Positions 1-64,000 of a stretch of 64,000 nt of DNA are shown here, piece after piece; the stretch's first letter is position 1, and each line of letters starts with the position of its first letter. The DNA is taken from positions 992,001-1,056,000 of the forward strand of contig NZ_CP048279.1 of assembly GCF_010365305.1 (NCBI RefSeq), given 5' to 3'. Origin of the DNA: Staphylococcus sp. MI 10-1553. GTDB lineage: Bacteria > Bacillota > Bacilli > Staphylococcales > Staphylococcaceae. Position numbers and translations under genes: made by a program. Below the pieces are notes generated by a model. The model was given only the letters and a program-made list of their open reading frames with translations. It was not told the origin of the DNA and did not search any database.

Positions 1-770
1 TGATGTTACGTGGGCGTCATCCGTATGAGTTTGTGCCGGAGATACGTAAGAAGCAGAAGCAGACAGTCGCTAATACAAAAAGGCTATTGATTACCGAAGC
101 TGCACGTGTCCAAACGGAAGCACAGAAAATGCACTATTTAGAAACGATGGGCGACGATGCGGAATATGAGTTTGTGGCGAAACGTGATGAAAAGACGTCT
201 AAAATCTGTCGTCATTATGATAAAAAAGTGTTTAAAGTGAAAGACATGGTGCCTGGTGTTAATGCCCCGCCGATGCATCCCCATTGTCGAAGCACGACGG
301 TACCACATGTAGGAAACTGGCGTGATAAGTTCTTCAAGGATAGACAAGGGAAGTATCGATTGAGGGGTGACGAGGAAACGAAGCAACTTTTAGCTAAAAA
401 AGAAATGACGGATGCTCTGGATAGTGGTAAAATAAAAGTTGAATTAAATGTTGATAAACAGAACCGACACCAATTAGGTCATCAATTGTATGAAGCCTAT
501 AAGAAAAAGAATTTACAAAAAGGGCTTCCAATACCAAGTTATACAATATTAGACAATGATGAACTCAATGCATTAATAATTCAAAAAGCTGGTAAGGGCT
601 ATTTACTAGTTGATAAAAAAGGGAAATGGCTAAATAAAGAAGTCATCGATTTTGATAAAACTGTCGGGAAAGTATACACTGATGGCCGGTTTATAGAAAC
701 GAAATGGGGGAAGGTGCACTACTCAAAAACGGGTAGCCATGTTGTCCCTAAAAAGGAGGAGAATAAGTAA
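1..770 (+). CDS. Phage minor head protein fused to a C-terminal type-50 polymorphic toxin domain (5'-partial)
   Basis: The reading frame is already open at the window edge, so the N-terminus lies outside; the Met at base 3 is probably internal. Residues 1-105 match the C-terminal half of SPP1 gp7/Mu gpF-type minor head proteins: RTESAR-like helix (LITEAARVQTEAQ), KTSKICRHYDKKVF and the metal-site-like PPMHPHCRS. From about residue 145 the protein changes character: NVDKQNRHQLGHQLYEAY, then a predicted alpha+beta region ending HYSKTGSHVVP, which resembles the polymorphic toxin type 50 domain known as a fusion to phage head proteins. Such domains are predicted RNases (family knowledge); activity here is inference. 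The next gene overlaps by one base and could be the immunity partner. Confidence 0.72.
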   Translation, partial: MLRGRHPYEFVPEIRKKQKQTVANTKRLLITEAARVQTEAQKMHYLETMGDDAEYEFVAKRDEKTSKICRHYDKKVFKVKDMVPGVNAPPMHPHCRSTTVPHVGNWRDKFFKDRQGKYRLRGDEETKQLLAKKEMTDALDSGKIKVELNVDKQNRHQLGHQLYEAYKKKNLQKGLPIPSYTILDNDELNALIIQKAGKGYLLVDKKGKWLNKEVIDFDKTVGKVYTDGRFIETKWGKVHYSKTGSHVVPKKEENK

Positions 771-964
771 TGAAACTATGGACATATGTCGGGAAAAATG
801 TACGAATAGAATTGACTGATGGTCAACTATTCATCGGTAAAGCTACTGATTATGACGATGAAATGGATAATGAAAGCGGAGAAGATTCTATAAATTTATA
901 TGATGGTATATGTTTATATGATTTTAATGAAAGCGAAATAAAATCGATTGAAATTATAGATTAG
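770..964 (+). CDS. Small acidic LSM-like protein, possible immunity partner of the upstream toxin domain
   Basis: A 64-aa protein whose ATG overlaps the stop of the head/toxin gene by one base, with a strong AAGGAGGAG ribosome site inside the upstream gene, so the two are translationally coupled. The pattern VGKNVRIELTDGQLFIGKA followed by an acidic stretch and ICLYDFNESEIKSIEII has the beta-strand order of an LSM/Sm-like fold. It is strongly acidic, as many immunity proteins are. Position directly after a toxin domain and before a terminator supports an antitoxin or immunity role, but that is inference from context; it could also be a phage morphogenesis accessory protein. Confidence 0.6.
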   Translation: MKLWTYVGKNVRIELTDGQLFIGKATDYDDEMDNESGEDSINLYDGICLYDFNESEIKSIEIID

Positions 965-1000
965 GCACCTAACTGATAATAATGGTTGCGGTGCTCTTTT
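964..1000 (+). terminator. Rho-independent terminator after the LSM-like gene
   Basis: GGCACC pairs with GGTGC(T) across a 20-base loop, followed by TCTTTTTAT. It starts on the last base of the stop codon of the LSM-like gene. It is the first of two terminators in tandem. Confidence 0.5.
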
Positions 1001-1014
1001 TATACCTAATTTTA

Positions 1015-1042
1015 AGCTACTGTATTGCAGTGGCTATTTTTT
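1015..1042 (+). terminator. Second tandem terminator between immunity candidate and scaffold gene
   Basis: AGCTACTG and CAGTGGCT form an 8-bp stem (one G-U pair) around TATTG, followed by ATTTTTT. Two terminators here isolate the toxin/LSM pair from the scaffold and capsid genes, an arrangement expected of a moron inserted in a phage structural operon. Confidence 0.6.
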
Positions 1043-1141
1043 ATGCCCAAACCGTGCTTATGGCGTTAAAAGATGCAAGTGTAGTCCAAACCATGCAATG
1101 ACATAAAACTTGCAAGAGTAGATTTAAATGAGGTGCGAAAT

Positions 1142-1720
1142 ATGAAAGAACAATGGTTAAAGTTAAGCTTACAATTTTTTAATGATGCGGGTACTGAAGA
1201 GGCGACAAGTGATGAGAATACCGAAACTGAAGCAGCTGAAGCGACACAAGAAGCTGAAGAACTGTCTGAAGCGCAACTTAAGTTAGTGAATGATCGTGTG
1301 AATGAAGAGATGCAACGACGTACGAAAGAGATGCGTCAACAGATTCAAGATGAGTTAGCTGAGAAGCAAAAAGAAGCTGATAAGTTGCGTAAGATGAACG
1401 CCGAACAAAAGCATCAATACGAGCTTGAAAAGGCTGAAAAAGAACGTGATGAGTATAAGCAACAACTCGAGTCATACAAGATGCGTCAAGAAGCGATGGC
1501 GATGTTCAGTGAGGCAGGCATGCAAGCCCCTGAATCTTTATTGAATATGGTCGTTCAAGATACAGCTGAAGCAACAAAAGAAGCTGTAGATAGCTTTGTT
1601 TCGATGGTGAATCAAGAAGTACAGCGTCAGTTAGAAAGTAAGGCGACACAAAGCCGTGTTGTTGGAAATCATGTTGAAGCGCCTAAAACAGATGAAGCTT
1701 GGAAAACATTTTTAAATTAA
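1142..1720 (+). CDS. Phage capsid scaffolding protein
   Basis: A 192-aa protein, very rich in Glu, Gln, Lys and Ala, with a long coiled-coil-forming segment at about residues 45-120 and a basic/helical C-terminus (AWKTFLN). This composition and its place immediately before the major capsid gene match the DUF4355-type scaffolding proteins of staphylococcal siphophages. These form the internal scaffold of the procapsid and leave before DNA packaging. The start is the ATG at 1142, six bases after AGGTG; a GTG at 1133 lies inside that ribosome site and is unlikely. The N-terminal LKLSLQFF resembles the start of the capsid protein (MKFNLQFF), a similarity often seen in this gene pair. Confidence 0.78.
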   Translation: MKEQWLKLSLQFFNDAGTEEATSDENTETEAAEATQEAEELSEAQLKLVNDRVNEEMQRRTKEMRQQIQDELAEKQKEADKLRKMNAEQKHQYELEKAEKERDEYKQQLESYKMRQEAMAMFSEAGMQAPESLLNMVVQDTAEATKEAVDSFVSMVNQEVQRQLESKATQSRVVGNHVEAPKTDEAWKTFLN

Positions 1721-1734
1721 GAAAGGTTGATTTG

Positions 1735-2391
1735 ATGATGAAATTTAATTTACAATTTTTTGCTGATACGGCTACGGGCGGGACTGCAACACCTGCAGCA
1801 GCAACACAAACGAAAGTGGCACTAGGTGAAACGAAATTAAAGGACAAACACACTGGCATTGTAAAAACTGTGACAGATGCGAAGTCGTATGTGACACCTG
1901 CATTGATTACTGATGATGCGATTTATATGGAGGGGCGTTCATTCACTGTGATGAAAGGTGATGTCGCTGAATTACGTGATTATGACCGTACACAAGCGAA
2001 CCATATGGACAGCCCGAAAATTACTGAAACAACTTACTTCTTAGATCAAGAGAAGTATTGGGGTCGTTTTATTGATGCGCTTGATAAACGTGATACTGAA
2101 GGTAATATTGATGTGAACTATGTGGTTGCACGTCAATCGGCTGAAGTGGTCGCGCCTTACCTTGATAACTTACGCTTTAAGAACATTGCTCAAAATGCGA
2201 AAGAGCATATAACTGTGGGTGAGAATCGTGAGTACGATGCGGTTTTATCAGTGACTGAAAAGATGACGGACGATATTGCGCCTGCAAACCGAACATTATT
2301 CGTAACGCCTGCTTTCTACACTAAAATTAAACAGCTTGTCATTCAATTGCCACAAGGGGATAACAAGCAACAAACGAATTTGACGAAGTGA
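1735..2391 (+). pseudogene. Major capsid protein, truncated at a deletion junction
   Basis: A 218-aa product starting MMKFNLQFFAD, with the typical N-arm and domain (ITDDAIYMEGRSF, YFLDQEKYWGRFIDALD, TLFVTPAFYTKIKQ) of siphophage coat proteins found after a DUF4355 scaffold. Family members run to roughly 270-320 residues, and the expected C-terminal domain is missing. After PQGDNKQ the frame runs only a few more codons to a stop at 2389-2391. In another frame the same bases read TNEFDEVINDESN and stop at 2409, which looks like the natural end of a different phage protein. I infer a deletion joining the capsid gene to a distal module near 2365-2380. No portal, tail or lysis genes lie in the window. 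Confidence 0.68.
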
Positions 2392-2397
2392 TTAACG

Positions 2398-2739
2398 ATG
2401 AGTCGAATTAATACCTATCCAATCAATAATCACCCAAAATCTACAGATAAAAAAGAGATAAACTCTTCACCGAGATTTTACAATTCGTATAATATCAAAA
2501 GTGATGGGAACATCCGTATTTCGGAAGTGGATACAATGTCGTTAGATTATATTACACGTCCTGAATGTGAACAGCATCAAAAGCATATGGACTCAAGGTT
2601 TGATAATGTAGAGCTGAGAATTGATAACGCCGTAAAAAATTTGAAAGAAGAAATAAACTTAGAAAAAGTCACATCAAAGCGTTTTTGGATTGGTATATCT
2701 GTAGTATTGTTGATATGTATAGTAAAGGCTGTGTTCTAA
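2398..2739 (+). CDS. Phage small protein with coiled coil and C-terminal membrane anchor
   Basis: A 113-aa ORF. The C-terminal part (MSLDYITRPECEQHQK, a short amphipathic helix, then a single hydrophobic segment WIGISVVLLICIVKAVF) has the layout of small phage proteins found next to holin genes: cytoplasmic coiled coil plus one membrane helix. The N-terminal 45 residues are polar and unrecognised. An internal ATG at 2536, preceded by GGAAGTGG, could be the real start, giving a 67-residue protein; the 2398 start lacks a good ribosome site. It lies directly after the capsid deletion junction, so it probably belonged to the lysis/tail-end region of the ancestral phage. Confidence 0.5.
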   Translation: MSRINTYPINNHPKSTDKKEINSSPRFYNSYNIKSDGNIRISEVDTMSLDYITRPECEQHQKHMDSRFDNVELRIDNAVKNLKEEINLEKVTSKRFWIGISVVLLICIVKAVF

Positions 2740-2928
2740 ATGAGGAACGAAATCATAAAACTACTTGATTCTAATATTAGTGCATACAAAATTAGTAAAG
2801 ACACAGGCGTGAATGAAGCGACTATTAAACAATTAAGATTAGGGAAGTCTAAATTAGATAGGTTAGGTTTGTTGAACGCCGAAAAACTATACAATTATCA
2901 AAAACAACTCGAAAAAGATAACGGATAA
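2740..2928 (+). CDS. Small helix-turn-helix protein (62 aa) of prophage origin
   Basis: The ATG follows the stop of the previous gene without a gap. MRNEIIKLLDSNISAYKIS followed by DTGVNEATIKQLRLGKSKLDRL reads as a compact DNA-binding helix-turn-helix (AYKISKDTGVNEATI), ending in a helical LNAEKLYNYQKQLEKDNG tail. Proteins of this design occur in staphylococcal phages and islands; function is unassigned. A second, broken copy of the gene lies 400 bp downstream and the 3' ends plus flanks form a direct repeat. Confidence 0.55.
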   Translation: MRNEIIKLLDSNISAYKISKDTGVNEATIKQLRLGKSKLDRLGLLNAEKLYNYQKQLEKDNG

Positions 2929-2971
2929 AAAACCCCCCTGCCTGCAATAGGTGGGGTCACGTGTCAATTTA
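2878..2971. repeat. Direct repeat, copy 1 (3' end of HTH gene plus hairpin)
   Basis: About 90 bp beginning at the codons for AEKLYNYQKQLEKDNG, running through AAACCCCCC..GGTGGGG and CACGTGTCAATTTAT. It is nearly identical to 3221-3308. The C-run and G-run can pair, so each copy may also terminate transcription. Confidence 0.75.
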
Positions 2972-2981
2972 TAAAAAAGTG

Positions 2982-3010
2982 TTAACTATATTCCGTACGG
3001 GTAGTATAAT
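2982..3010 (+). promoter_or_regulatory. Promoter for the 38-aa membrane peptide
   Basis: TTAACT at 2982-2987 and a perfect TATAAT at 3005-3010, separated by 17 bp, 22 bases upstream of the ATG at 3032. GGAGG precedes the ATG with good spacing. It is one of the closest matches to the sigma-A consensus in the window. Confidence 0.7.
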
Positions 3011-3031
3011 AAATGTTGGAGGTTTTCAAAT

Positions 3032-3148
3032 ATGACAGGTCAAATGTATTTATCGTTATTAATATTAAGCCTACCATTATTATTGTTTATAGCAAGAAAG
3101 ACACATTTATATTACTTAGATAAAAAGAATGTGAAAAGAAATGACTGA
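3032..3148 (+). CDS. 38-aa single-pass membrane peptide
   Basis: MTGQMYLSLLILSLPLLLFI followed by a basic tail (ARKTHLYYLDKKNVKRND). One hydrophobic helix then a positively charged C-terminus gives an N-out/C-in peptide, in the size class of phage holin-like or type I toxin-like peptides. It has its own consensus promoter and GGAGG site, so it is likely expressed. Its stop overlaps the start of the broken HTH copy (ATGACTGA), indicating a two-gene module. Function unknown. Confidence 0.55.
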   Translation: MTGQMYLSLLILSLPLLLFIARKTHLYYLDKKNVKRND

Positions 3149-3271
3149 GTTTAAAGAAACAATCAAAAAACTATTAGGTAGCGATGTGTCAGGGAACTAG
3201 GAGGTATTTCTCTTGATACTGCAGAAAAACTATACAACTACCAAAAACAACTCGAAAAAGATAACGGATAA
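3141..3271 (+). pseudogene. Broken second copy of the small HTH gene
   Basis: The ATG at 3141 gives MTEFKETIKKLLGSDVSGN and then a stop at 3198-3200. In another frame the sequence resumes as SLDTAEKLYNYQKQLEKDNG and stops at 3269-3271. The two halves match the start and end of the intact gene at 2740-2928. The central helix-turn-helix has been lost by an internal deletion with a frameshift. Confidence 0.7.
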
Positions 3272-3308
3272 AAACCCCCCGCCTGCAATAGGTAGGGTCA
3301 CGTGTCAA
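3221..3308. repeat. Direct repeat, copy 2
   Basis: Near-identical to 2878-2971 with a few substitutions (ACTACC for ATTATC; GGTAGGG for GGTGGGG). It is followed by an extra GCGTGTCAATTTAT, as if the last bases were duplicated. Confidence 0.75.
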
Positions 3309-3700
3309 ACGCGTGTCAATTTATTCTTGTTTTGTCTCGTTTATCCTAAAAGTTAAATTGTTGAAAATCCGATAATCACGCTATTTCAGTGCTAAACACA
3401 AGATGAGGTTTTCCCTCCCAGGACGCTAAATATTTTTAAGTTTGATAAAACACCGTTATATCACGTAACTATCAACGTGGGTATAACGGTGTTTTATTAT
3501 TATACTTATGCATAATGTTGAGGGCATAATTTTTCATATGAATAGAAGTTAGTCCATGAATGATAGAAAAAAGCACAACATTTTTCTTCAATAATCGAAT
3601 CTTATTTAATAAAAAACGAAGCTTATCATACACTTTGTTTCTTTTGTTTTACTAAAAGGTATATAGTAACGAAGTGAGTTACATGAGAGGGAGATGGACT
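3309..3700. other. Intergenic edge of the prophage remnant
   Basis: Apart from the terminator at 3447-3495 I see no gene. An attachment site is expected hereabouts, because phage-like sequence stops before 3420, but the other half lies outside the window so none can be identified. TTTGTTTCTTTTG..TATAGT near 3632-3668 may hold the promoter of the VOC gene. Confidence 0.4.
3447..3495. terminator. Strong bidirectional terminator at the prophage edge
   Basis: A perfect 14-bp inverted repeat, AAAACACCGTTATA / TATAACGGTGTTTT, encloses a smaller stem (CACGT..ACGTG). A-rich and T-rich ends let it work in both directions. It separates the prophage remnant from chromosomal genes. Confidence 0.8.
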
Positions 3701-4144
3701 ATGACAAAATTATATCCATATATAGCGTTTGAAAATACAAAAGAAGCGTTAGAATATTATGAGGAAGTTTTCGGAGCGACTGAAATTAATCGTTTGCCAG
3801 TAACAAAAGAACAAGCGAGTCATTTTGGTCTTTCACAAGAGGATGCAACTGATGCGACGATGCATGCGGAATTCACTATTGCATCAACTCAAATGTTTGC
3901 GTCTGATTCATTTGGCAAAGCGGCGACAATTAACGGTGCGATTTCACTTATGTTAGACTATGATGTCAATGTTGCGGAAGATGCACAAGAAATTGAAGCG
4001 TTGTATGACCGCGTAAAAGATCATGACAGTATTACAGTAGAAATGCCTTTAGAAGAACAGTTCTGGGGCGGGAAAATGGGTGTATTTACTGATCGATACG
4101 GTATTCGTTGGATGATTCATGGTCAAGATACAACAGCACAGTGA
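3701..4144 (+). CDS. VOC-superfamily (PhnB-like) protein
   Basis: A 147-aa protein that begins MTKLYPYIAFENTKEALEYY, with EVFGATEINR, MHAEFTIASTQMFASD and a C-terminal WGGKMGVFTDRYGIRWMIH. This is the paired beta-alpha-beta-beta-beta layout of glyoxalase/PhnB-like proteins (also annotated as 3-demethylubiquinone methyltransferase-like). GGKMGVFTDRYGI..W is the family hallmark near the second metal-site position. Substrate cannot be deduced. Start chosen at 3701 because GAGAGGGAG sits about 7 bases upstream; an earlier GTG lacks a ribosome site. Monocistronic, ending at the terminator at 4219. A paralogue lies at 50801. Confidence 0.8.
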   Translation: MTKLYPYIAFENTKEALEYYEEVFGATEINRLPVTKEQASHFGLSQEDATDATMHAEFTIASTQMFASDSFGKAATINGAISLMLDYDVNVAEDAQEIEALYDRVKDHDSITVEMPLEEQFWGGKMGVFTDRYGIRWMIHGQDTTAQ

Positions 4145-4218
4145 TTCAAAGTAGTCGCAAAGGACAGGGCTTTATATTTTGATGTTGTCCGACGTTCAAT
4201 TTTGAATCATCATTAACT

Positions 4219-4260
4219 AAAAACACGTCATCACATTTAAAGGAGTGATGGCGTGTTTTT
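4219..4260. terminator. Bidirectional terminator between VOC gene and ktr gene
   Basis: AAAAACACG-TCATCAC and GTGATGG-CGTGTTTTT form a long stem with a 10-base loop and A/T tails on both sides, serving the convergent genes on each strand. Confidence 0.85.
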
Positions 4261-4265
4261 GATTT

Positions 4266-5570
4266 TTATAAATATAAATGACTTTTCGCGTAATGAAAAG
4301 TTTCTCTTGTACGATTGTGTAAGACACCTAATAATGTAAGAACACCTATTTTACCGGCAATCATCGTAATAATAATGAGTGCTTTTGCAAAGGTATCGTA
4401 TTCTGCAGAAATGCCTGTTGATAAGCCCACTGTCCCAAACGCGGAAATGACTTCGAAAGCGATCGCCTCAAATTGTAAGTTCGGTTGCGCCACTGCAAAC
4501 CAAAATATAATAAATATAATGAACATCATTGCTGTTAATGTAATCGCAACAGCTTTTTGTGTTTGTTTTTGATCAATCGAACGACGAAAGACTTGTGTAT
4601 AGCGGTGACCTTTCAATGATGTGATTACGTATAGGAGTACAAGTGTAAATGTTGTGACTTTAATCCCGCCGGCTGCACTAATCGGGCCGGCACCAATAAA
4701 CATTAAAATCATGGTCAACATGAGCGTGCCGGGTGCGAGATGAGAAAAGTCTATCGTGTTAAAACCGGCTGTACGTGTACTGACGGATTGGAAAAATGAG
4801 ACTAATATTTGTTGCGGAAATGACATCCCTTTTAATGCGTGACGATGTTCTAATAATAAAAAGCCGAGTGTCCCTACAACGATTAAAATAATTGTGACAA
4901 ACAATGTGACTTTCGTATGAACGTGAAGACGCTTTAAATGGCGCGTTGTCATAAGGTCGAATAACACGATATAGCCTATACCACCCACAATAATTAATAT
5001 AGCGATCATCAAATTGACTACGGGATCACTTGCATATGAAACTAAATTGTCACTAAATAAAGAAAAGCCAGCATTATTCAGTGCTGAAATGGAAGTAAAG
5101 ACACTAATGAACATGCCTTTAGACCACCCATACTCAGGCACGAATACCGTTGCGAGTATCATGGCACCTAGCGCTTCAAATACAATCGTAAAAATGAAAA
5201 TAAATTTTGCGAAATCAACGACATTGATTGTCTCGTCGATGTTAAGTTCTAATTTGAAGAGTTGATTGTTTTGAAAAGTAATTTTCTTTTGCGAAATCAT
5301 CAGTGCTAATAAAGACACGGCGACTATCCCCATACCGCCAATTTGAATGAGAAGCATGATGACAGTATGACCTAAAACATTAAACTGTTCTGTAATATCC
5401 ACGGTTGTCAGGCCGGTCACTGTAAAAGCACTCGTCGCTACATACATGGCATCGATAAAAGAAATCGGCTTCTGACCGGTCCAAGGTAAGTAAAGAAGAA
5501 GACTACCAATGAAAGTAGTGCTTAAAAATAAAATAAGATAAAACAAGATAGGTTGTCTTTTACTATACAT
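4266..5570 (-). CDS. ktrB: Potassium uptake membrane subunit, KtrB/KtrD (TrkH family)
   Basis: A 434-aa integral membrane protein built from four M1-P-M2 repeats. The four selectivity-filter loops are visible in order: SAFTVTGLTT (about residue 47), SALNNAGFSLF (163), VSTRTAGFN (283) and SAFGTVGLSTG (386). The conserved glycine of each is present. Ktr channels import K+ when a cytosolic KtrA/C ring binds ATP. No ring gene is adjacent, as is usual in staphylococci, where the ring and pore genes are scattered. Whether it equals KtrB or KtrD of S. aureus cannot be settled by eye, so the symbol is provisional. Confidence 0.82.
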   Translation of the reverse strand: MYSKRQPILFYLILFLSTTFIGSLLLYLPWTGQKPISFIDAMYVATSAFTVTGLTTVDITEQFNVLGHTVIMLLIQIGGMGIVAVSLLALMISQKKITFQNNQLFKLELNIDETINVVDFAKFIFIFTIVFEALGAMILATVFVPEYGWSKGMFISVFTSISALNNAGFSLFSDNLVSYASDPVVNLMIAILIIVGGIGYIVLFDLMTTRHLKRLHVHTKVTLFVTIILIVVGTLGFLLLEHRHALKGMSFPQQILVSFFQSVSTRTAGFNTIDFSHLAPGTLMLTMILMFIGAGPISAAGGIKVTTFTLVLLYVITSLKGHRYTQVFRRSIDQKQTQKAVAITLTAMMFIIFIIFWFAVAQPNLQFEAIAFEVISAFGTVGLSTGISAEYDTFAKALIIITMIAGKIGVLTLLGVLHNRTRETFHYAKSHLYL

Positions 5571-5598
5571 CTTTGACGCCTCAGTTCTTTTTGAAGTT

Positions 5599-5626
5599 AT
5601 AATATCATGATATGTTCCAAAAACAA
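5599..5626 (-). promoter_or_regulatory. Candidate promoter of the ktr gene
   Basis: On the minus strand, TTGTTT (5626-5621) and TATTAT (5604-5599) are separated by 16 bp, 28 bases before the start codon. GAGGCG provides the ribosome site. Confidence 0.45.
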
Positions 5627-5927
5627 ATCACTATTTTTCAAAAATATATCGAATCAGCTTTGAATTGTACTTCCACGCATAGTTTTTGCGTGTATTTTGT
5701 ATTGAGAACGCATGCATTGATTTCAATGAAAGATGGCGTGAAGCATCAACTTGAATGAATGTGCATGTGATAGGTGTACAAATGGAACAGTAAGGGTATG
5801 CGCTTGAAAAAGAAAAAGTGTTTCTTGCAAGATGTTCAATGCGCAGAGTAGTATATGAGCGTCACGCATGTTGATTTGGATTAGCGTAGGGTGAAAAAGA
5901 TTGAACGGTTCCTATTTCTCGCTAAAC
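5627..5927. other. Intergenic, no gene seen
   Basis: About 300 bp between the ktr promoter and the terminator of the PSM gene. No ORF with a ribosome site and no strong hairpin noticed. Confidence 0.4.
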
Positions 5928-5961
5928 AAAAAAGGCTGGACAATTGAATGTCTCAGCCTTT
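5928..5961 (-). terminator. Terminator of the alpha-type PSM gene
   Basis: On the minus strand AAAGGCTGAGACA pairs with TGTCCAGCCTTTTTT with one mismatch. It lies 11 bases past the PSM stop codon. Confidence 0.75.
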
Positions 5962-5972
5962 ACCATATTGGA

Positions 5973-6044
5973 TTATTTTTTGAATGTATCGATTAACCCT
6001 TTAATCAATTTAACAATGCCTAAAATGATATCTGCCCACATCAT
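5973..6044 (-). CDS. Alpha-type phenol-soluble modulin (23 aa)
   Basis: The peptide reads MMWADIILGIVKL then IKGLIDTFKK. It is a short amphipathic helix with alternating Ile/Leu/Val and Lys/Asp faces and a Lys-Lys end, close in pattern to S. epidermidis PSM-alpha (..VEIVKGLIDQF..). PSMs of this class are leaderless cytolytic peptides exported by PmtABCD. AGGAGG lies eight bases before the ATG at 6044; the second ATG at 6041 is an alternative. It is too short for normal gene callers. It sits back to back with a beta-type PSM at 6476. The exact name (PSM-alpha, -delta or -epsilon) cannot be decided by eye. Confidence 0.85.
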   Translation of the reverse strand: MMWADIILGIVKLIKGLIDTFKK

Positions 6045-6115
6045 AGTGATGACCTCCTCTTTGTTTATCTTGTAACTTCATTTTAAACGATAAAGCGCAT
6101 TAAAAGGGGGATATG

Positions 6116-6146
6116 GCCTAACTTGCTCATTTGAATGCTTAAGTGT
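6116..6146 (-). promoter_or_regulatory. Possible AgrA boxes for the alpha-type PSM
   Basis: On the minus strand ACACTTAAG (6146-6138) and CAAGTTAGG (6124-6116) each differ by one or two bases from the AgrA half-site ACAGTTAAG/ACAGTTAGG and are separated by 13 bp, the expected spacing. The -35/-10 downstream is not obvious, so this is a weak call. Confidence 0.35.
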
Positions 6147-6343
6147 AAATAAAGAAGCTTTCTTTTTACAGTTAGGAAATAAATCGTTGCCAATATGTAA
6201 ATAATACTCAAGAGACTACATAAAGTGATAAGTTAAATTTATAAGTTATCTTGATTTAACTTTATAGATGTTTTACAAAAGTAATTATTATATTTTAGAA
6301 AACAGTTGGGCATCTTAACTGTGAAAAATGTCGACTTTTTCAG

Positions 6344-6410
6344 ACGGTTAGGAATGCTAACTAATGAGTTGAGAAAGATTGACGGCAATAATTATAAAAT
6401 GCGTTATAGT
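6344..6410 (+). promoter_or_regulatory. AgrA-type operator and promoter of the beta-type PSM
   Basis: ACGGTTAGG (6344-6352) and TGAGTTGAG (6365-6373) are direct repeats 12 bp apart, matching the two-box AgrA operator. TTGACG (-35, 6379-6384) begins 5 bp later and TATAGT (-10, 6405-6410) follows after an over-long 20-bp spacer. Over-long spacers are typical of agr-dependent promoters, which need AgrA to fire. This is motif reading, not a scored match. Confidence 0.55.
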
Positions 6411-6475
6411 TGAATCAACAAAGCAAACAGTTCAATGCTTTGTAATACAAATTATCTAGATGGAGGGGTTCTATT

Positions 6476-6607
6476 ATGACAGAATTATTCGACGCAATTA
6501 AAAACACAATCGAGGCAGGTATTAACCATGATTGGGTGACATTAGGTACAAGCATTGCTGACATCGTAGCAAATGGTATTAATGTAATTAGTGGCTTCTT
6601 TGGTTAA
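6476..6607 (+). CDS. psmB: Beta-type phenol-soluble modulin (43 aa)
   Basis: The peptide begins MTELFDAIKNTIEAGINHDW and continues VTLGTSIADIVANGINVISG to FFG. The length, the N-terminal acidic amphipathic helix and the hydrophobic C-terminal half with the SIADIV..NGI pattern are those of PSM-beta peptides. They have low cytolytic activity and help structure and disperse biofilm. TGGAGGGG lies about nine bases before the ATG. In S. aureus psm-beta genes also sit just upstream of the HAD and GNAT genes and bshC, which supports the assignment by synteny. Only one copy is present here, whereas S. aureus has two in tandem. Confidence 0.9.
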   Translation: MTELFDAIKNTIEAGINHDWVTLGTSIADIVANGINVISGFFG

Positions 6608-6720
6608 TTTATAGTTTCTAATTTTGACAATTGAACATCAACTTTCCTTAACAATAAATAATTTCAAATGTAGAGTGAGTCTTAGTCGAATACGGTTAAG
6701 ATGATGAACTCTCTATTGAT

Positions 6721-6783
6721 AGAGATGATATGTTTCGTGCGTGTAGGGTGAACGTGAGCATGGGAATGTATCATCTCTTTTTT
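6721..6783 (+). terminator. Terminator-like hairpin after psmB
   Basis: AGAGATGATA and TATCATCTCT form a perfect 10-bp stem with a 38-base loop, followed by six T residues. Confidence 0.6.
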
Positions 6784-6937
6784 ACGCTTAATGGCATGTC
6801 GAAGTGTGCTACCAACCAGGCCACGCTATCATGATTTTAACGACTCACTGTGCCTCCTCCAGTGAAATCGTATGACAGTTGATGCATATTTTGATACGCT
6901 TAGGAAGATTCTTTTGACATTAGGGAGGCGTGAAAGT

Positions 6938-7624
6938 ATGCGTTATAAAGTGATTTTATTCGATTTTGATGACACATTGGTAGATTTTCATGACGCTGAA
7001 GTGCAAGCATATGCTCATTTAATGCGTCATTATGAGGTGCCGTCACATATACATGATTATCATCGTTTTAAAGAGATTAATCAAAATCATTGGGAAGCAT
7101 TTCAACGTGGAGAAATAACGAAAGCGGAAGTGTTGCGCCATCGTTTTATAGAAACATTTGCGACGTATGGCATGGCAGTGAATGGTCAAGAAGCGGATAT
7201 CGTCTTTCGTGATGGGTTGGCACGCGCACCGATTAAATGGCTCGCAGGTATAATGCCAATGTTAGAAATGCTTCATTCGCAGTATGCTTTAGCGATTGTG
7301 ACAAACGGTGTAACGGACACGCAAGAGCGACGTATCGCACAAACGGATCTTCATGCTGTGATGGATCACATTTTTATTTCTGATAAAGTAGGGGCACAAA
7401 AGCCGAATGTCGCATTTTTTGAAGCGGTCTTTGAAGTGTTTCATCAATATGATAAAAAAGACTTCTTAATTGTAGGAGATTCACTTACTTCTGATATTCA
7501 AGGTGGCATCAATGCTGGAATTGATACGTGTTGGTTTAATCATCGACAACTTGAAAATAAGTCGTACATTCAACCGACGTATACGATTGATCGTATTGAA
7601 GCGTTAAAAGAGATTTTAATGTAA
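6938..7624 (+). CDS. HAD-superfamily phosphatase, YjjG-like
   Basis: A 228-aa protein with all HAD motifs: DFDDTLVDF (motif I, nucleophile Asp at about residue 10), VTNG (motif II, Ser/Thr), K in GAQKPN (motif III) and GDSLTSDIQGG (motif IV). The helical cap between residues 15 and 100 (class C1) and the GxTDTQxxR segment match the YjjG/YfnB nucleotidase group, which removes phosphate from non-canonical pyrimidine nucleotides. The start is the ATG at 6938, nine bases after AGGGAGG; the open frame upstream has no ribosome site. A single gene in this position is conserved in S. aureus between the PSM-beta genes and bshC. Confidence 0.82.
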   Translation: MRYKVILFDFDDTLVDFHDAEVQAYAHLMRHYEVPSHIHDYHRFKEINQNHWEAFQRGEITKAEVLRHRFIETFATYGMAVNGQEADIVFRDGLARAPIKWLAGIMPMLEMLHSQYALAIVTNGVTDTQERRIAQTDLHAVMDHIFISDKVGAQKPNVAFFEAVFEVFHQYDKKDFLIVGDSLTSDIQGGINAGIDTCWFNHRQLENKSYIQPTYTIDRIEALKEILM

Positions 7625-7712
7625 CTGAAGGCATCAACCATCATTGGTATGATTATGACGTAAGTGTAAGGTGATTGGATTTCCAAAAAATAGATCATCA
7701 TTTTTCAGAAAT

Positions 7713-7744
7713 CGAATCACCCTCAACTTTTTGGAGGTGATTCG
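7713..7744. terminator. Hairpin between HAD gene and convergent GNAT gene
   Basis: CGAATCACC and GGTGATTCG form a perfect 9-bp stem with a 14-base loop. It lies between two converging genes. The T-tract is poor on both sides, so its strength is uncertain. Confidence 0.5.
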
Positions 7745-7823
7745 TGATTGTTTTAAAGTTGAGGTGTCATGATGTCAGGTGTTTCAATCAAGTATAATAG
7801 TACACTGCTATCAACTTTAAAAG

Positions 7824-8273
7824 TTATTGTTGCGGTTCCCAAACGAGGATATCGTGACCATCATCGTTTTTTGCTTCTAAATCTTTAAAACCATTTTTAA
7901 TAAAGAAGTCTTTAGATTCATTTCTCGCAATGGCTTTGATAGGGAGGTCGAATGATTTTGCATATGCCACTAATGCAGAACCGTAACCTTTACCTTGATA
8001 TTTTTTAAGGACTTCGAGTTTCCAAACGACGAGATAATCGTCAAAGTTTGGGAAAAATGTTTCTTCTACTTCACCTTTACGATAAAGTGCCATACGTGCG
8101 CCAATTTTTTCCCCCACATAAATACCGTAAAATGGTGATTCAGAACTTGCGTCAATCATCTCACCGTGCAGTTCATTCACCATGTATAAATCTTTGTTGC
8201 CAAAATTTTGACGAAAGTCTTCAAAAAGTTTCTCTGTTTTGTAGTTAATGTCAAGGTGTTCAACTTTTGTCAT
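7824..8273 (-). CDS. GNAT-family N-acetyltransferase, YlbP-like
   Basis: A 149-aa protein. VWKLEVLKKYQGKGYGSALVAYAK holds GNAT motif A with the acetyl-CoA pyrophosphate loop (Q-GKGYG). FFIKNGFKDL is the usual C-terminal motif B (NGF). It stands next to bshC, where both B. subtilis (ylbP) and S. aureus keep a GNAT gene. The acceptor substrate is unknown. The start codon at 8273 follows GGGGG on the minus strand. The gene is divergent from bshC, sharing a 130-bp promoter region. Confidence 0.78.
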   Translation of the reverse strand: MTKVEHLDINYKTEKLFEDFRQNFGNKDLYMVNELHGEMIDASSESPFYGIYVGEKIGARMALYRKGEVEETFFPNFDDYLVVWKLEVLKKYQGKGYGSALVAYAKSFDLPIKAIARNESKDFFIKNGFKDLEAKNDDGHDILVWEPQQ

Positions 8274-8344
8274 GTGATTACCCCCTTGTCTTTATTAATT
8301 TAATTATAGCTTATTTATTTTAAATTTTGAAGCAAGCCGTTAGA

Positions 8345-8373
8345 TTGTCATGTGAGAGTGTAACCTTTATACT
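8345..8373 (+). promoter_or_regulatory. Promoter of bshC
   Basis: TTGTCA (8345-8350) and TATACT (8368-8373) are separated by 17 bp, 31 bases before the chosen start. Confidence 0.65.
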
Positions 8374-8404
8374 GTTATGGAATACTGTTTAAGGAGAAAT
8401 GAGC

Positions 8405-10018
8405 ATGGATTGTTTAAATATTACAGTCAATGAGTCGGATCAATTTATTAATCGTTTAAAACAACAAGATGAAGATATATTGCAATTTTTTGATTATGAT
8501 CCGATTGAAGAGGAAAGCTATGCACGCCGTATGCAACAACCTAATAATGGTAGAGAACATGAAATGGCGAAAGTTGTGCGCGCATATATGGCGGATTTAA
8601 ACCTTTCTGAAGCCCAACAACGTGCACTAGATGCTTTAGAAAATGGAGCGAAAGTCGTCGTAGGAGGTCAACAAGCGGGTTTATTTACTGGACCGCTTTA
8701 TACTTTCCATAAAATTATTTCAATCATTGTTAAGGCAAATGAGCTAGAATCTACATATGATACGCCTGTCGTTCCACTCTTTTGGATTGCTGGTGAGGAC
8801 CACGACTTTGATGAAGTCAATCATACGTATGTCATGCAACAACGAACAGGGACATTGCAAAAAGTGAAATATCATACGATGACACCACCAGAATCCAATG
8901 TGTCACGTTACGCCCCTGATAAAGAGGCATTGAAACAAGCATTGACTGATTATTTTGCAGCGTTACCTGAAACATCGCATTCGAAAGCATTGTATCAACA
9001 AATTGCTCATTTTATCGAACAATCAGATAATTGGACATCATTATTCAAACAAATCGTGCATGAATGTTTTAGTCAATCAGGCTTATTATTGATTGATGCC
9101 CAATATGAAGCGTTACGTGAATTAGAAGTGCCGTTGTTCAAACAAATCATTCAACATCACGAGCAGATTGACAACGCTTTTCGATCACAGCAACAACGTA
9201 CAGGCGCTGCTGGATTAACATCAATGATTCAAACAGATACGAATGTCCACTTGTTTATGCATGAAGATGGACAACGTCAGTTATTAAAGTATGAAGATGG
9301 CGTCTATCGTTTAAGTAAATCGGATGTCACGTTCAGTCAGGCAGAGTTATTAGAAAAAATTGAAGCGACACCGGCACTTTTTTCTAATAATGTGGTCACG
9401 CGTCCGCTAACTGAAGAATGGTTGTTGAACACTGTCGCATTTATCGGTGGACCGAGTGAAATTAAATACTGGGCAGAGTTGCAAACAGTCTTTCATGAAA
9501 TGGATATTGAAATGCCGATTGTATTGCCGCGCTTACGTTTCACTTATGTGACTCCTAAAATCGAAAAGTTGTTAGCGTCATATCATCTTGATTTAGCAGA
9601 TATAATTGCGAATGGGACGGAAGCTGCACGCCAACGTTTTGTACGCGCACAAGCTTCTGATGAGGTGCTTGCGGAAATGCAACAGATGCTCGACCAGCAA
9701 CATGCCTTTTATGAGCGTTTACAAGCGCAGTTAAATGATACGGAAGACCAGCGCAAGTTACTGAAAAAGAATCATCAAATTCAAACCCATCAATATGAGT
9801 ATTTACAAGCACGTTACCTTAAAAATATTGAGCGTGAAAATGAAATTAGTATGCGTCATTTCCATTTGTTGTCACAAACATTGCATCCAATGGGGGGATT
9901 ACAAGAACGTATCTGGAACCCACTCCAGTTATTGAATGAATTTGGGATAGAGATGTACACATCCTCCACTTTCCCTCCACTTCGTTACACTTTTAATCAA
10001 TATGTCATTAAAACGTGA
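8405..10018 (+). CDS. bshC: Bacillithiol synthase (cysteine-adding ligase)
   Basis: BshC joins cysteine to glucosaminyl-malate in the last step of bacillithiol synthesis, the main low-molecular-weight thiol of staphylococci. The 537-aa product has the family's signature segments: VVGGQQAGLFTGPLYTFHK near residue 87, FWIAGEDHDFDEVNHTY near 123, VLPRLRFTYV near 375 and a long helical C-terminal coiled coil. The start is ATG 8405, eight bases after AAGGAG; the ATG at 8399 is too close. It lies upstream of mraZ, the standard place in Bacillus and Staphylococcus, and ends at its own terminator, so it is probably transcribed separately from the division genes. Confidence 0.93.
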   Translation: MDCLNITVNESDQFINRLKQQDEDILQFFDYDPIEEESYARRMQQPNNGREHEMAKVVRAYMADLNLSEAQQRALDALENGAKVVVGGQQAGLFTGPLYTFHKIISIIVKANELESTYDTPVVPLFWIAGEDHDFDEVNHTYVMQQRTGTLQKVKYHTMTPPESNVSRYAPDKEALKQALTDYFAALPETSHSKALYQQIAHFIEQSDNWTSLFKQIVHECFSQSGLLLIDAQYEALRELEVPLFKQIIQHHEQIDNAFRSQQQRTGAAGLTSMIQTDTNVHLFMHEDGQRQLLKYEDGVYRLSKSDVTFSQAELLEKIEATPALFSNNVVTRPLTEEWLLNTVAFIGGPSEIKYWAELQTVFHEMDIEMPIVLPRLRFTYVTPKIEKLLASYHLDLADIIANGTEAARQRFVRAQASDEVLAEMQQMLDQQHAFYERLQAQLNDTEDQRKLLKKNHQIQTHQYEYLQARYLKNIERENEISMRHFHLLSQTLHPMGGLQERIWNPLQLLNEFGIEMYTSSTFPPLRYTFNQYVIKT

Positions 10019-10034
10019 TAATATCAATGGTTTG

Positions 10035-10069
10035 AGAGCTCTTCTTAATGTGAGAAGGGTTCTTTTTTT
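10035..10069 (+). terminator. Terminator after bshC
   Basis: AGAGCTCTTCT pairs imperfectly with AGAAGGGTTCT around TAATGTG, followed by TTTTTTT. Confidence 0.65.
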
Positions 10070-10109
10070 GTGTCTATTTTGATAAATATTGGAGATTTTT
10101 ACAGAATTA

Positions 10110-10135
10110 GTGGAGCATAGTGGTGAGATGTGGTA
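10110..10135 (+). promoter_or_regulatory. Predicted MraZ operator
   Basis: GTGGAG (10110), GTGGTG (10120) and GTGGTA (10130) are three direct repeats spaced exactly 10 bp apart, 30-55 bp upstream of the mraZ start. A related TTGGAG sits 21 bp before the first. MraZ rings are known to bind tandem TGG/GTGG-type boxes at 10-bp pitch upstream of their own gene in E. coli and Mycoplasma. Autoregulation here is inferred. Confidence 0.65.
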
Positions 10136-10164
10136 AATTAGAATAAAGGTGAGGTGATAATAGA

Positions 10165-10596
10165 ATGTTCATGGGTGAATACGAAAATAAACTCGATGCT
10201 AAAGGCCGTATGATAGTTCCATCAAAATTTCGTTATGACTTAAATGAACGTTTTATTCTCACAAGAGGCCTTGATAAATGTTTATTTGGTTACACACTTG
10301 AAGAATGGCAAACAATTGAGGAGAAAATGAAATCCTTACCTTTAACTAAACGTGATGCACGTAAGTTTGTGCGCATGTTCTTCTCAGGTGCTATCGAAGT
10401 GGAAATCGATAAACAAGGGAGAATTAACATCCCAGCTAAATTAAGAGAGTATGCACATCTTGACAAAGAATGTACGGTGATTGGTGTATCAAATCGAATT
10501 GAGATTTGGGACCGCAACACTTGGAATGATTTTTATGATGAATCTGAAGAAAGCTTTGAAGAGATTGCAGAAGACTTAATTGATTTTGATTTTTAA
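10165..10596 (+). CDS. mraZ: Transcriptional regulator MraZ
   Basis: A 143-aa protein with two AbrB-like SpoVT repeats: [20 protein letters not shown] at the start and [20 protein letters not shown] in the second half. The DxKGR and DxQGR loops contact DNA. MraZ forms rings and regulates the division and cell-wall cluster that it heads. GAGGTGAT precedes the ATG. The operator-like repeats just upstream support autoregulation. The length matches the family. Confidence 0.95.
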
Positions 10597-10613
10597 AAAA
10601 TGGAGGGTTCGCG

Positions 10614-11549
10614 GTGTTTCATCACATTAGCGTGTTATTAAAAGAAACTGTAGACCAACTGAATATTAAAGAAAATGGCGTCTATGTTGATTGCACGTTA
10701 GGTGGCGCGGGGCATTCGCAATATCTTCTGAATCAATTATCGGATGAAGGTCGATTGATTGCGATTGATCAAGATACGACGGCAATCAATCATGCTAAAG
10801 AAAAATTGCAACAAGATTTACATAAAGTCACGTTTGTACATAACAACTTTAGAAATTTGGCCAATATATTAGCTGAATTAAACATAGACAAAGTGGATGG
10901 CATTTTATACGACTTAGGAGTTTCAAGCCCTCAACTTGATGTACCAGAACGAGGGTTTAGTTACCAACATAATGCCAAGCTAGACATGAGAATGGATCAA
11001 ACGCAACCTCTTTCCGCTTACGAAGTTGTCAATACGTGGTCTTATGAAGCACTCGTGAAGACTTTTTTTCGATATGGGGAAGAAAAATTTTCGAAACAAA
11101 TCGCACGAAAAATTGAAGCAAGACGACAGCAACAACCGATTGAAACCACTTTTGATTTAGTGGAGTGTATTAAGGAAGGAATTCCAGCAAAGGCACGACG
11201 TAAAGGTGGTCATCCTGCGAAACGCGTATTTCAAGCGATTCGTATTGCAGTGAATGATGAACTTGCTGCATTTGAAGATTCATTAGAACAAGCGATTAAC
11301 CATGTGAAAGTGAACGGACGTATTTCTGTCATCACGTTCCATTCATTAGAAGATCGTTTATGTAAGCAAATGTTTCAAGAGTATGAAAAAGGGCCAGATG
11401 TCCCGAGAGGATTACCAGTACTTCCAGAAGCGTACACACCTAAATTGAAACGTGTGAACCGAAAACCGATCGTAGCGGATGCGACAGACTTAGAAGACAA
11501 TCATCGTGCGAGAAGTGCAAAACTTCGAGTAGCCGAAATATTAAAATAG
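10614..11549 (+). CDS. rsmH: 16S rRNA m4C1402 methyltransferase
   Basis: A 311-aa SAM-dependent methyltransferase. [17 protein letters not shown] is the SAM-binding glycine loop, and [30 protein letters not shown] and [13 protein letters not shown] are family signatures. It methylates N4 of C1402 in the ribosomal P site. The start is a GTG at 10614 after GGAGGG. It follows mraZ by 17 bases and precedes ftsL by 18, so it is cotranscribed. Confidence 0.95.
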
Positions 11550-11567
11550 AGGGGCGAAAAAGAGACT

Positions 11568-11954
11568 ATGGCTGTAGAAAGAATATATGATACCTATCAA
11601 CCGCAAGTCGAACCACAGAAAAAGCAATCGACGCAAAAACAAACCATCAAAAAGCAAGTTGTCGTCAAGTTAACACGGTTTGAAAAGATGTTATACATAA
11701 CGCTAGTTACGATTATTGCTGTAATCAGTATCTATATGCTATCTTTAAAAATGGATGCGTATGATACGAGAGGGAAAATTGCAGATCTAGATCAAAAAAT
11801 CGAAAAGCAAACAAGTCAAAATAGCGCATTAAAGTCTGAAACAATGGAAAATTCATCGTACAAACGCATTTATAAAAAGGCTGAAGATCAAGGGATGAGC
11901 TTGAAGAACGACAATGTAAAGGTAGTGCGTAAAGATGGCGAAACGAAAAATTAA
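11568..11954 (+). CDS. ftsL: Cell division protein FtsL
   Basis: A 128-aa bitopic membrane protein: a basic, Gln-rich cytoplasmic tail (residues 1-42), one membrane helix (about 43-62, MLYITLVTIIAVISIYML) and an extracytoplasmic coiled coil (KIADLDQKIEKQTSQNSAL). This is the design of FtsL, which joins DivIC and DivIB in the division complex. Sequence identity in this family is low, so position between rsmH and the division PBP is the main support. It overlaps pbp1 by 20 bases. Confidence 0.88.
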   Translation: MAVERIYDTYQPQVEPQKKQSTQKQTIKKQVVVKLTRFEKMLYITLVTIIAVISIYMLSLKMDAYDTRGKIADLDQKIEKQTSQNSALKSETMENSSYKRIYKKAEDQGMSLKNDNVKVVRKDGETKN

Positions 11955-14088
11955 AATTAAAAAAAATAAGCTAGGAGCAGTCCTCCTGATGGGTGTTTTC
12001 GGGCTGCTCTTTTTTCTTTTGATTTTAAGATATGGCTATGTGATGTTGACAGGACATTCGTCAGGGGAAGACTTAATCGCCAAAGCAAATGAAAAATATT
12101 TATCTCATTTAGATGAAGATGCTGAACGGGGTAAGATTTACGATCGTAATGGCAAAGTTTTGGCAGAAGATGTGGACCGTTTCCGTTTGGCAGCAGTCAT
12201 AGATCCACAAGCAAGTAAAGATTCGGACAAACCGCGTCACGTCGTTGATAAGAAAAAAACAGCTAAAGTTCTCGCTAAAATTATCGATATGCCTGAAAAG
12301 GACATCGAAAAGCGTCTCAACACGAAAAAGGCGTTCCAAGTTGAGTTCGGCAGATCAGGTCAAAATCTTACATATCAAGATAAAGAGAAAATTGAAAAAG
12401 CAAATTTACCTGGTATTACACTTTATCCAGAAGTGAAGCGTTTTTATCCGAATGGGAAGTTTGCCTCACACTTGATTGGGATGGCACAAAAAGATCCTGA
12501 TACCGGTAAGTTAAAAGGGGCTTTAGGGGTTGAAAAGATTTTCGACAGTTATCTCACAGGTAAAGCCGGCCATACATCATTTACGAAAGATATTTGGGGT
12601 TATATTATTCCGAATTCGAAAAATGAAGTCGCACCGCAACGTGGAGACGACGTGCATTTAACGATTGATTCTAACATTCAAGTCTTTGTTGAAGAGGCAT
12701 TAGATAAAATGGTTGAGCATTATGAACCAAAAGACATCTTCGCGGTTGTCATGGATGCGAAAACAGGTGAAATTTTAGCTTATAGTCAACGTCCAACCTT
12801 CAATCCAGATACAGGGGAAGACTTCGGTAAAAAATGGGCGAATGATTTATACCAAAATACGTATGAACCAGGTTCGACATTCAAAAGTTTTGGTTTGGCT
12901 GCTGCGATTCAAGAAGGAGAATTTAAACCAGACCGTAAATATCAATCGGGTTACAGAGATATTCAAGGTTCACGTATTTATGACTGGAATAAAAAAGGTT
13001 GGGGCGAAATTGATATGAGTCTCGGCTTTACGTATTCATCTAACACCTTGATGATGCGCCTTCAAGATCTTGTCGGAGCAGACAAAATGAAATCTTGGTA
13101 TGAAAAATTCGGTTTTGGCAAGTCAACGGGAAGTTTGTTTGATGGTGAACAATCCGGTAATATTGCTTGGGAAAATGAATTGATGCAAAAGACATCTGCG
13201 TTCGGTCAATCGACAACAGTTACGCCGGCACAAATGTTGCAAGCCCAATCGGCATTTTTCAATAAAGGTGAAATGTTACGCCCATACTTTGTTCAATCCA
13301 TTGTGAATCCTGTGACTAAAAACACGTATTATGAAGGTGAACGCGAAGTTACGGGCAAACCGATTAAAAATGATACAGCGAAGAAAGTGAACAAACAATT
13401 GGATGAAGTAGTGAACAGTGAAGATAGCCATGCAAAAAACTATCGTGTCGACGGTTACCGCATTGGTGGTAAAACAGGTACAGCACAGGTGGCTGATCCT
13501 GAAAATGGGGGCTACGTGAAAGGACCTAATCCATACTTTGTAAGCTTTATGGGTCATGCGCCAAGTAAAAACCCACGTGTTGTCGTCTATGCAGGTATGA
13601 GCTTAGCGCAAAAGAACGATCAAGAAGCATACGAATTGGGTGTCAGCAAAGCATTTAATCCGATTATGAAAAACACTTTACAATATTTAAATGTCGGCGA
13701 TAATGAAGTAGATGACAGTAAAACGAAAATCAGCAATGTTCCAGATGTTCAAAATCGTAGTGTACAACGTGCTGAAGATGACATCAAAGGTAAAAAGCTG
13801 AACCCAATTGTCATCGGTAACGGTAAAAAAGTCGTCAGTCAATCGCCGTCATCAAACGGACAATTATTGCCGAACAGTAATGTCCTCTTGTTAACTGAAG
13901 GTGATCTAACAATGCCGGATATGACAGGATGGACAAGAGATGATATTGTGGCTTTCCAATCATTGACAGATATCAAAATAGATGTCAAAGGCAGTGGTTT
14001 TGTGAAGTCGCAATCGAAACCACCACAGTCAGCGATAGATAAAAACACTAAACTTGAAGTAACATTGGATTCCCAAAAAACAGAATGA
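11935..14088 (+). CDS. pbpA: Penicillin-binding protein 1 (division transpeptidase with PASTA domains)
   Basis: A 717-aa class B PBP that cross-links septal peptidoglycan. Order: short cytoplasmic tail, membrane anchor at about residues 14-36, dimerisation domain, transpeptidase domain with STFKS (active Ser at about 315), SSN (about 368) and KTGTA (about 515), then two PASTA repeats from about residue 600 (ISNVPDVQNRS and LTMPDMTGWTRDD). In S. aureus this protein is essential for septum formation and PASTA repeats bind muropeptide. The start overlaps ftsL. A spacer of about 200 bp, not a tight junction, separates it from mraY. Confidence 0.95.
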   Translation: MAKRKIKIKKNKLGAVLLMGVFGLLFFLLILRYGYVMLTGHSSGEDLIAKANEKYLSHLDEDAERGKIYDRNGKVLAEDVDRFRLAAVIDPQASKDSDKPRHVVDKKKTAKVLAKIIDMPEKDIEKRLNTKKAFQVEFGRSGQNLTYQDKEKIEKANLPGITLYPEVKRFYPNGKFASHLIGMAQKDPDTGKLKGALGVEKIFDSYLTGKAGHTSFTKDIWGYIIPNSKNEVAPQRGDDVHLTIDSNIQVFVEEALDKMVEHYEPKDIFAVVMDAKTGEILAYSQRPTFNPDTGEDFGKKWANDLYQNTYEPGSTFKSFGLAAAIQEGEFKPDRKYQSGYRDIQGSRIYDWNKKGWGEIDMSLGFTYSSNTLMMRLQDLVGADKMKSWYEKFGFGKSTGSLFDGEQSGNIAWENELMQKTSAFGQSTTVTPAQMLQAQSAFFNKGEMLRPYFVQSIVNPVTKNTYYEGEREVTGKPIKNDTAKKVNKQLDEVVNSEDSHAKNYRVDGYRIGGKTGTAQVADPENGGYVKGPNPYFVSFMGHAPSKNPRVVVYAGMSLAQKNDQEAYELGVSKAFNPIMKNTLQYLNVGDNEVDDSKTKISNVPDVQNRSVQRAEDDIKGKKLNPIVIGNGKKVVSQSPSSNGQLLPNSNVLLLTEGDLTMPDMTGWTRDDIVAFQSLTDIKIDVKGSGFVKSQSKPPQSAIDKNTKLEVTLDSQKTE

Positions 14089-14190
14089 GCAACGTGATAA
14101 ACAAAAGCTGTACGAAGGGCTTGAATTGACATTATCACAGCACGTTTATGTTTATGACGCTGTGTAAATTGAAATGAACTGCCATAGAAA

Positions 14191-14236
14191 CTATCACTTC
14201 AGTCGATGTATGCAAATACGCTCGGTGAAGTGATAG
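14191..14236. repeat. Inverted repeat between pbp1 and mraY
   Basis: CTATCACTTCA (14191-14201) and TGAAGTGATAG (14226-14236) are a perfect 11-bp inverted repeat with a 24-base loop. There is no T-tract, so it is not a simple terminator. It may be a processing or stability element in the polycistronic mRNA. Confidence 0.6.
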
Positions 14237-14294
14237 CGTCATGTGCAGAATGAATAAGAATGTGACCAAAAGAAGAGAAGATAAGGAGAATATT

Positions 14295-15260
14295 ATGGGA
14301 TTGATTAGCGCAATTATCGCATTTGTTATTACAGCAGTTTTAGTACCGATTTTGATTCCAACATTAAAAAGGATGAAATTTGGTCAGAGCATTCGTGAAG
14401 AAGGTCCACAAAGCCATATGAAAAAAACAGGTACACCAACGATGGGTGGATTAACATTTTTAATTGGTGCAATTGTTACAACGATAATCGCAAGTATTTT
14501 TGTAGAACCAGCAAGTCCATTGCTGTTACTGCTCTTTGTCACAATTGGTTTTGGTTTTATTGGCTTTATTGATGACTATATTATTGTAGTGAAGAAAAAT
14601 AACCAAGGGCTCACAAGTAAGCAGAAATTTTTAGCACAAATCGCAATCGCAGTCATTTTCTTTATTGTCGCTAAAGGTTTTAACGCAGTTGATTTCTCCA
14701 CAGATATTCACATTCCGTTTACAGATGTGAGTATTCCGTTATCATTTGCCTATGTGATTTTTATCGTTTTCTGGCAAGTTGGTTTTTCAAATGCAGTTAA
14801 TTTAACAGACGGTCTTGATGGATTAGCGACAGGATTATCTATTATTGGTTTTACGATGTATGCCATTATGAGTTTTGCGCTCGAACAACCAGCAATTGGC
14901 GTATTTTGTATCATTATGGTCGCAGCTTTAGCCGGCTTTCTTCCATACAATATTAACCCAGCGAAAGTGTTCATGGGGGATACAGGAAGTTTAGCGCTTG
15001 GTGGTATTTTCGCGACAATTTCAATTATGTTAAACCAAGAAATATCATTGTTATTCATCGGCCTCGTTTTCGTCTTAGAAACATTGTCAGTGATGATTCA
15101 AGTGACATCGTTCAAGTTAACAGGAAAGCGTGTCTTTAAGATGAGTCCATTACATCATCATTTTGAATTAGTCGGTTGGAGTGAATGGAAAGTTGTCACT
15201 GTATTCTGGTCAGTAGGATTAATTACCGGTTTAATCGGTTTATGGATGGGAGTGAATTAA
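14295..15260 (+). CDS. mraY: Phospho-N-acetylmuramoyl-pentapeptide transferase
   Basis: Forms lipid I on undecaprenyl phosphate at the membrane. The 321-aa protein has ten hydrophobic segments and the catalytic motifs: GTPTMGG, the double Asp of FIGFIDDYI, NAVNLTDGLDGLA with its conserved Asp, and the triple His of PLHHHFELVG. The start is ATG 14295 after AAGGAG; the open frame upstream to 14241 lacks a ribosome site and has no counterpart in the family. Confidence 0.96.
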   Translation: MGLISAIIAFVITAVLVPILIPTLKRMKFGQSIREEGPQSHMKKTGTPTMGGLTFLIGAIVTTIIASIFVEPASPLLLLLFVTIGFGFIGFIDDYIIVVKKNNQGLTSKQKFLAQIAIAVIFFIVAKGFNAVDFSTDIHIPFTDVSIPLSFAYVIFIVFWQVGFSNAVNLTDGLDGLATGLSIIGFTMYAIMSFALEQPAIGVFCIIMVAALAGFLPYNINPAKVFMGDTGSLALGGIFATISIMLNQEISLLFIGLVFVLETLSVMIQVTSFKLTGKRVFKMSPLHHHFELVGWSEWKVVTVFWSVGLITGLIGLWMGVN

Positions 15261-16610
15261 TTGATACATTATACAGGGCTTAGAGGTAAAAAAGTACTCG
15301 TTATCGGCATGGCAAAAAGTGGCTATGAAGCAGCGAAATTATTACATCGTTTAGGCGCTGAGGTGACGGTGAACGACGGCAATGATTTATCTAACGATGC
15401 CCACGCGAAAGATTTAGAGGACTTGGGCATTAATGTCGTCAGTGGTGCACACCCGCTAGCGTTATTAGATGAAGCACCTATTATTTTCAAAAATCCAGGC
15501 ATTCCATACACAGTGCCTATTATTCAAGAAGCACAAAAACAAGGGCTGAAAATTTTAACAGAAGTAGAATTAAGTTATTTAATTTCTGAAGCACCGATTA
15601 TAGGGATTACTGGAACAAATGGTAAAACCACAGTGACGTCATTAATCGGTGACATGTTTAACAAAAGCCGTGAAAATGGGCGTTTGTCGGGAAATATTGG
15701 TTTCGTCGCATCAAAAGTCGCACAAGAAGTGAAGGCAGATGAATATTTAGTTACGGAACTGTCTTCGTTCCAATTGCTCGGTATTGAACATTATCGTCCG
15801 TACATCGCGATCATTACGAATCTTTATTCAGCGCATTTAGATTACCATGAAAATCTTGAAAACTATCAAAATGCGAAAAGGCGTATTTTCGAAAATCAAA
15901 CTGAAAGCGACTATTTAATTTTTAATGATAAACAAAGACATCTCATAGATACATCAAAAATTCGCGCTAAAATTTTGTACTTTTCAACGCAACATCGCGT
16001 AGACGGTATTTATGTTGAAAAAGAGTATATCGTATATAACGGCGTACGTATCATTCATTTAGATGATATCGTGCTACCGGGTGAACACAATTTAGAAAAC
16101 ATTTTAGCAGCGGTCATAGCGGCGATTTTAGCAGGTGTGTCCATTAGTGCCATCGTCCAATCATTGTCTACGTTTTCAGGCATTGCACATCGTCTGCAAT
16201 ATATCGGCAATAACAAAACGAATAAATACTACAATGATTCTAAAGCAACGAACACATTGGCGACACAATTTGCGTTAAGTTCATTTAAGCAACCTGTCAT
16301 CTGGTTGTGCGGTGGTTTAGACCGTGGGAATGGTTTTGATGAGCTGATTCCTTATATGATCAATGTGCGCGTTATGGTGACATTTGGTGAAACACAAGAT
16401 AAATTTGTGAAGCTAGGTGAGAGTCAAGGAAAGTATGTGATTCGAGCGAACGATGTGACAGATGCAGTGGCTAAAGTCCAAGATGTCATCGAACCGAATG
16501 ATGTCGTATTATTATCGCCTGCTTGTGCAAGTTGGGATCAATATGACACCTTTGAACAACGTGGAGAACGTTTTATTGAAGCTTTCAGAGCACATTTGCC
16601 ATCACATTAA
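15261..16610 (+). CDS. murD: UDP-N-acetylmuramoylalanine--D-glutamate ligase
   Basis: Adds D-Glu to UDP-MurNAc-L-Ala in the cytoplasm. The 449-aa product has the N-terminal nucleotide-binding loop ([12 protein letters not shown]), the ATP loop [10 protein letters not shown] near residue 115, YNDSKATNT near 325 and [19 protein letters not shown] near 415, all Mur-ligase signatures. The start is a TTG at 15261, eight bases after GGGAG, directly abutting the mraY stop. The TTG gives MIHYTGL, comparable to the known staphylococcal N-terminus. Confidence 0.95.
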
Positions 16611-16625
16611 AGGATGTGACGATTG

Positions 16626-17516
16626 ATGACAAAAGAAATACCCAAGATTAATAACGAATATTTAAAAGAAAAGAGAAAAAAACAGCGTATCCAGCAACGT
16701 CGTGTTCAACGTATTATTGTCGGGATACTCGTTGTGATTGTTTTATTGATCCTGGTTTATATGTTTACACCTATCAGTCACATTAAAAGTGCTGACATTA
16801 AAGGGAACCATTACGTGTCTAAGCAAGATATTTTGAAAGAGCTTGATATTCAAAACCATCCACGCATTTACGCTTATAGTTCTGATGATGCTGAGGCGCG
16901 TTTGAAAAAGAACGAATTGATTGATGAAGTGACGATTGAAAAAGGACTGTTCAATCCGATTGAAGTCAACGTGAAAGAACATGATATCATCGCAATAACG
17001 ACAGAAAAGTCACGCGTGGTTCCTATGATTGAAAATGGCAAAGTGTTAAAAGATTATAAACAGGAAGTACCGAATGAAGCACCTTACATTGAAGGGTTTA
17101 AAGGAGCAGAAAAACGTCATCTCGTGGATGCTTTACAAAAAATGGGTCGAACGACACGTGCACAAATTTCAGAAATTGTGAGTGCACCACAAAAAGATCA
17201 GCCGCATTTAATTAAACTTTTCATGCGTGATGGGATTGAAGTCGTTGGGAATACGAATACCATTGCTGAAAAGTTGAAGTATTATCCAAGTATGTCACAA
17301 GCGTTAGAAAAAGATGAAACAGGCAAATTAAAAAAATCGGGCTTTATAGATCTATCAGTCGGTGCGACATTTATTCCTTATGATAATGTGAACAATGGAC
17401 AAACAAGTTCGGCGAGCGCCAAAGAAGTCCAAAGTGGTACAGCGAGTGAAGACAAAGCTAAAGATGATTTACAGAAGGCTTTGAACAAGATTAAAGATGA
17501 AGAATCATCGGAATAG
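16626..17516 (+). CDS. divIB: Cell division protein DivIB (FtsQ)
   Basis: A bitopic division protein with a very basic cytoplasmic tail (KRKKQRIQQRRVQR), one membrane helix at about residues 29-48, a POTRA domain beginning ISHIKSADIKGNHYVSK and a beta domain ending near residue 255, followed by a disordered Ser/Lys/Asp tail. The protein is 296 aa; S. aureus DivIB, as I recall it, is about 439 aa because of a long cytoplasmic N-terminal region that is absent here. The start is ATG 16626 (a TTG at 16623 is equally placed for the AAGGATG site). It follows murD by 15 bases. Confidence 0.9.
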   Translation: MTKEIPKINNEYLKEKRKKQRIQQRRVQRIIVGILVVIVLLILVYMFTPISHIKSADIKGNHYVSKQDILKELDIQNHPRIYAYSSDDAEARLKKNELIDEVTIEKGLFNPIEVNVKEHDIIAITTEKSRVVPMIENGKVLKDYKQEVPNEAPYIEGFKGAEKRHLVDALQKMGRTTRAQISEIVSAPQKDQPHLIKLFMRDGIEVVGNTNTIAEKLKYYPSMSQALEKDETGKLKKSGFIDLSVGATFIPYDNVNNGQTSSASAKEVQSGTASEDKAKDDLQKALNKIKDEESSE

Positions 17517-17577
17517 CAAGGGTGAGACTCAAAAATATTTTGATATGATAATGATTTTGAGCCTCCATCTTCCTTGC
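17516..17577 (+). terminator. Large hairpin after divIB
   Basis: GCAAGG/CCTTGC forms an outer stem and GAGACTCAAAA/TTTTGAGCCTC an inner one. It lacks a T-tract, so it may attenuate or process rather than fully terminate. A new promoter for ftsA follows. Confidence 0.45.
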
Positions 17578-17663
17578 AAATAGATGATTGCGCATTACAA
17601 AAAGATTACATTAATATATAAATGTGATAAAAAGTTGAAATTCCACTGTGTTTATAGTTCACA

Positions 17664-17692
17664 TTGATAGTGTGTTATTGTAAACTTAAAAT
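17664..17692 (+). promoter_or_regulatory. Promoter of ftsA-ftsZ
   Basis: TTGATA (17664-17669), a 17-bp spacer and TAAAAT (17687-17692), 39 bases before the ftsA start. Confidence 0.6.
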
Positions 17693-17707
17693 AGCTTAAT
17701 TATGTAA

Positions 17708-19132
<1,425 letters not shown>

Positions 19133-19161
19133 TTGGCTACAAAGATTAGGAGGAAATTTAA

Positions 19162-20334
19162 ATGTTAGAATTTGAACAAGGATTTAATCATTTAGCGACA
19201 CTTAAAGTCATCGGTGTCGGTGGTGGCGGTAATAATGCTGTTAACCGAATGATTGACCACGGTATGAACAATGTTGAATTTATTGCAATTAACACAGACG
19301 GACAAGCTTTAAACTTATCTAAAGCAGAATCTAAAATCCAAATTGGTGAAAAGTTAACACGTGGATTAGGTGCAGGTGCGAACCCTGAAATTGGTAAAAA
19401 AGCTGCAGAAGAATCACGTGAACAAATTGAAGATGCGATCCAAGGTGCAGACATGGTATTCGTTACTGCTGGTATGGGTGGCGGTACTGGTACAGGTGCA
19501 GCACCTGTTGTAGCCAAAATCGCTAAAGAAATGGGCGCTTTAACAGTGGGTGTTGTGACACGTCCATTCAGTTTCGAAGGTCGTAAACGTCAAACACAAG
19601 CTGCTGCGGGTGTTGAAGCAATGAAAGCCGCTGTTGATACTTTAATTGTCATTCCTAACGATCGCTTGTTAGACATTGTAGACAAATCTACACCAATGAT
19701 GGAAGCATTTAAAGAAGCTGACAACGTATTACGTCAAGGTGTACAAGGTATTTCTGATTTAATTGCAGTATCTGGTGAAGTGAACCTCGACTTTGCTGAC
19801 GTTAAAACAATCATGTCAAACCAAGGTTCTGCATTAATGGGTATCGGTGTATCATCTGGTGAAAACCGTGCAGTTGAAGCGGCTAAAAAAGCCATTTCTT
19901 CTCCTTTACTTGAAACATCAATCGTAGGTGCACAAGGTGTGTTAATGAACATTACTGGTGGCGAATCATTATCTTTATTCGAAGCACAAGAAGCTGCTGA
20001 CATCGTACAAGATGCTGCAGATGAAGATGTGAACATGATCTTTGGTACAGTGATCAACCCAGAATTACAAGATGAAATTGTTGTCACTGTCATCGCAACA
20101 GGTTTTGAAGATAAACCTTCATCACAAGCACGTAAACAAGGTCACTCTGGCTTTGGTACAAGTGCTGCGCCAACAAGCTCAAAAGAATCTAGCTTCGGTG
20201 GTGGGCATACAGGTCAAGCTTCAACACAAGATAAAGAAGTTGAAAGTGGACGTAGCCATACTACAGCGGACGACGATATTCCAAGCTTTATTCGTAACAG
20301 AGAAGAAAGACGCTCAAGAAGAACACGTCGTTAA
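19162..20334 (+). CDS. ftsZ: Cell division protein FtsZ
   Basis: The tubulin-like GTPase that forms the Z ring. The 390-aa protein has [16 protein letters not shown] at the N-terminus, the GTP signature [10 protein letters not shown] near residue 105, the T7 loop [11 protein letters not shown] near 208, a disordered linker rich in Ser/Gly from about 320, and the conserved C-terminal peptide [14 protein letters not shown] followed by a basic tail. That peptide binds FtsA, SepF and EzrA. Strong AGGAGG site. The operon's strong terminator follows 78 bases after the stop. Confidence 0.98.
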
Positions 20335-20411
20335 TCGTGTGATATGTTGAAATATAAAGTACACCTATCAACAGGATAAAGTGTGATATTTATCTTACAT
20401 AGGATGTCATG

Positions 20412-20456
20412 AACTGCTAGGACAATTGTCACTTCATCAATGTCCTAGCAGTTTTT
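20412..20456 (+). terminator. Terminator after ftsZ
   Basis: AACTGCTAGGACA and TGTCCTAGCAGTT form a perfect 13-bp stem followed by TTTTT. No promoter is clear between it and pgeF 30 bases on, so the ylm genes may depend on read-through. Confidence 0.85.
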
Positions 20457-20485
20457 AATAGATAAAAGAAAAAGGAGGGGTTAAG

Positions 20486-21298
20486 ATGGAATTATTTACG
20501 AAAAAGGCACATCATTTGTCTTATCAGCCGAGTTTAGCACAAGGTGTTCAAATCGGCATCACGACGAGAGGTGATGGTGTGAGTGCGTATCCAACTGAAG
20601 CATTCAACATGGCAAGATATATTGATGATCAGCCGGAAAATATTACCCATCATCAGGAAGTATTGGCACAAGAAATCGGTATTCCGAGAGCACAATGGGT
20701 CTTTCCAATACAGACGCACGAAGCCCATGTCGTGGAAGTGACTCAAGCAGATCGTGGCAAAAATATCGATGCGCTTGCGAAAGACACACTTTATGGTATT
20801 GATGCGATGTTCACATACGATGATGATACGATGTTGACGATGTGTTATGCAGACTGTGTGCCGATTTACTTTTATAGCCCTTCTCATCACTTTATTGCTT
20901 TAGCACATGCAGGTTGGCGGGGGACTGTCGCAACCATTGTCCATCGTGTGTTAGATCAATTTACTTATGATTACAACGACTTATACGTGGTTATTGGTCC
21001 GGCAACATCCGATAGTTATGAAATCAATGATGATATTTTCAAGCAATTTCAACGACTGCCTATTGATAGTGCAGCATATATAGAGACGCGTGGCAAAGAC
21101 CGTCATGGTATTGATTTGAAATATGCGAACCAATTATTGTTAGAACAATACGGCGTGCCACGTGACCATATTTATCGTACAGAATATACAACTTCTGAAG
21201 AATTGGATTTATTTTTCTCGTATCGTTTAGAAAAAGGTCATACGGGAAGAATGTTAGCATTTATTTCTCAATCATTGAATGAAAGTGGAGATGATTAA
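20486..21298 (+). CDS. pgeF: Multicopper-oxidase-like purine nucleosidase/phosphorylase (YlmD/YfiH family)
   Basis: A 270-aa DUF152 protein. [40 protein letters not shown] and the C-terminal RTGRM-like HTGRMLAF carry the zinc site residues (two His and one Cys) of the family. Members act on adenosine and inosine, and PgeF (YfiH) edits peptidoglycan precursors in E. coli. The AAAGGAGGGG site sits eight bases before the ATG. It forms a cluster ylmD-ylmE-sepF-ylmG with the next genes, an order shared across Firmicutes. Confidence 0.88.
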
Positions 21299-21973
21299 AT
21301 GTCAGTGAAGACAAACTTAGAAGAAATAGAGCAAACCATTACTGAAAATGTGACTTTTCGTGAAGACCCAACAAGACCTCGCGTGATTGCTGTCACAAAA
21401 TATGTTACAATAAACCGAGCAAAAGAAGCTTATGAAGCAGGCATTCGTCATTTTGGTGAAAACCGCATCGAAGGCTTTTTAGAGAAGAAAGCAGCTTTAC
21501 CAGACGATGTTCACATGCATTTTATTGGCTCTTTGCAGTCACGTAAAGTGAAAGAAGTTATTAATGACATTGACTATTTACATGCATTAGACCGTCAAAG
21601 TTTGGCCAAAGAAATTAGTAAACGTGCAGAACATGAAATCAAATGTTTTGTCCAAGTGAACGTTTCAGGTGAAGCATCTAAACATGGCATTGCTTTAGAA
21701 GAGGTCATCCCCTTCATTGAAATGTTAGCGGACTATGACCGTATTCGTGTTGTAGGTCTGATGACGATGGCACCATACACAGATAATGAAGCTGAATTAG
21801 AAGACATTTTTGAAAAACTTAAAAATAAACGCGATGAAGTCCAATCATTGAACCTTACATATGCACCTTGTACAGAACTTTCGATGGGCATGAGTAATGA
21901 TTATCATATTGCCACGAAAAAGGGTGCCACATTTGTTAGAATTGGAACGCGTCTTGTAGGAAAAGAGGAGTGA
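21299..21973 (+). CDS. ylmE: Pyridoxal phosphate homeostasis protein (YggS/YlmE family)
   Basis: A 224-aa single-domain PLP-binding TIM barrel, like the N-terminal domain of alanine racemase. [10 protein letters not shown] holds the PLP lysine, and [38 protein letters not shown] and [10 protein letters not shown] bind phosphate. It keeps free PLP in check and has no known catalytic turnover. It starts one base after the pgeF stop. Confidence 0.9.
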
Positions 21974-21978
21974 ATCCA

Positions 21979-22539
21979 TTGGCTATAAAAGATTTGTTCA
22001 ACAATTTTTTCACAATTGAAGAAGATGAAGATGAAGATTTCATTCAAGAAGAAGAACGCCGTCGTGAACGTGAACAACAGCAGACGCAACAACAAGCGAA
22101 CAAACAACAATCTGAGCGTCCAAGAGCAGTCCAATCCGTACCGAAACGTCAAGCTACACGTTCAAAATCTTCTCAAAATGATAAACAGTTGCAAGTTGCC
22201 CAAAAACAAGAGCAAGGGAATGTGGTGAACATGAGCCCAACACAAGATACTTATCAAAATGGCAGTTCTAAAATGTGTTTATTTGAACCACGTGTATTTT
22301 CTGATACACAAGATATTGCGGATGAATTGAAAAATCGTCGTGCCACACTTGTGAACCTTCAACGTATTGATCAAGTTTCTGCAAAACGTATTATCGACTT
22401 TTTAAGCGGTACCGTTTATGCGATTGGCGGCGATATTCAACGTGTCGGTGCAGATATTTTCTTATGTACACCTGACAATGTTGAGGTTGCGGGTAGTATT
22501 ACCGATCATATCGAATCTATGGAAAATCATTATAAATAA
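21979..22539 (+). CDS. sepF: Cell division protein SepF
   Basis: Anchors FtsZ at the membrane, alongside FtsA. Translating from the TTG at 21979 (eight bases after GAGGAG) gives [20 protein letters not shown]: an N-terminal amphipathic membrane helix and acidic stretch. A Gln/Arg-rich linker (about residues 25-90) follows. The conserved SepF core ([37 protein letters not shown]) comprises the last 95 residues. A GTG at 21970 overlaps the Shine-Dalgarno sequence and is less likely. Confidence 0.93.
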
Positions 22540-22550
22540 GGGAGTATGCT

Positions 22551-22844
22551 ATGAACATCGAGTTATTAACATCCATCCTTGAATTTCTATTATTCATTGT
22601 TAAAGCTTACACATTTGGAATGATTATTTATATTTTTATGTCGTGGTTACCAGGTGCAAGAGAAAGCGCAGTTGGACGATGGATGTCAAAAATTTATGAG
22701 CCATTTTTAGAACCATTTCGACGTATCATTCCGCCATTAGGTCTGGTTGATATTTCACCGATTGTAGCCTTTTTAGTGCTCAATTTGTTTGAACGTGGAC
22801 TTGTAGCCATTTTTAATCTTATTTTGCATCAAATCTATTCATAA
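22551..22844 (+). CDS. ylmG: YggT-family membrane protein YlmG
   Basis: A 97-aa protein with two membrane helices (about residues 8-30 and 68-92) flanking the conserved loop SWLPGARESAVGRWMSKIYEPFLEPFRRIIPP, which identifies the YggT family. Linked to division and osmotic functions by association only. In other staphylococci ylmH follows directly; here a strong terminator and 9 kb of accessory genes intervene. Confidence 0.9.
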   Translation: MNIELLTSILEFLLFIVKAYTFGMIIYIFMSWLPGARESAVGRWMSKIYEPFLEPFRRIIPPLGLVDISPIVAFLVLNLFERGLVAIFNLILHQIYS

Positions 22845-22858
22845 AATACAGTATGATT

Positions 22859-22908
22859 AATAGACTGTTCAGACGTTGTGATGGCGTGTTTGAACAGTCT
22901 ATTTTTTT
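22859..22908 (+). terminator. Terminator after ylmG
   Basis: AATAGACTGTTCA and TGAACAGTCTATT form a perfect 13-bp stem followed by TTTTT. It marks the left boundary of the accessory insertion. Confidence 0.88.
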
Positions 22909-23012
22909 ATGTGTGGTGGTGTTAAGAAATGTACGTTCGATTTTAATTTAACGAGGTATAAGTAGGGTGCAAATTTAAGTGCATCAGATCAACAGTAGCA
23001 ACATCACACTAC

Positions 23013-23065
23013 AAAAAAGCCCCTCCATCACGCAATCATAACGAACGCGTTGGAAGGGTTTTTTA
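23013..23065. terminator. Bidirectional terminator left of the rbs remnant
   Basis: AAAAAAGCCCCTCCATCACGC pairs with GCGTTGGAAGGGTTTTTT with small mismatches. It serves the minus-strand rbs genes and stops leftward transcription. Confidence 0.75.
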
Positions 23066-23074
23066 AGATTGATT

Positions 23075-23477
23075 TAAAATGTCACGTTGGATTCTAAAAT
23101 AATATTAGAAAACGGGGTGATTTTACCTGTGCGGATATTACCTTTATTCAATGGTTGTCTCAAATATGCTGTCATTTCTGAGTGCGGAATAAACGCAATA
23201 TCAACATCTTGATCAATCAATGCTTTGATTTGTTTCAATTGTGTCGGGTTATGTGTTTTAATTTCTTCTGCTAGATAGTTTTTTGGATTTTTAATTCTTC
23301 TAACACTGTTGCTAATACATCGATAAAGAGCGGCAATTCTTTGGTTACAGCTAAATCGATTCTTCTTTCATCGTTAGAAATAGGTATCCCTGCATCATTG
23401 ACGGTCAATAATTAGAAATGCTCCATTGTTGCAATGACTTGAGAAACGTGGCTGTTAAGTAAAGCTGCTTTTTTCAT
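23075..23477 (-). pseudogene. rbsD: D-ribose pyranase RbsD, broken
   Basis: On the minus strand the sequence starts MKKAALLNSHVSQVIATMEHF and then hits TAA where the family has Asp in the stretch LLTVNDAG. A one-base loss after KIQK shifts the frame before [13 protein letters not shown]. Downstream it reads [14 protein letters not shown] and ends [10 protein letters not shown], the RbsD C-terminus. Two independent lesions make this a pseudogene. A GGTGAAGAG site remains before the ATG, and the gene follows rbsU by 17 bases. Confidence 0.85.
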
Positions 23478-23494
23478 TCTCTTCACCCTGTCTA

Positions 23495-24376
23495 TTATCT
23501 AATAAATACAGTTACTGTTGCTGCTGCTAAAATCAAAATTAAACCCATGATTGTGATAAACATTTCTTTTGAAGTTTTGCGCTGATTTAAGAAATAAATT
23601 CCTGTTAATGTAGCTAAAACAACTGAAGTTTGAGATAAGATGAAACCTGTTGCTAAACCATTCATATCAGGTTGCGCTGAGATTAAATATGTCAATGCCG
23701 CAAAAGCAAAGAAGAAACCTGAAATGATTTGTAACCAAGTGACTTTCTTGTTGAATGGATTATCTTTTTTTATTGTCATTAACCCGTAAATGACGGCAGC
23801 AAGTACCATTCCAATGGCTTGTGGTAAAAATGCAACTTCACCACCAATGTCAGTCGCTTGTGGTGCAGCAGAGTAGAGCCAATATCCAAATTCACCGATT
23901 AATAGGATAATGACTGCTTTTCTCAAGTGACTACTTTTTGTTTCTTGCGCATCTTCACTCCAAACAGTCATCCATGCCCCAATTAAAATTACGACTAAAG
24001 CTGCAAAACCAATCAGTTTATTTGTAAGACTTGGCCAGTTACCTAATGCGAATACACCCCAAAGTGATGCACCGAGTAATTGGAAAGCCGTTGTGATAGG
24101 CATTGCACGAGAAGAACCGATATATTCAAACGCTTTGAAAGTCATAATTTGGCCAAAACACCAACCGGCTCCTGATAGCAAAGCGAAAAATAAATCCATC
24201 CCTGTTGGAAATTGACGCCCTGAAAACATAAAAAATGCAATCGCGAAAATCAGTGTCCCAACAGTAGCGCCGATGATCTGATTGACTGGTTTACCTCCAA
24301 TTTTTGATGCAATTGTAGGAAAAAGACCCCAACCAATGAGCGGTCCTAAACCAATTAATAGTGCGACCATGTTCAT
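23495..24376 (-). CDS. rbsU: Ribose uptake protein RbsU (GRP-family transporter)
   Basis: A 293-aa membrane protein with ten hydrophobic segments, of the glucose/ribose porter (drug/metabolite transporter) family. MVALLIGLGPLIGWG, GGKPVNQIIGATVGT, TTAFQLLGASLWGVF and SQTSVVLATLTGIYFL are nearly those of the S. aureus RbsU. It imports ribose with rbsK and rbsD in S. aureus. Here rbsD is dead and no rbsK is present in the window, so ribose catabolism from this locus looks lost. The start is the ATG at 24376, eight bases after GAGGAG. Confidence 0.88.
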   Translation of the reverse strand: MNMVALLIGLGPLIGWGLFPTIASKIGGKPVNQIIGATVGTLIFAIAFFMFSGRQFPTGMDLFFALLSGAGWCFGQIMTFKAFEYIGSSRAMPITTAFQLLGASLWGVFALGNWPSLTNKLIGFAALVVILIGAWMTVWSEDAQETKSSHLRKAVIILLIGEFGYWLYSAAPQATDIGGEVAFLPQAIGMVLAAVIYGLMTIKKDNPFNKKVTWLQIISGFFFAFAALTYLISAQPDMNGLATGFILSQTSVVLATLTGIYFLNQRKTSKEMFITIMGLILILAAATVTVFIR

Positions 24377-24667
24377 TATTTACACTCCTCTATTTCTATT
24401 AAATATTTTGTCTTTCATTAACAAGTTCACGTTTTAAAATATACCATTTCTATATCAATATATAAACTAACATTTACTAAAATTTAAAACTATTATTTGG
24501 GAAATTAAAAAATTGAAACAAACTTGTCACACAGATCAGTAAAGCAGAGGGGTTAGGATGGTACAATGAATTAACGTGTTAAAGATGAACCAAAAGTCAA
24601 TCTAAAGAGTGGTTTCTAAGCGATATTGTCTCCTCTTTGAAACTTGTTTCTAAATTCATAGTATTGC

Positions 24668-24696
24668 TTGAAAAATAGAACATAACCGCATACAAT
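24668..24696 (+). promoter_or_regulatory. Promoter of the sialic acid regulator gene
   Basis: TTGAAA (24668-24673), a 17-bp spacer and TACAAT (24691-24696). The predicted transcription start falls within the cre site that follows. Confidence 0.65.
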
Positions 24697-24702
24697 TATT
24701 TG

Positions 24703-24716
24703 TGTAAACGCTTACA
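24703..24716. promoter_or_regulatory. CcpA catabolite-responsive element (cre)
   Basis: TGTAAACGCTTACA matches the cre consensus at every informative position. It lies at about +1 to +13 of the predicted transcript, so bound CcpA would block transcription when a preferred sugar is present. Confidence 0.78.
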
Positions 24717-24733
24717 ATAGCGAGGTGTGAACA

Positions 24734-25546
24734 ATGAGATTTTATAAAGTACTTGTTCCTATGATTGAATCAAATCTTGAAAATATGACAACGACAGAAA
24801 AAGAGGTAGCACATTTTTTTCTGAAACAAGTTACTGTCGAGGATTTATCGTCTGAGATGTTTAGCCACCAACTGCATGTGTCTAAAGCAACATTAACACG
24901 ATTTGCGAAAAAGTGTGGCTTCACGGGTTTTAGAGAATTTTTGTTCCATTATAGAGAAATGATGCGTGAAAAAGAGGATATTCTTGCATACAAAGACTTA
25001 ACACAAAAAGTTCTGTTTGATTATGAAGAGATGCTCCGTAAAAATTATTCTATTCTCAATGAAAGTCAGTTAGAACGTATTAAAGAGATGATTAATCAAG
25101 CTGAACGTGTGTATCTTTATGGGAAGGGAAGTTCGGCACTGGCATTAAAAGAAATGAAAATGAGATTTATGAGACTCGGTATAATTTGTGAAGTGATTGA
25201 AGATAATGACATGTTCGTATGGAATAATTTATTAGTAGATACGTCATGTCTCGTGATTGGTGCTTCAATTTCAGGCAAAACGGAGGCGGTACTTACTGCA
25301 TTGGCATCAGCTCACAAGAGGGGTGCTAGCACAGTACTTATGACGACAAAAAATTTTACAGAGCATGAGTTAATGTGTGATGAAATATTACTTTTGGCTG
25401 CGAACAAAAATTTAGCATACGGAAATATAATTTCACCACAATTTCCAATATTACTCATGACAGATTGTTTGTTTTCCTACTATTTGGAGGACCCTCATAG
25501 ACGGATGTATTACGATCAAACTATTATAGATAAAGAAGAGCCGTAA
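24734..25546 (+). CDS. RpiR-family regulator of sialic acid genes (NanR-like)
   Basis: A 270-aa protein with an N-terminal helix-turn-helix (HVSKATLTRFAKKCGFTGFREFLFHY, about residues 45-72) and a C-terminal SIS domain beginning VYLYGKGSSALALKEMKMRF (about 135). SIS domains bind phosphosugars; the S. aureus NanR is of this family and answers to ManNAc-6-P. Adjacent to, and reading into, nanA, so it probably controls the nan genes. A cre site overlaps its promoter. Whether it represses or activates is not visible. Confidence 0.8.
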   Translation: MRFYKVLVPMIESNLENMTTTEKEVAHFFLKQVTVEDLSSEMFSHQLHVSKATLTRFAKKCGFTGFREFLFHYREMMREKEDILAYKDLTQKVLFDYEEMLRKNYSILNESQLERIKEMINQAERVYLYGKGSSALALKEMKMRFMRLGIICEVIEDNDMFVWNNLLVDTSCLVIGASISGKTEAVLTALASAHKRGASTVLMTTKNFTEHELMCDEILLLAANKNLAYGNIISPQFPILLMTDCLFSYYLEDPHRRMYYDQTIIDKEEP

Positions 25547-25660
25547 TCTCGTACATATTGTCCAAAAAAGGGAATTCACACCGTTTTATAAGCGTTGCAC
25601 AATAATGATATAAATAATGCAATGAGTTTTGCATCAATGATTGAGAAGAGGAGAATGAAT

Positions 25661-26584
25661 ATGAGAGATTTAAGTCGATATCAAGGCATTATTCCGGCAT
25701 TTTACGCATGCTACGACGAAAAAGGAGAAGTTAGTCAAGAACGTGTACGCCAACAAGTGCAATATTTGATTGATAAAGGCGTAAAAGGACTTTATGTGAA
25801 TGGTTCTTCTGGGGAATGTATTTACTTAACTACTGAAGAGCGTAAACAGATTATTGAGGCAGTGATGGATGTCGCGAAAGGTAAAATAACAGTGATTAAC
25901 CATGTTGCTTGTAACAACACAAAAGAGAGTACGATTTTAGCAGCACATTCTGAACAATTGGGTGTCGATGCGATTGCGGCCATTCCACCGATTTACTTTA
26001 AATTACCAGAATATTCAATCGAAAAATATTGGAATACGATCAGTGAAGCGGCACCGAATACCGATTTTGTGATATACAATATTCCACAATTAGCGGGTGT
26101 CGCGTTGACGAATAAGTTGTATGCGGCGATGCGTAAAAACCCACGTGTGATTGGTGTGAAAAACTCTTCTATGCCTGTACAAGATATTCAAACATTTGCG
26201 GCGGCAGCGGGTGAAGACTATATCGTATTCAACGGTCCAGATGAACAATTTGTCGGTGGTCGAACGATGGGAGCGCAAGCAGGCATTGGTGGTACATATG
26301 GTGTGATGCCAGACTTGTTTGTGAAATTGAACCAACTCATTATTGATCTAGATATGGCGCAAGCACAAGCACTTCAGTTTGCTATTAATGACATCATTTC
26401 AAAATTAGTATCTGGACATGGCAATATGTACGCAGTCGCGAAAGAGGTGCTCAGAATCAACGAAAATGTAGATTTAGGATCAGTACGTGCACCGTTAGAA
26501 CCATTGACAGAGGAAGATAAAGTTATTGCACAACAAACAGCTGACATGATTGTTGCGACAAGAAAACAATTTCTCGTGTCTTAG
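25661..26584 (+). CDS. nanA: N-acetylneuraminate lyase (NanA, streptococcal type)
   Basis: Cleaves Neu5Ac to ManNAc and pyruvate. The 307-aa DHDPS/NAL-family protein has YVNGSSGECIYL (phosphate/carboxylate loop), the catalytic Tyr in VIYNIPQLAG (about 137) and the Schiff-base Lys in VIGVKNSSM (about 164). Its wording (IPAFYACYDEKG, HVACNNTKES, FNGPDEQF..GGIGGTYGVMP) resembles lactic streptococcal lyases rather than the usual S. aureus NanA, as far as I recall. The start is ATG 25661, seven bases after AAGAGGAG; the longer frame lacks a ribosome site. Confidence 0.87.
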   Translation: MRDLSRYQGIIPAFYACYDEKGEVSQERVRQQVQYLIDKGVKGLYVNGSSGECIYLTTEERKQIIEAVMDVAKGKITVINHVACNNTKESTILAAHSEQLGVDAIAAIPPIYFKLPEYSIEKYWNTISEAAPNTDFVIYNIPQLAGVALTNKLYAAMRKNPRVIGVKNSSMPVQDIQTFAAAAGEDYIVFNGPDEQFVGGRTMGAQAGIGGTYGVMPDLFVKLNQLIIDLDMAQAQALQFAINDIISKLVSGHGNMYAVAKEVLRINENVDLGSVRAPLEPLTEEDKVIAQQTADMIVATRKQFLVS

Positions 26585-26611
26585 TGAACGCATAATAAAG
26601 GAGTGTTGATG

Positions 26612-28153
26612 ATGAAGACAACTGGTTTTACTTTAGTTGATTTATTGGTGTTAATTGTTTACTTACTCGCTGTTTTAGTAGCGGGGCTCTACTTCTCGAA
26701 AAAAGAAATGTCAGGGAAAGAATTCTTTAAAGGGGATGGGTCGGTCCCTTGGTATGTCACGTCAGTATCAATTTTTGCGACGATGTTAAGTCCGATTTCG
26801 TTTTTAGGGCTTGCAGGGAACTCTTATGCAGGCAGTTGGATTTTATGGTTTGCGCAATTAGGGATGGTCATTGCGATTCCATTAGCGATTAAATATGTAT
26901 TGCCAATCTTTGCACGTATGGACATTGATACAGCTTACGATTATCTTGAACGCCGTTTCGAAGCGAAATCGTTACGTGTCATTTCCGCTTTACTGTTTAT
27001 CGTGTATCAACTCGGTCGTATGTCGATTATCATGTATTTACCATCAGTAGGTTTAGCGAAATTAACAGGCATCGATATTAATATTTTAATTATTTTAATG
27101 GGTGTAATCGCGATTGTTTACTCTTATACAGGTGGTTTGAAATCTGTACTTTGGACGGACTTTATTCAAGGTGTCATCTTATCTGGTGGGGCATTGATCG
27201 CATTGTTCGTATTGATTAAAGATATCGATGGTGGTATGGGCGCGATTGCAGAACAATTGGCTCACGGAAAGTTTATTGCACCAACAGAAAAATGGTTTGA
27301 TCCGAACATTTTATCAGGCTCGATTTTCTTAATTATTTTCGGTTCTGGTTTAACCATTTTCTCATCTTATGCCTCTTCTCAAGACTTAGTACAACGTTTT
27401 ACAACGACACAAAATATTAAAAAGTTAAATAAAATGTTGTTTACAAATGGTGTCCTATCATTAGGTGTAGCAACAGTATTCTATTTAATTGGAACAGGCT
27501 TATATGTGTTTTATCAACTTCAAAATGTGAGTGAAGCAACAAAAGCGATTCCGCGTGACCAAATTTTTATTTACTTTATCGCATATCAGTTACCGGTTGG
27601 GGTGACAGGCATTATTTTAGCCGCGATTTATGCAGCAGCACAGTCAACAATTTCGACAGGTTTAAACTCAGTTGCGACATCATGGACTTTAGATATTCAA
27701 GAAGTTGTAGCGAAAGAAATGTCTGATAAAGTGCGTACACGAATTGCTCAAATCGTATCGTTACTTGTCGGTATTTTCTCAATTGTCGTTGCGATCGTGA
27801 TGGCACATTCTGATATTAAATCAGCATACGAATGGTTTAACGGCTTTATGGGTCTCGTACTTGGTTTACTTGGTGGTATTTTCATTTTAGGATTTGTCAC
27901 TAAAAAAGCGAATAAACAAGGGGCTTATGCGGCATTAATTGTTGCGACAATTGTGATGGTGTGCATTAAATACGTGTTACCTCCAGAAGCGGTGAACTAC
28001 TGGGCATATTCATTCATTTCAATCAGTGTGTCTTTAGTGGTGGGCTACGTTGTGTCATTATTAACTGGAAATAAAGCATCAGCACCACAATTTACAACGA
28101 TTCATGATATCCCAGAAATTCTTGCTGATAAGAGTTGGGAAAAACGTCATTAA
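26612..28153 (+). CDS. Sodium:solute symporter, sialic acid transporter candidate
   Basis: A 513-aa SSS-family protein with about 13 membrane helices. ATMLSPISFLGLAGNSYAGSW, YDYLERRFEAKSLR and IYAAAQSTISTGLNSVATSW (the Na2-site Ser/Thr pair) are typical of SiaT/NanT-type sialic acid symporters such as S. aureus NanT. It follows nanA and precedes nanQ, so import of Neu5Ac or 2,7-anhydro-Neu5Ac is likely; which one cannot be told by eye. Start at ATG 26612 (or 26609) after AAAGGAG. Confidence 0.84.
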   Translation: MKTTGFTLVDLLVLIVYLLAVLVAGLYFSKKEMSGKEFFKGDGSVPWYVTSVSIFATMLSPISFLGLAGNSYAGSWILWFAQLGMVIAIPLAIKYVLPIFARMDIDTAYDYLERRFEAKSLRVISALLFIVYQLGRMSIIMYLPSVGLAKLTGIDINILIILMGVIAIVYSYTGGLKSVLWTDFIQGVILSGGALIALFVLIKDIDGGMGAIAEQLAHGKFIAPTEKWFDPNILSGSIFLIIFGSGLTIFSSYASSQDLVQRFTTTQNIKKLNKMLFTNGVLSLGVATVFYLIGTGLYVFYQLQNVSEATKAIPRDQIFIYFIAYQLPVGVTGIILAAIYAAAQSTISTGLNSVATSWTLDIQEVVAKEMSDKVRTRIAQIVSLLVGIFSIVVAIVMAHSDIKSAYEWFNGFMGLVLGLLGGIFILGFVTKKANKQGAYAALIVATIVMVCIKYVLPPEAVNYWAYSFISISVSLVVGYVVSLLTGNKASAPQFTTIHDIPEILADKSWEKRH

Positions 28154-28172
28154 TTAAGGAGAGGTGTTCGGA

Positions 28173-28622
28173 ATGATTGTTGCAGAACGCGAAGATTTGA
28201 AAAGATATATTGCAGTGAATCCTCATTTTAGTAAAGTAGTTGATTTTCTTCAGAATACGGATTTGACAAAGCTTGAACTCGGCAAAGTGGAGATTGATGG
28301 CGACAATGTGTTTGCGAATTGTATGTCCTATGTGGCAGATGGTGTTCCAGGACAACAATTTGAAAATCATCAAAAGTACATCGATATTCATTTAGTGCTT
28401 GAAAATACGGAAAAAATTGCGGTAACCTCACCACAATTTGTTGAACAGACGGCAGCTTATGATGAGGCGGATGATTTTGCGTTATTTAAAGGTGAACAAT
28501 ATCAATTAGTGGATATGACACCGTCGAATGTGTTGATTACATTTGAAGAAGATTTGCATCAACCGAAAATAAGCAATAACGATCAAACTGTCAAAAAACT
28601 TGTCATTAAAGTTTTGAACTAA
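28173..28622 (+). CDS. nanQ: N-acetylneuraminate anomerase-type protein (NanQ/YhcH/YjgK)
   Basis: A 149-aa beta-barrel protein of the YhcH family. ENHQKYIDIHLVLEN and the later MTPSNVLITFEEDLHQP carry the metal-binding His/Glu residues. E. coli NanQ speeds the alpha/beta interconversion of sialic acid, which matters because transport and NanA use different anomers. The start is ATG 28173 after AAGGAGAGG. Part of the nan operon; the next gene's ribosome site is directly behind its stop. Confidence 0.83.
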   Translation: MIVAEREDLKRYIAVNPHFSKVVDFLQNTDLTKLELGKVEIDGDNVFANCMSYVADGVPGQQFENHQKYIDIHLVLENTEKIAVTSPQFVEQTAAYDEADDFALFKGEQYQLVDMTPSNVLITFEEDLHQPKISNNDQTVKKLVIKVLN

Positions 28623-28638
28623 AGAGGAGGAAAATATT

Positions 28639-30726
28639 ATTAAAGCATTCAAACTATGTATTTATATACTGTCGTTATTGTTAATAATTGGACTCGTTAC
28701 TCCAAATGCTTTCGCTCAAGTTATCGGACAGGAAAATGAAAATGGATCAAATGCGCTAGTTTTCGAAAGAGATAATATTCAGTTAACAGGTAATGGTATG
28801 AATGTAACATCTAGTGTCTTAAATAAATTAACTGGACCTGATTTTACAGTGATTATCAAATATCATCAATTGAACACTGATGGGATTCAAGCTTTATTTG
28901 GTATTTCGAATTCAAAAAAAGGTAATCAAAATAGTTATTTAGATATGTATGTAAGAGAAAATGGAGAACTAGGTATGGAAGCGCGTGACTCTTATACAAA
29001 AACAAATCATTTGGTATCAAGACCTGCTTCTGTATGGGGGAAATACAAAAATAAACCGGCAACAAATACAGTTGCATTTGTATCAAATCATCATAACAAA
29101 ACTTATTCTTTATTTTCTAATGGGTATAAAATAGAAGAAAAGCAGATAAATCATTTTTTACAGTTTTCAGATATCAAGGGGTTAGACACATTTGTAATTG
29201 GTGGAGTGAATAGAGAAGGAAAAAATAGTTTTGGATTTAACGGTACAATTGAAAATATTAAAATCTTCAGTAATGCACTAGATGAAAATACAATAAAAAG
29301 CATGACAAAAAATGACATCACTCAACGGTTGGTTTATCAAGCAGATGATGAAACGCACTCAAATTATTTTAGAATACCATCTTTATATACATTGAGTAAT
29401 GGTAGAGTTTTATCAAGTATTGACGCACGCTACGGCGGTACTCATGACTTTTTGAATAAAATTAATATTGCAACAAGTTATAGTGATGATGATGGTAACA
29501 CATGGACTAAACCAAAGCTTACTTTATCTTTTGATGATTTTGCATCTGTATCTATGGAGTGGCCTCGTGATCCGGATAAACGTGATTGGCAAATTAGTGG
29601 CGGTGCGATATATATAGATTCGGTTTTATTGGAAAAAAGCAATAAACAGGTTATGCTTTTTGCTGATGTTATGCCTGCAGCGGTTAGTTTTAGGGATGCT
29701 GTAAGAAATGATTCAGGATTTAAAAAGATTAACGGAAAATACTATCTTAAATTGAAAAAAAGTGGAGAAAATGAGTATCAATATTCAGTTCGTGAAAATG
29801 GAATAATTTATGATGATAGAACGAATAAACCTACTGAGTATGCTTTAGATAAAAACTTTGCAATAAGTAAAAACAATGAAAAATTAAAGGTAGAGCAATA
29901 TTCAGCAAAAGTTATGAATGGACAAAAGACTGAATTTAAAAATGGTAAGTTTGTTGATATGAATGTTTTTTATAAAGACGCTATATTCAAAGTAGAACCT
30001 ACCAATTTTATAGCCTATTCTGTTAGCGATAACTTTGGAACAACTTGGTCTAAACCTACACTTATTCCACCATTACTTGGGGAAAAACATAATTTTCCAT
30101 ATTTAGGGCCTGGTCGAGGAATTGTAGAGCATAGTAAGGGGAGGATTCTAATTCCTTCTTATACTGGTAAGGATTCTGTGTTCATCTATAGTGATGATAA
30201 TGGAAGAACTTGGAATACTAAAGTTATTCCTCTTCCTTCTAACTGGTCAGCAGAGGCACAATTAATAGAATTGAAACCAGGTGTTTTACAAGCTTATATG
30301 AGAACGAATAATGGGAAAATTGCATTCATTACTAGTAAAGATGCGGGTAATAATTGGAGTGATCCGGAGTATTTAGATTTTATTTCTAATCCTAATTACG
30401 GAACAGAACTATCTATTATTAATTATAGTCAGAAAATAGATGGTAAAAACGCCGTAATTCTTAGTACACCAAATTCAAAAAAAGGTAGAAGAAATGGTCA
30501 AATTTGGATTGGTTTAATAGGAGAAAATAACAAGATAGAGTGGCGCTATCACCATGATGTCGACTATAGTAAATACGGCTTTTCATACTCAACGTTAACA
30601 GAACTGCCTAATCATGATGTAGGATTGATGTATGAAAAATTCGACTCTTGGTCAAGAAATGAATTGCATATTAAAAATGTAGTTCCATACGTCAGTTATA
30701 AAATTGAAGATTTGAAAAATAATTAG
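28639..30726 (+). CDS. nanB: Secreted GH33 sialidase (NanB-like, candidate intramolecular trans-sialidase) with AUU start
   Basis: Predicted 695 aa. A signal peptide (MKAFKLCIYILSLLL..PNAFA, cleavage before QVIGQ) is followed by a CBM40/LamG-like lectin domain (about 40-215), then the sialidase propeller: FRIP at 244-247 and Asp boxes at about 280 (SYSDDDGNTW), 461 (SVSDNFGTTW), 517 (YSDDNGRTW) and 566 (SKDAGNNW). Catalytic candidates are Glu539 and Tyr650. The inserted domain (about 325-455, with YSVRENGIIYDD) matches pneumococcal NanB/NanC. No LPXTG anchor, so it is probably released. No in-frame ATG precedes the signal peptide: an ATT at 28639 lies eight bases after GAGGAGG. A TTG at 28678 would remove the charged n-region. 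The gene is more AT-rich than its neighbours. Confidence 0.87.
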   Translation: MKAFKLCIYILSLLLIIGLVTPNAFAQVIGQENENGSNALVFERDNIQLTGNGMNVTSSVLNKLTGPDFTVIIKYHQLNTDGIQALFGISNSKKGNQNSYLDMYVRENGELGMEARDSYTKTNHLVSRPASVWGKYKNKPATNTVAFVSNHHNKTYSLFSNGYKIEEKQINHFLQFSDIKGLDTFVIGGVNREGKNSFGFNGTIENIKIFSNALDENTIKSMTKNDITQRLVYQADDETHSNYFRIPSLYTLSNGRVLSSIDARYGGTHDFLNKINIATSYSDDDGNTWTKPKLTLSFDDFASVSMEWPRDPDKRDWQISGGAIYIDSVLLEKSNKQVMLFADVMPAAVSFRDAVRNDSGFKKINGKYYLKLKKSGENEYQYSVRENGIIYDDRTNKPTEYALDKNFAISKNNEKLKVEQYSAKVMNGQKTEFKNGKFVDMNVFYKDAIFKVEPTNFIAYSVSDNFGTTWSKPTLIPPLLGEKHNFPYLGPGRGIVEHSKGRILIPSYTGKDSVFIYSDDNGRTWNTKVIPLPSNWSAEAQLIELKPGVLQAYMRTNNGKIAFITSKDAGNNWSDPEYLDFISNPNYGTELSIINYSQKIDGKNAVILSTPNSKKGRRNGQIWIGLIGENNKIEWRYHHDVDYSKYGFSYSTLTELPNHDVGLMYEKFDSWSRNELHIKNVVPYVSYKIEDLKNN

Positions 30727-30744
30727 AAAGAAAGTGAAAAAATA

Positions 30745-31857
30745 ATGATTAGATATGGTATTGTTGGCACAGGATATTTTGGGGCGGATTTAGCAAGATC
30801 TATTAATAATATAGATGATGCAAAGGTTACTGCAGTTTTTGATCCACATAATGCAGAAGCAGTCGCAAATGAATTAAATGCAGAAGTTTCCGATAGTCTA
30901 AATGCGCTAGTTAGTAGGAAAGATGTGGACTGTGTCATTGTAGCATCACCGAGCTATTTACATCGTGAACCTGTTGTCAAGGCTGCTGAACATGGCAAAC
31001 ATGTTTTTTGTGAAAAACCAATTGCATTAAATTTTGAAGATTGTAAAGCTATGGTTGATGCATGTAAAGAACATAACGTTACATTTATGGCAGGACATAT
31101 TATGAACTTCTTTAATGGGGTTCATCATGCAAAGAACTTGATAAATGAAGGTAAAATTGGAGAAGTTTTGTATTGTCACGCTGCACGTACTGGTTGGGAA
31201 GAGTCGCAGCCGACTGTCTCATGGAAAAAATTACGCGATCAGTCTGGTGGTCATCTGTATCATCACATTCATGAACTGGATTGCATTCAATTTATTATGG
31301 GCGGTCTACCCGAAAAAGTAACAATGGTGGGTGGCAATGTGTATCATCAAGGGGAACAGTTTGGTGATGAAGATGATATGTTACTCATCAATTTAGAATA
31401 CGAAGATCAACGTTATGCAGTTTTAGAATATGGCAATGCGTTTCGTTGGGGCGAGCATTATGTTTTGATTGAAGGGACATTAGGTGCCATCAAATTAGAC
31501 CTCTATCATACAGGTGGAACATTACGTGTGAAAGGTGAAGGCGAGTCTCATTTCCTCATTCATGAAACACAACAAGAAGATCACGAACGGACAGCCATTT
31601 ACACAGGACGAGGTATGGATGGTGCAATCGCATATGGTAAACCCGGTGTGAGAACGCCACAATGGCTACAAACGTGTATTGATAAAGAAATGGCTTATTT
31701 GCACCGTATATTACAGGGTGGTGCAATAGATGAATCTTATGTGAAGTTAACGAATGGTGTGGCAGCGCTTGAATCGATTGCGACAGCTGATGCGTGTACG
31801 TTATCACTGAAAGAAGATCGCAAAGTCAAACTTTCAGAAATTGTAGCTCCAAAATAA
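30745..31857 (+). CDS. nanOx: Gfo/Idh/MocA oxidoreductase, NanOx/YjhC-like
   Basis: A 370-aa NAD-dependent oxidoreductase: Rossmann loop GIVGTGYFGADLA at the N-terminus, FCEKPIALN at about 92, then MAGHIMNFFNGVHHAKNL, GGHLYHHIHELDCIQF and FGDEDDML. These match my recollection of E. coli YjhC closely, far better than generic inositol dehydrogenases. YjhC and R. gnavus NanOx convert 2,7-anhydro-Neu5Ac to Neu5Ac through a transient oxidation. A GH33 enzyme of the NanB type lies just upstream, which supports the same role here. Weak ribosome site (GAAAGTGA). Codon use is AT-rich in the first third, then like the host. Confidence 0.82.
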   Translation: MIRYGIVGTGYFGADLARSINNIDDAKVTAVFDPHNAEAVANELNAEVSDSLNALVSRKDVDCVIVASPSYLHREPVVKAAEHGKHVFCEKPIALNFEDCKAMVDACKEHNVTFMAGHIMNFFNGVHHAKNLINEGKIGEVLYCHAARTGWEESQPTVSWKKLRDQSGGHLYHHIHELDCIQFIMGGLPEKVTMVGGNVYHQGEQFGDEDDMLLINLEYEDQRYAVLEYGNAFRWGEHYVLIEGTLGAIKLDLYHTGGTLRVKGEGESHFLIHETQQEDHERTAIYTGRGMDGAIAYGKPGVRTPQWLQTCIDKEMAYLHRILQGGAIDESYVKLTNGVAALESIATADACTLSLKEDRKVKLSEIVAPK

Positions 31858-31925
31858 TGATGTGAAAAAAGCATGACACGCCATTAATTTTACATGTCAA
31901 TATGCTCATTTGCTATATTCGTAAG

Positions 31926-31962
31926 GGAAAAGGCTGGGATGATATCTGTCTCAGTCTTTTCC
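31926..31962. terminator. Terminator at the right end of the nan block
   Basis: GGAAAAGGCTGGGA and TCTCAGTCTTTTCC pair with one mismatch around a nine-base loop. It resembles the hairpin at 5928-5961 (GGCTG..TCTCAG). Confidence 0.7.
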
Positions 31963-31995
31963 TATTTGTGCGTGAACATTGTTATCGTGTCGTGC

Positions 31996-32024
31996 TTTAA
32001 AGTTTTTTCAAAGGCGTGTATACT
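31996..32024 (+). promoter_or_regulatory. Candidate promoter for ylmH-divIVA
   Basis: TTTAAA (31996-32001), a 17-bp spacer and TATACT (32019-32024). It lies between two copies of GTTATCGTGT (31981-31990 and 32031-32040). It would restore expression of ylmH, which is cut off from the upstream operon by terminators. Confidence 0.5.
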
Positions 32025-32141
32025 GAAAGCGTTATCGTGTTTGTATTGCGTATTATCTCGCTATTCAATGATAATGTGGAGAAGGACGTCCAATGAATGC
32101 TTGCTTTTATTTTGAAGTTTGAGCCAATAAGGAGTTTATAC

Positions 32142-32912
32142 ATGGATATTTATCAACATTTTAGACCTGAAGAGTATGAACAAATTGATTATTTATTAGA
32201 TAAAGTGCGCCAGGCTGAAACACAATATGCGCCTGTACTGACGCATTTTTTAGATCCTCGTGGACAATATATGTTGGAAGTGATTGTAGGCAGTTTCAAC
32301 GATTTGCACGTCACATTTGATGGGGGACGTGACGCGGAGAGATGTCGTGCGGTCATTGCGCCAAGTTATTATGAACCGACGCGGGATGACTTTGAATTAA
32401 CATTAATTGAAATCGATTATCCGGTAAAGTTTGTCACACTTCAACATCAACATGTACTTGGCACATTGATGTCACTAGGGATTGAACGTGAACAAGTCGG
32501 TGATATTATCGTAGCTGAACGCATTCAATTTGTTTTGACAAAGCAACTTGAATCATATATTATGTTAGAATTAACACGTATTAAAGGGGCAACAATTAAA
32601 CTTAATGTTATCCCGTTTGAAGATATGATACAATCAGAAGAGTATTGGGAGACGCATGAAGCAACAGTGAGTGCAACCCGACTTGATGTGGTGTTAAAGG
32701 AAATGATTCGTAAGTCACGAACAATTGCGAAGACCCATATTCAACGTAAGCGCGTCAAGGTGAATCATACGCTCATTGAGGCAGCGGATTTCCAACTTGA
32801 AGCAGGCGATTTGTTGTCTATTCAAGGCTATGGTCGTGCTAAAATCACTGCTATTGGCGAGCGTACTAAGAAAGATAAATTAAGAATCACCTATCAAACT
32901 TTATTTAAATAG
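32142..32912 (+). CDS. ylmH: S4-domain RNA-binding protein YlmH (RqcP-like)
   Basis: A 256-aa protein with an N-terminal domain and a C-terminal S4 RNA-binding domain (TRLDVVLKEMIRKSRTIAKTHI..VKVN, from about residue 183). B. subtilis YlmH can stand in for RqcP in ribosome-associated quality control, and RqcH is encoded at 51316-53019 in this window. The start is ATG 32142, seven bases after AAGGAG; the open frame to 32097 has no ribosome site. It is followed by divIVA. Confidence 0.88.
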   Translation: MDIYQHFRPEEYEQIDYLLDKVRQAETQYAPVLTHFLDPRGQYMLEVIVGSFNDLHVTFDGGRDAERCRAVIAPSYYEPTRDDFELTLIEIDYPVKFVTLQHQHVLGTLMSLGIEREQVGDIIVAERIQFVLTKQLESYIMLELTRIKGATIKLNVIPFEDMIQSEEYWETHEATVSATRLDVVLKEMIRKSRTIAKTHIQRKRVKVNHTLIEAADFQLEAGDLLSIQGYGRAKITAIGERTKKDKLRITYQTLFK

Positions 32913-32935
32913 TGTATGATGGAGGAGGGCAAGGA

Positions 32936-33520
32936 ATGGCTTTTACACCTAGCGAGATTAAAAACAAATCATTTACACGTATTAAAAATGGCTTTGAACC
33001 AACAGAAGTAGAACAGTATTTAGAACAGTTAAGCCATGAAATTGAGCGTTTAAAAGAAGATAAAAAGCAATTAGAAAAAGTGTTAGAAGAACGTGATGCA
33101 CATATTCAATCCTTCAAAGATGTTGAAAAATCAGTTGGTGAAGCGATTGTCAGTGCCCAACGTGCTGCCGATGAAACAAAAGCAGCAGCACAAAAAGAGC
33201 GAGATGCGATTATTCAAAAAGCACAAGCAGAAGCGAGTCAAATTGTGAATGACGGTTTAGAAAAGGCACGTCGTTTATCATTCCAAACAGAAGATATGAA
33301 GCGTCAATCTAAAGTGTTCCGTTCACGTTTTAGAATGCTTGTAGAAGCTCAGCTCGACCTGTTGAAAAGTGATGACTGGGAATACTTGTTGAATTATGAT
33401 TTAGATTCACAACAAGTGACAGAAGAAAACTTTCAACATTTAAATGAACAAGACATTACAGCACAAGAAAAACAACAAGCTGAGCAAGCGAACCAACAAT
33501 CAAACGAAACAGACAAGTAA
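32936..33520 (+). CDS. divIVA: Cell division/polar scaffold protein DivIVA
   Basis: A 194-aa coiled-coil protein. The N-terminal MAFTPSEIKNKSFTRIKNGF has the membrane-curvature-sensing motif with its conserved Phe and Arg/Lys. Coiled coils follow (residues 28-70 and 75-150), and a Gln-rich tail ends the protein. GGAGGAGGG precedes the ATG at 32936; the open frame back to 32912 lies inside the ribosome site. Cotranscribed with ylmH. Confidence 0.93.
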   Translation: MAFTPSEIKNKSFTRIKNGFEPTEVEQYLEQLSHEIERLKEDKKQLEKVLEERDAHIQSFKDVEKSVGEAIVSAQRAADETKAAAQKERDAIIQKAQAEASQIVNDGLEKARRLSFQTEDMKRQSKVFRSRFRMLVEAQLDLLKSDDWEYLLNYDLDSQQVTEENFQHLNEQDITAQEKQQAEQANQQSNETDK

Positions 33521-33534
33521 AAGAGATAATCATC

Positions 33535-33699
33535 CATACAGCGAGTTAGGGGACGGTGAGAGCCTAACAGATGACCTTGTTTTATATCACTGATTCGCCG
33601 TGTCATATTAAAATCAATGAGAGAACTCTAAGCTGAGTTAAGCAGGGTGGTACCGCGGCACGTCCGTCCCTGAATATCTGAGCTTAGAGTTCTTTTTTT
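33535..33699 (+). promoter_or_regulatory. T-box riboswitch of ileS
   Basis: The T-box AGGGTGGTACCGCG is at 33644-33657. A terminator stem (AGAACTCTAAGCT at 33622-33634 with AGCTTAGAGTTCT at 33681-33693, then TTTTTT) follows it. The upstream part (GTTAGGGGACGG..GAGAGCCTAAC) forms stem I, and ATC occurs in its distal region as the likely isoleucine specifier. Uncharged tRNA-Ile would pair with the T-box and prevent termination. Confidence 0.93.
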
Positions 33700-33721
33700 A
33701 GTTAAAGGAGTGTAGTTTAAA

Positions 33722-36469
33722 ATGGATTACAAAGATACGTTATTAATGCCAAAGACAAAATTCCCAATGCGCGGAGGACTTCCGAATAAGGAACCGCAAA
33801 TTCAACAAGAGTGGAAAGAGAAAGATTTATATCGCAAAATGTTAGAAAAAAATGAAGGACAGCCTTCTTTTATCTTGCATGATGGTCCGCCATATGCAAA
33901 CGGTAGCTTACATATGGGACATGCGTTGAATAAAATTTTAAAAGACTTTATCAACCGTTACAAAACGATGCAAGGGTTTTATACACCTTATGTTCCAGGT
34001 TGGGATACGCATGGGTTACCGATTGAGCAAGCGTTAACGAAAAAAGGTGTCAAACGTAAAGAAATGACAACTGCTGAATTTCGTGACAAATGTCAGGCAT
34101 TTGCGATGGAACAAATCGACATTCAGAAAAAAGACTTCCTACGTTTAGGGGTCAATGGTGATTTTGACAACCCATACATTACGTTAAAACCTGAATACGA
34201 AGCAGCACAAATTCGCTTATTTGGTGAAATGGCCGACAAAGGTTTAATTTATAAAGGGAAAAAGCCGGTTTACTGGTCGCCTTCAAGTGAATCGTCATTA
34301 GCAGAAGCAGAAATCGAATACCACGACAAACGTTCAGCTTCAATTTATGTCGCATTTGACGTTAAAGACAGTAAAGGTATCGTTGCGGATGATGCGAAGT
34401 TTATCATTTGGACAACAACACCTTGGACATTACCGTCAAACGTAGCCATTACAGTACATCCTGAATTAACTTACGTTCAAATGAATGTGGACGGTACACG
34501 TTACATTATCGCTGAAGCGTTAGTCGATGCAGTTGCTGAACAATTAGGTTGGGATAAAGAAGCCGTTGTTCGTGAAAAAGATTTCAAAGGTTCAGAATTA
34601 GAGTATATCGAAGCACAGCATCCATTTATTGATCGTATTTCATTAATCATCAATGGTGAGCACGTAACAACAGATGCCGGTACAGGTTGTGTTCATACAG
34701 CGCCTGGACACGGTGAAGATGACTTTATCGTAGGTCAAAAATACGGTTTAGAAGTCATTAGCCCATTAGATGATAAAGGGGTCTTCACTGCTGAAGGTGG
34801 CCCATTTGAAGGTATGTTTTACGATAAAGCCAATCAAGCCGTTACGGAATTGTTAACTGAAAAAGGTGCTTTATTAAAATTAGACTTTATTACGCATAGT
34901 TATCCACATGACTGGCGTACGAAAAAACCAGTTATTTTCCGAGCGACACCACAATGGTTTGCGTCGATTTCTAAAGTGAGACAAGACATTTTAGATGCGA
35001 TTGAAGATACAAAATTCAAAGTCGACTGGGGTAAAACACGTATTTACAACATGATTCGTGACCGTGGCGAATGGGTCATTTCTCGTCAACGTGTATGGGG
35101 TGTGCCATTACCAGTATTCTATGCTGAAAACGGCGACATCATTATGACGAAAGAAACAGTTTACCATGTAGCAGATTTATTCGAACAACATGGCTCTAAC
35201 ATTTGGTTCGAACGTGACGCGAAAGACTTATTACCAGAAGGCTTTACACACCCAGGTAGCCCGAACGGTGAATTTACAAAAGAACAAGACATTATGGACG
35301 TATGGTTCGACTCAGGTTCATCACATCGCGGTGTCCTTGAAACACGTCCAGAGCTAAGTTTCCCAGCAGATATGTATCTTGAAGGTAGTGACCAATATCG
35401 TGGTTGGTTCAACTCTTCAATTACAACATCAGTTGCGACGCGCGGCCGTTCACCATACAAAATGTTATTGTCACACGGCTTTGTCATGGATGGAGAAGGT
35501 AAGAAAATGAGTAAATCGTTAGGTAACGTCATCGTGCCAGATACGATTGTAAAACAAAAAGGTGCAGACATTGCGCGTTTATGGGTGAGCTCAGTAGACT
35601 ATCTTGCTGACGTGCGTATCTCGGATGAAATTTTAAAACAAGTCGCTGACGTTTACCGTAAAATCCGTAACACTTTACGTTTCTTATTAGGTAACATCAA
35701 CGACTACAATCCAGCAACAGACCGAATTGCTGAAGCGGATTTGTTAGAAGTAGACCGCTACATTTTAAACCGTTTACGCGAGTTCACAGCAAGCACGTTA
35801 GATCATTATGAGTCATTTGATTATTTAGATATTTACCAAGAAGTTCAAAACTTTATCAACGTTGAATTAAGTAACTTCTATTTAGATTACGGTAAAGACA
35901 TTCTTTATATTGAAGAAAAAAATGCACATAAACGTCATAGTATGCAAACGGTATTGTTCGAAATTTTAGTGAACATGACTAAATTACTCGCACCAATCAT
36001 TCCACATACTGCTGAAGAAGTTTGGTCACATATCGAACAAGTTGAAGAAGAAAGTGTTCATTTAACAAATATGCCGGTTAAAGAAGTAGTCGACCAAGCG
36101 TTATTAGACAAATGGAACACATTCATGGCTTTACGTGATGATGTCAACCGTGCATTAGAAGCGGCAAGAAACGAAAAAGTCATCGGTAAATCTTTAGAAG
36201 CCAAAGTGAAAATCGGTAAAAGCTCTTCATTTGATACCCTTGCATTTTTAGAAGGCTTTAACGATTTACATCAATTGTTTATCGTATCTCAAGTTGAATT
36301 AGTTGAAGATGCACAAGGTGAAGCATATCAACACGGTACAATCGAAATCGCAAAAGCAGATGGAGAGAAATGTGCCCGTTGTTGGAATTACAGCGAATCA
36401 TTAGGCAGTGTTGGTGAATTAGATGATTTATGTCCACGCTGTCAAGAAGTAGTGAAAACGTTAGTATAA
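33722..36469 (+). CDS. ileS: Isoleucyl-tRNA synthetase
   Basis: A 915-aa class I synthetase. HIGH motif in [14 protein letters not shown] (about residue 64), editing domain with the [10 protein letters not shown] and [12 protein letters not shown] signatures, KMSKSLGN at about 597, and a C-terminal zinc finger CARCWNY..CPRCQ. The bacterial type with the GSLHMGHA motif is mupirocin-sensitive. Controlled by the T-box just upstream. Confidence 0.97.
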
Positions 36470-36491
36470 TAGAATAAATGAAATGTTGAAG

Positions 36492-36534
36492 AAGGCAACG
36501 TTTACGCGTGATAAGTGCTAACGTTGCCTTTTTT
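36492..36534 (+). terminator. Terminator after ileS
   Basis: AAGGCAACGTT and AACGTTGCCTT form a perfect 11-bp stem followed by TTTT. Confidence 0.88.
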
Positions 36535-36781
36535 GGTGTGATTTAAGCTGAGATTGCTGAACCGTGCGGCGCTTTCCCAGGAGCCAAAAGGGAAGTCCAT
36601 ACAATAAGCATACTTCGGCAAGGTGTTACCCAATCCCGAAATGTCCTCCCCAAAAATCTGCAATATTTCATACAATCAAAAGTTACAAATTACACCATAT
36701 AAACAAATCCTTTCTAAACAGTCCAACACTGTATTATTAACAATCCTAGTATGTATTTCAAATGTAGTTATCATGAAATAA
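36535..36781. other. Intergenic with an unexplained GC-richer patch
   Basis: No gene seen. Bases 36545-36655 (GCGGCGCTTTCCCAGGAGCC and following) are noticeably richer in G and C than the flanks and look like part of a dispersed element, but I found no matching copy of useful length in the window. Confidence 0.35.
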
Positions 36782-36811
36782 TTACATAATCAAAATATAT
36801 CGTGTTATAAT
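36782..36811 (+). promoter_or_regulatory. Promoter of lspA-rluD
   Basis: TTACAT (36782-36787), an 18-bp spacer and TATAAT (36806-36811), 31 bases before lspA. Confidence 0.65.
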
Positions 36812-36842
36812 GTAGCGGTGACTAACAGAAAGGACAAAAAGT

Positions 36843-37328
36843 ATGAAACAACAATATTACATCGGCCTATCGCTCTTTATCGCACTCATCATCTTGATAG
36901 GCGACCAACTGACCAAATTCATCATCCGTACACAAATGACGATTGGTGAGTCATTTGCAGTACTTCCCAATTTTTTATATATTACTTCTCATCGCAATAA
37001 TGGGGCCGCTTGGGGTATACTAAGTGGGAAGATGACATTCTTCTACATTATTACGGTGATCATTTTAGTTGCGCTCATCGTCTTTTATATTAAAGAAGCA
37101 AAAAATCACATGCTGATGCAAATTGCGATTAGTCTGTTATTTTCGGGGGCATTAGGTAACTTTATTGATCGTGTTAGTAGCGGTGAAGTGGTAGACTTTA
37201 TAGATACAGTCATTTTCGGTTATGATTTTCCTATTTTTAATATTGCAGATGCGAGTTTGACAATAGGTGTGATCTTGTTGATTATTGTATTATTAAAAGA
37301 TCAGAATCAAAAAGGTAAGGTGTCGTAA
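36843..37328 (+). CDS. lspA: Lipoprotein signal peptidase
   Basis: A 161-aa membrane Asp protease with four helices. SHRNNGAAWGI, GALGNFIDRV (catalytic Asp) and FNIADASLTIG (second catalytic Asp) are the family motifs. Cleaves the signal peptides of lipid-modified prolipoproteins. Its stop overlaps the rluD start (TAATG). Confidence 0.95.
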   Translation: MKQQYYIGLSLFIALIILIGDQLTKFIIRTQMTIGESFAVLPNFLYITSHRNNGAAWGILSGKMTFFYIITVIILVALIVFYIKEAKNHMLMQIAISLLFSGALGNFIDRVSSGEVVDFIDTVIFGYDFPIFNIADASLTIGVILLIIVLLKDQNQKGKVS

Positions 37329-38245
37329 TGGAAAAACATATATTTAATATTGAAGACGCAACGCATCATTTACAGCGTATTGATAAAATATTGCCTGAGT
37401 TCAATTCGGAGTGGTCGCGCAGCCAATTACAAGAGTGGATTAAAGAAGGATTAATTGAAGTCAATGGTAAAGCAGTCAAGTCGAACTATAAATTAAAATT
37501 AGGTGACCGTATAGAAATCACTGAAAAAGAAGTTGTAGAAGCAGATATTCAAGCAGAGAACTTAAATTTAGACATTTACTATGAAGATGACGATGTGGCG
37601 ATTGTTTATAAACCTAAAGGCATGGTTGTTCATCCATCGCCTGGGCATTATACTGGAACGCTCGTGAATGGATTGATGTATCAAATCAAAAACTTATCAG
37701 GCATTAACGGTGAAATTCGTCCAGGTATCGTGCACCGTATTGATAAAGATACGTCAGGGTTACTGATGGTCGCGAAAAATGACGTGGCACATCGGAGTTT
37801 AGTTGAACAATTGATGGAAAAAACAGTGAAAAGAAAGTATATTGCGTTAGTTCATGGCCATATTCCACATGAGTTTGGAACGATTGATGCACCAATTGGA
37901 CGAAATAAAAATGATCGTCAATCTATGGCTGTCGTTGATGATGGTAAAGAAGCTGTGACGCATTTTAATGTTATTGAAACGTTTAAAAAGCATACACTTG
38001 TTGAATGTGAATTAGAAACAGGGCGTACGCACCAAATTCGTGTGCATATGAAATATATCGGCTATCCGCTTGTAGGTGATTCGAAATATGGTCCGAAAAA
38101 GACGTTAGAAATTGGTGGACAAGCTTTACATGCGGGGCTTATCGGTTTTGAACATCCAAAGACAGGTGAATACATTGAACGTACTGCGCCGCTTCCTGCA
38201 GAATTTGAAGCTGTTATTGAACAAGTGCGCAAAGAAGATATTTAA
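37328..38245 (+). CDS. rluD: Pseudouridine synthase, RluD/YlyB family
   Basis: A 305-aa protein with an N-terminal S4 domain (RSQLQEWIKEGLIEVNG) and the RluA/RluD catalytic motif RPGIVHRIDKDTSGL, whose Asp is the nucleophile. TGRTHQIRVHM follows. The S4-plus-catalytic layout fits RluD-type enzymes acting on 23S rRNA. Translationally coupled to lspA. Confidence 0.92.
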   Translation: MEKHIFNIEDATHHLQRIDKILPEFNSEWSRSQLQEWIKEGLIEVNGKAVKSNYKLKLGDRIEITEKEVVEADIQAENLNLDIYYEDDDVAIVYKPKGMVVHPSPGHYTGTLVNGLMYQIKNLSGINGEIRPGIVHRIDKDTSGLLMVAKNDVAHRSLVEQLMEKTVKRKYIALVHGHIPHEFGTIDAPIGRNKNDRQSMAVVDDGKEAVTHFNVIETFKKHTLVECELETGRTHQIRVHMKYIGYPLVGDSKYGPKKTLEIGGQALHAGLIGFEHPKTGEYIERTAPLPAEFEAVIEQVRKEDI

Positions 38246-38358
38246 TTTAAACCAAAGTTTTTGAAAGAATGATCAGATTTGCTTTGACTTTTGGTGCTAA
38301 AAACGTTACCATAAGAACAAGTTAAAAAAGAATAAAAACGGAATCGTCTTTAAGAGGG

Positions 38359-38519
38359 AGTCCCGTGAGGCTCAAAAGACATGATATCAATCATTCAATT
38401 TAGAGAACTATCACACAGATACCGCACAGTGCGTACGAGAGACGTAATGGTACAGTTGTTGATAGTCTATACTGATAAATTGGCTAAAACTCATGTCTAC
38501 TTAAAGGCATGAGTTTTTT
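38359..38519 (+). promoter_or_regulatory. PyrR-controlled attenuator upstream of pyrR
   Basis: AGTCCCGTGAGGCT at 38359-38372 matches the PyrR-binding loop. AAAACTCATG (38486-38495) and CATGAGTTTTTT (38508-38519) form the terminator just before pyrR. With UMP, PyrR stabilises the loop and lets the terminator form. No coding sequence is seen between 38246 and 38537. Confidence 0.83.
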
Positions 38520-38537
38520 GCTTAAGGAGTGAAATGA

Positions 38538-39062
38538 TTGGCTGAACGTGTTGTATTAGACGAATCTGCAATTAAACGAACAGTAACACGCATCGCTCAT
38601 GAAATTTTGGAATATAACAAAGGCACAGAAAATCTTGTATTACTTGGCATTAAAACACGTGGTGAGTATTTAGCGCAACGTATTCAACAAAAGATTCAAC
38701 AAATTGAAGAAGTCGAAGTGCCAACGGGTGCGATTGATATTACAAGTTTTAGAGATGATATTGATTCACGTCAACCGCTTGAGACACCTGGCTTTGATAT
38801 TGATACAGATTTGAATCATCAAGTGGTCATTATTGTAGATGATGTGCTATACACAGGACGTACCGTGCGTGCTTCCCTTGATGCGATTTTACTACATGCG
38901 AGACCGAAAAAGATTGGTTTAGCAACACTTGTGGATCGTGGTCACCGAGAGTTACCGATTCGCGCAGATTTTGTAGGGAAAAATATTCCCACATCACATG
39001 AAGAATCTGTCAATGTTTACTTAGAAGAAATAGATGATCGCAATGCGGTTGTCATCACATAA
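38538..39062 (+). CDS. pyrR: Bifunctional pyr operon attenuator PyrR/uracil phosphoribosyltransferase
   Basis: A 174-aa PRTase-fold protein; [22 protein letters not shown] is the PRPP-binding motif, and [19 protein letters not shown] is typical of PyrR. It binds pyr leader RNA with UMP and promotes termination. The start is a TTG at 38538, nine bases after AAGGAG; the nearby ATG at 38533 is out of frame and stops at once. Confidence 0.95.
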
Positions 39063-39078
39063 TCACACCTTTTAATTC

Positions 39079-39214
39079 AGTACGAGAGACTGACAAAGGT
39101 ACGATTTCAAACAGTATCCATGCATCCGATGCCGCTTTTAAGGCTAGCGTCTATGTGTATCGCTATTTGGAACCACCTCAGTCTCTTACCTTAATCGGTG
39201 AAGAGACTTTTTTT
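39079..39214 (+). promoter_or_regulatory. PyrR-controlled attenuator between pyrR and pyrP
   Basis: AGTACGAGAGACTGACA at 39079-39095 is a variant PyrR-binding loop. The terminator AGTCTCTT (39180-39187) / AAGAGACT plus six further T (39201-39214) lies just before pyrP. It allows pyrP and the biosynthetic genes to be controlled separately from pyrR. Confidence 0.78.
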
Positions 39215-39233
39215 ATGCGAAAGGAAGAAAATA

Positions 39234-40526
39234 ATGGAAAATGAACAAATGTTTACGAGAACGGTTCAACCGGTACTCGATGTGAATGAAAAACCGAAAG
39301 CAGGCCAATGGGTATTTTTAAGTATTCAACATTTATTTGCGATGTTTGGCGCAACAGTATTAGTCCCCTTCTTAACAGGCTTACCTGTATCATCAGCGTT
39401 ACTCGCATCAGGAGTAGGGACATTACTCTACATCTTGATTACAAAAGGAAAAATTCCAGCGTATCTCGGTTCAAGTTTTGCGTTTATTACACCGATTATT
39501 ACCGGATTAAGTACGAATAGCTTAGGCGATATGCTCGTCGCGTTATTGATGAGTGGTGTCATGTACGTCATCATCGGGATTGCGATAAAAGTGAGTGGCA
39601 CAAACTGGCTCATGCATTTACTCCCACCTGTCGTTGTCGGTCCAGTCATTATGGTTATCGGTTTAAGCTTAGCACCTACTGCTGTCAACATGGCGATGTT
39701 TGAAAGTTCAGCTGAGATGAAAGGATACAACTTAAGCTTTGTAGCAGTGGCAGGGATTACATTACTTGTGACATTGATTGTTCAAGGGTTTGCGAAAGGC
39801 TTTTTCTCGCTCATTCCAGTTTTAGTCGGTATTATCGTCGGCTACATTACAGCGATATTGTTTGGCATTGTAGATTTTAAACCTGTCTCAGAGGCAGCTT
39901 GGTTTCAGTTCCCAGACATTTACATTCCATTTGCAGATTATCAACCTTCTGTGCATCTCGGATTAATCGCAGTGATGCTCCCAATCGTGTTTGTAACGGT
40001 GAGTGAACATATCGGACACCAAATGGTTATCAATAAAATTGTCGGACGTAACTTCTTTAAAGATCCGGGACTACACCGTTCAATCATTGGTGACGGGGTA
40101 TCGACAATGTTCTCAAGTATCATCGGGGGACCACCAAGTACGACTTACGGTGAAAATATCGGTGTGCTAGCAATTACGAAAATTTACAGTATTTACGTCA
40201 TTGGTGGCGCGGCAGTTCTCGCGATTATGCTCGGCTTTGTCGGAAAGTTCACAGCACTGATTTCATCAATACCAACACCAGTTATGGGTGGCGTGTCAAT
40301 CTTATTATTCGGAACCATCGCCGCAAGTGGTTTACGTATGATTGTCGAAAGTCAAGTCAACTTTGCGCAAAACCGTAACTTAGTCATAGCGTCAGTCATT
40401 CTCGTCATCGGTATCGGCAACATGATGTTAAATTTATCTGATTTAGGTGTACACCTTACAATCGAAGGGATGGCATTATCAGCAACAGCAGGGATTTTAC
40501 TGAACTTAATTTTACCAAAAAGTTAA
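39234..40526 (+). CDS. pyrP: Uracil permease
   Basis: A 430-aa NCS2-family transporter with about 14 membrane segments. Key segments: FGATVLVPFLTGLPVSSALLA, VTVSEHIGHQM (substrate-site His/Glu) and IIGGPPSTTYGENIGV. Imports uracil with protons. The start is ATG 39234 after AAAGGAAG; the longer frame lies in the leader. Confidence 0.94.
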   Translation: MENEQMFTRTVQPVLDVNEKPKAGQWVFLSIQHLFAMFGATVLVPFLTGLPVSSALLASGVGTLLYILITKGKIPAYLGSSFAFITPIITGLSTNSLGDMLVALLMSGVMYVIIGIAIKVSGTNWLMHLLPPVVVGPVIMVIGLSLAPTAVNMAMFESSAEMKGYNLSFVAVAGITLLVTLIVQGFAKGFFSLIPVLVGIIVGYITAILFGIVDFKPVSEAAWFQFPDIYIPFADYQPSVHLGLIAVMLPIVFVTVSEHIGHQMVINKIVGRNFFKDPGLHRSIIGDGVSTMFSSIIGGPPSTTYGENIGVLAITKIYSIYVIGGAAVLAIMLGFVGKFTALISSIPTPVMGGVSILLFGTIAASGLRMIVESQVNFAQNRNLVIASVILVIGIGNMMLNLSDLGVHLTIEGMALSATAGILLNLILPKS

Positions 40527-40532
40527 TTATAG

Positions 40533-41426
<894 letters not shown>

Positions 41427-41438
41427 GGAGCGATTACG

Positions 41439-42716
41439 ATGATGAAATTAATTCAAAATGCAAAGATGTTAGAAGCAGGTACGTTGAAAAAGGTAGATGT
41501 ATTAATCGAAGGTAAGACAGTGAAACAGATTGCAGAAACGATTGAACCAACTGAAAAAATGACGGTCATTGATGCAAAAGGTCATTTTTTAGCGCCAGGT
41601 TTCATCGATGTCCATGTGCATTTAAGAGAACCAGGTGGCGAATATAAAGAAACGATCGAAACAGGGACAAAAGCAGCGGCACGCGGGGGGTTCACTACGG
41701 TTTGTCCTATGCCGAATACGAAACCTGTTCCTGATTCATTGGAACATTTAACACGGCTAAATGAATTAATTGAGAAAAATGCACAAGTTCGTGTCCTTCC
41801 TTATGCCTCTATTACAGTACGACAAGCAGGAAAAGAACATGTGGATTTCAAAGCGTTAGCCGAAAATGGCGCATTTGCTTTTACAGATGATGGTGTCGGT
41901 GTTCAAGAAGCGGCGATGATGTATGAAGCGATGCAACAAGCAAAGGCACAAAATAAAGCAGTCGTCGCACACTGTGAAGATAACAGCCTCATTTATGGTG
42001 GTGCAATGCATGAAGGCCGTCGCAGTCAAGAACTCGGCATCCCAGGTATTCCAAATATTTGTGAATCCGTACAAATCGCGCGTGACGTGTTACTCAGTGA
42101 AGCAACAGGGTGTCATTATCATGTGTGCCACGTATCAACGAAAGAAAGTGTTCGCGTGATCCGTGATGCGAAAAGAGCGGGCATTTCAGTAACAGCGGAA
42201 GTGACGCCACACCATTTATTGCTCACAGAAGATGATGTGCCAGGAGATCATGCGATTTATAAAATGAATCCGCCTTTAAGAAGTCAAGAAGATAGAGCGG
42301 CGTTATTAGAAGGCTTACTTGACGGTACGATTGACTGTATTGCGACAGACCACGCGCCACATGCAGCAGACGAAAAAGCACAACCGATGACACGTGCACC
42401 ATTCGGCATTGTCGGCAGTGAAACAGCTTTCCCATTACTTTATACACACTTTGTTAAAAATGGGGATTGGTCATTACAACAACTTGTTGATTACTTAACG
42501 ACAAAACCAGCAGAAGTGTTCGGTCTCCCTTATGGCAAATTAGCAGAGGGTACGCTTGCAGATTTAACATTAATCAACTTAGACGATGCATACGAAATTA
42601 AAGCAGAAGATTTCTTATCAAAAGCGTCTAACACACCGTTCTTAGGTGAAAAAGTATTCGGCAATCCCATTTTAACCATGGTTGAAGGCGACATTCGTTA
42701 TGAGGAGGCAAAATAA
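41439..42716 (+). CDS. pyrC: Dihydroorotase
   Basis: A 425-aa class I amidohydrolase. [17 protein letters not shown] carries the HxH metal ligands, FTDDG..., VAHCED and [14 protein letters not shown] complete the site. Closes carbamoyl-aspartate to dihydroorotate. AAGGAG precedes the first of two adjacent ATGs by eight bases. Confidence 0.96.
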
Positions 42717-42718
42717 AC

Positions 42719-43819
42719 ATGTTTGAGAAACGTTACCTTGTTTTAGAAGATGGTTCCCATTATACAGGCTTTAAATTAGGGTCTGACAAATTAACACGCG
42801 GTGAAATTGTGTTCAATACTGCGATGACAGGTTATCAAGAAACAATTTCAGACCCGTCATACACAGGCCAAATTATTACATTTACGTATCCTTTAATCGG
42901 CAATTATGGCATTAACCGCGACGACTTTGAATCACTTACACCGAGCCTCAATGGTGTGGTCGTGAAAGAAGCATGCACGATGCCGAGTAACTTTAGAGCA
43001 CAGAAATCATTTGATGACGTATTGAAAGAATATGATATTCCAGGTATTAGTGGTGTCGATACGCGCAGCATTACGAAAAAAATTCGTCAACATGGCGTGC
43101 TCAAAGCGGCATTTGTTGATGATCCATCTGAAATTGAAACAACCGTGACAGCGCTCAAAACAGCAGAGTTTCCAAGAACTGAAGTGCCAACCGTCTCTAC
43201 CAAAACACCTTACGTCTCAACAGGCTTTGACTTGCATGTTGTACTTGTGGACTTTGGAAAGAAACAAAATATCGTCCGTGAGTTGAATTCACGTGGCTGT
43301 GAAGTGACTGTCGTACCGTATAATACCTCAGCAGATGCGATTATTAAAATGGCGCCAGACGGTGTAATGTTATCGAACGGCCCGGGTGATCCGGATGATG
43401 TGACAGTCGCACTCGATATGATTAACGGTATTTTAGGGCGCATTCCGTTTTTCGGAATTTGCCTCGGTCATCAACTTTTTGCACTCAGTCAAGGTGCGAA
43501 ATCGTTCAAGATGAAATTTGGACATCGTGGTGCGAACCATCCTGTTAAAGATTTGGCAACAGGTAAAATCGCATTGACAAGTCAAAACCACGGCTATGCG
43601 ATTGACGCAGATTCTGTTGCTGAAACAGATTTAGAAATTACGCACATCGCCTTAAATGATGGCACAGTTGAAGGATTGAAACACCGTAAGTTGCCAGCGT
43701 TTTCGGTACAATACCATCCAGAAGCTTGCCCAGGTCCGACAGATTCTAATTACTTATTTGATCAATTTGTAGAAATGATGCAACAAAATAAGCAAAAGGA
43801 GCGCGTTACACATGCCTAA
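42719..43819 (+). CDS. carA: Carbamoyl-phosphate synthase small (glutaminase) subunit
   Basis: A 366-aa protein with the small-subunit N-terminal domain ([32 protein letters not shown]) and a class I glutamine amidotransferase domain with the nucleophile Cys in [12 protein letters not shown] and the His-Glu pair in [12 protein letters not shown]. Also called pyrAA. Two bases separate it from pyrC, and its end overlaps carB by eight. Confidence 0.96.
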
Positions 43820-46800
43820 AAGAAATGATATTCAAACGATTTTAGTGATTGGCTCAGGTCCTATCATCATTGGTCAAGCAGCAGAATTTGACTATGCAGG
43901 GACACAAGCATGTCTCGCACTCAAAGAAGAAGGTTACCGTGTCATTTTAGTCAACTCAAATCCTGCAACGATTATGACGGATAAAGAAATTGCTGACAAA
44001 GTTTACATCGAACCGCTCACGCACGATTTTATTGCACGCATTATCCGTAAAGAACAACCTGATGCGCTCTTACCGACACTCGGTGGACAAACAGGGCTCA
44101 ACATGGCAATTGAACTGCATAACAGCGGTGTCTTAGCTGAAAATAACGTCACACTCCTCGGTACGAAACTGTCATCCATTGAACAAGCAGAAGACCGTGA
44201 ATTGTTCCGCTCGTTAATGAATGACTTGAATGTGCCAGTACCTGAAAGTGACATCGTGAACACACTTGAACAAGCGTTTGCATTTAAAGAAGCAGTGGGT
44301 TATCCGTTAATTGTACGTCCGGCATTTACGATGGGCGGTACAGGAGGCGGCATCTGTCATAATGATGAAGAGCTCCGTGAAGTGGTATCTAACGGATTGA
44401 AATATAGTCCGGCCACGCAATGTTTAATTGAAAAATCTATCGCAGGCTTTAAAGAAATTGAATATGAAGTGATGCGTGACAAAAATGATAACGCGATTGT
44501 CGTATGTAACATGGAAAACATTGATCCGGTCGGTATCCATACGGGTGACTCAATCGTTGTTGCACCAAGCCAAACATTGTCAGACGTGGAATATCAAATG
44601 TTGCGTGACGTTTCATTAAAAGTCATTCGTGCGCTAGAAATTGAAGGGGGCTGTAACGTGCAGCTCGCGTTAGATCCACATTCGATGCAGTTTTACATTA
44701 TCGAAGTGAATCCGCGTGTGTCCCGCTCGTCTGCACTCGCTTCAAAAGCAACAGGATATCCAATTGCGAAACTCGCGGCGAAAATTGCGGTAGGCCTCAC
44801 GTTAGATGAGATGAAAAATCCAGTCACAGGTACGTCTTATGCGGCATTCGAACCAAGTTTAGACTATATCGTATCGAAAATTCCACGTTTCCCATTTGAT
44901 AAGTTCGAAAAAGGCGAACGTGAACTTGGCACACAAATGAAAGCAACAGGGGAAGTGATGTCGATCGGTCGCACATACGAAGAATCTTTATTAAAAGCGA
45001 TTCGTTCATTAGAATACGGCGTGCATCATCTTGGCTTACCAAAAGGTGAATCATTCGACTTAGACTACATTAAGTCACGTATTAAAGCGCAAGACGACGA
45101 AAGATTGTTCTTCATTGGTGAAGCGATTCGTCGTGGCACAACGCTCGAAGAATTACATGAAATGACGAAAATCGATTATTTTTTCTTAAATAAATTCAAA
45201 AATATTATCGATATGGAACATGCATTAAAGGCACATCCAGGTGATATTGATTACTTAAGATTTGCGAAACGGTTCGGCTTTAGCGACCGCGTCATTGCGC
45301 ATCGTTTCGAAATGACAGAAGCAGAAGTGTATGATTTACGTCAACAGCACAACATTTGTCCTGTGTATAAAATGGTCGACACGTGTGCAGCAGAATTTGA
45401 ATCAACAACACCATACTTTTATGGCACGTATGAAGAAGAAAATGAATCGCTCGTTACTGAAAAAGAGAAAATTATCGTACTCGGTTCAGGACCAATTCGT
45501 ATCGGTCAAGGAGTAGAATTCGACTATGCGACAGTGCATGCTGTATGGGCAATTCAAAATGCCGGTTATGAAGCGATTATTATTAATAACAACCCTGAAA
45601 CGGTATCGACAGACTTTTCAATTTCAGATAAGTTGTATTTCGAGCCACTCACAGAAGAAGATGTGATGAACATCATTAATCTGGAACAACCTAAAGGCGT
45701 CGTCGTACAATTCGGAGGCCAAACAGCGATCAACTTAGCGGACAAATTAGCGAAATACGGGGTGAAAATTTTAGGTACATCCCTTGAAGATTTAAATCGT
45801 GCTGAAGACCGTAAAGAATTTGAAGCGTTACTGAACAAGATTGACGTGCCTCAGCCGAAAGGAAAAACAGCGACATCGGCTCAAGAAGCACTCGACAATG
45901 CACGCGATATCGGTTATCCCGTAGTGGTCCGTCCATCATATGTCCTCGGTGGTCGTGCAATGGAAATTGTGTACAACGATGCAGAACTTGAAAACTATAT
46001 GAATGAAGCGGTGAAAGCCAGTCCAGAACATCCCGTATTAGTTGACCGTTACTTAACAGGTAAAGAAATTGAAGTCGACGCGATTTCTGACGGAGAAACA
46101 GTCATTATTCCAGGTATTATGGAACATATTGAGCGTGCGGGTGTCCACTCAGGTGACTCTATCGCAGTGTACCCGCCACAAACGTTAAGTCAAGACGTCA
46201 TTGATACGTTGGAAGCTTATACAATCAAATTGGCGAAAGGCCTCAACGTTATCGGCTTAATCAATATCCAATTCGTCCTCGCACATGATGGGGTTTATGT
46301 GCTAGAAGTGAATCCGCGAGCAAGCCGTACTGTGCCGTTTTTAAGTAAAATTACAGAAATTCAAATGGCACAACTCGCAATGCAAGCGATTATGGGTCAA
46401 AAACTGACAGATTTGGGCTATCAACCAGGCATTCAACCGTACAAAGAAGGGGTGTTTGTTAAAGCCCCTGTATTCAGCTTTAATAAATTGAAAAATGTCG
46501 ACATTACACTTGGACCTGAAATGAAATCAACAGGAGAAGTGATGGGTCGCGACATTACGTTAGAAAAGGCGCTATACAAAGGGTTAACAGCAGCAGGGAT
46601 GGAAGTGAAAGATTACGGTACAGCATTGATTACTGTCAGCGATAAAGATAAAGAAGAAATGGTCAAAATTGGGAAACGTTTAAGTGAAGTCGGCTACAAA
46701 ATCGTGGCAACAGCAGGAACAGCCGCTACGTTGAAAGACAATGGCATCAACGTTGAAACGGTAGAAAAAATCGGGGGTCACGATGATTTAATTACAAAAA

Positions 46801-46985
46801 TTCAAGACGGTTCAGTACAGCTTGTCATTAACACGATGACAAAAGGTAAAACCATTGAGCGTGACGGATTCCAAATTCGTCGTGCATCAGTTGAAAATGG
46901 GGTCCCTTGTCTCACTTCACTCGATACAGCGAACGCATTAACGAATGTCATTGAAAGCATGACATTTTCAATGAGAAATATGTAG
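43812..46985 (+). CDS. carB: Carbamoyl-phosphate synthase large subunit
   Basis: A 1057-aa protein with two homologous ATP-grasp halves: [20 protein letters not shown] starts the first and [19 protein letters not shown] the second (about residue 555). [21 protein letters not shown] and [17 protein letters not shown] are the paired metal-binding segments. A C-terminal MGS-like allosteric domain (from about 930) responds to UMP and PRPP. Also called pyrAB. Confidence 0.97.
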
Positions 46986-46998
46986 GAGGTCAAAAGCG

Positions 46999-48680
<1,682 letters not shown>

Positions 48681-48681
48681 T

Positions 48682-49386
48682 ATGAGACAAGATCCGATTA
48701 TCGCCTTAGATTTTGCAACTGAAGCAGAAGTGATGTCATTTTTAGCGCAATTTGATGAACCGTTGTTCGTCAAAATAGGTATGGAATTGTTTTATCAGAC
48801 AGGCCCAGCACTCATTGATCAAATTAAAGCACTTGGCCATGACATCTTTTTAGACTTAAAATTGCACGACATTCCGAATACGGTGGGGAAAGCGATGGAA
48901 GGTCTCGCAAAACTGAACGTGGATCTCGTCAATGTTCATGCGGCTGGCGGCACAATCATGATGCAACGTGCAGTAGAAGGGTTACGTCGACATAACAAAG
49001 ACATTAAAATCATCGCCGTGACACAATTAACATCCACATCTGAACAACAGTTGCATGAGGAACAAAACATCCAAACATCGATGGAAACAGCCGTCTTAAA
49101 CTATGCCAACCTTGCGCAACAAGCAGGATTAGACGGGGTCGTATGCTCGCCGTTAGAAACGACAATGATTCGCGAACATTGTGGCAACGATTTCTTAAAA
49201 GTAACACCAGGCATTCGTCTAGCCCACAGTGCAAAAGACGATCAGCAACGGATCACGACGCCAGAAAAAGCACGTCAACTCGGTTCGACACATATCGTTG
49301 TGGGTCGCCCGATTACACAAAGCGACAATCCAGTACAAAGTTATCATCAAATTAAAGAAAGTTGGTTAAATGCATGTCAAAATTAA
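48682..49386 (+). CDS. pyrF: Orotidine 5'-phosphate decarboxylase
   Basis: A 234-aa TIM-barrel enzyme. [13 protein letters not shown] holds the Lys-Asp catalytic array (DxKxxD). [13 protein letters not shown] and [15 protein letters not shown] (phosphate-binding Arg) follow. Makes UMP. It starts one base after the pyrD stop and overlaps pyrE by 13 bases. Confidence 0.96.
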
Positions 49387-49982
49387 TCGCTAAAGCATTA
49401 TTAGATATCGAAGCCGTATCATTATCACCGAATGAAATGTATACATGGAGTTCCGGCATTAAATCACCTATTTATTGTGATAACCGTGTCACACTCGGAT
49501 ATCCAGAAGTACGTACCGCGATTCGTGACGGCTTAATTGAATTGATTCAACAACATTTTGCTGATGTAGCAATCGTATCAGGAACAGCAACAGCCGGCAT
49601 TCCACATGCGGCGTATATTTCAGATAAAATGAACTTGCCAATGAATTACGTACGTTCAAAAAGTAAAAGTCACGGCAAGCAAAACCAAATCGAAGGCGCG
49701 CGCAGTGAAGGCAAAAAAGTAGTGGTCATTGAAGATTTAATTTCAACAGGTGGCTCTTCTATCACAGCAGTCGAAGCATTACAAGAAACGGGTGCCGAAG
49801 TGTTAGGTGTCGTTGCGATTTTCACTTACGGTTTAAATAAAGCAGACGAGACGTTTAAAGTAGCAGGTGTTCCTTTTTATACGTTAAGCAACTATGATGA
49901 ACTGATTGAAGTGGCACGTGAAGAAAGCAAAATTTCAGAAGATGACATTCAAACATTAGTCGAATGGCGTAATCAATTATAA
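49374..49982 (+). CDS. pyrE: Orotate phosphoribosyltransferase
   Basis: A 202-aa PRTase. [21 protein letters not shown] is the PRPP motif, and [13 protein letters not shown] and [17 protein letters not shown] (flexible loop) are OPRT-specific. The start is ATG 49374 inside the end of pyrF; the TTG at 49362 gives an N-terminus unlike the family. Last gene of the pyr operon; a long palindrome follows. Confidence 0.95.
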
Positions 49983-50000
49983 GCAGAAAAAGAAGGTGGA

Positions 50001-50285
50001 GACGTAAAAAATTTTTGATGGCTATTGATGTAGTTTTTTACTTAACTTGCTCTTCCCTATGATTTGTGGTTTTGATTGCCCTCATGGCTTCGCGTTCCTA
50101 GGGGCTGGCCCTTCAACTAACTAACGCTTGATTTAACTGTTACATTTGTTGAGGCGTTAGTGGATTTTCCGGACTAGCTGATCCCTCAGGAGTCTCAGCC
50201 TTCTGGGCAATTTTACATCAAATGTAGACAACTAAGAGCAAGTTTACAAAATCAAGAAAATCAATAGCATCCAATTTTTTACGTC
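50001..50285. repeat. 285-bp near-palindromic element after pyrE
   Basis: The ends are perfect inverted repeats: GACGTAAAAAATT at 50001-50013 and AATTTTTTACGTC at 50273-50285. Arms continue imperfectly (CTATTGAT, ACTTGCTCTT, ATTGCCC, TCCTAGGGG/CCCTCAGGA) to a central hairpin CTAACGC..GCGTTAG. The whole could fold into one long hairpin. It has no ORF. It is either a non-autonomous transposon relative (MITE) or a dispersed palindrome; it may also end pyr transcription. Confidence 0.75.
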
Positions 50286-50531
50286 AAACTCATCTCCATT
50301 TTCAACTATTTTATCATCAATAATGGATAATAAGTCCATGTAGGATAGAGGATGGAAAAACTGAATGTTCCAGCTTCTTTTTCTACATATGCTTACTTTA
50401 GAATATTTTTAATTACCCCAAAAAGCATGTCATACACTTTGAAACACACTACTGTTTAGATTCATTAGGCATTTAAAATTAACTTCGATGTTTTAAAATA
50501 AATATATGACTTCTTTTAAACGAGTAAACGG
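50286..50531. other. Intergenic, no gene seen
   Basis: AT-rich sequence between the palindrome and the small membrane peptide. No ORF with a ribosome site. GGATGGAAAAACTGAATGTTCCAGC at 50350-50374 hints at a weak hairpin only. Confidence 0.35.
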
Positions 50532-50621
50532 TTATCTTAAATACCAGCGTAAAAAGAGCCAACCGCCAATTAAGATGAATAAAAATACTAGAAGAGGGAT
50601 TAATAAATTGATACTAATCAT
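50532..50621 (-). CDS. 29-aa hydrophobic membrane peptide
   Basis: MISINLLIPLLVFLFILIGG followed by WLFLRWYLR: a single membrane helix with a basic, aromatic C-terminus. GGAGG lies seven bases before the ATG. It is too short for ordinary gene callers. No hairpin partner gene noticed. Function unknown; type I toxin-like or regulatory peptide are possibilities. Confidence 0.5.
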   Translation of the reverse strand: MISINLLIPLLVFLFILIGGWLFLRWYLR

Positions 50622-50800
50622 AAAATAACCTCCAAAAATGATTTAACACTATTGTAACCGGTTATAATATAGAGTGAAAGCAAAAACAACAGAAAATCAA
50701 ACAGTAACGGAAATAAATATTTCACATTATGATGCAACTGTATCTGTTAATTGTGAATTTCAAAATGAAAGCATCTCTTAACTTTTGAGGAGGACCAGTT

Positions 50801-51214
50801 ATGAAAATACCTAAAATCACAACGTTTTTAATGTTTAATGGCGACGCTGAAGAAGCGATCCAACGTTATACATCATTATTTGAAGATAGCGAAATGATTA
50901 CAATGGTGAAATACGATGACACCATTCCCGAACAGGCAGGGAAAGTGCAACATTCCATTTTTACATTAAACGGCCAAGTATTTATGGCGATTGATAATAT
51001 GAATGGCACAGAGATTGAAATGAACCCAGCGATGTCATTATATGTGACAGTGAAAGACCAATTTGAAATGGATCAACTCTACAATGGGTTAAAAGAAGAT
51101 GGCGCGATTTTAATGCCGAAAACTGATATGCCACCTCAATTTCGTGAATTCGCCTGGATTCAAGATAAATTCGGTGTGAACTTCCAACTCGCATTACCAG
51201 AATCAAAGAAATAA
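50801..51214 (+). CDS. VOC-superfamily (PhnB-like) protein
   Basis: A 137-aa protein: MKIPKITTFLMFNGDAEEAI then YTSLFEDSEM, FTLNGQVFMAIDN and a C-terminal FAWIQDKFGVNFQLALPE. Same fold and family as the protein at 3701-4144, though clearly diverged. GAGGAGGACC precedes the ATG. Single gene ending at the terminator at 51251. Substrate unknown. Confidence 0.8.
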   Translation: MKIPKITTFLMFNGDAEEAIQRYTSLFEDSEMITMVKYDDTIPEQAGKVQHSIFTLNGQVFMAIDNMNGTEIEMNPAMSLYVTVKDQFEMDQLYNGLKEDGAILMPKTDMPPQFREFAWIQDKFGVNFQLALPESKK

Positions 51215-51250
51215 CAATAGAATCATATGAGCTATACTTTTAGACCATTA

Positions 51251-51297
51251 AAAATCCGAAACTTTCGCTAAGCATTACGCAAAAGTCTCGGATTTTT
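51251..51297. terminator. Bidirectional terminator between VOC gene and rqcH
   Basis: AAAATCCGAAACTTTCGC and GCAAAAGTCTCGGATTTTT form a long imperfect stem with A and T runs on both sides. Confidence 0.85.
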
Positions 51298-51315
51298 ATG
51301 TTGATATTTAATCTT

Positions 51316-53019
51316 TTACACTTCTTCAGCTTTCAACTGACGAATCATGTCATAATCCGGCGTCGCGTAAAGTGTTTTCTGGTTATCGTACGTTACAAAT
51401 CCTGGTTTACTGCCACTCGGTTTATGTACATTACGAATTGTTGTATAATCCACTGGAATTTGTCCCGATTGTCCCGCTTTTGAAAAGTACGCTGCAATCA
51501 TCGCCGCTTCTTCAATTGTTTTCTCACTCGGCGTATCATTTAAAATGACGACATGACTTCCTGGAATATCTTTCGTATGGAACCATAAATGCGATTTTTG
51601 TGCACGTTTATTCGTTAAATAATCATTTTGTTTATTATTTTTACCGACTAAAATCGTATCGCCATCCGTTGAAACATAGGACTGTAACTGAATTTTTTGT
51701 GTTTTCTTCTTTTTCTGCTGTTTCTTTTGCTTGATAAAGCCTTGTTCTGCCAATTCTTCACGAATATCGTCAATTTCATGGACTTGAATGTGTGACAACT
51801 GTTGCTCGATATTTTCAAAATAAGCGATATTTTCTTTTGTTAAAGTAATTTGGTGTGTCAATTCTCGCTCACGTGTTTTCATTCGGTTGTATTGTTTGTA
51901 ATAGTATTGCGCATTTTCAGCGGGTGACTTTTGTGGATTTAACGGAATGGTCACTGTTTCGCCTGTGTAATAGTTCACTGTTTCTAATTGGCGGTCTCCA
52001 GGTTTCAATTGGTAAATATTTGCGGTGATTAATTCACCGTACAATTGTTGATTCTCTTTTTCTTCTGTTCCTGCTTGTTCATCGACGAGCTTACTCAATT
52101 TATTTTGATATTTTTGAAGCAATTGTTGGACGAGTTTGACTAAATCGTTCGCACGTTGCTTTACACGTTCACGTTCACCACGCGCATCATAAAAACGATC
52201 GAGCAGTTCATGCAGTGAATCGTACGTGACGCAATCATCGTAAAACTGATGCAACTTCATAAAGTAAAAGTCTTCTTTACCCGTTTCGTGATTTTTATGG
52301 AATACCGGTTGGGGTGCGGCTTTCGTTTCGGCCATCACTTCGTCAAATGCTTCAGGTAGAGTTTGCGTGGTCATAAAATGGCGTCTTGATGTGATTTCTT
52401 TTGTGATTAACGGTGAAAATCCTTCAAACGTTTGGAGCAGTTGACGATCAATTTTCCCCGCATTGAAATCAATATGTTGGAGTACTTGCGCGCCAGTGTA
52501 TTCATAAGGATTGTGTTTATGTTGTGTTGGCGGCGCTTCATATTGAAAGCCTGGCATCACGGTTCTAAATTGATTTGTATTCGGTGTAAGGTGTTTAAAA
52601 CCTTCTAAAATTTTCCGTTCTTCATTAACGAGAATGAGGTTACTATGTTTACCCATAATTTCTAAAATCACTGAACGATGAATCGTGTCGCCAATTTCAT
52701 CTTTACTTTCCACGTCCATTTCGATGCGACGGTCATTTCCGATTTGGCGAATGGCAAGGATACGTCCGCCCTCTAAGTGCTTACGAAAGACGCGCGCAAA
52801 CATCGGTGGTTCGAATGGATTATCATATTTTTTTGTAGTGAGATGAATTCGTGCAAAATTGGGGTGAATCGACAACAACAATTGATGGTTTTGGCGTTGC
52901 TGTCTTACAACCATGATGATCGTATCGTTTTCCGGTTGATTGATTTTATGAATACGTCCAGAAACGAGAAATTGTAAATCTTCTACCATTTTTCTTGTAA
53001 ATACACCATCAAATGCCAT
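51316..53019 (-). CDS. rqcH: Ribosome quality control protein RqcH (NFACT family; fibronectin-binding protein A homologue)
   Basis: A 567-aa protein. NFACT-N domain at the N-terminus (MAFDGVFTRKMVEDLQFLVSG), with a long central coiled coil (about 280-450) and a C-terminal NFACT-R domain (KSHLWFHTKDIPGSHVVI) near residue 470. RqcH recruits tRNA-Ala to stalled 50S subunits and adds alanine tails that mark nascent chains for degradation. Older annotations call it a fibronectin-binding protein. YlmH, a related factor, is also in the window. Convergent with the VOC gene. Confidence 0.92.
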   Translation of the reverse strand: MAFDGVFTRKMVEDLQFLVSGRIHKINQPENDTIIMVVRQQRQNHQLLLSIHPNFARIHLTTKKYDNPFEPPMFARVFRKHLEGGRILAIRQIGNDRRIEMDVESKDEIGDTIHRSVILEIMGKHSNLILVNEERKILEGFKHLTPNTNQFRTVMPGFQYEAPPTQHKHNPYEYTGAQVLQHIDFNAGKIDRQLLQTFEGFSPLITKEITSRRHFMTTQTLPEAFDEVMAETKAAPQPVFHKNHETGKEDFYFMKLHQFYDDCVTYDSLHELLDRFYDARGERERVKQRANDLVKLVQQLLQKYQNKLSKLVDEQAGTEEKENQQLYGELITANIYQLKPGDRQLETVNYYTGETVTIPLNPQKSPAENAQYYYKQYNRMKTRERELTHQITLTKENIAYFENIEQQLSHIQVHEIDDIREELAEQGFIKQKKQQKKKKTQKIQLQSYVSTDGDTILVGKNNKQNDYLTNKRAQKSHLWFHTKDIPGSHVVILNDTPSEKTIEEAAMIAAYFSKAGQSGQIPVDYTTIRNVHKPSGSKPGFVTYDNQKTLYATPDYDMIRQLKAEEV

Positions 53020-53054
53020 AATTATCTGCCACCTTTAAAAATTTTCATTACATT

Positions 53055-53083
53055 ATTATAACATGCCTATCCATGCACGTCAG
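53055..53083 (-). promoter_or_regulatory. Promoter of rqcH
   Basis: On the minus strand CTGACG (53083-53078), a 17-bp spacer and TATAAT (53060-53055), 35 bases before the start codon. Confidence 0.6.
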
Positions 53084-53175
53084 AACTAAAGTTTTCGCTT
53101 GGCCCTCTATGCAATTCAATAAAAATTGTGGTAAGATATGTTAATAAATAGAAGAATAGCGAAGAAAGGTCGTAA

Positions 53176-53801
<626 letters not shown>

Positions 53802-53802
<1 letters not shown>

Positions 53803-54011
53803 TGTTATACCCACCGTTACACCAATTACAAGATAAAATTAACTCTAAATATTTAATTGCGACAACAGCCGCTAAACGTGCACGTGAGTTACAAGATGAC
53901 CCTGATCATTTATTATTAGATCGTTATGAAAGCAAAAAAACAGTAGGCCGTGCGTTAGAAGAAATCGCAGCAAGCAAAATTCATCCACACGTTGATGAAT
54001 CACACTTTTAA
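53802..54011 (+). CDS. rpoZ: RNA polymerase omega subunit
   Basis: A 69-aa protein: MLYPPLHQLQDKINSKYLIA then TAAKRARELQ and GRALEEIAASKI, the omega signature. Coupled to gmk, as in Bacillus and Staphylococcus. In other staphylococci coaBC follows at once; here 1.9 kb intervene. Confidence 0.94.
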
Positions 54012-54043
54012 TTCAATACCATCAATAAATGCATATGACATTT

Positions 54044-54104
54044 AAAATGCGCTTTTCAAAGTTGTCTCTATCCATTGAGATGATTTTGAAAGGCGCTTTT
54101 TAAC
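54044..54104 (+). terminator. Terminator after rpoZ
   Basis: AAATGCGCTTTTCAAA pairs with TTTGAAAGGCGCTTTTT, with an inner TCTC/GAGA stem in the loop. Confidence 0.75.
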
Positions 54105-54209
54105 ATTGATTGTATATTTTGGTTCTTTATCAAACGTCGGTGAATGAGACGATAAAATGACATAGTCTATATCTATTATTAGTAGTTTCTAACGCATGAT
54201 TTATTCTTA

Positions 54210-54400
54210 CTATAATTCTATTTTAGTTTCATAATCCATAGATGTTTTAAGCCCGTTCCAAATTTGAACTATTCGATCATCTTTAACTATGATGATGTTT
54301 GCTCCAACACCTGATTTGTTGTTTGTATCAATTTTCCATTTTCCGTTACTATAAACTGGTTCTTGGAATTCTAATAAATCAGCATTGTCAATAGAGTTTT
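54210..54400 (-). pseudogene. Orphan C-terminal protein fragment
   Basis: On the minus strand a frame reads NSIDNADLLEFQEPVYSNGK, WKIDTNNKSGVGANIIIVKD, then DRIVQIWNGLKTSMDYE and stops at 54210. It has protein-like composition and no start codon of its own. It overlaps the end of the lanthipeptide-synthetase-like ORF in another frame, so it may be a separate gene fused by a deletion or that gene's own end after a frameshift. I do not recognise it. Confidence 0.45.
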
Positions 54401-55309
54401 ATACGTTTTATATGTAATAACTCCTAATTTTTCAACTCTTCTCAAATGATACTTTATTAAATTGGTATTGGAAGTTACTTTCTCTCTATCTTTAAAAAAC
54501 ATTGAGGCAAATGTTAAAGCTAAACTTTGAATATCCTGTTCAAAAACATTTAATTTATCTGATTTTACTTTGAAACCAGGAGTGTTGTTTTCAGTATAAG
54601 TAGTACTTTCACCAAAACCTGAATATTCTAAGTCTATAAAGTAAAGTTTATTGTCATTTTTATTGTACATAATATTAACTGACGAAATATCACCAATATA
54701 AAAGTTGATTTTATGAACGGATTTTACTTGCTCTATTAATTTAAATAGAAATTCTTCTTTTTTTTCTTTAGTTGGTAGATAGTGGTTTAAAAGATTATTA
54801 TTTTCAAAGATATCAAATAAGGTATATCCATTTATATATTCAACTACAGTAAAAAAATGACCAGAATCAAAAAAGCTCTCTTTTGTTTTAGGTACGTTCA
54901 ACAAATTTGACATATTATTAAAGTTGTTGAATTCATTCTTTCTATAAACAACACTATCATCTTTTAAATTTGCAGAATATCCAACATATGGTCTAGCTTC
55001 TTTAATAATATATTTTTCATTATTCTTATTTACTCCTAAATATACTCCTCCAGTATTTGATAGATGTATGCACTTTTCAATTTTATATGTTTTTAATAGA
55101 TAATTACTCTCTTGATTATCAACAACTGGAAAAGGTTCTTCAATCCAATCAGGCAATTCATATAAAGAACGATTATTGTCTATATAAAATTTACCATTTT
55201 TAGTTATTTTATATGGTGCTTCTTCTTTCATGCGTCCATAGCTATAATATAAAGTGCTAGAACTAAATTTAATGTATTTAAATATTATCACACAAAAAAA
55301 GGAAGTCAA
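54371..55309 (-). pseudogene. Truncated LanKC-like lanthipeptide synthetase (kinase part)
   Basis: A 312-aa frame. Residues 20-60 (LYYSYGRMK..FYIDNNRSLYELPDWIEEPFP) resemble the end of the lyase domain of class III/IV lanthipeptide synthetases. A kinase-like domain follows: IHLSNTGGVYLGVN (glycine loop), YIIKEARPYVGYSA (Lys), YIGDISSVNIMYN (catalytic Asp/Asn) and YFIDLEYSG (metal-binding). The N-terminal lyase half and the C-terminal cyclase are absent (full enzymes are about 850 aa). The TTG start has no ribosome site. No precursor peptide or transporter nearby. Very AT-rich compared with flanking genes, suggesting transfer. A stand-alone kinase remains possible. Confidence 0.6.
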
Positions 55310-55550
55310 TGAATTTTCAGATAATTATGAATGTAGGAATTTTAGAATTAATCTAACAATTTCCTATATACAATTAAATTCGTTTTTTTTTACTTATTTA
55401 ACTTTTTCAACTTTGCAACAGAACCATCAAAATCAATTCAGTGTTTGGCTAAAAGAATATAATGTAAAATACAAGCATATTTCATGATTAGTATGGTGAC
55501 AGAAATTTCTGGAATTTTAATGATTTCTAGGGTGTTTGTAAGTGAATATA
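55310..55550. other. Very AT-rich intergenic scar
   Basis: No gene with a ribosome site. Contains the IS6-type end described next. A plus-strand frame at 55254-55487 reads through that IS end and is not credible. Confidence 0.4.
55409..55425 (-). mobile_element. Solo IS6-family (IS431/IS257-type) terminal repeat
   Basis: On the minus strand the sequence is GGTTCTGTTGCAAAGTT, identical over 17 bases to the IS431/IS257 terminal inverted repeat. No transposase follows. It is a remnant or recombination scar next to the transferred lanthipeptide-like fragment. Confidence 0.65.
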
Positions 55551-55590
55551 AAAAACACACTAAACAACAAAAAACGTTGCTTAATGTGTT
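55551..55590 (-). terminator. Terminator-like hairpin left of coaBC
   Basis: AACACACTAAACAAC and GTTGCTTAATGTGTT pair with two mismatches; on the minus strand TTTTTTAT follows. It overlaps the end of the doubtful 97-aa ORF. Confidence 0.55.
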
Positions 55591-55874
55591 ATCGTCTCAC
55601 TAACCGATGTTGACACAGAACCTTGCGAAATCTTTGTTACATATGAGATTTCTGTACTGCTTAAACATCCAATTCGACTTCCATCAAATGTATATTTGAA
55701 TCGAACCAAATTGAGTTGAGATAAGTCCCTAGAGCGTGATTTTATAATGACAATTGTGTAGAATTCAGAACAGTAATCAATGAAGCGTATCTGATTTAAA
55801 ATATAATAATTTAAATCGCTGAAATTTTTATGTCTAAGCTGCGTATATTTGAAAAGCAACGTCATATGAAACAA
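55581..55874 (-). CDS. Doubtful 97-aa ORF left of coaBC
   Basis: The frame is open from a TTG at 55874 (ATG at 55865) and ends STEISYVTKISQGSVSTSVSE..H, just inside the hairpin at 55551-55590. A TATAAT-like sequence lies upstream on the minus strand, but there is no ribosome site and no recognisable domain. It may be part of a mobile-element scar. Confidence 0.25.
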   Translation of the reverse strand: MFHMTLLFKYTQLRHKNFSDLNYYILNQIRFIDYCSEFYTIVIIKSRSRDLSQLNLVRFKYTFDGSRIGCLSSTEISYVTKISQGSVSTSVSETITH

Positions 55875-55927
55875 AACGATAAATATATTATAATGCTTTT
55901 AAGAGTGAAAAAACAGGAGTGGAAATG

Positions 55928-57133
55928 ATGAAAAATATTTTGCTAGCTGTAACGGGCGGTATCGCTGCATATAAAGCCATAGATTTAACAAGTAAACTGA
56001 CACAAGGGGGTTATGATGTGCGCGTCATGTTGACAGAACATGCGCAACAATTTGTAACACCATTATCATTTCAAGCGATTAGTCGTAACGCGGTTTATAC
56101 GAATACGTTTTTAGAAGAAAATCCAGCTGAAATCCAACATATTGCTTTAGGAGATTGGGCGGATGCGATTGTCGTTGTACCCGCGACAGCGAACATCATT
56201 TCAAAATTAAGTCACGGTATTGCGGACGATATGGTGACGACGACGTTACTAGCGACGACGACACCTAAATTTATGGCACCTGCAATGAATGTCCATATGT
56301 TTGAAAATCCACGAATTCAAGCTAATATTCAAACGTTAATAGACGATGGATATCATTTTATCGAACCTGGAGAAGGCTTTTTAGCATGTGGCTACGTGGC
56401 GAAAGGACGTATGGCGGAACCACTTGAAATTAAAGCGGTGATCGATCGACAAGGCCAGGAAAATACTGAGAAGTCACAATCAGCGTATTTTCACCATAAA
56501 AAAGTGCTCGTTACTGCAGGGCCCACTGTTGAAACGATTGACCCTGTCCGATTTGTATCGAATAGAGCGTCAGGGAAAATGGGATACGCCATAGCAGAGG
56601 CACTTCAAAAAGTCGGCGCGGATGTGACATTAGTGACAGGGCCTACGTCAATCGAGCCACCAAGTCAAGTCGAAGTTGTACAAGTGACAACGGCTGAAGA
56701 GATGTTTCAAGCGGTAAAGCAGCGTTTCGAGCAACAAGATATTATTTTCAAAACTGCTGCAGTATCGGATTACACACCGGTCGAGCCGTTGCCGCATAAA
56801 ATGAAAAAACAAGACGGTGATGTGACTGTGACGTTCAAACGTACACAAGACATTCTGAAATATTTAGGTGAACACAAAACGACACAAAAACTTGTAGGCT
56901 TTGCGGCAGAAACACAAAATATGGAAAGTTACGCACAAGACAAACTCGCGCGTAAAAATGCAGATGTCATTATTGCGAACAATGTGGGAGATACGTCTAT
57001 TGGTTTTAGTTCAGACAATAATGAAGTGTCGCTTTATTTTAAAGACGGGACATTTGAAACGCTTCAAAAAGACCCTAAAAAGAAATTAGCTTTCCAAATC
57101 TTATCAATTTTAGAAAGTAGATGGGATGTATGA
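55928..57133 (+). CDS. coaBC: Phosphopantothenoylcysteine decarboxylase / phosphopantothenate-cysteine ligase
   Basis: A 401-aa bifunctional coenzyme A enzyme. CoaC half: ILLAVTGGIAAYKA, the active His in IQHIALGDWAD, APAMNVHMFENP and FLACGYVAKGRMAEP (flap Cys). CoaB half: VLVTAGPTVETIDPVRF, SNRASGKMGYAIAEAL and FKTAAVSDYTP. The start is ATG 55928, seven bases after AGGAGT. Ends overlapping priA by ATGA. Confidence 0.95.
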   Translation: MKNILLAVTGGIAAYKAIDLTSKLTQGGYDVRVMLTEHAQQFVTPLSFQAISRNAVYTNTFLEENPAEIQHIALGDWADAIVVVPATANIISKLSHGIADDMVTTTLLATTTPKFMAPAMNVHMFENPRIQANIQTLIDDGYHFIEPGEGFLACGYVAKGRMAEPLEIKAVIDRQGQENTEKSQSAYFHHKKVLVTAGPTVETIDPVRFVSNRASGKMGYAIAEALQKVGADVTLVTGPTSIEPPSQVEVVQVTTAEEMFQAVKQRFEQQDIIFKTAAVSDYTPVEPLPHKMKKQDGDVTVTFKRTQDILKYLGEHKTTQKLVGFAAETQNMESYAQDKLARKNADVIIANNVGDTSIGFSSDNNEVSLYFKDGTFETLQKDPKKKLAFQILSILESRWDV

Positions 57134-59538
57134 TCGCGCAAGTTATTGTAGGCGTTGCCTCGAAAAGTGTGGATAAAACGTTCGATTACGCAATACCTGC
57201 TGATTTAGAAAACGTCATTCAGCCAGGTATTCGTGTCATTGTGCCATTCGGTCCGCGTAAAATTCAAGGGTACGTCATGCGATGTGTACCGGATGAAGAA
57301 GCGGAATACGATTTAGATAAGTTGAGACCGATTATGGAAGTGAAAGATATTCAGCCAGAACTGACGGCAGAACTCGTCCAATTAAGTGAATGGTACAGTC
57401 GCTATTTTTTATCAAAACGTATTTCTATTCTTGAAGCGATGTTGCCCAGTGCGATTAAAGCGAAATATTCGAAAGCGTTCAAGTTAAAAGAGGATGCGGA
57501 TTTACCTGATGAAGTGGTCGCGCATTTTAATAAAGAAGGGCTGTACTATTATAAAGAAGCGCAACAAGATGAAAATATTGAACAGCTCATGCCTTATTTG
57601 AAAGAAGGACACATTGAAGCCGTTACGATATTATCCCAAAATACGACGAAAAAAAAGCGACGTGCAGTCAGAGTTGTGTCTACAGAACTGGCTGAAGCGT
57701 ATTTGGAAACCGCCCAAAAGAAACAAAAGCAGTATGAGGTACTCGCATTTTTGCTTGATGAACGCCACCGTGATGTATTGTTACAAGAATTATTAGAAAT
57801 GGCATTTTCTACTTCAGCAATCAATACGTTAGAAAGACAAGGTGTGATCGAAAAATATGATGCGATTGTGGAACGAAATCCATACGAAGGACGTGTTTTT
57901 GAACAAGAACAAAAACGTGAACTTACGCCAGAACAACAAGTCGCGTATGATACTTTATGGCATTCGGTCCGTAAACAACAAGCTGAAACGTTTTTACTAC
58001 ACGGTGTAACGGGGTCTGGTAAAACGGAAGTGTATCTCCAAATTATTGAAGATGTCCTCGCACAAGGTAAAGAGGCGATGATGCTCGTGCCAGAAATCGC
58101 ATTAACACCGCAAATGGTATTGCGATTTAAAAGACGCTTTGGTGATGAAGTGGCTGTCTTACATTCTGCTTTGTCGAACGGCGAACGTTATGATGAATGG
58201 CAAAAGATTCGTGATGGCCGTGCACGTGTCAGTGTTGGTGCACGTTCAAGTGTATTTGCGCCATTTAAAAATCTCGGCATGATTATTATTGATGAAGAGC
58301 ACGAATCGACGTATAAGCAAGAAGATTATCCGCGATATCATGCGAAAGATATTGCAGAGTGGCGCAGTCGATATCATCAATGCCCACTCGTGTTAGGGAG
58401 TGCGACGCCAAGTTTGGAAAGTTATGCGCGTGCTGAAAAGGGCGTTTATACGTTGTTGTCTATGCCGTCACGTGTCAACCAACAGCCATTACCTGATGTT
58501 GAAATTTTAGATATGCGGGAAGAACTCGCAAATGGCAACCGTTCAATGTTTTCGGCACGTCTCGTTAAAGCGATTGAACAACGACTCGCGCGTAAAGAAC
58601 AAGTCGTCCTCTTTTTAAACCGCCGAGGGTATGCATCATTTATGTTATGTCGCGACTGTGGGCATGTGCCACAATGTCCGAATTGTGATATTTCATTGAC
58701 GTATCACAAATCGAGTGATCAACTGAAATGTCACTATTGTGGTTATCAAGAACAAGCGCCATTTCAATGTCCGAACTGCGAAAGTGAACATATTCGTCAA
58801 ATGGGGACAGGGACGCAACGTGTAGAAGAGTTGCTGCAACAACAATTCCCTAACGCGCGAACGATTCGAATGGATGTTGATACAACGACCAAAAAAGGTA
58901 GTCATGAAAAATTTTTGAAACAGTTTGGTGAAGGCAATGGCGACATTTTGTTAGGCACACAGATGATTGCGAAAGGATTGGACTTTCCGAACATTACACT
59001 CGTCGGCGTACTCAATGCAGATACGATGTTGAATTTGCCTGATTTTCGCTCGAGTGAACGAACTTACCAAATTTTGACGCAAGTAGCAGGGCGTGCGGGA
59101 CGTCATGAGAAAAAAGGTGAAGTCATCATTCAAACATATCATCCGGATCATTACGCGATTAAAGACGTTCAACAAAATGATTATTTGAACTTTTACCAAA
59201 AAGAAATGCAGTTTCGTAAGTTAGGCCAATATCCGCCTTACTATTATTTAATTAACTTTACAATCACGCATGAAAAAACGAAAGAAGTGTTACAAGCGGC
59301 AACACATATTCATCAAATTTTGTTGCAACATTTGACAGAAAAAGCGTTCGTGTTGGGGCCGTCACCGTCAGTCATCCCGCGTATTAACAATGAGTATCGC
59401 TTCCAAGTATTAGTGAAATACAAGAGTGAACCGTCACTCATCCATGCGTTGACGTATTTAGATGATTATTATCATGAAATGTTTTTGAAAAATAAGCTAG
59501 GACTCAAAATAGATATCAACCCTTACATGATGATGTGA
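57130..59538 (+). CDS. priA: Primosomal protein N' (replication restart helicase PriA)
   Basis: A 802-aa superfamily 2 helicase. DNA-binding N-terminal domain (MIAQVIVGVASKSVDKTFDY, VIVPFGPRKIQGYV), Walker A GVTGSGKTEVYL (about 295), DEEH box in MIIIDEEHESTYKQ (about 390), a double zinc finger (CRDCGHVPQCPNC and CHYCGYQEQAPFQCPNC, about 500-550) and motif VI VAGRAGRH. Reloads the replisome at stalled forks. Start at ATG 57130, overlapping coaBC; ATG 57121 is an alternative. Confidence 0.95.
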   Translation: MIAQVIVGVASKSVDKTFDYAIPADLENVIQPGIRVIVPFGPRKIQGYVMRCVPDEEAEYDLDKLRPIMEVKDIQPELTAELVQLSEWYSRYFLSKRISILEAMLPSAIKAKYSKAFKLKEDADLPDEVVAHFNKEGLYYYKEAQQDENIEQLMPYLKEGHIEAVTILSQNTTKKKRRAVRVVSTELAEAYLETAQKKQKQYEVLAFLLDERHRDVLLQELLEMAFSTSAINTLERQGVIEKYDAIVERNPYEGRVFEQEQKRELTPEQQVAYDTLWHSVRKQQAETFLLHGVTGSGKTEVYLQIIEDVLAQGKEAMMLVPEIALTPQMVLRFKRRFGDEVAVLHSALSNGERYDEWQKIRDGRARVSVGARSSVFAPFKNLGMIIIDEEHESTYKQEDYPRYHAKDIAEWRSRYHQCPLVLGSATPSLESYARAEKGVYTLLSMPSRVNQQPLPDVEILDMREELANGNRSMFSARLVKAIEQRLARKEQVVLFLNRRGYASFMLCRDCGHVPQCPNCDISLTYHKSSDQLKCHYCGYQEQAPFQCPNCESEHIRQMGTGTQRVEELLQQQFPNARTIRMDVDTTTKKGSHEKFLKQFGEGNGDILLGTQMIAKGLDFPNITLVGVLNADTMLNLPDFRSSERTYQILTQVAGRAGRHEKKGEVIIQTYHPDHYAIKDVQQNDYLNFYQKEMQFRKLGQYPPYYYLINFTITHEKTKEVLQAATHIHQILLQHLTEKAFVLGPSPSVIPRINNEYRFQVLVKYKSEPSLIHALTYLDDYYHEMFLKNKLGLKIDINPYMMM

Positions 59539-59612
59539 AAAGTTCGGCTAAATATTAATATGCCACTGTTTCCAAAATGTTTGAATGTTAATCGAATACC
59601 ATCGAGGGCAAC

Positions 59613-59679
59613 AAAAGGGCAAATGGTTCAACGTGATAGATTTTTTAATTTATCAGTGAGCGATTTGGCCTTCTTTTTT
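59613..59679 (+). terminator. Terminator after priA
   Basis: AAGGGCAAAT and ATTTGGCCTT pair with one mismatch across a long loop, followed by CTTTTTT. Confidence 0.55.
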
Positions 59680-59798
59680 GTGTATGAATAATGATGAATG
59701 ACGACTTTTTTGTTATGATGACGATGATAGACTATCGCAATTTCGTTGAGAATAAGCTATAATGTAATGATAAATTTTCGTGAGGGGCGATGAAGGCG

Positions 59799-60284
59799 AT
59801 GATCAGAAAAATTAAAACGCATGTGCATCCGATTTTGAGGAAAAAAGCAACGCCAGTAACAGCATTTGATGCGCATTTAAAAGACATCATTCAAGATTTG
59901 GAAGATACGTTATATGATGCAGAAGGTCAAGCGTTAGCGGCATCGCAAATTGGTGTGAGTGAGCGTGTCGCAATTGTCGATATGGAACAAGACGGCTTGT
60001 TACAGCTGATCAATCCTGAAGTCATTGCCCAATCAGATGAAACAGCGACGGAACTTGAAGGGTGCTTGAGTGTGCCAGGGCGTTTTGGTGAAGTGACGCG
60101 CAGTCGTATGATTACGGTTCGAAGTTATGATTTAAATGGCAATGAAGTTGAAATGACGGCTTATGATGATATTGCACGTATGATTTTACATGTCATTGAT
60201 AATTTAAATGGCGTTTTATTTGTAGATATTATGGATCGAGAAATCTCAAATGCAGAATTGGAGGCTTATTTAGAAGATGAGTAA
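59799..60284 (+). CDS. def: Peptide deformylase-like protein lacking the catalytic motif
   Basis: A 161-aa deformylase-fold protein. Motif 1 is [10 protein letters not shown] (usual GxGLAAPQ) and motif 2 EGCLSVPG is intact with its Cys ligand. Motif 3 reads LHVIDNLNG instead of HExDH: the catalytic Glu is Val and the second zinc His is Asn. It should not be a normal deformylase. S. aureus has a similarly altered copy in the same place, next to fmt, alongside a working enzyme elsewhere (recollection). Start ATG 59799 or 59790 (GAGGGG upstream). Its end overlaps fmt by eight bases. Confidence 0.85.
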
Positions 60285-61209
60285 AATTATTTTTATGGGG
60301 ACACCTGATTTTTCAACCGCAATTTTAGAAATGTTAATCGACACTGAAGAGGTGATGGCAGTTGTCACTCAACCCGACAGACCTGTAGGACGTAAACGGG
60401 TACTCACACCGCCTCCAGTGAAAAAGGTTGCTGTTGCACACGATATTCCTGTGTATCAACCTGAAAAGTTAAGTGGCTCAGCAGAACTTGAAACATTACT
60501 TCAAATGGAATGTGACTTGATTGTTACAGCGGCGTTTGGTCAATTATTACCTGAATCATTACTTGAACATCCAAAATTTGGCGCGGTCAATGTACATGCG
60601 TCATTATTGCCAAAATATCGTGGAGGTGCACCAATTCATCAAGCGATTATTGATGGTGAACCGGAAACAGGTGTGACGATTATGTACATGGTGAAGAAGT
60701 TAGATGCGGGTGATATCATTTCACAACGTGCGATTCCAATTGAAGATACTGATAATGTTGGGACAATGCATGATAAGTTAAGTGCACTCGGTACGGACTT
60801 ATTAAAAGAAACGCTTCCTGCTATTTTAATTGGCACGAACGATCGCACGCCTCAAGATGAAGCACTAGTGAGCTTTGCATCAAATATTCAACGCGAAGAT
60901 GAACGTATTGATTGGACACAAGATGCACGTACGATTTTCAACCATATTCGTGGTTTATCTCCATGGCCAGTTGCTTATACGACGTTTGAAGATAAAAATA
61001 TGAAATTATATGAAGCACAATTCGTCTCAGGTCAATCTGGGCGTCCGGGTGAGATTATCGAAGTGACGAAAAAGGAAATCATTGTAGGAACGGGCTCTGA
61101 TGATGCGATTGCACTGACAGAAATTCAATTAGCGGGTAAGAAAAGAATGCCTGTTGCACAATTTTTAAGTGGTTTCCAAACATCTCTAGTTGGAAAGGAA
61201 CTCATCTAA
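60277..61209 (+). CDS. fmt: Methionyl-tRNA formyltransferase
   Basis: A 310-aa protein. [13 protein letters not shown] starts the Rossmann domain; [20 protein letters not shown] holds the catalytic Asn-His, and the Asp follows in [11 protein letters not shown]-terminal tRNA-binding barrel starts near residue 205 ([22 protein letters not shown]). Formylates initiator Met-tRNA. Directly followed by rsmB. Confidence 0.95.
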
Positions 61210-62511
61210 ATGGTCACAGTTCGTGAATTAAGTTTAATGACAATTGAAGCGGTGTTGAAAGACGGGGCTTACAGTAATTTAAAAATGAATGAGATGTTAC
61301 AGATGTATCCATTAAATCCAGCTGACCGCCGTTTATATACGGAGCTCGTGTACGGGACGATTAAGCGTAAACTGACTTTAGATTATTATTTAAAGCCGTT
61401 CATTAAAACGAAAATCAAAGGTTGGGTTCGACGTTTATTATGGATGAGTCTTTATCAGTATCTGTATTTAGATAAAATCCCAACACACGCTTTAATTAAC
61501 GAAGCCGTGAATATCGCAAAAAAACGTAGTGGTGCACAAACAGGAAATACGGTCAATGCGATTTTACGGCAAATGACTTCGCAGCCGCTTCCAGACATTA
61601 CATCTATCCAAAAGCAACCTGAGCGCCTTTCTATTCAATATAGTATGCCGACTTGGATTATCAAACATTGGTTAACACATTTCGGGGCAGAAACGACAGA
61701 AGCGATTGCTGCGAACTTACTACGCCCTGCTACACAAACTGTGCGTGTGAACCGTACACAAATCACAGTAGATGATGCGATGGCACGTTTGATTTCTGAA
61801 GGATTCGATGTACAACGTGATGCGGCTATTGATGTTTGTCTACACGTATCAGGACATGGCGTGATGACTTCTGAACTGTTCCAAAATGGATTGATCAGTA
61901 TTCAAGATAAAAGTTCTATGTTTGTAGCGGAATATATGGGATTACAACCTGGTGACAACGTGTTAGATAGTTGTAGTGCGCCTGGAGGTAAAGCTTGCCA
62001 CATGGCTGAAATTTTAAACGGTCAAGGTACAGTGCTTGCAACAGATGTGCATGCGCATAAAATTCAACTGATTGACCATAATATCCGGAAATTACATCTT
62101 ACAGGTATTCGTGCGACACAACATGATGCGACACAACCGTACGACCAGCAGTTTGACAAAATTTTACTTGATGCGCCGTGTAGTGGGCTAGGCGTCTTGA
62201 GACATAAACCAGAAATTAAATATATGATAACGCCACAAGATGTAGAGGGCTTAGTAGACTTACAATTACGCATTATCGACAATGTTTCAAAGCATCTTAA
62301 AGTAGGTGGGACATTGGTTTATTCGACATGTACGATTGAACAGCTTGAAAATGACAATGTGATTTATACTTTTTTGAAGTCACATCCTGATTTCGAATTT
62401 GATCCTATTGAAGACCCACGTACACATGAACCAGTAAAAACATTGCAACTATTGCCACAAGATATGCATGCAGATGGCTTTTTTATAACGAGAGTAAGGA
62501 AGAAAGGGTAG
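61210..62511 (+). CDS. rsmB: 16S rRNA m5C967 methyltransferase (RsmB/Sun)
   Basis: A 433-aa protein with an N-terminal NusB-like RNA-binding domain ([20 protein letters not shown]) and a C-terminal methyltransferase: [17 protein letters not shown] (SAM loop), [17 protein letters not shown] (motif IV Cys) and [13 protein letters not shown] (motif VI Cys). It starts one base after the fmt stop. Confidence 0.94.
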
Positions 62512-62516
62512 ACGAT

Positions 62517-63611
62517 ATGATTACTGCAGAAAAGAAAAAGAAGAATAAATTTTTGCCAGACTTTGAGAAACAATCGATTTATTCACTCAGATTTGATGAA
62601 TTGCAAGGTTGGTTGAAAGAGAATGGCCAACAAAGTTTCCGGGCTAAACAAATTTACGAATGGCTTTATGATAAACGTGTAGATACTTTTGAAGAAATGA
62701 CGAATTTATCGAAAGAATTACGTCAACTTCTCGCTGACCACTTTACAATGACGACTTTGGAAACGGTCGTACGCCAAGAAAGTCGTGATGGCACAATCAA
62801 GTTTTTATTTGAATTACAAGATGGGTACACGATTGAAACGGTTTTAATGCGTCATGACTATGGGAATTCTGTATGTGTGACGACACAAGTGGGTTGTCGT
62901 ATCGGTTGTACGTTTTGTGCGTCGACATTAGGTGGGCTTAAGCGTAACTTAGAAGCGGGTGAAATCGTATCACAAGTATTAACTGTTCAAAAAGCGTTAG
63001 ATGAAACAGACGAACGTGTCTCTTCTATCGTCATCATGGGTATTGGTGAACCGTTTGAAAATTACGATGAAATGATGGACTTTTTGAAAATAGTGAACGA
63101 TGATAACAGCTTAAATATTGGTGCACGTCATATTACTGTTTCAACGTCAGGTATTGTACCGAGAATTTATGATTTTGCGGACGAATCACTTCAAATTAAC
63201 TTTGCGGTGAGCTTACACGCAGCGAATAATGAAATTCGTTCAAAATTAATGCCGATTAACAGAGCATATGATGTGGATAAATTGATGGAAGCGATTCAAT
63301 ATTATCAAGAAAAAACAAATCGTCGTATCACGTTTGAATATGGTTTGTTTGGTGGTGTAAACGATCAACTTGAACACGCGCGAGAACTGGCAAAATTGAT
63401 TAAACCATTGAACTGTCATGTGAATTTAATTCCAGTGAACCATGTTCCAGAGCGTAATTATGTTAAAACGCCTAAAGATGACATTTTTAAATTTGAAAAA
63501 GAATTAAAAAAATTAGGCATTAATGCTACAATTAGACGTGAACAAGGCGCAGATATCGATGCAGCGTGTGGACAACTTAGAGCAAAGGAACGTCAAGCAG
63601 AAACGAGGTAG
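62517..63611 (+). CDS. rlmN: Dual-specificity RNA m2A methyltransferase RlmN
   Basis: A 364-aa radical SAM enzyme with cluster motif [11 protein letters not shown] (CxxxCxxC) near residue 125. [13 protein letters not shown] is the SAM-binding stretch, and the second Cys pair (near 345, DAACGQL) supports the methyl-transfer mechanism. Methylates A2503 in 23S rRNA and A37 in some tRNAs. Five bases after rsmB. Confidence 0.95.
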
Positions 63612-63617
63612 AACATA

Positions 63618-64000
63618 ATGTTAAATGCAGAATTTTTTTCAGTAGCAGGAAATTTTCGTGAAAACAATGAAGATGCAGGTGGCGTGTTTTACAATAAAAC
63701 AGATCAACAATTTTTAGTATTATGTGACGGTATGGGCGGTCATCAAGCAGGTGAAGTCGCATCTCGATTTGTTGTAGATGCTTTACAAGAAAGGTTTGAA
63801 GCGGAAAATTATATTGAACCTGAACAGGCAGAAGCTTGGTTGAAACATCAACTTCAAATCGTCAACCGTGATTTATACGATCAAGCACAACAAAATCCTG
63901 AGTACCATGGTATGGGGACGACGTGTGTATGTGTATTAGTATTTGATCATCATATTGTTGTCGCAAATGTAGGCGATTCACGTGCGTATTTAACGAATGG
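63618..64000 (+). CDS. stp: PP2C-type serine/threonine phosphatase Stp (3'-partial)
   Basis: The frame runs off the window edge after 127 codons. MLNAEFFSVAGNFRENNEDA (RxxNED motif), LCDGMGGHQAGEVAS (metal-binding Asp and Gly-Gly), MGTTCVCVLV and VANVGDSRAYLTNG are the PP2C motifs. The product reverses phosphorylation by the PASTA kinase PknB/Stk1, whose gene is expected just beyond the edge. Six bases separate it from rlmN. Confidence 0.93.
   Translation, partial: MLNAEFFSVAGNFRENNEDAGGVFYNKTDQQFLVLCDGMGGHQAGEVASRFVVDALQERFEAENYIEPEQAEAWLKHQLQIVNRDLYDQAQQNPEYHGMGTTCVCVLVFDHHIVVANVGDSRAYLTN

Follow-up and report, generated by a model that had tools for sequence, protein, structure and literature searches.

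The primary product of the NanC sialidase is Neu5Ac2en (2,3-dehydro-Neu5Ac), and replacement of its Phe396 by Asn gives a mixture of Neu5Ac2en and Neu5Ac (PMC4646021, as far as its available text goes). Oxidoreductases of the NanOx/YjhC type are described in the excerpts of two further papers as acting on 2,7-anhydro-Neu5Ac (2,7-AN; PMC7535918, PMC7315737). K93, K163, H175, H176 and H178 of RgNanOx are each required for activity according to the accessible part of the first, and in that of the second YjhC acts on both 2,7-AN and Neu5Ac2en, the conversion of Neu5Ac2en being irreversible. On the transport side, the excerpted text of PMC10955332 reports that SiaX of Staphylococcus lutrae, a transporter of the ST5 clade, supports growth on Neu5Ac and Neu5Ac2en and not on 2,7-AN, and that work on Neu5Ac2en metabolism has been confined to in vitro studies. 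In the available portions of three papers on S. pseudintermedius, nanB figures as a virulence or adhesion gene whose presence varies (PMC7593597, PMC8102687, PMC11505346).

Within the window, the 64,000-nucleotide stretch of Staphylococcus sp. MI 10-1553 DNA analysed here, an operon of six genes occupies positions 24,734-31,857 and is flanked by ylmG and ylmH (Table 1). All six genes described in an earlier sequence-only reading are open + strand genes at the places it gave, with Pfam in agreement (the Sialidase N-terminal domain and BNR_2 in the sialidase, GFO_IDH_MocA in the oxidoreductase), and the combination it had recognised, a NanB/NanC-class sialidase with a transporter, a NanOx, a YhcH-family protein and a lyase, is confirmed. 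Its description of the operon as complete holds for the presence of the six genes and is doubtful beyond that because the translation start of the sialidase is abnormal. Neither nanE nor nanK is found in the operon and, as that reading had anticipated, ManNAc genes lie elsewhere: NanE and two ROK kinases are encoded at other positions in the genome, the kinase at 2,165,775 scoring below the NanK equivalog cut-off (88.9 vs 450 bits). Also outside the operon are a further NanC-like sialidase, an orphan gene at genome positions 72,650-74,641 with Ser at position 396, and a locus combining SAT2 with NanOx.

Table 1. Features of the operon (window positions) and related genes elsewhere (genome positions)
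Feature	Position	Strand	Basis
Palindrome GAAACTTGTTTC, proposed operator of the RpiR-type regulator	24639..24650	+	conservation
Sigma-70-like promoter TTGAAA-17-TACAAT	24668..24696	+	10/12 match; position and conservation
Perfect cre-like palindrome TGTAAACGCTTACA, directly 3' of the -10 box; putative CcpA control	24703..24716	+	
RpiR-family regulator (HTH_6 and SIS)	24734..25546	+	ORF, Pfam
N-acetylneuraminate lyase (NanA-like), subclass of 6rab/6rb7, DHDPS	25595..26584	+	ORF, Pfam, structure match
SSS-family symporter, SiaX type, SSF domain; predicted Neu5Ac/Neu5Ac2en uptake	26603..28153	+	
NanQ/YhcH-type protein, sialic acid anomerase family, DUF386	28164..28622	+	
NanC-type CBM40-GH33 sialidase with inserted domain	28639..30726 (listed ORF 28678-30726)	+	
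NanOx/YjhC-type oxidoreductase, Gfo/Idh/MocA, mosaic gene	30745..31857	+	
Recombinant segment, sialidase and 5' part of nanOx	28620..31240	+	identity profiles, max-chi-square
ROK kinases	2,165,775 and 1,553,683 (genome)		
NanE	2,557,610 (genome)		
NagB	2,556,870 (genome)		
NagA	265,575 (genome)		

The best match of the sialidase among solved structures is NanC (1064.8 bits over residues 23-682, against 717 for NanB), to which it is about two-thirds identical. At the catalytic, pocket and loop positions read, 19 of 20 residues equal those of the NanC reference, Phe316, Phe396 and Ser582 included; NanC numbering is that of P0006, a homologue of 740 residues that is in agreement with PMC4646021 at each NanC position drawn from that paper. 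The Arg triad, Asp315, Glu584/Tyr695, the Phe316/Phe396 pocket, Ser582 and the Trp716/Tyr632 stack are all present, and the 396 loop of the window enzyme contains an Ala at a position that is Gly in both the NanC reference and the S. pseudintermedius relative. The pneumococcal NanB set (Ser316, Asn396, Thr582) is absent from the window sialidase, Phe, Phe and Ser standing in its place. Phe396 by itself was rejected as a marker of the NanC type, as the same residue is found, among different neighbours, in three distant SAT2-linked sialidases (L066, L069 and L072). The alignment and tree comparison with NanB and NanC that the sequence-only reading had proposed puts the sialidase in the NanC clade of a 46-row tree (13 of 59 rows were left out as near-copies or fragments, and 15 of the 46 kept rows have no transporter label). 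The NanB/NanC class assigned by that reading was right, and by bit score, residues and clade the enzyme is NanC-like, not NanB-like. Judged from its residues, it should make Neu5Ac2en, not 2,7-AN or free sialic acid.

The oxidoreductase matches structures 6z3b (547 bits) and YjhC 6o15 (510 bits), the next Gfo/Idh/MocA structure scoring 85. It conserves all five catalytic positions of RgNanOx (EKP lysine 91, SWKK lysine 161 and HHIH histidines 173, 174 and 176) and sits with RgNanOx among the NanOx rows of a tree made up entirely of such proteins; the earlier NanOx/YjhC call is borne out. In this tree ten SiaX-linked proteins lie in one supported clade (100/99) together with five others. The presence of NanOx does not by itself settle the product, since YjhC accepts both 2,7-AN and Neu5Ac2en. 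The SSS transporter shares 90.5% identity with its S. lutrae counterpart at this locus, 65% with an SSS protein of C. butyricum and 34% with the SSS transporter of the genome's second nan locus. From identity and locus, the S. lutrae protein is probably SiaX and the window transporter its orthologue. SiaX also carries Neu5Ac, leaving room for a plain Neu5Ac pathway.

The lyase matches 6rab (439 bits), whose entry name is putative N-acetylneuraminate lyase and which we take to be R. gnavus NanA, and 6rb7 (436 bits), other lyases reaching at most about 155 bits; it falls below the NCBIfam nanA cut-off (TIGR00683, 198.7 vs 382 bits), and its true start is probably downstream of the listed TTG. 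The NanQ/YhcH protein contains DUF386 (1.5e-39) and scores above the cut-off of TIGR00022 and below that of the anomerase equivalog NF040884 (95.9 vs 160 bits).

Upstream of rpiR, the palindrome GAAACTTGTTTC has a single match in the 64 kb, with 0.11 expected. Because 10 of 100 shuffles also give at least one match, the operator case rests on conservation: as GAAACNNGTTTC, the palindrome lies upstream of rpiR in six of six aligned staphylococcal operons, and it is also seen in five streptococcal NanC loci, whose regulators are 62-64% identical to that of the window. Statements on the streptococcal sites are by-eye readings of the printed sequence, the strict operator pattern matching one of the five loci and the strict cre pattern none. 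A longer form, GAAACNNGTTTCTA, has two copies in the 2.9-Mb genome; the second adjoins an ABC ATPase and a transposase-helper fragment (both named by eye), not sialic acid genes. The promoter scan returned about as many sites (42) as shuffled sequence (mean 39.3), so the promoter case rests on position and on conservation among the staphylococcal operons. Judged by what we presume to be the cre consensus, TGTAAACGCTTACA is the sole cre-like site in the window (mean of 0.03 matches expected); across the six staphylococcal operons this palindrome is perfect in four, has one change in the genome G037 and is degenerate in S. lutrae.

It is probable, in our judgement, that the operon makes and consumes Neu5Ac2en, with products and transport inferred from homology and active-site residues. 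The secreted NanC-type sialidase would cut alpha2-3-linked sialic acid to yield chiefly Neu5Ac2en, which would slowly be hydrated to Neu5Ac, and SiaX would import both compounds. NanOx, with NAD+, would convert Neu5Ac2en to Neu5Ac, NanQ would speed anomer opening, the lyase would produce ManNAc and pyruvate, and ManNAc would be finished by enzymes encoded outside the operon, namely a ROK kinase, NanE, NagA and NagB. Control may be exerted by the RpiR protein, probably an activator, at the GAAACNNGTTTC palindrome that precedes the promoter, with CcpA as a possible repressor at the cre site. The backbone would be a scavenger operon resident in this staphylococcal group, into which the sialidase-bearing segment recombined. 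Such an operon may give private access to host sialic acid, barred to competitors.

Expression of the sialidase is uncertain because a canonical start codon is absent at the ribosome-binding site. The signal peptide region begins at about 28,639, no ATG, GTG or TTG lies at ribosome-binding-site distance, and the first in-frame one would truncate the signal peptide, as would the internal TTG at 28,678 where the listed ORF starts. These features, together with the retention of a sialidase-free operon in four of five related genomes, favour a reading in which the operon of this strain is a scavenger only, the imported sialidase being poorly translated or inactive and SiaX and NanOx using Neu5Ac2en or Neu5Ac from other cells or from the genome's second NanC-like sialidase. 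However, the sialidase frame is otherwise open to the stop, the catalytic residues are kept and rare start codons are usable, and we regard this reading as unlikely, though the least so of the alternatives.

Two results are new here: the operon is found at the same site in five related genomes, four of which lack the sialidase and keep the rest, and the sialidase/nanOx segment is recombinant. Identity of the window nanOx to three close relatives is 68-76.5% in the first 500 columns and 85-90% after. Over the first 300 columns three S. intermedius group genomes are mutually 84.8-94.6% identical and the window alone differs (68.4-73.1%); against the same three genomes it shows 84-92.5% identity from rpiR to nanQ and 85-90% in the 3' part of nanOx. 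Max-chi-square values on nanOx were 50-58, with none of 1000 permutations as high in each of three comparisons, and the right-hand breakpoint lies between about 30.92 and 31.24 kb, which leaves the first 0.2-0.5 kb of nanOx inside the segment. Among control pairs of relatives, two without a break gave 169 and 358 of 1000 permutations as high, and G041-G058 gave 441. A break was found at the very 3' end in G022-G041 (4 of 1000) and near column 957-960 in window-G041 and window-G058 (0 of 1000), and because all three pairs break there the nanOx 3' end is itself variable. An S. pseudintermedius NanOx is 92% identical to that of the window in its N-terminal part and 82% in the rest. Together, the sialidase and the 5' part of nanOx form a segment that appears to have come from a related bacterium. 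Gaps between nanQ and nanOx, examined for a sialidase remnant, are short in the sialidase-free relatives, and neither a NanC-type sialidase nor a window-type NanOx was found in the genome of S. pseudintermedius LMG 22219. As to the identity of the relatives, G041 is the S. lutrae genome, G037 has a 99.8% match to a protein named S. intermedius, and G058 a 99.2% match to one named S. schleiferi subsp. coagulans. G022 is taken for S. delphini by eye, its NanOx having the unusual length of P0244.

The converse history, in which the ancestral operon already had the sialidase and the sialidase-free relatives lost it, so that the window shows the retained state and not a recent import, could appeal to the streptococcal NanC loci, where the gene order is shared and the sialidase likewise stands between nanQ and nanOx. 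It is made improbable by the nanOx 5' type of the window, which alone differs within the S. intermedius group while rpiR-nanQ and the nanOx 3' part match that group, and by the higher N-terminal identity to the S. pseudintermedius NanOx.

Thirty-five loci combine a sialidase with NanOx and a recognised transporter; among them the NanC triad occurs in 8/8 SiaX loci, 0/24 SAT2 loci and 0/3 NanG loci; the 27 sialidases lacking it are accompanied by SAT2 (24) or NanG (3) and never by SiaX. The 41 sialidase genes compared comprise 34 loci from a genome-contig scan (41 loci with an alignment query, none with a single-protein query) and seven staphylococcal genes. Six were uninformative (two orphans, two with SiaX and no NanOx, one on a contig ending before the transporter and one with neither seen); L046 and L074, which duplicate the records of two staphylococcal loci, and L077-L081, with sialidase fragments only, were left out, and several of the streptococcal loci counted are near-duplicates. 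The transporter labels, available for 31 of the 46 sialidase-tree rows, need only four changes on the tree, close to one historical split, and the pairing of the NanC set with SiaX rests on few independent events. The 2,7-AN label of the sequence-only reading, which casts the sialidase as an intramolecular trans-sialidase and the SSS transporter as an importer of 2,7-AN, is the least probable of the alternatives, for although NanOx/YjhC acts on 2,7-AN (PMC7535918, PMC7315737, as excerpted), the SSS-linked locus of pneumococcus TIGR4 was suggested for 2,7-AN from gene context (available text of PMC7535918) and the window sialidase shares its domain plan with NanB, the sialidase residues and clade are of the NanC type, S. 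lutrae SiaX gave no growth on 2,7-AN in the accessible part of PMC10955332, and the pairing count points the same way.

If the operon indeed makes and consumes Neu5Ac2en, the compound to assay in this animal-associated staphylococcal group changes to Neu5Ac2en, a sialidase inhibitor, and the sialidase, transporter, NanOx, regulator and putative operator form a compact natural set in which the idea of Neu5Ac2en as a private nutrient can be put to the test. In the mosaic operon, recombination has made a possible producer out of a scavenger locus, and the pairing of NanC with SiaX, as against NanB with SAT2 or NanG, is a testable rule. More tentatively, NanC, SiaX and NanOx may form a dedicated Neu5Ac2en loop, which in this group would have arisen when a sialidase and the start of its own nanOx entered a resident scavenger operon by homologous recombination, with NanC/SiaX and NanB/NanH/SAT2-or-NanG (2,7-AN) inherited as matched pairs and a dehydrated product that inhibits the hydrolytic sialidases of others and is edible to NanOx carriers only.

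The R. gnavus nan cluster (RgNanH-SAT2-RgNanOx) works on the same principle as this operon, coupling a dehydrated sialic acid to NanOx, and has a lyase of the same subclass; it differs in its product, 2,7-AN, and its ABC transporter, SAT2 (PMC7535918, as excerpted). The siaX-nanOx locus of S. lutrae (PMC10955332, available text) is at the same chromosomal site and has the 90.5% identical SSS transporter and a NanOx 82% identical to that of the window; it lacks a sialidase, the NanB-type sialidase of S. lutrae being at a separate NanG-NanOx locus. The closest foreign match to the sialidase in a protein search is the S. pseudintermedius sialidase P0002 (89%), which has the NanC residue set too and is probably the gene scored as nanB in surveys. 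Unlike the streptococcal nanC loci, the staphylococcal operon lies between ylmG and ylmH, and the sialidase is missing in four of the five other staphylococcal operons. Those streptococcal loci (compared in S. mitis, S. infantis, S. pseudopneumoniae, S. halichoeri and Streptococcus sp.), a type to which we take the pneumococcal TIGR4 nanC locus to belong, have the order RpiR-NanE-NanA-SiaX-NanQ-NanC-NanOx, with which the staphylococcal operon is collinear but for nanE, and the same palindrome and cre-like site upstream, read by eye. Their SSS transporters are 79-84%, their NanOx proteins 83-84% and their sialidases 64-67% identical to those of the window. The likeness to a pneumococcal nan locus noted from sequence alone was right.

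The sequence-only reading had proposed six co-oriented genes for scavenging 2,7-anhydro-Neu5Ac, and the operon itself holds up: its genes are open and their families are placed by Pfam and NCBIfam. The window covers positions 992,001-1,056,000 of a complete 2,896,994-base Staphylococcus genome, and the operon lies within the cell-division region, with ylmG on one side and ylmH on the other. What changes is the predicted substrate, which we infer to be 2,3-dehydro-Neu5Ac (Neu5Ac2en) in place of 2,7-anhydro-Neu5Ac. Beside the divergent rbsU, on the minus strand at 23050-23480, there is what looks by eye like a decayed rbsD-like ribose-utilisation gene with only short open pieces.

Features of the operon and its upstream region (window positions)
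Feature	Position	Remarks
rbsU	23,495-24,376	divergent, upstream of the operon
Palindrome GAAACTTGTTTC	24,639-24,650	upstream of rpiR
Promoter-like TTGAAA-17-TACAAT		upstream of rpiR
Perfect cre-like site TGTAAACGCTTACA	24,703-24,716	upstream of rpiR
Six open, co-oriented genes	24,734-31,857	RpiR regulator, DHDPS-family lyase, sodium:solute symporter, YhcH/NanQ, sialidase, Gfo/Idh/MocA oxidoreductase (Pfam and NCBIfam)

The sialidase, which carries a CBM40-type domain at its N-terminal end, scores 1064.8 bits to pneumococcal NanC and 717 to NanB. With the residues named in the available part of PMC4646021 and alignment columns fixed by P0006, a 740-residue homologue, the window sialidase is identical to this reference at 19 of the 20 positions read (290, 309, 315, 316, 371, 372, 390, 394-397, 553, 582, 584, 600, 632, 662, 695 and 716), the exception being 398, where it has Asp and the reference Glu. 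In a 46-row tree it pairs with P0002, an S. pseudintermedius sialidase (100/99), the two next join an S. schleiferi/coagulans-type gene (100/100), and a 13-row clade holds this group together with streptococcal NanC (100/100). The hydrophobic 396 loop of NanC has been linked to Neu5Ac2en formation, and replacing Phe396 by the NanB residue gave a mixture of Neu5Ac2en and Neu5Ac (PMC4646021, in part). The residue set, the clade and the published link of the 396 loop together make Neu5Ac2en the likely first product, with the caution that the window enzyme has Ala in that loop where the reference and P0002 have Gly.

The translation start of this gene is unusual. After nanQ there is a Shine-Dalgarno sequence with no ATG, GTG or TTG at the expected distance, and the first in-frame start, at 28,678, would leave the signal peptide without its charged N-terminal end. 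The frame upstream of 28,678 encodes a full signal peptide resembling those of P0002 and another database protein, P0003, whose copies are complete. Possibly the gene uses a rare start codon, is translated weakly or is silent.

Against solved structures, the oxidoreductase scores 547 bits to 6z3b/6z3c, the former of which we take to be RgNanOx, and 510 bits to YjhC (6o15), the next-best Gfo/Idh/MocA structure reaching 85 bits. In a 40-row tree it falls inside a 15-row clade (support 100/99) made up of 10 SiaX-linked proteins, that of S. danieliae (whose transporter is off the contig), that of locus L081 (where no SiaX is seen), the S. pseudintermedius protein P0243, and P0249 and P0252, the last two counted without gene context. 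The SAT2- and NanG-linked NanOx proteins, RgNanOx among them, lie outside this clade. Mutation of each of K93, K163, H175, H176 and H178 is reported to abolish RgNanOx activity (PMC7535918, in part), and the window protein keeps all five. The earlier identification of this gene as nanOx holds.

In S. lutrae, the same chromosomal site encodes a protein with 90.5% identity to the SSS transporter. This S. lutrae protein is probably the published SiaX, and the S. lutrae order SSS, NanQ, NanOx agrees with that suggested by the published locus tags. S. lutrae SiaX is described as being paired with NanOx and as giving growth on Neu5Ac and Neu5Ac2en and none on 2,7-anhydro-Neu5Ac (PMC10955332, in part). 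The genome also has a second nan-locus SSS transporter, next to nanA and a ROK kinase, which shares 34% identity with that of the operon.

We compared transporter and sialidase type among 41 sialidase genes (34 of 41 scanned loci plus seven staphylococcal genes), restricting the count to the 35 accompanied by NanOx and by a transporter of recognised type. A Phe316/Phe396/Ser582 triad is present at 8/8 SiaX loci, 0/24 SAT2 (ABC transporter) loci and 0/3 NanG loci. In SAT2- or NanG-linked sialidases, 316 is Ser or Ala; 396 is mostly Asn or Ser, with Phe in three and Gly in one; and 582 is Thr except in three that have Phe. Many of the loci are near-duplicates, and because the transporter labels need only four changes on the sialidase tree (31 labelled rows), this is a clade-level pattern reflecting few independent events. 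In Streptococcus, one YjhC homologue beside sialidase B and another beside sialidase C had been noted earlier (PMC7315737, in part). Three distant SAT2-linked sialidases (L066, L069, L072) have Phe at both 396 and 582, and for these the NanC/NanB contrast cannot predict the product. Two metagenome-assembled loci (L075, L076) combine SiaX with a distant sialidase that has no Trp716/Tyr632 stack, and no NanOx is seen in them; they are possibly a plain hydrolytic Neu5Ac system using the same transporter family.

The lyase scores 439 bits to 6rab and 436 to 6rb7, presumably R. gnavus NanA, and about 155 bits or less to other lyases. NanE lies at genome position 2,557,610, adjoining NagB (2,556,870) and a PTS gene (glucose type by best match); a ROK kinase at 2,165,775, beside the second nanA and SSS transporter, scores under the NanK cut-off; another ROK kinase is at 1,553,683 and NagA at 265,575. 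With these genes outside the operon, the earlier suggestion that ManNAc is handled elsewhere in the genome is plausible.

Since the palindrome pattern arises by chance in 10 of 100 window shuffles, its weight rests on conservation. It is conserved in 6/6 aligned staphylococcal operons and, by eye, in all five streptococcal NanC loci printed, one of which matched the strict pattern. Of the six staphylococcal operons, four keep the cre-like site as a perfect palindrome; that of G037 (close to S. intermedius) differs by one change, and the S. lutrae site is degenerate. Reading by eye shows a TGTAAACGTTTAC stretch following in each of the five streptococcal loci, none of which matched the strict cre pattern. 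We infer an RpiR operator at the palindrome, from which the regulator would activate upstream of the -35 box.

The operon sits between ylmG and ylmH in six staphylococcal genomes including this one, with an in-operon sialidase in the window and G058 (close to S. schleiferi/coagulans) and in none of the other four. Across a genus set of 84 including this genome, five genomes have the sialidase (E up to 0.001) and seven have NanOx (E up to 1e-60). From rpiR to nanQ the window is 84-92.5% identical to G022 (possibly S. delphini), G037 and S. cornubiensis, whose operons have no counterpart of the sialidase. Identity falls to 68-76.5% in columns 1-500 of nanOx, versus 84.5-98% among these relatives themselves, and after column 500 it is 85-90%. 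Maximum chi-square permutation gave 0/1000 for the window against each of the three, and 169/1000 (G022-G037), 358/1000 (G022-S. cornubiensis) and 441/1000 (S. lutrae-G058) among relatives. Against a clean picture, the window also gave 0/1000 with S. lutrae and G058, with breaks near column 957-960, and the far 3' end was flagged for G022-S. lutrae (4/1000). This end seems to vary more from one of the two groups to the other and offers no explanation for the 5' break inside the S. intermedius group. P0243 shares 92% identity with the window over the first part of nanOx and 82% over the second, which makes a sialidase-bearing operon of its type a plausible donor. The G+C fraction drops to 0.325 at 28-30 kb, the minimum among 2-kb steps in 1-54 kb (54-56 kb is lower, 0.272).

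Elsewhere in the genome, a second NanC-like sialidase (72650-74641; 9498-11651 of its locus) is 63% identical to that of the window, has Ser at 396 and is 92.9% identical to an S. delphini protein; the surrounding 19 kb yielded no sialic acid genes. At 2.8477-2.8519 Mb (9713-13917 of its locus) lie a SAT2-type ABC transporter, an AraC-type regulator and a second NanOx, 54-55% identical to that of the operon, with no sialidase in 18 kb. The SAT2 binding protein occurs in this genome alone among the 84 (E up to 1e-60). With these two loci, the organism may handle both dehydrated sialic acids by separate routes. In G058, the SiaX-NanC-NanOx operon has its oxidoreductase and sialidase genes open and RpiR only as a 202-residue ORF, and a NanOx-NanG-sialidase locus has one internal stop each in oxidoreductase and sialidase. 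The S. pseudintermedius LMG 22219 record carries a NanB-type NanG-NanOx-sialidase locus, and a search of it for the window-type operon came up empty, which points either to variation within the species or to a misnamed record.

Among the papers retrieved, none describes this operon, or what it makes, for the S. intermedius group as far as titles and abstract openings show, and three surveys class nanB with virulence or adhesion genes (PMC7593597, PMC8102687, PMC11505346, each in part). The function of each part is already known from relatives, and the mosaic origin of the operon is informative. Its plan is the same as that of the streptococcal NanC loci.
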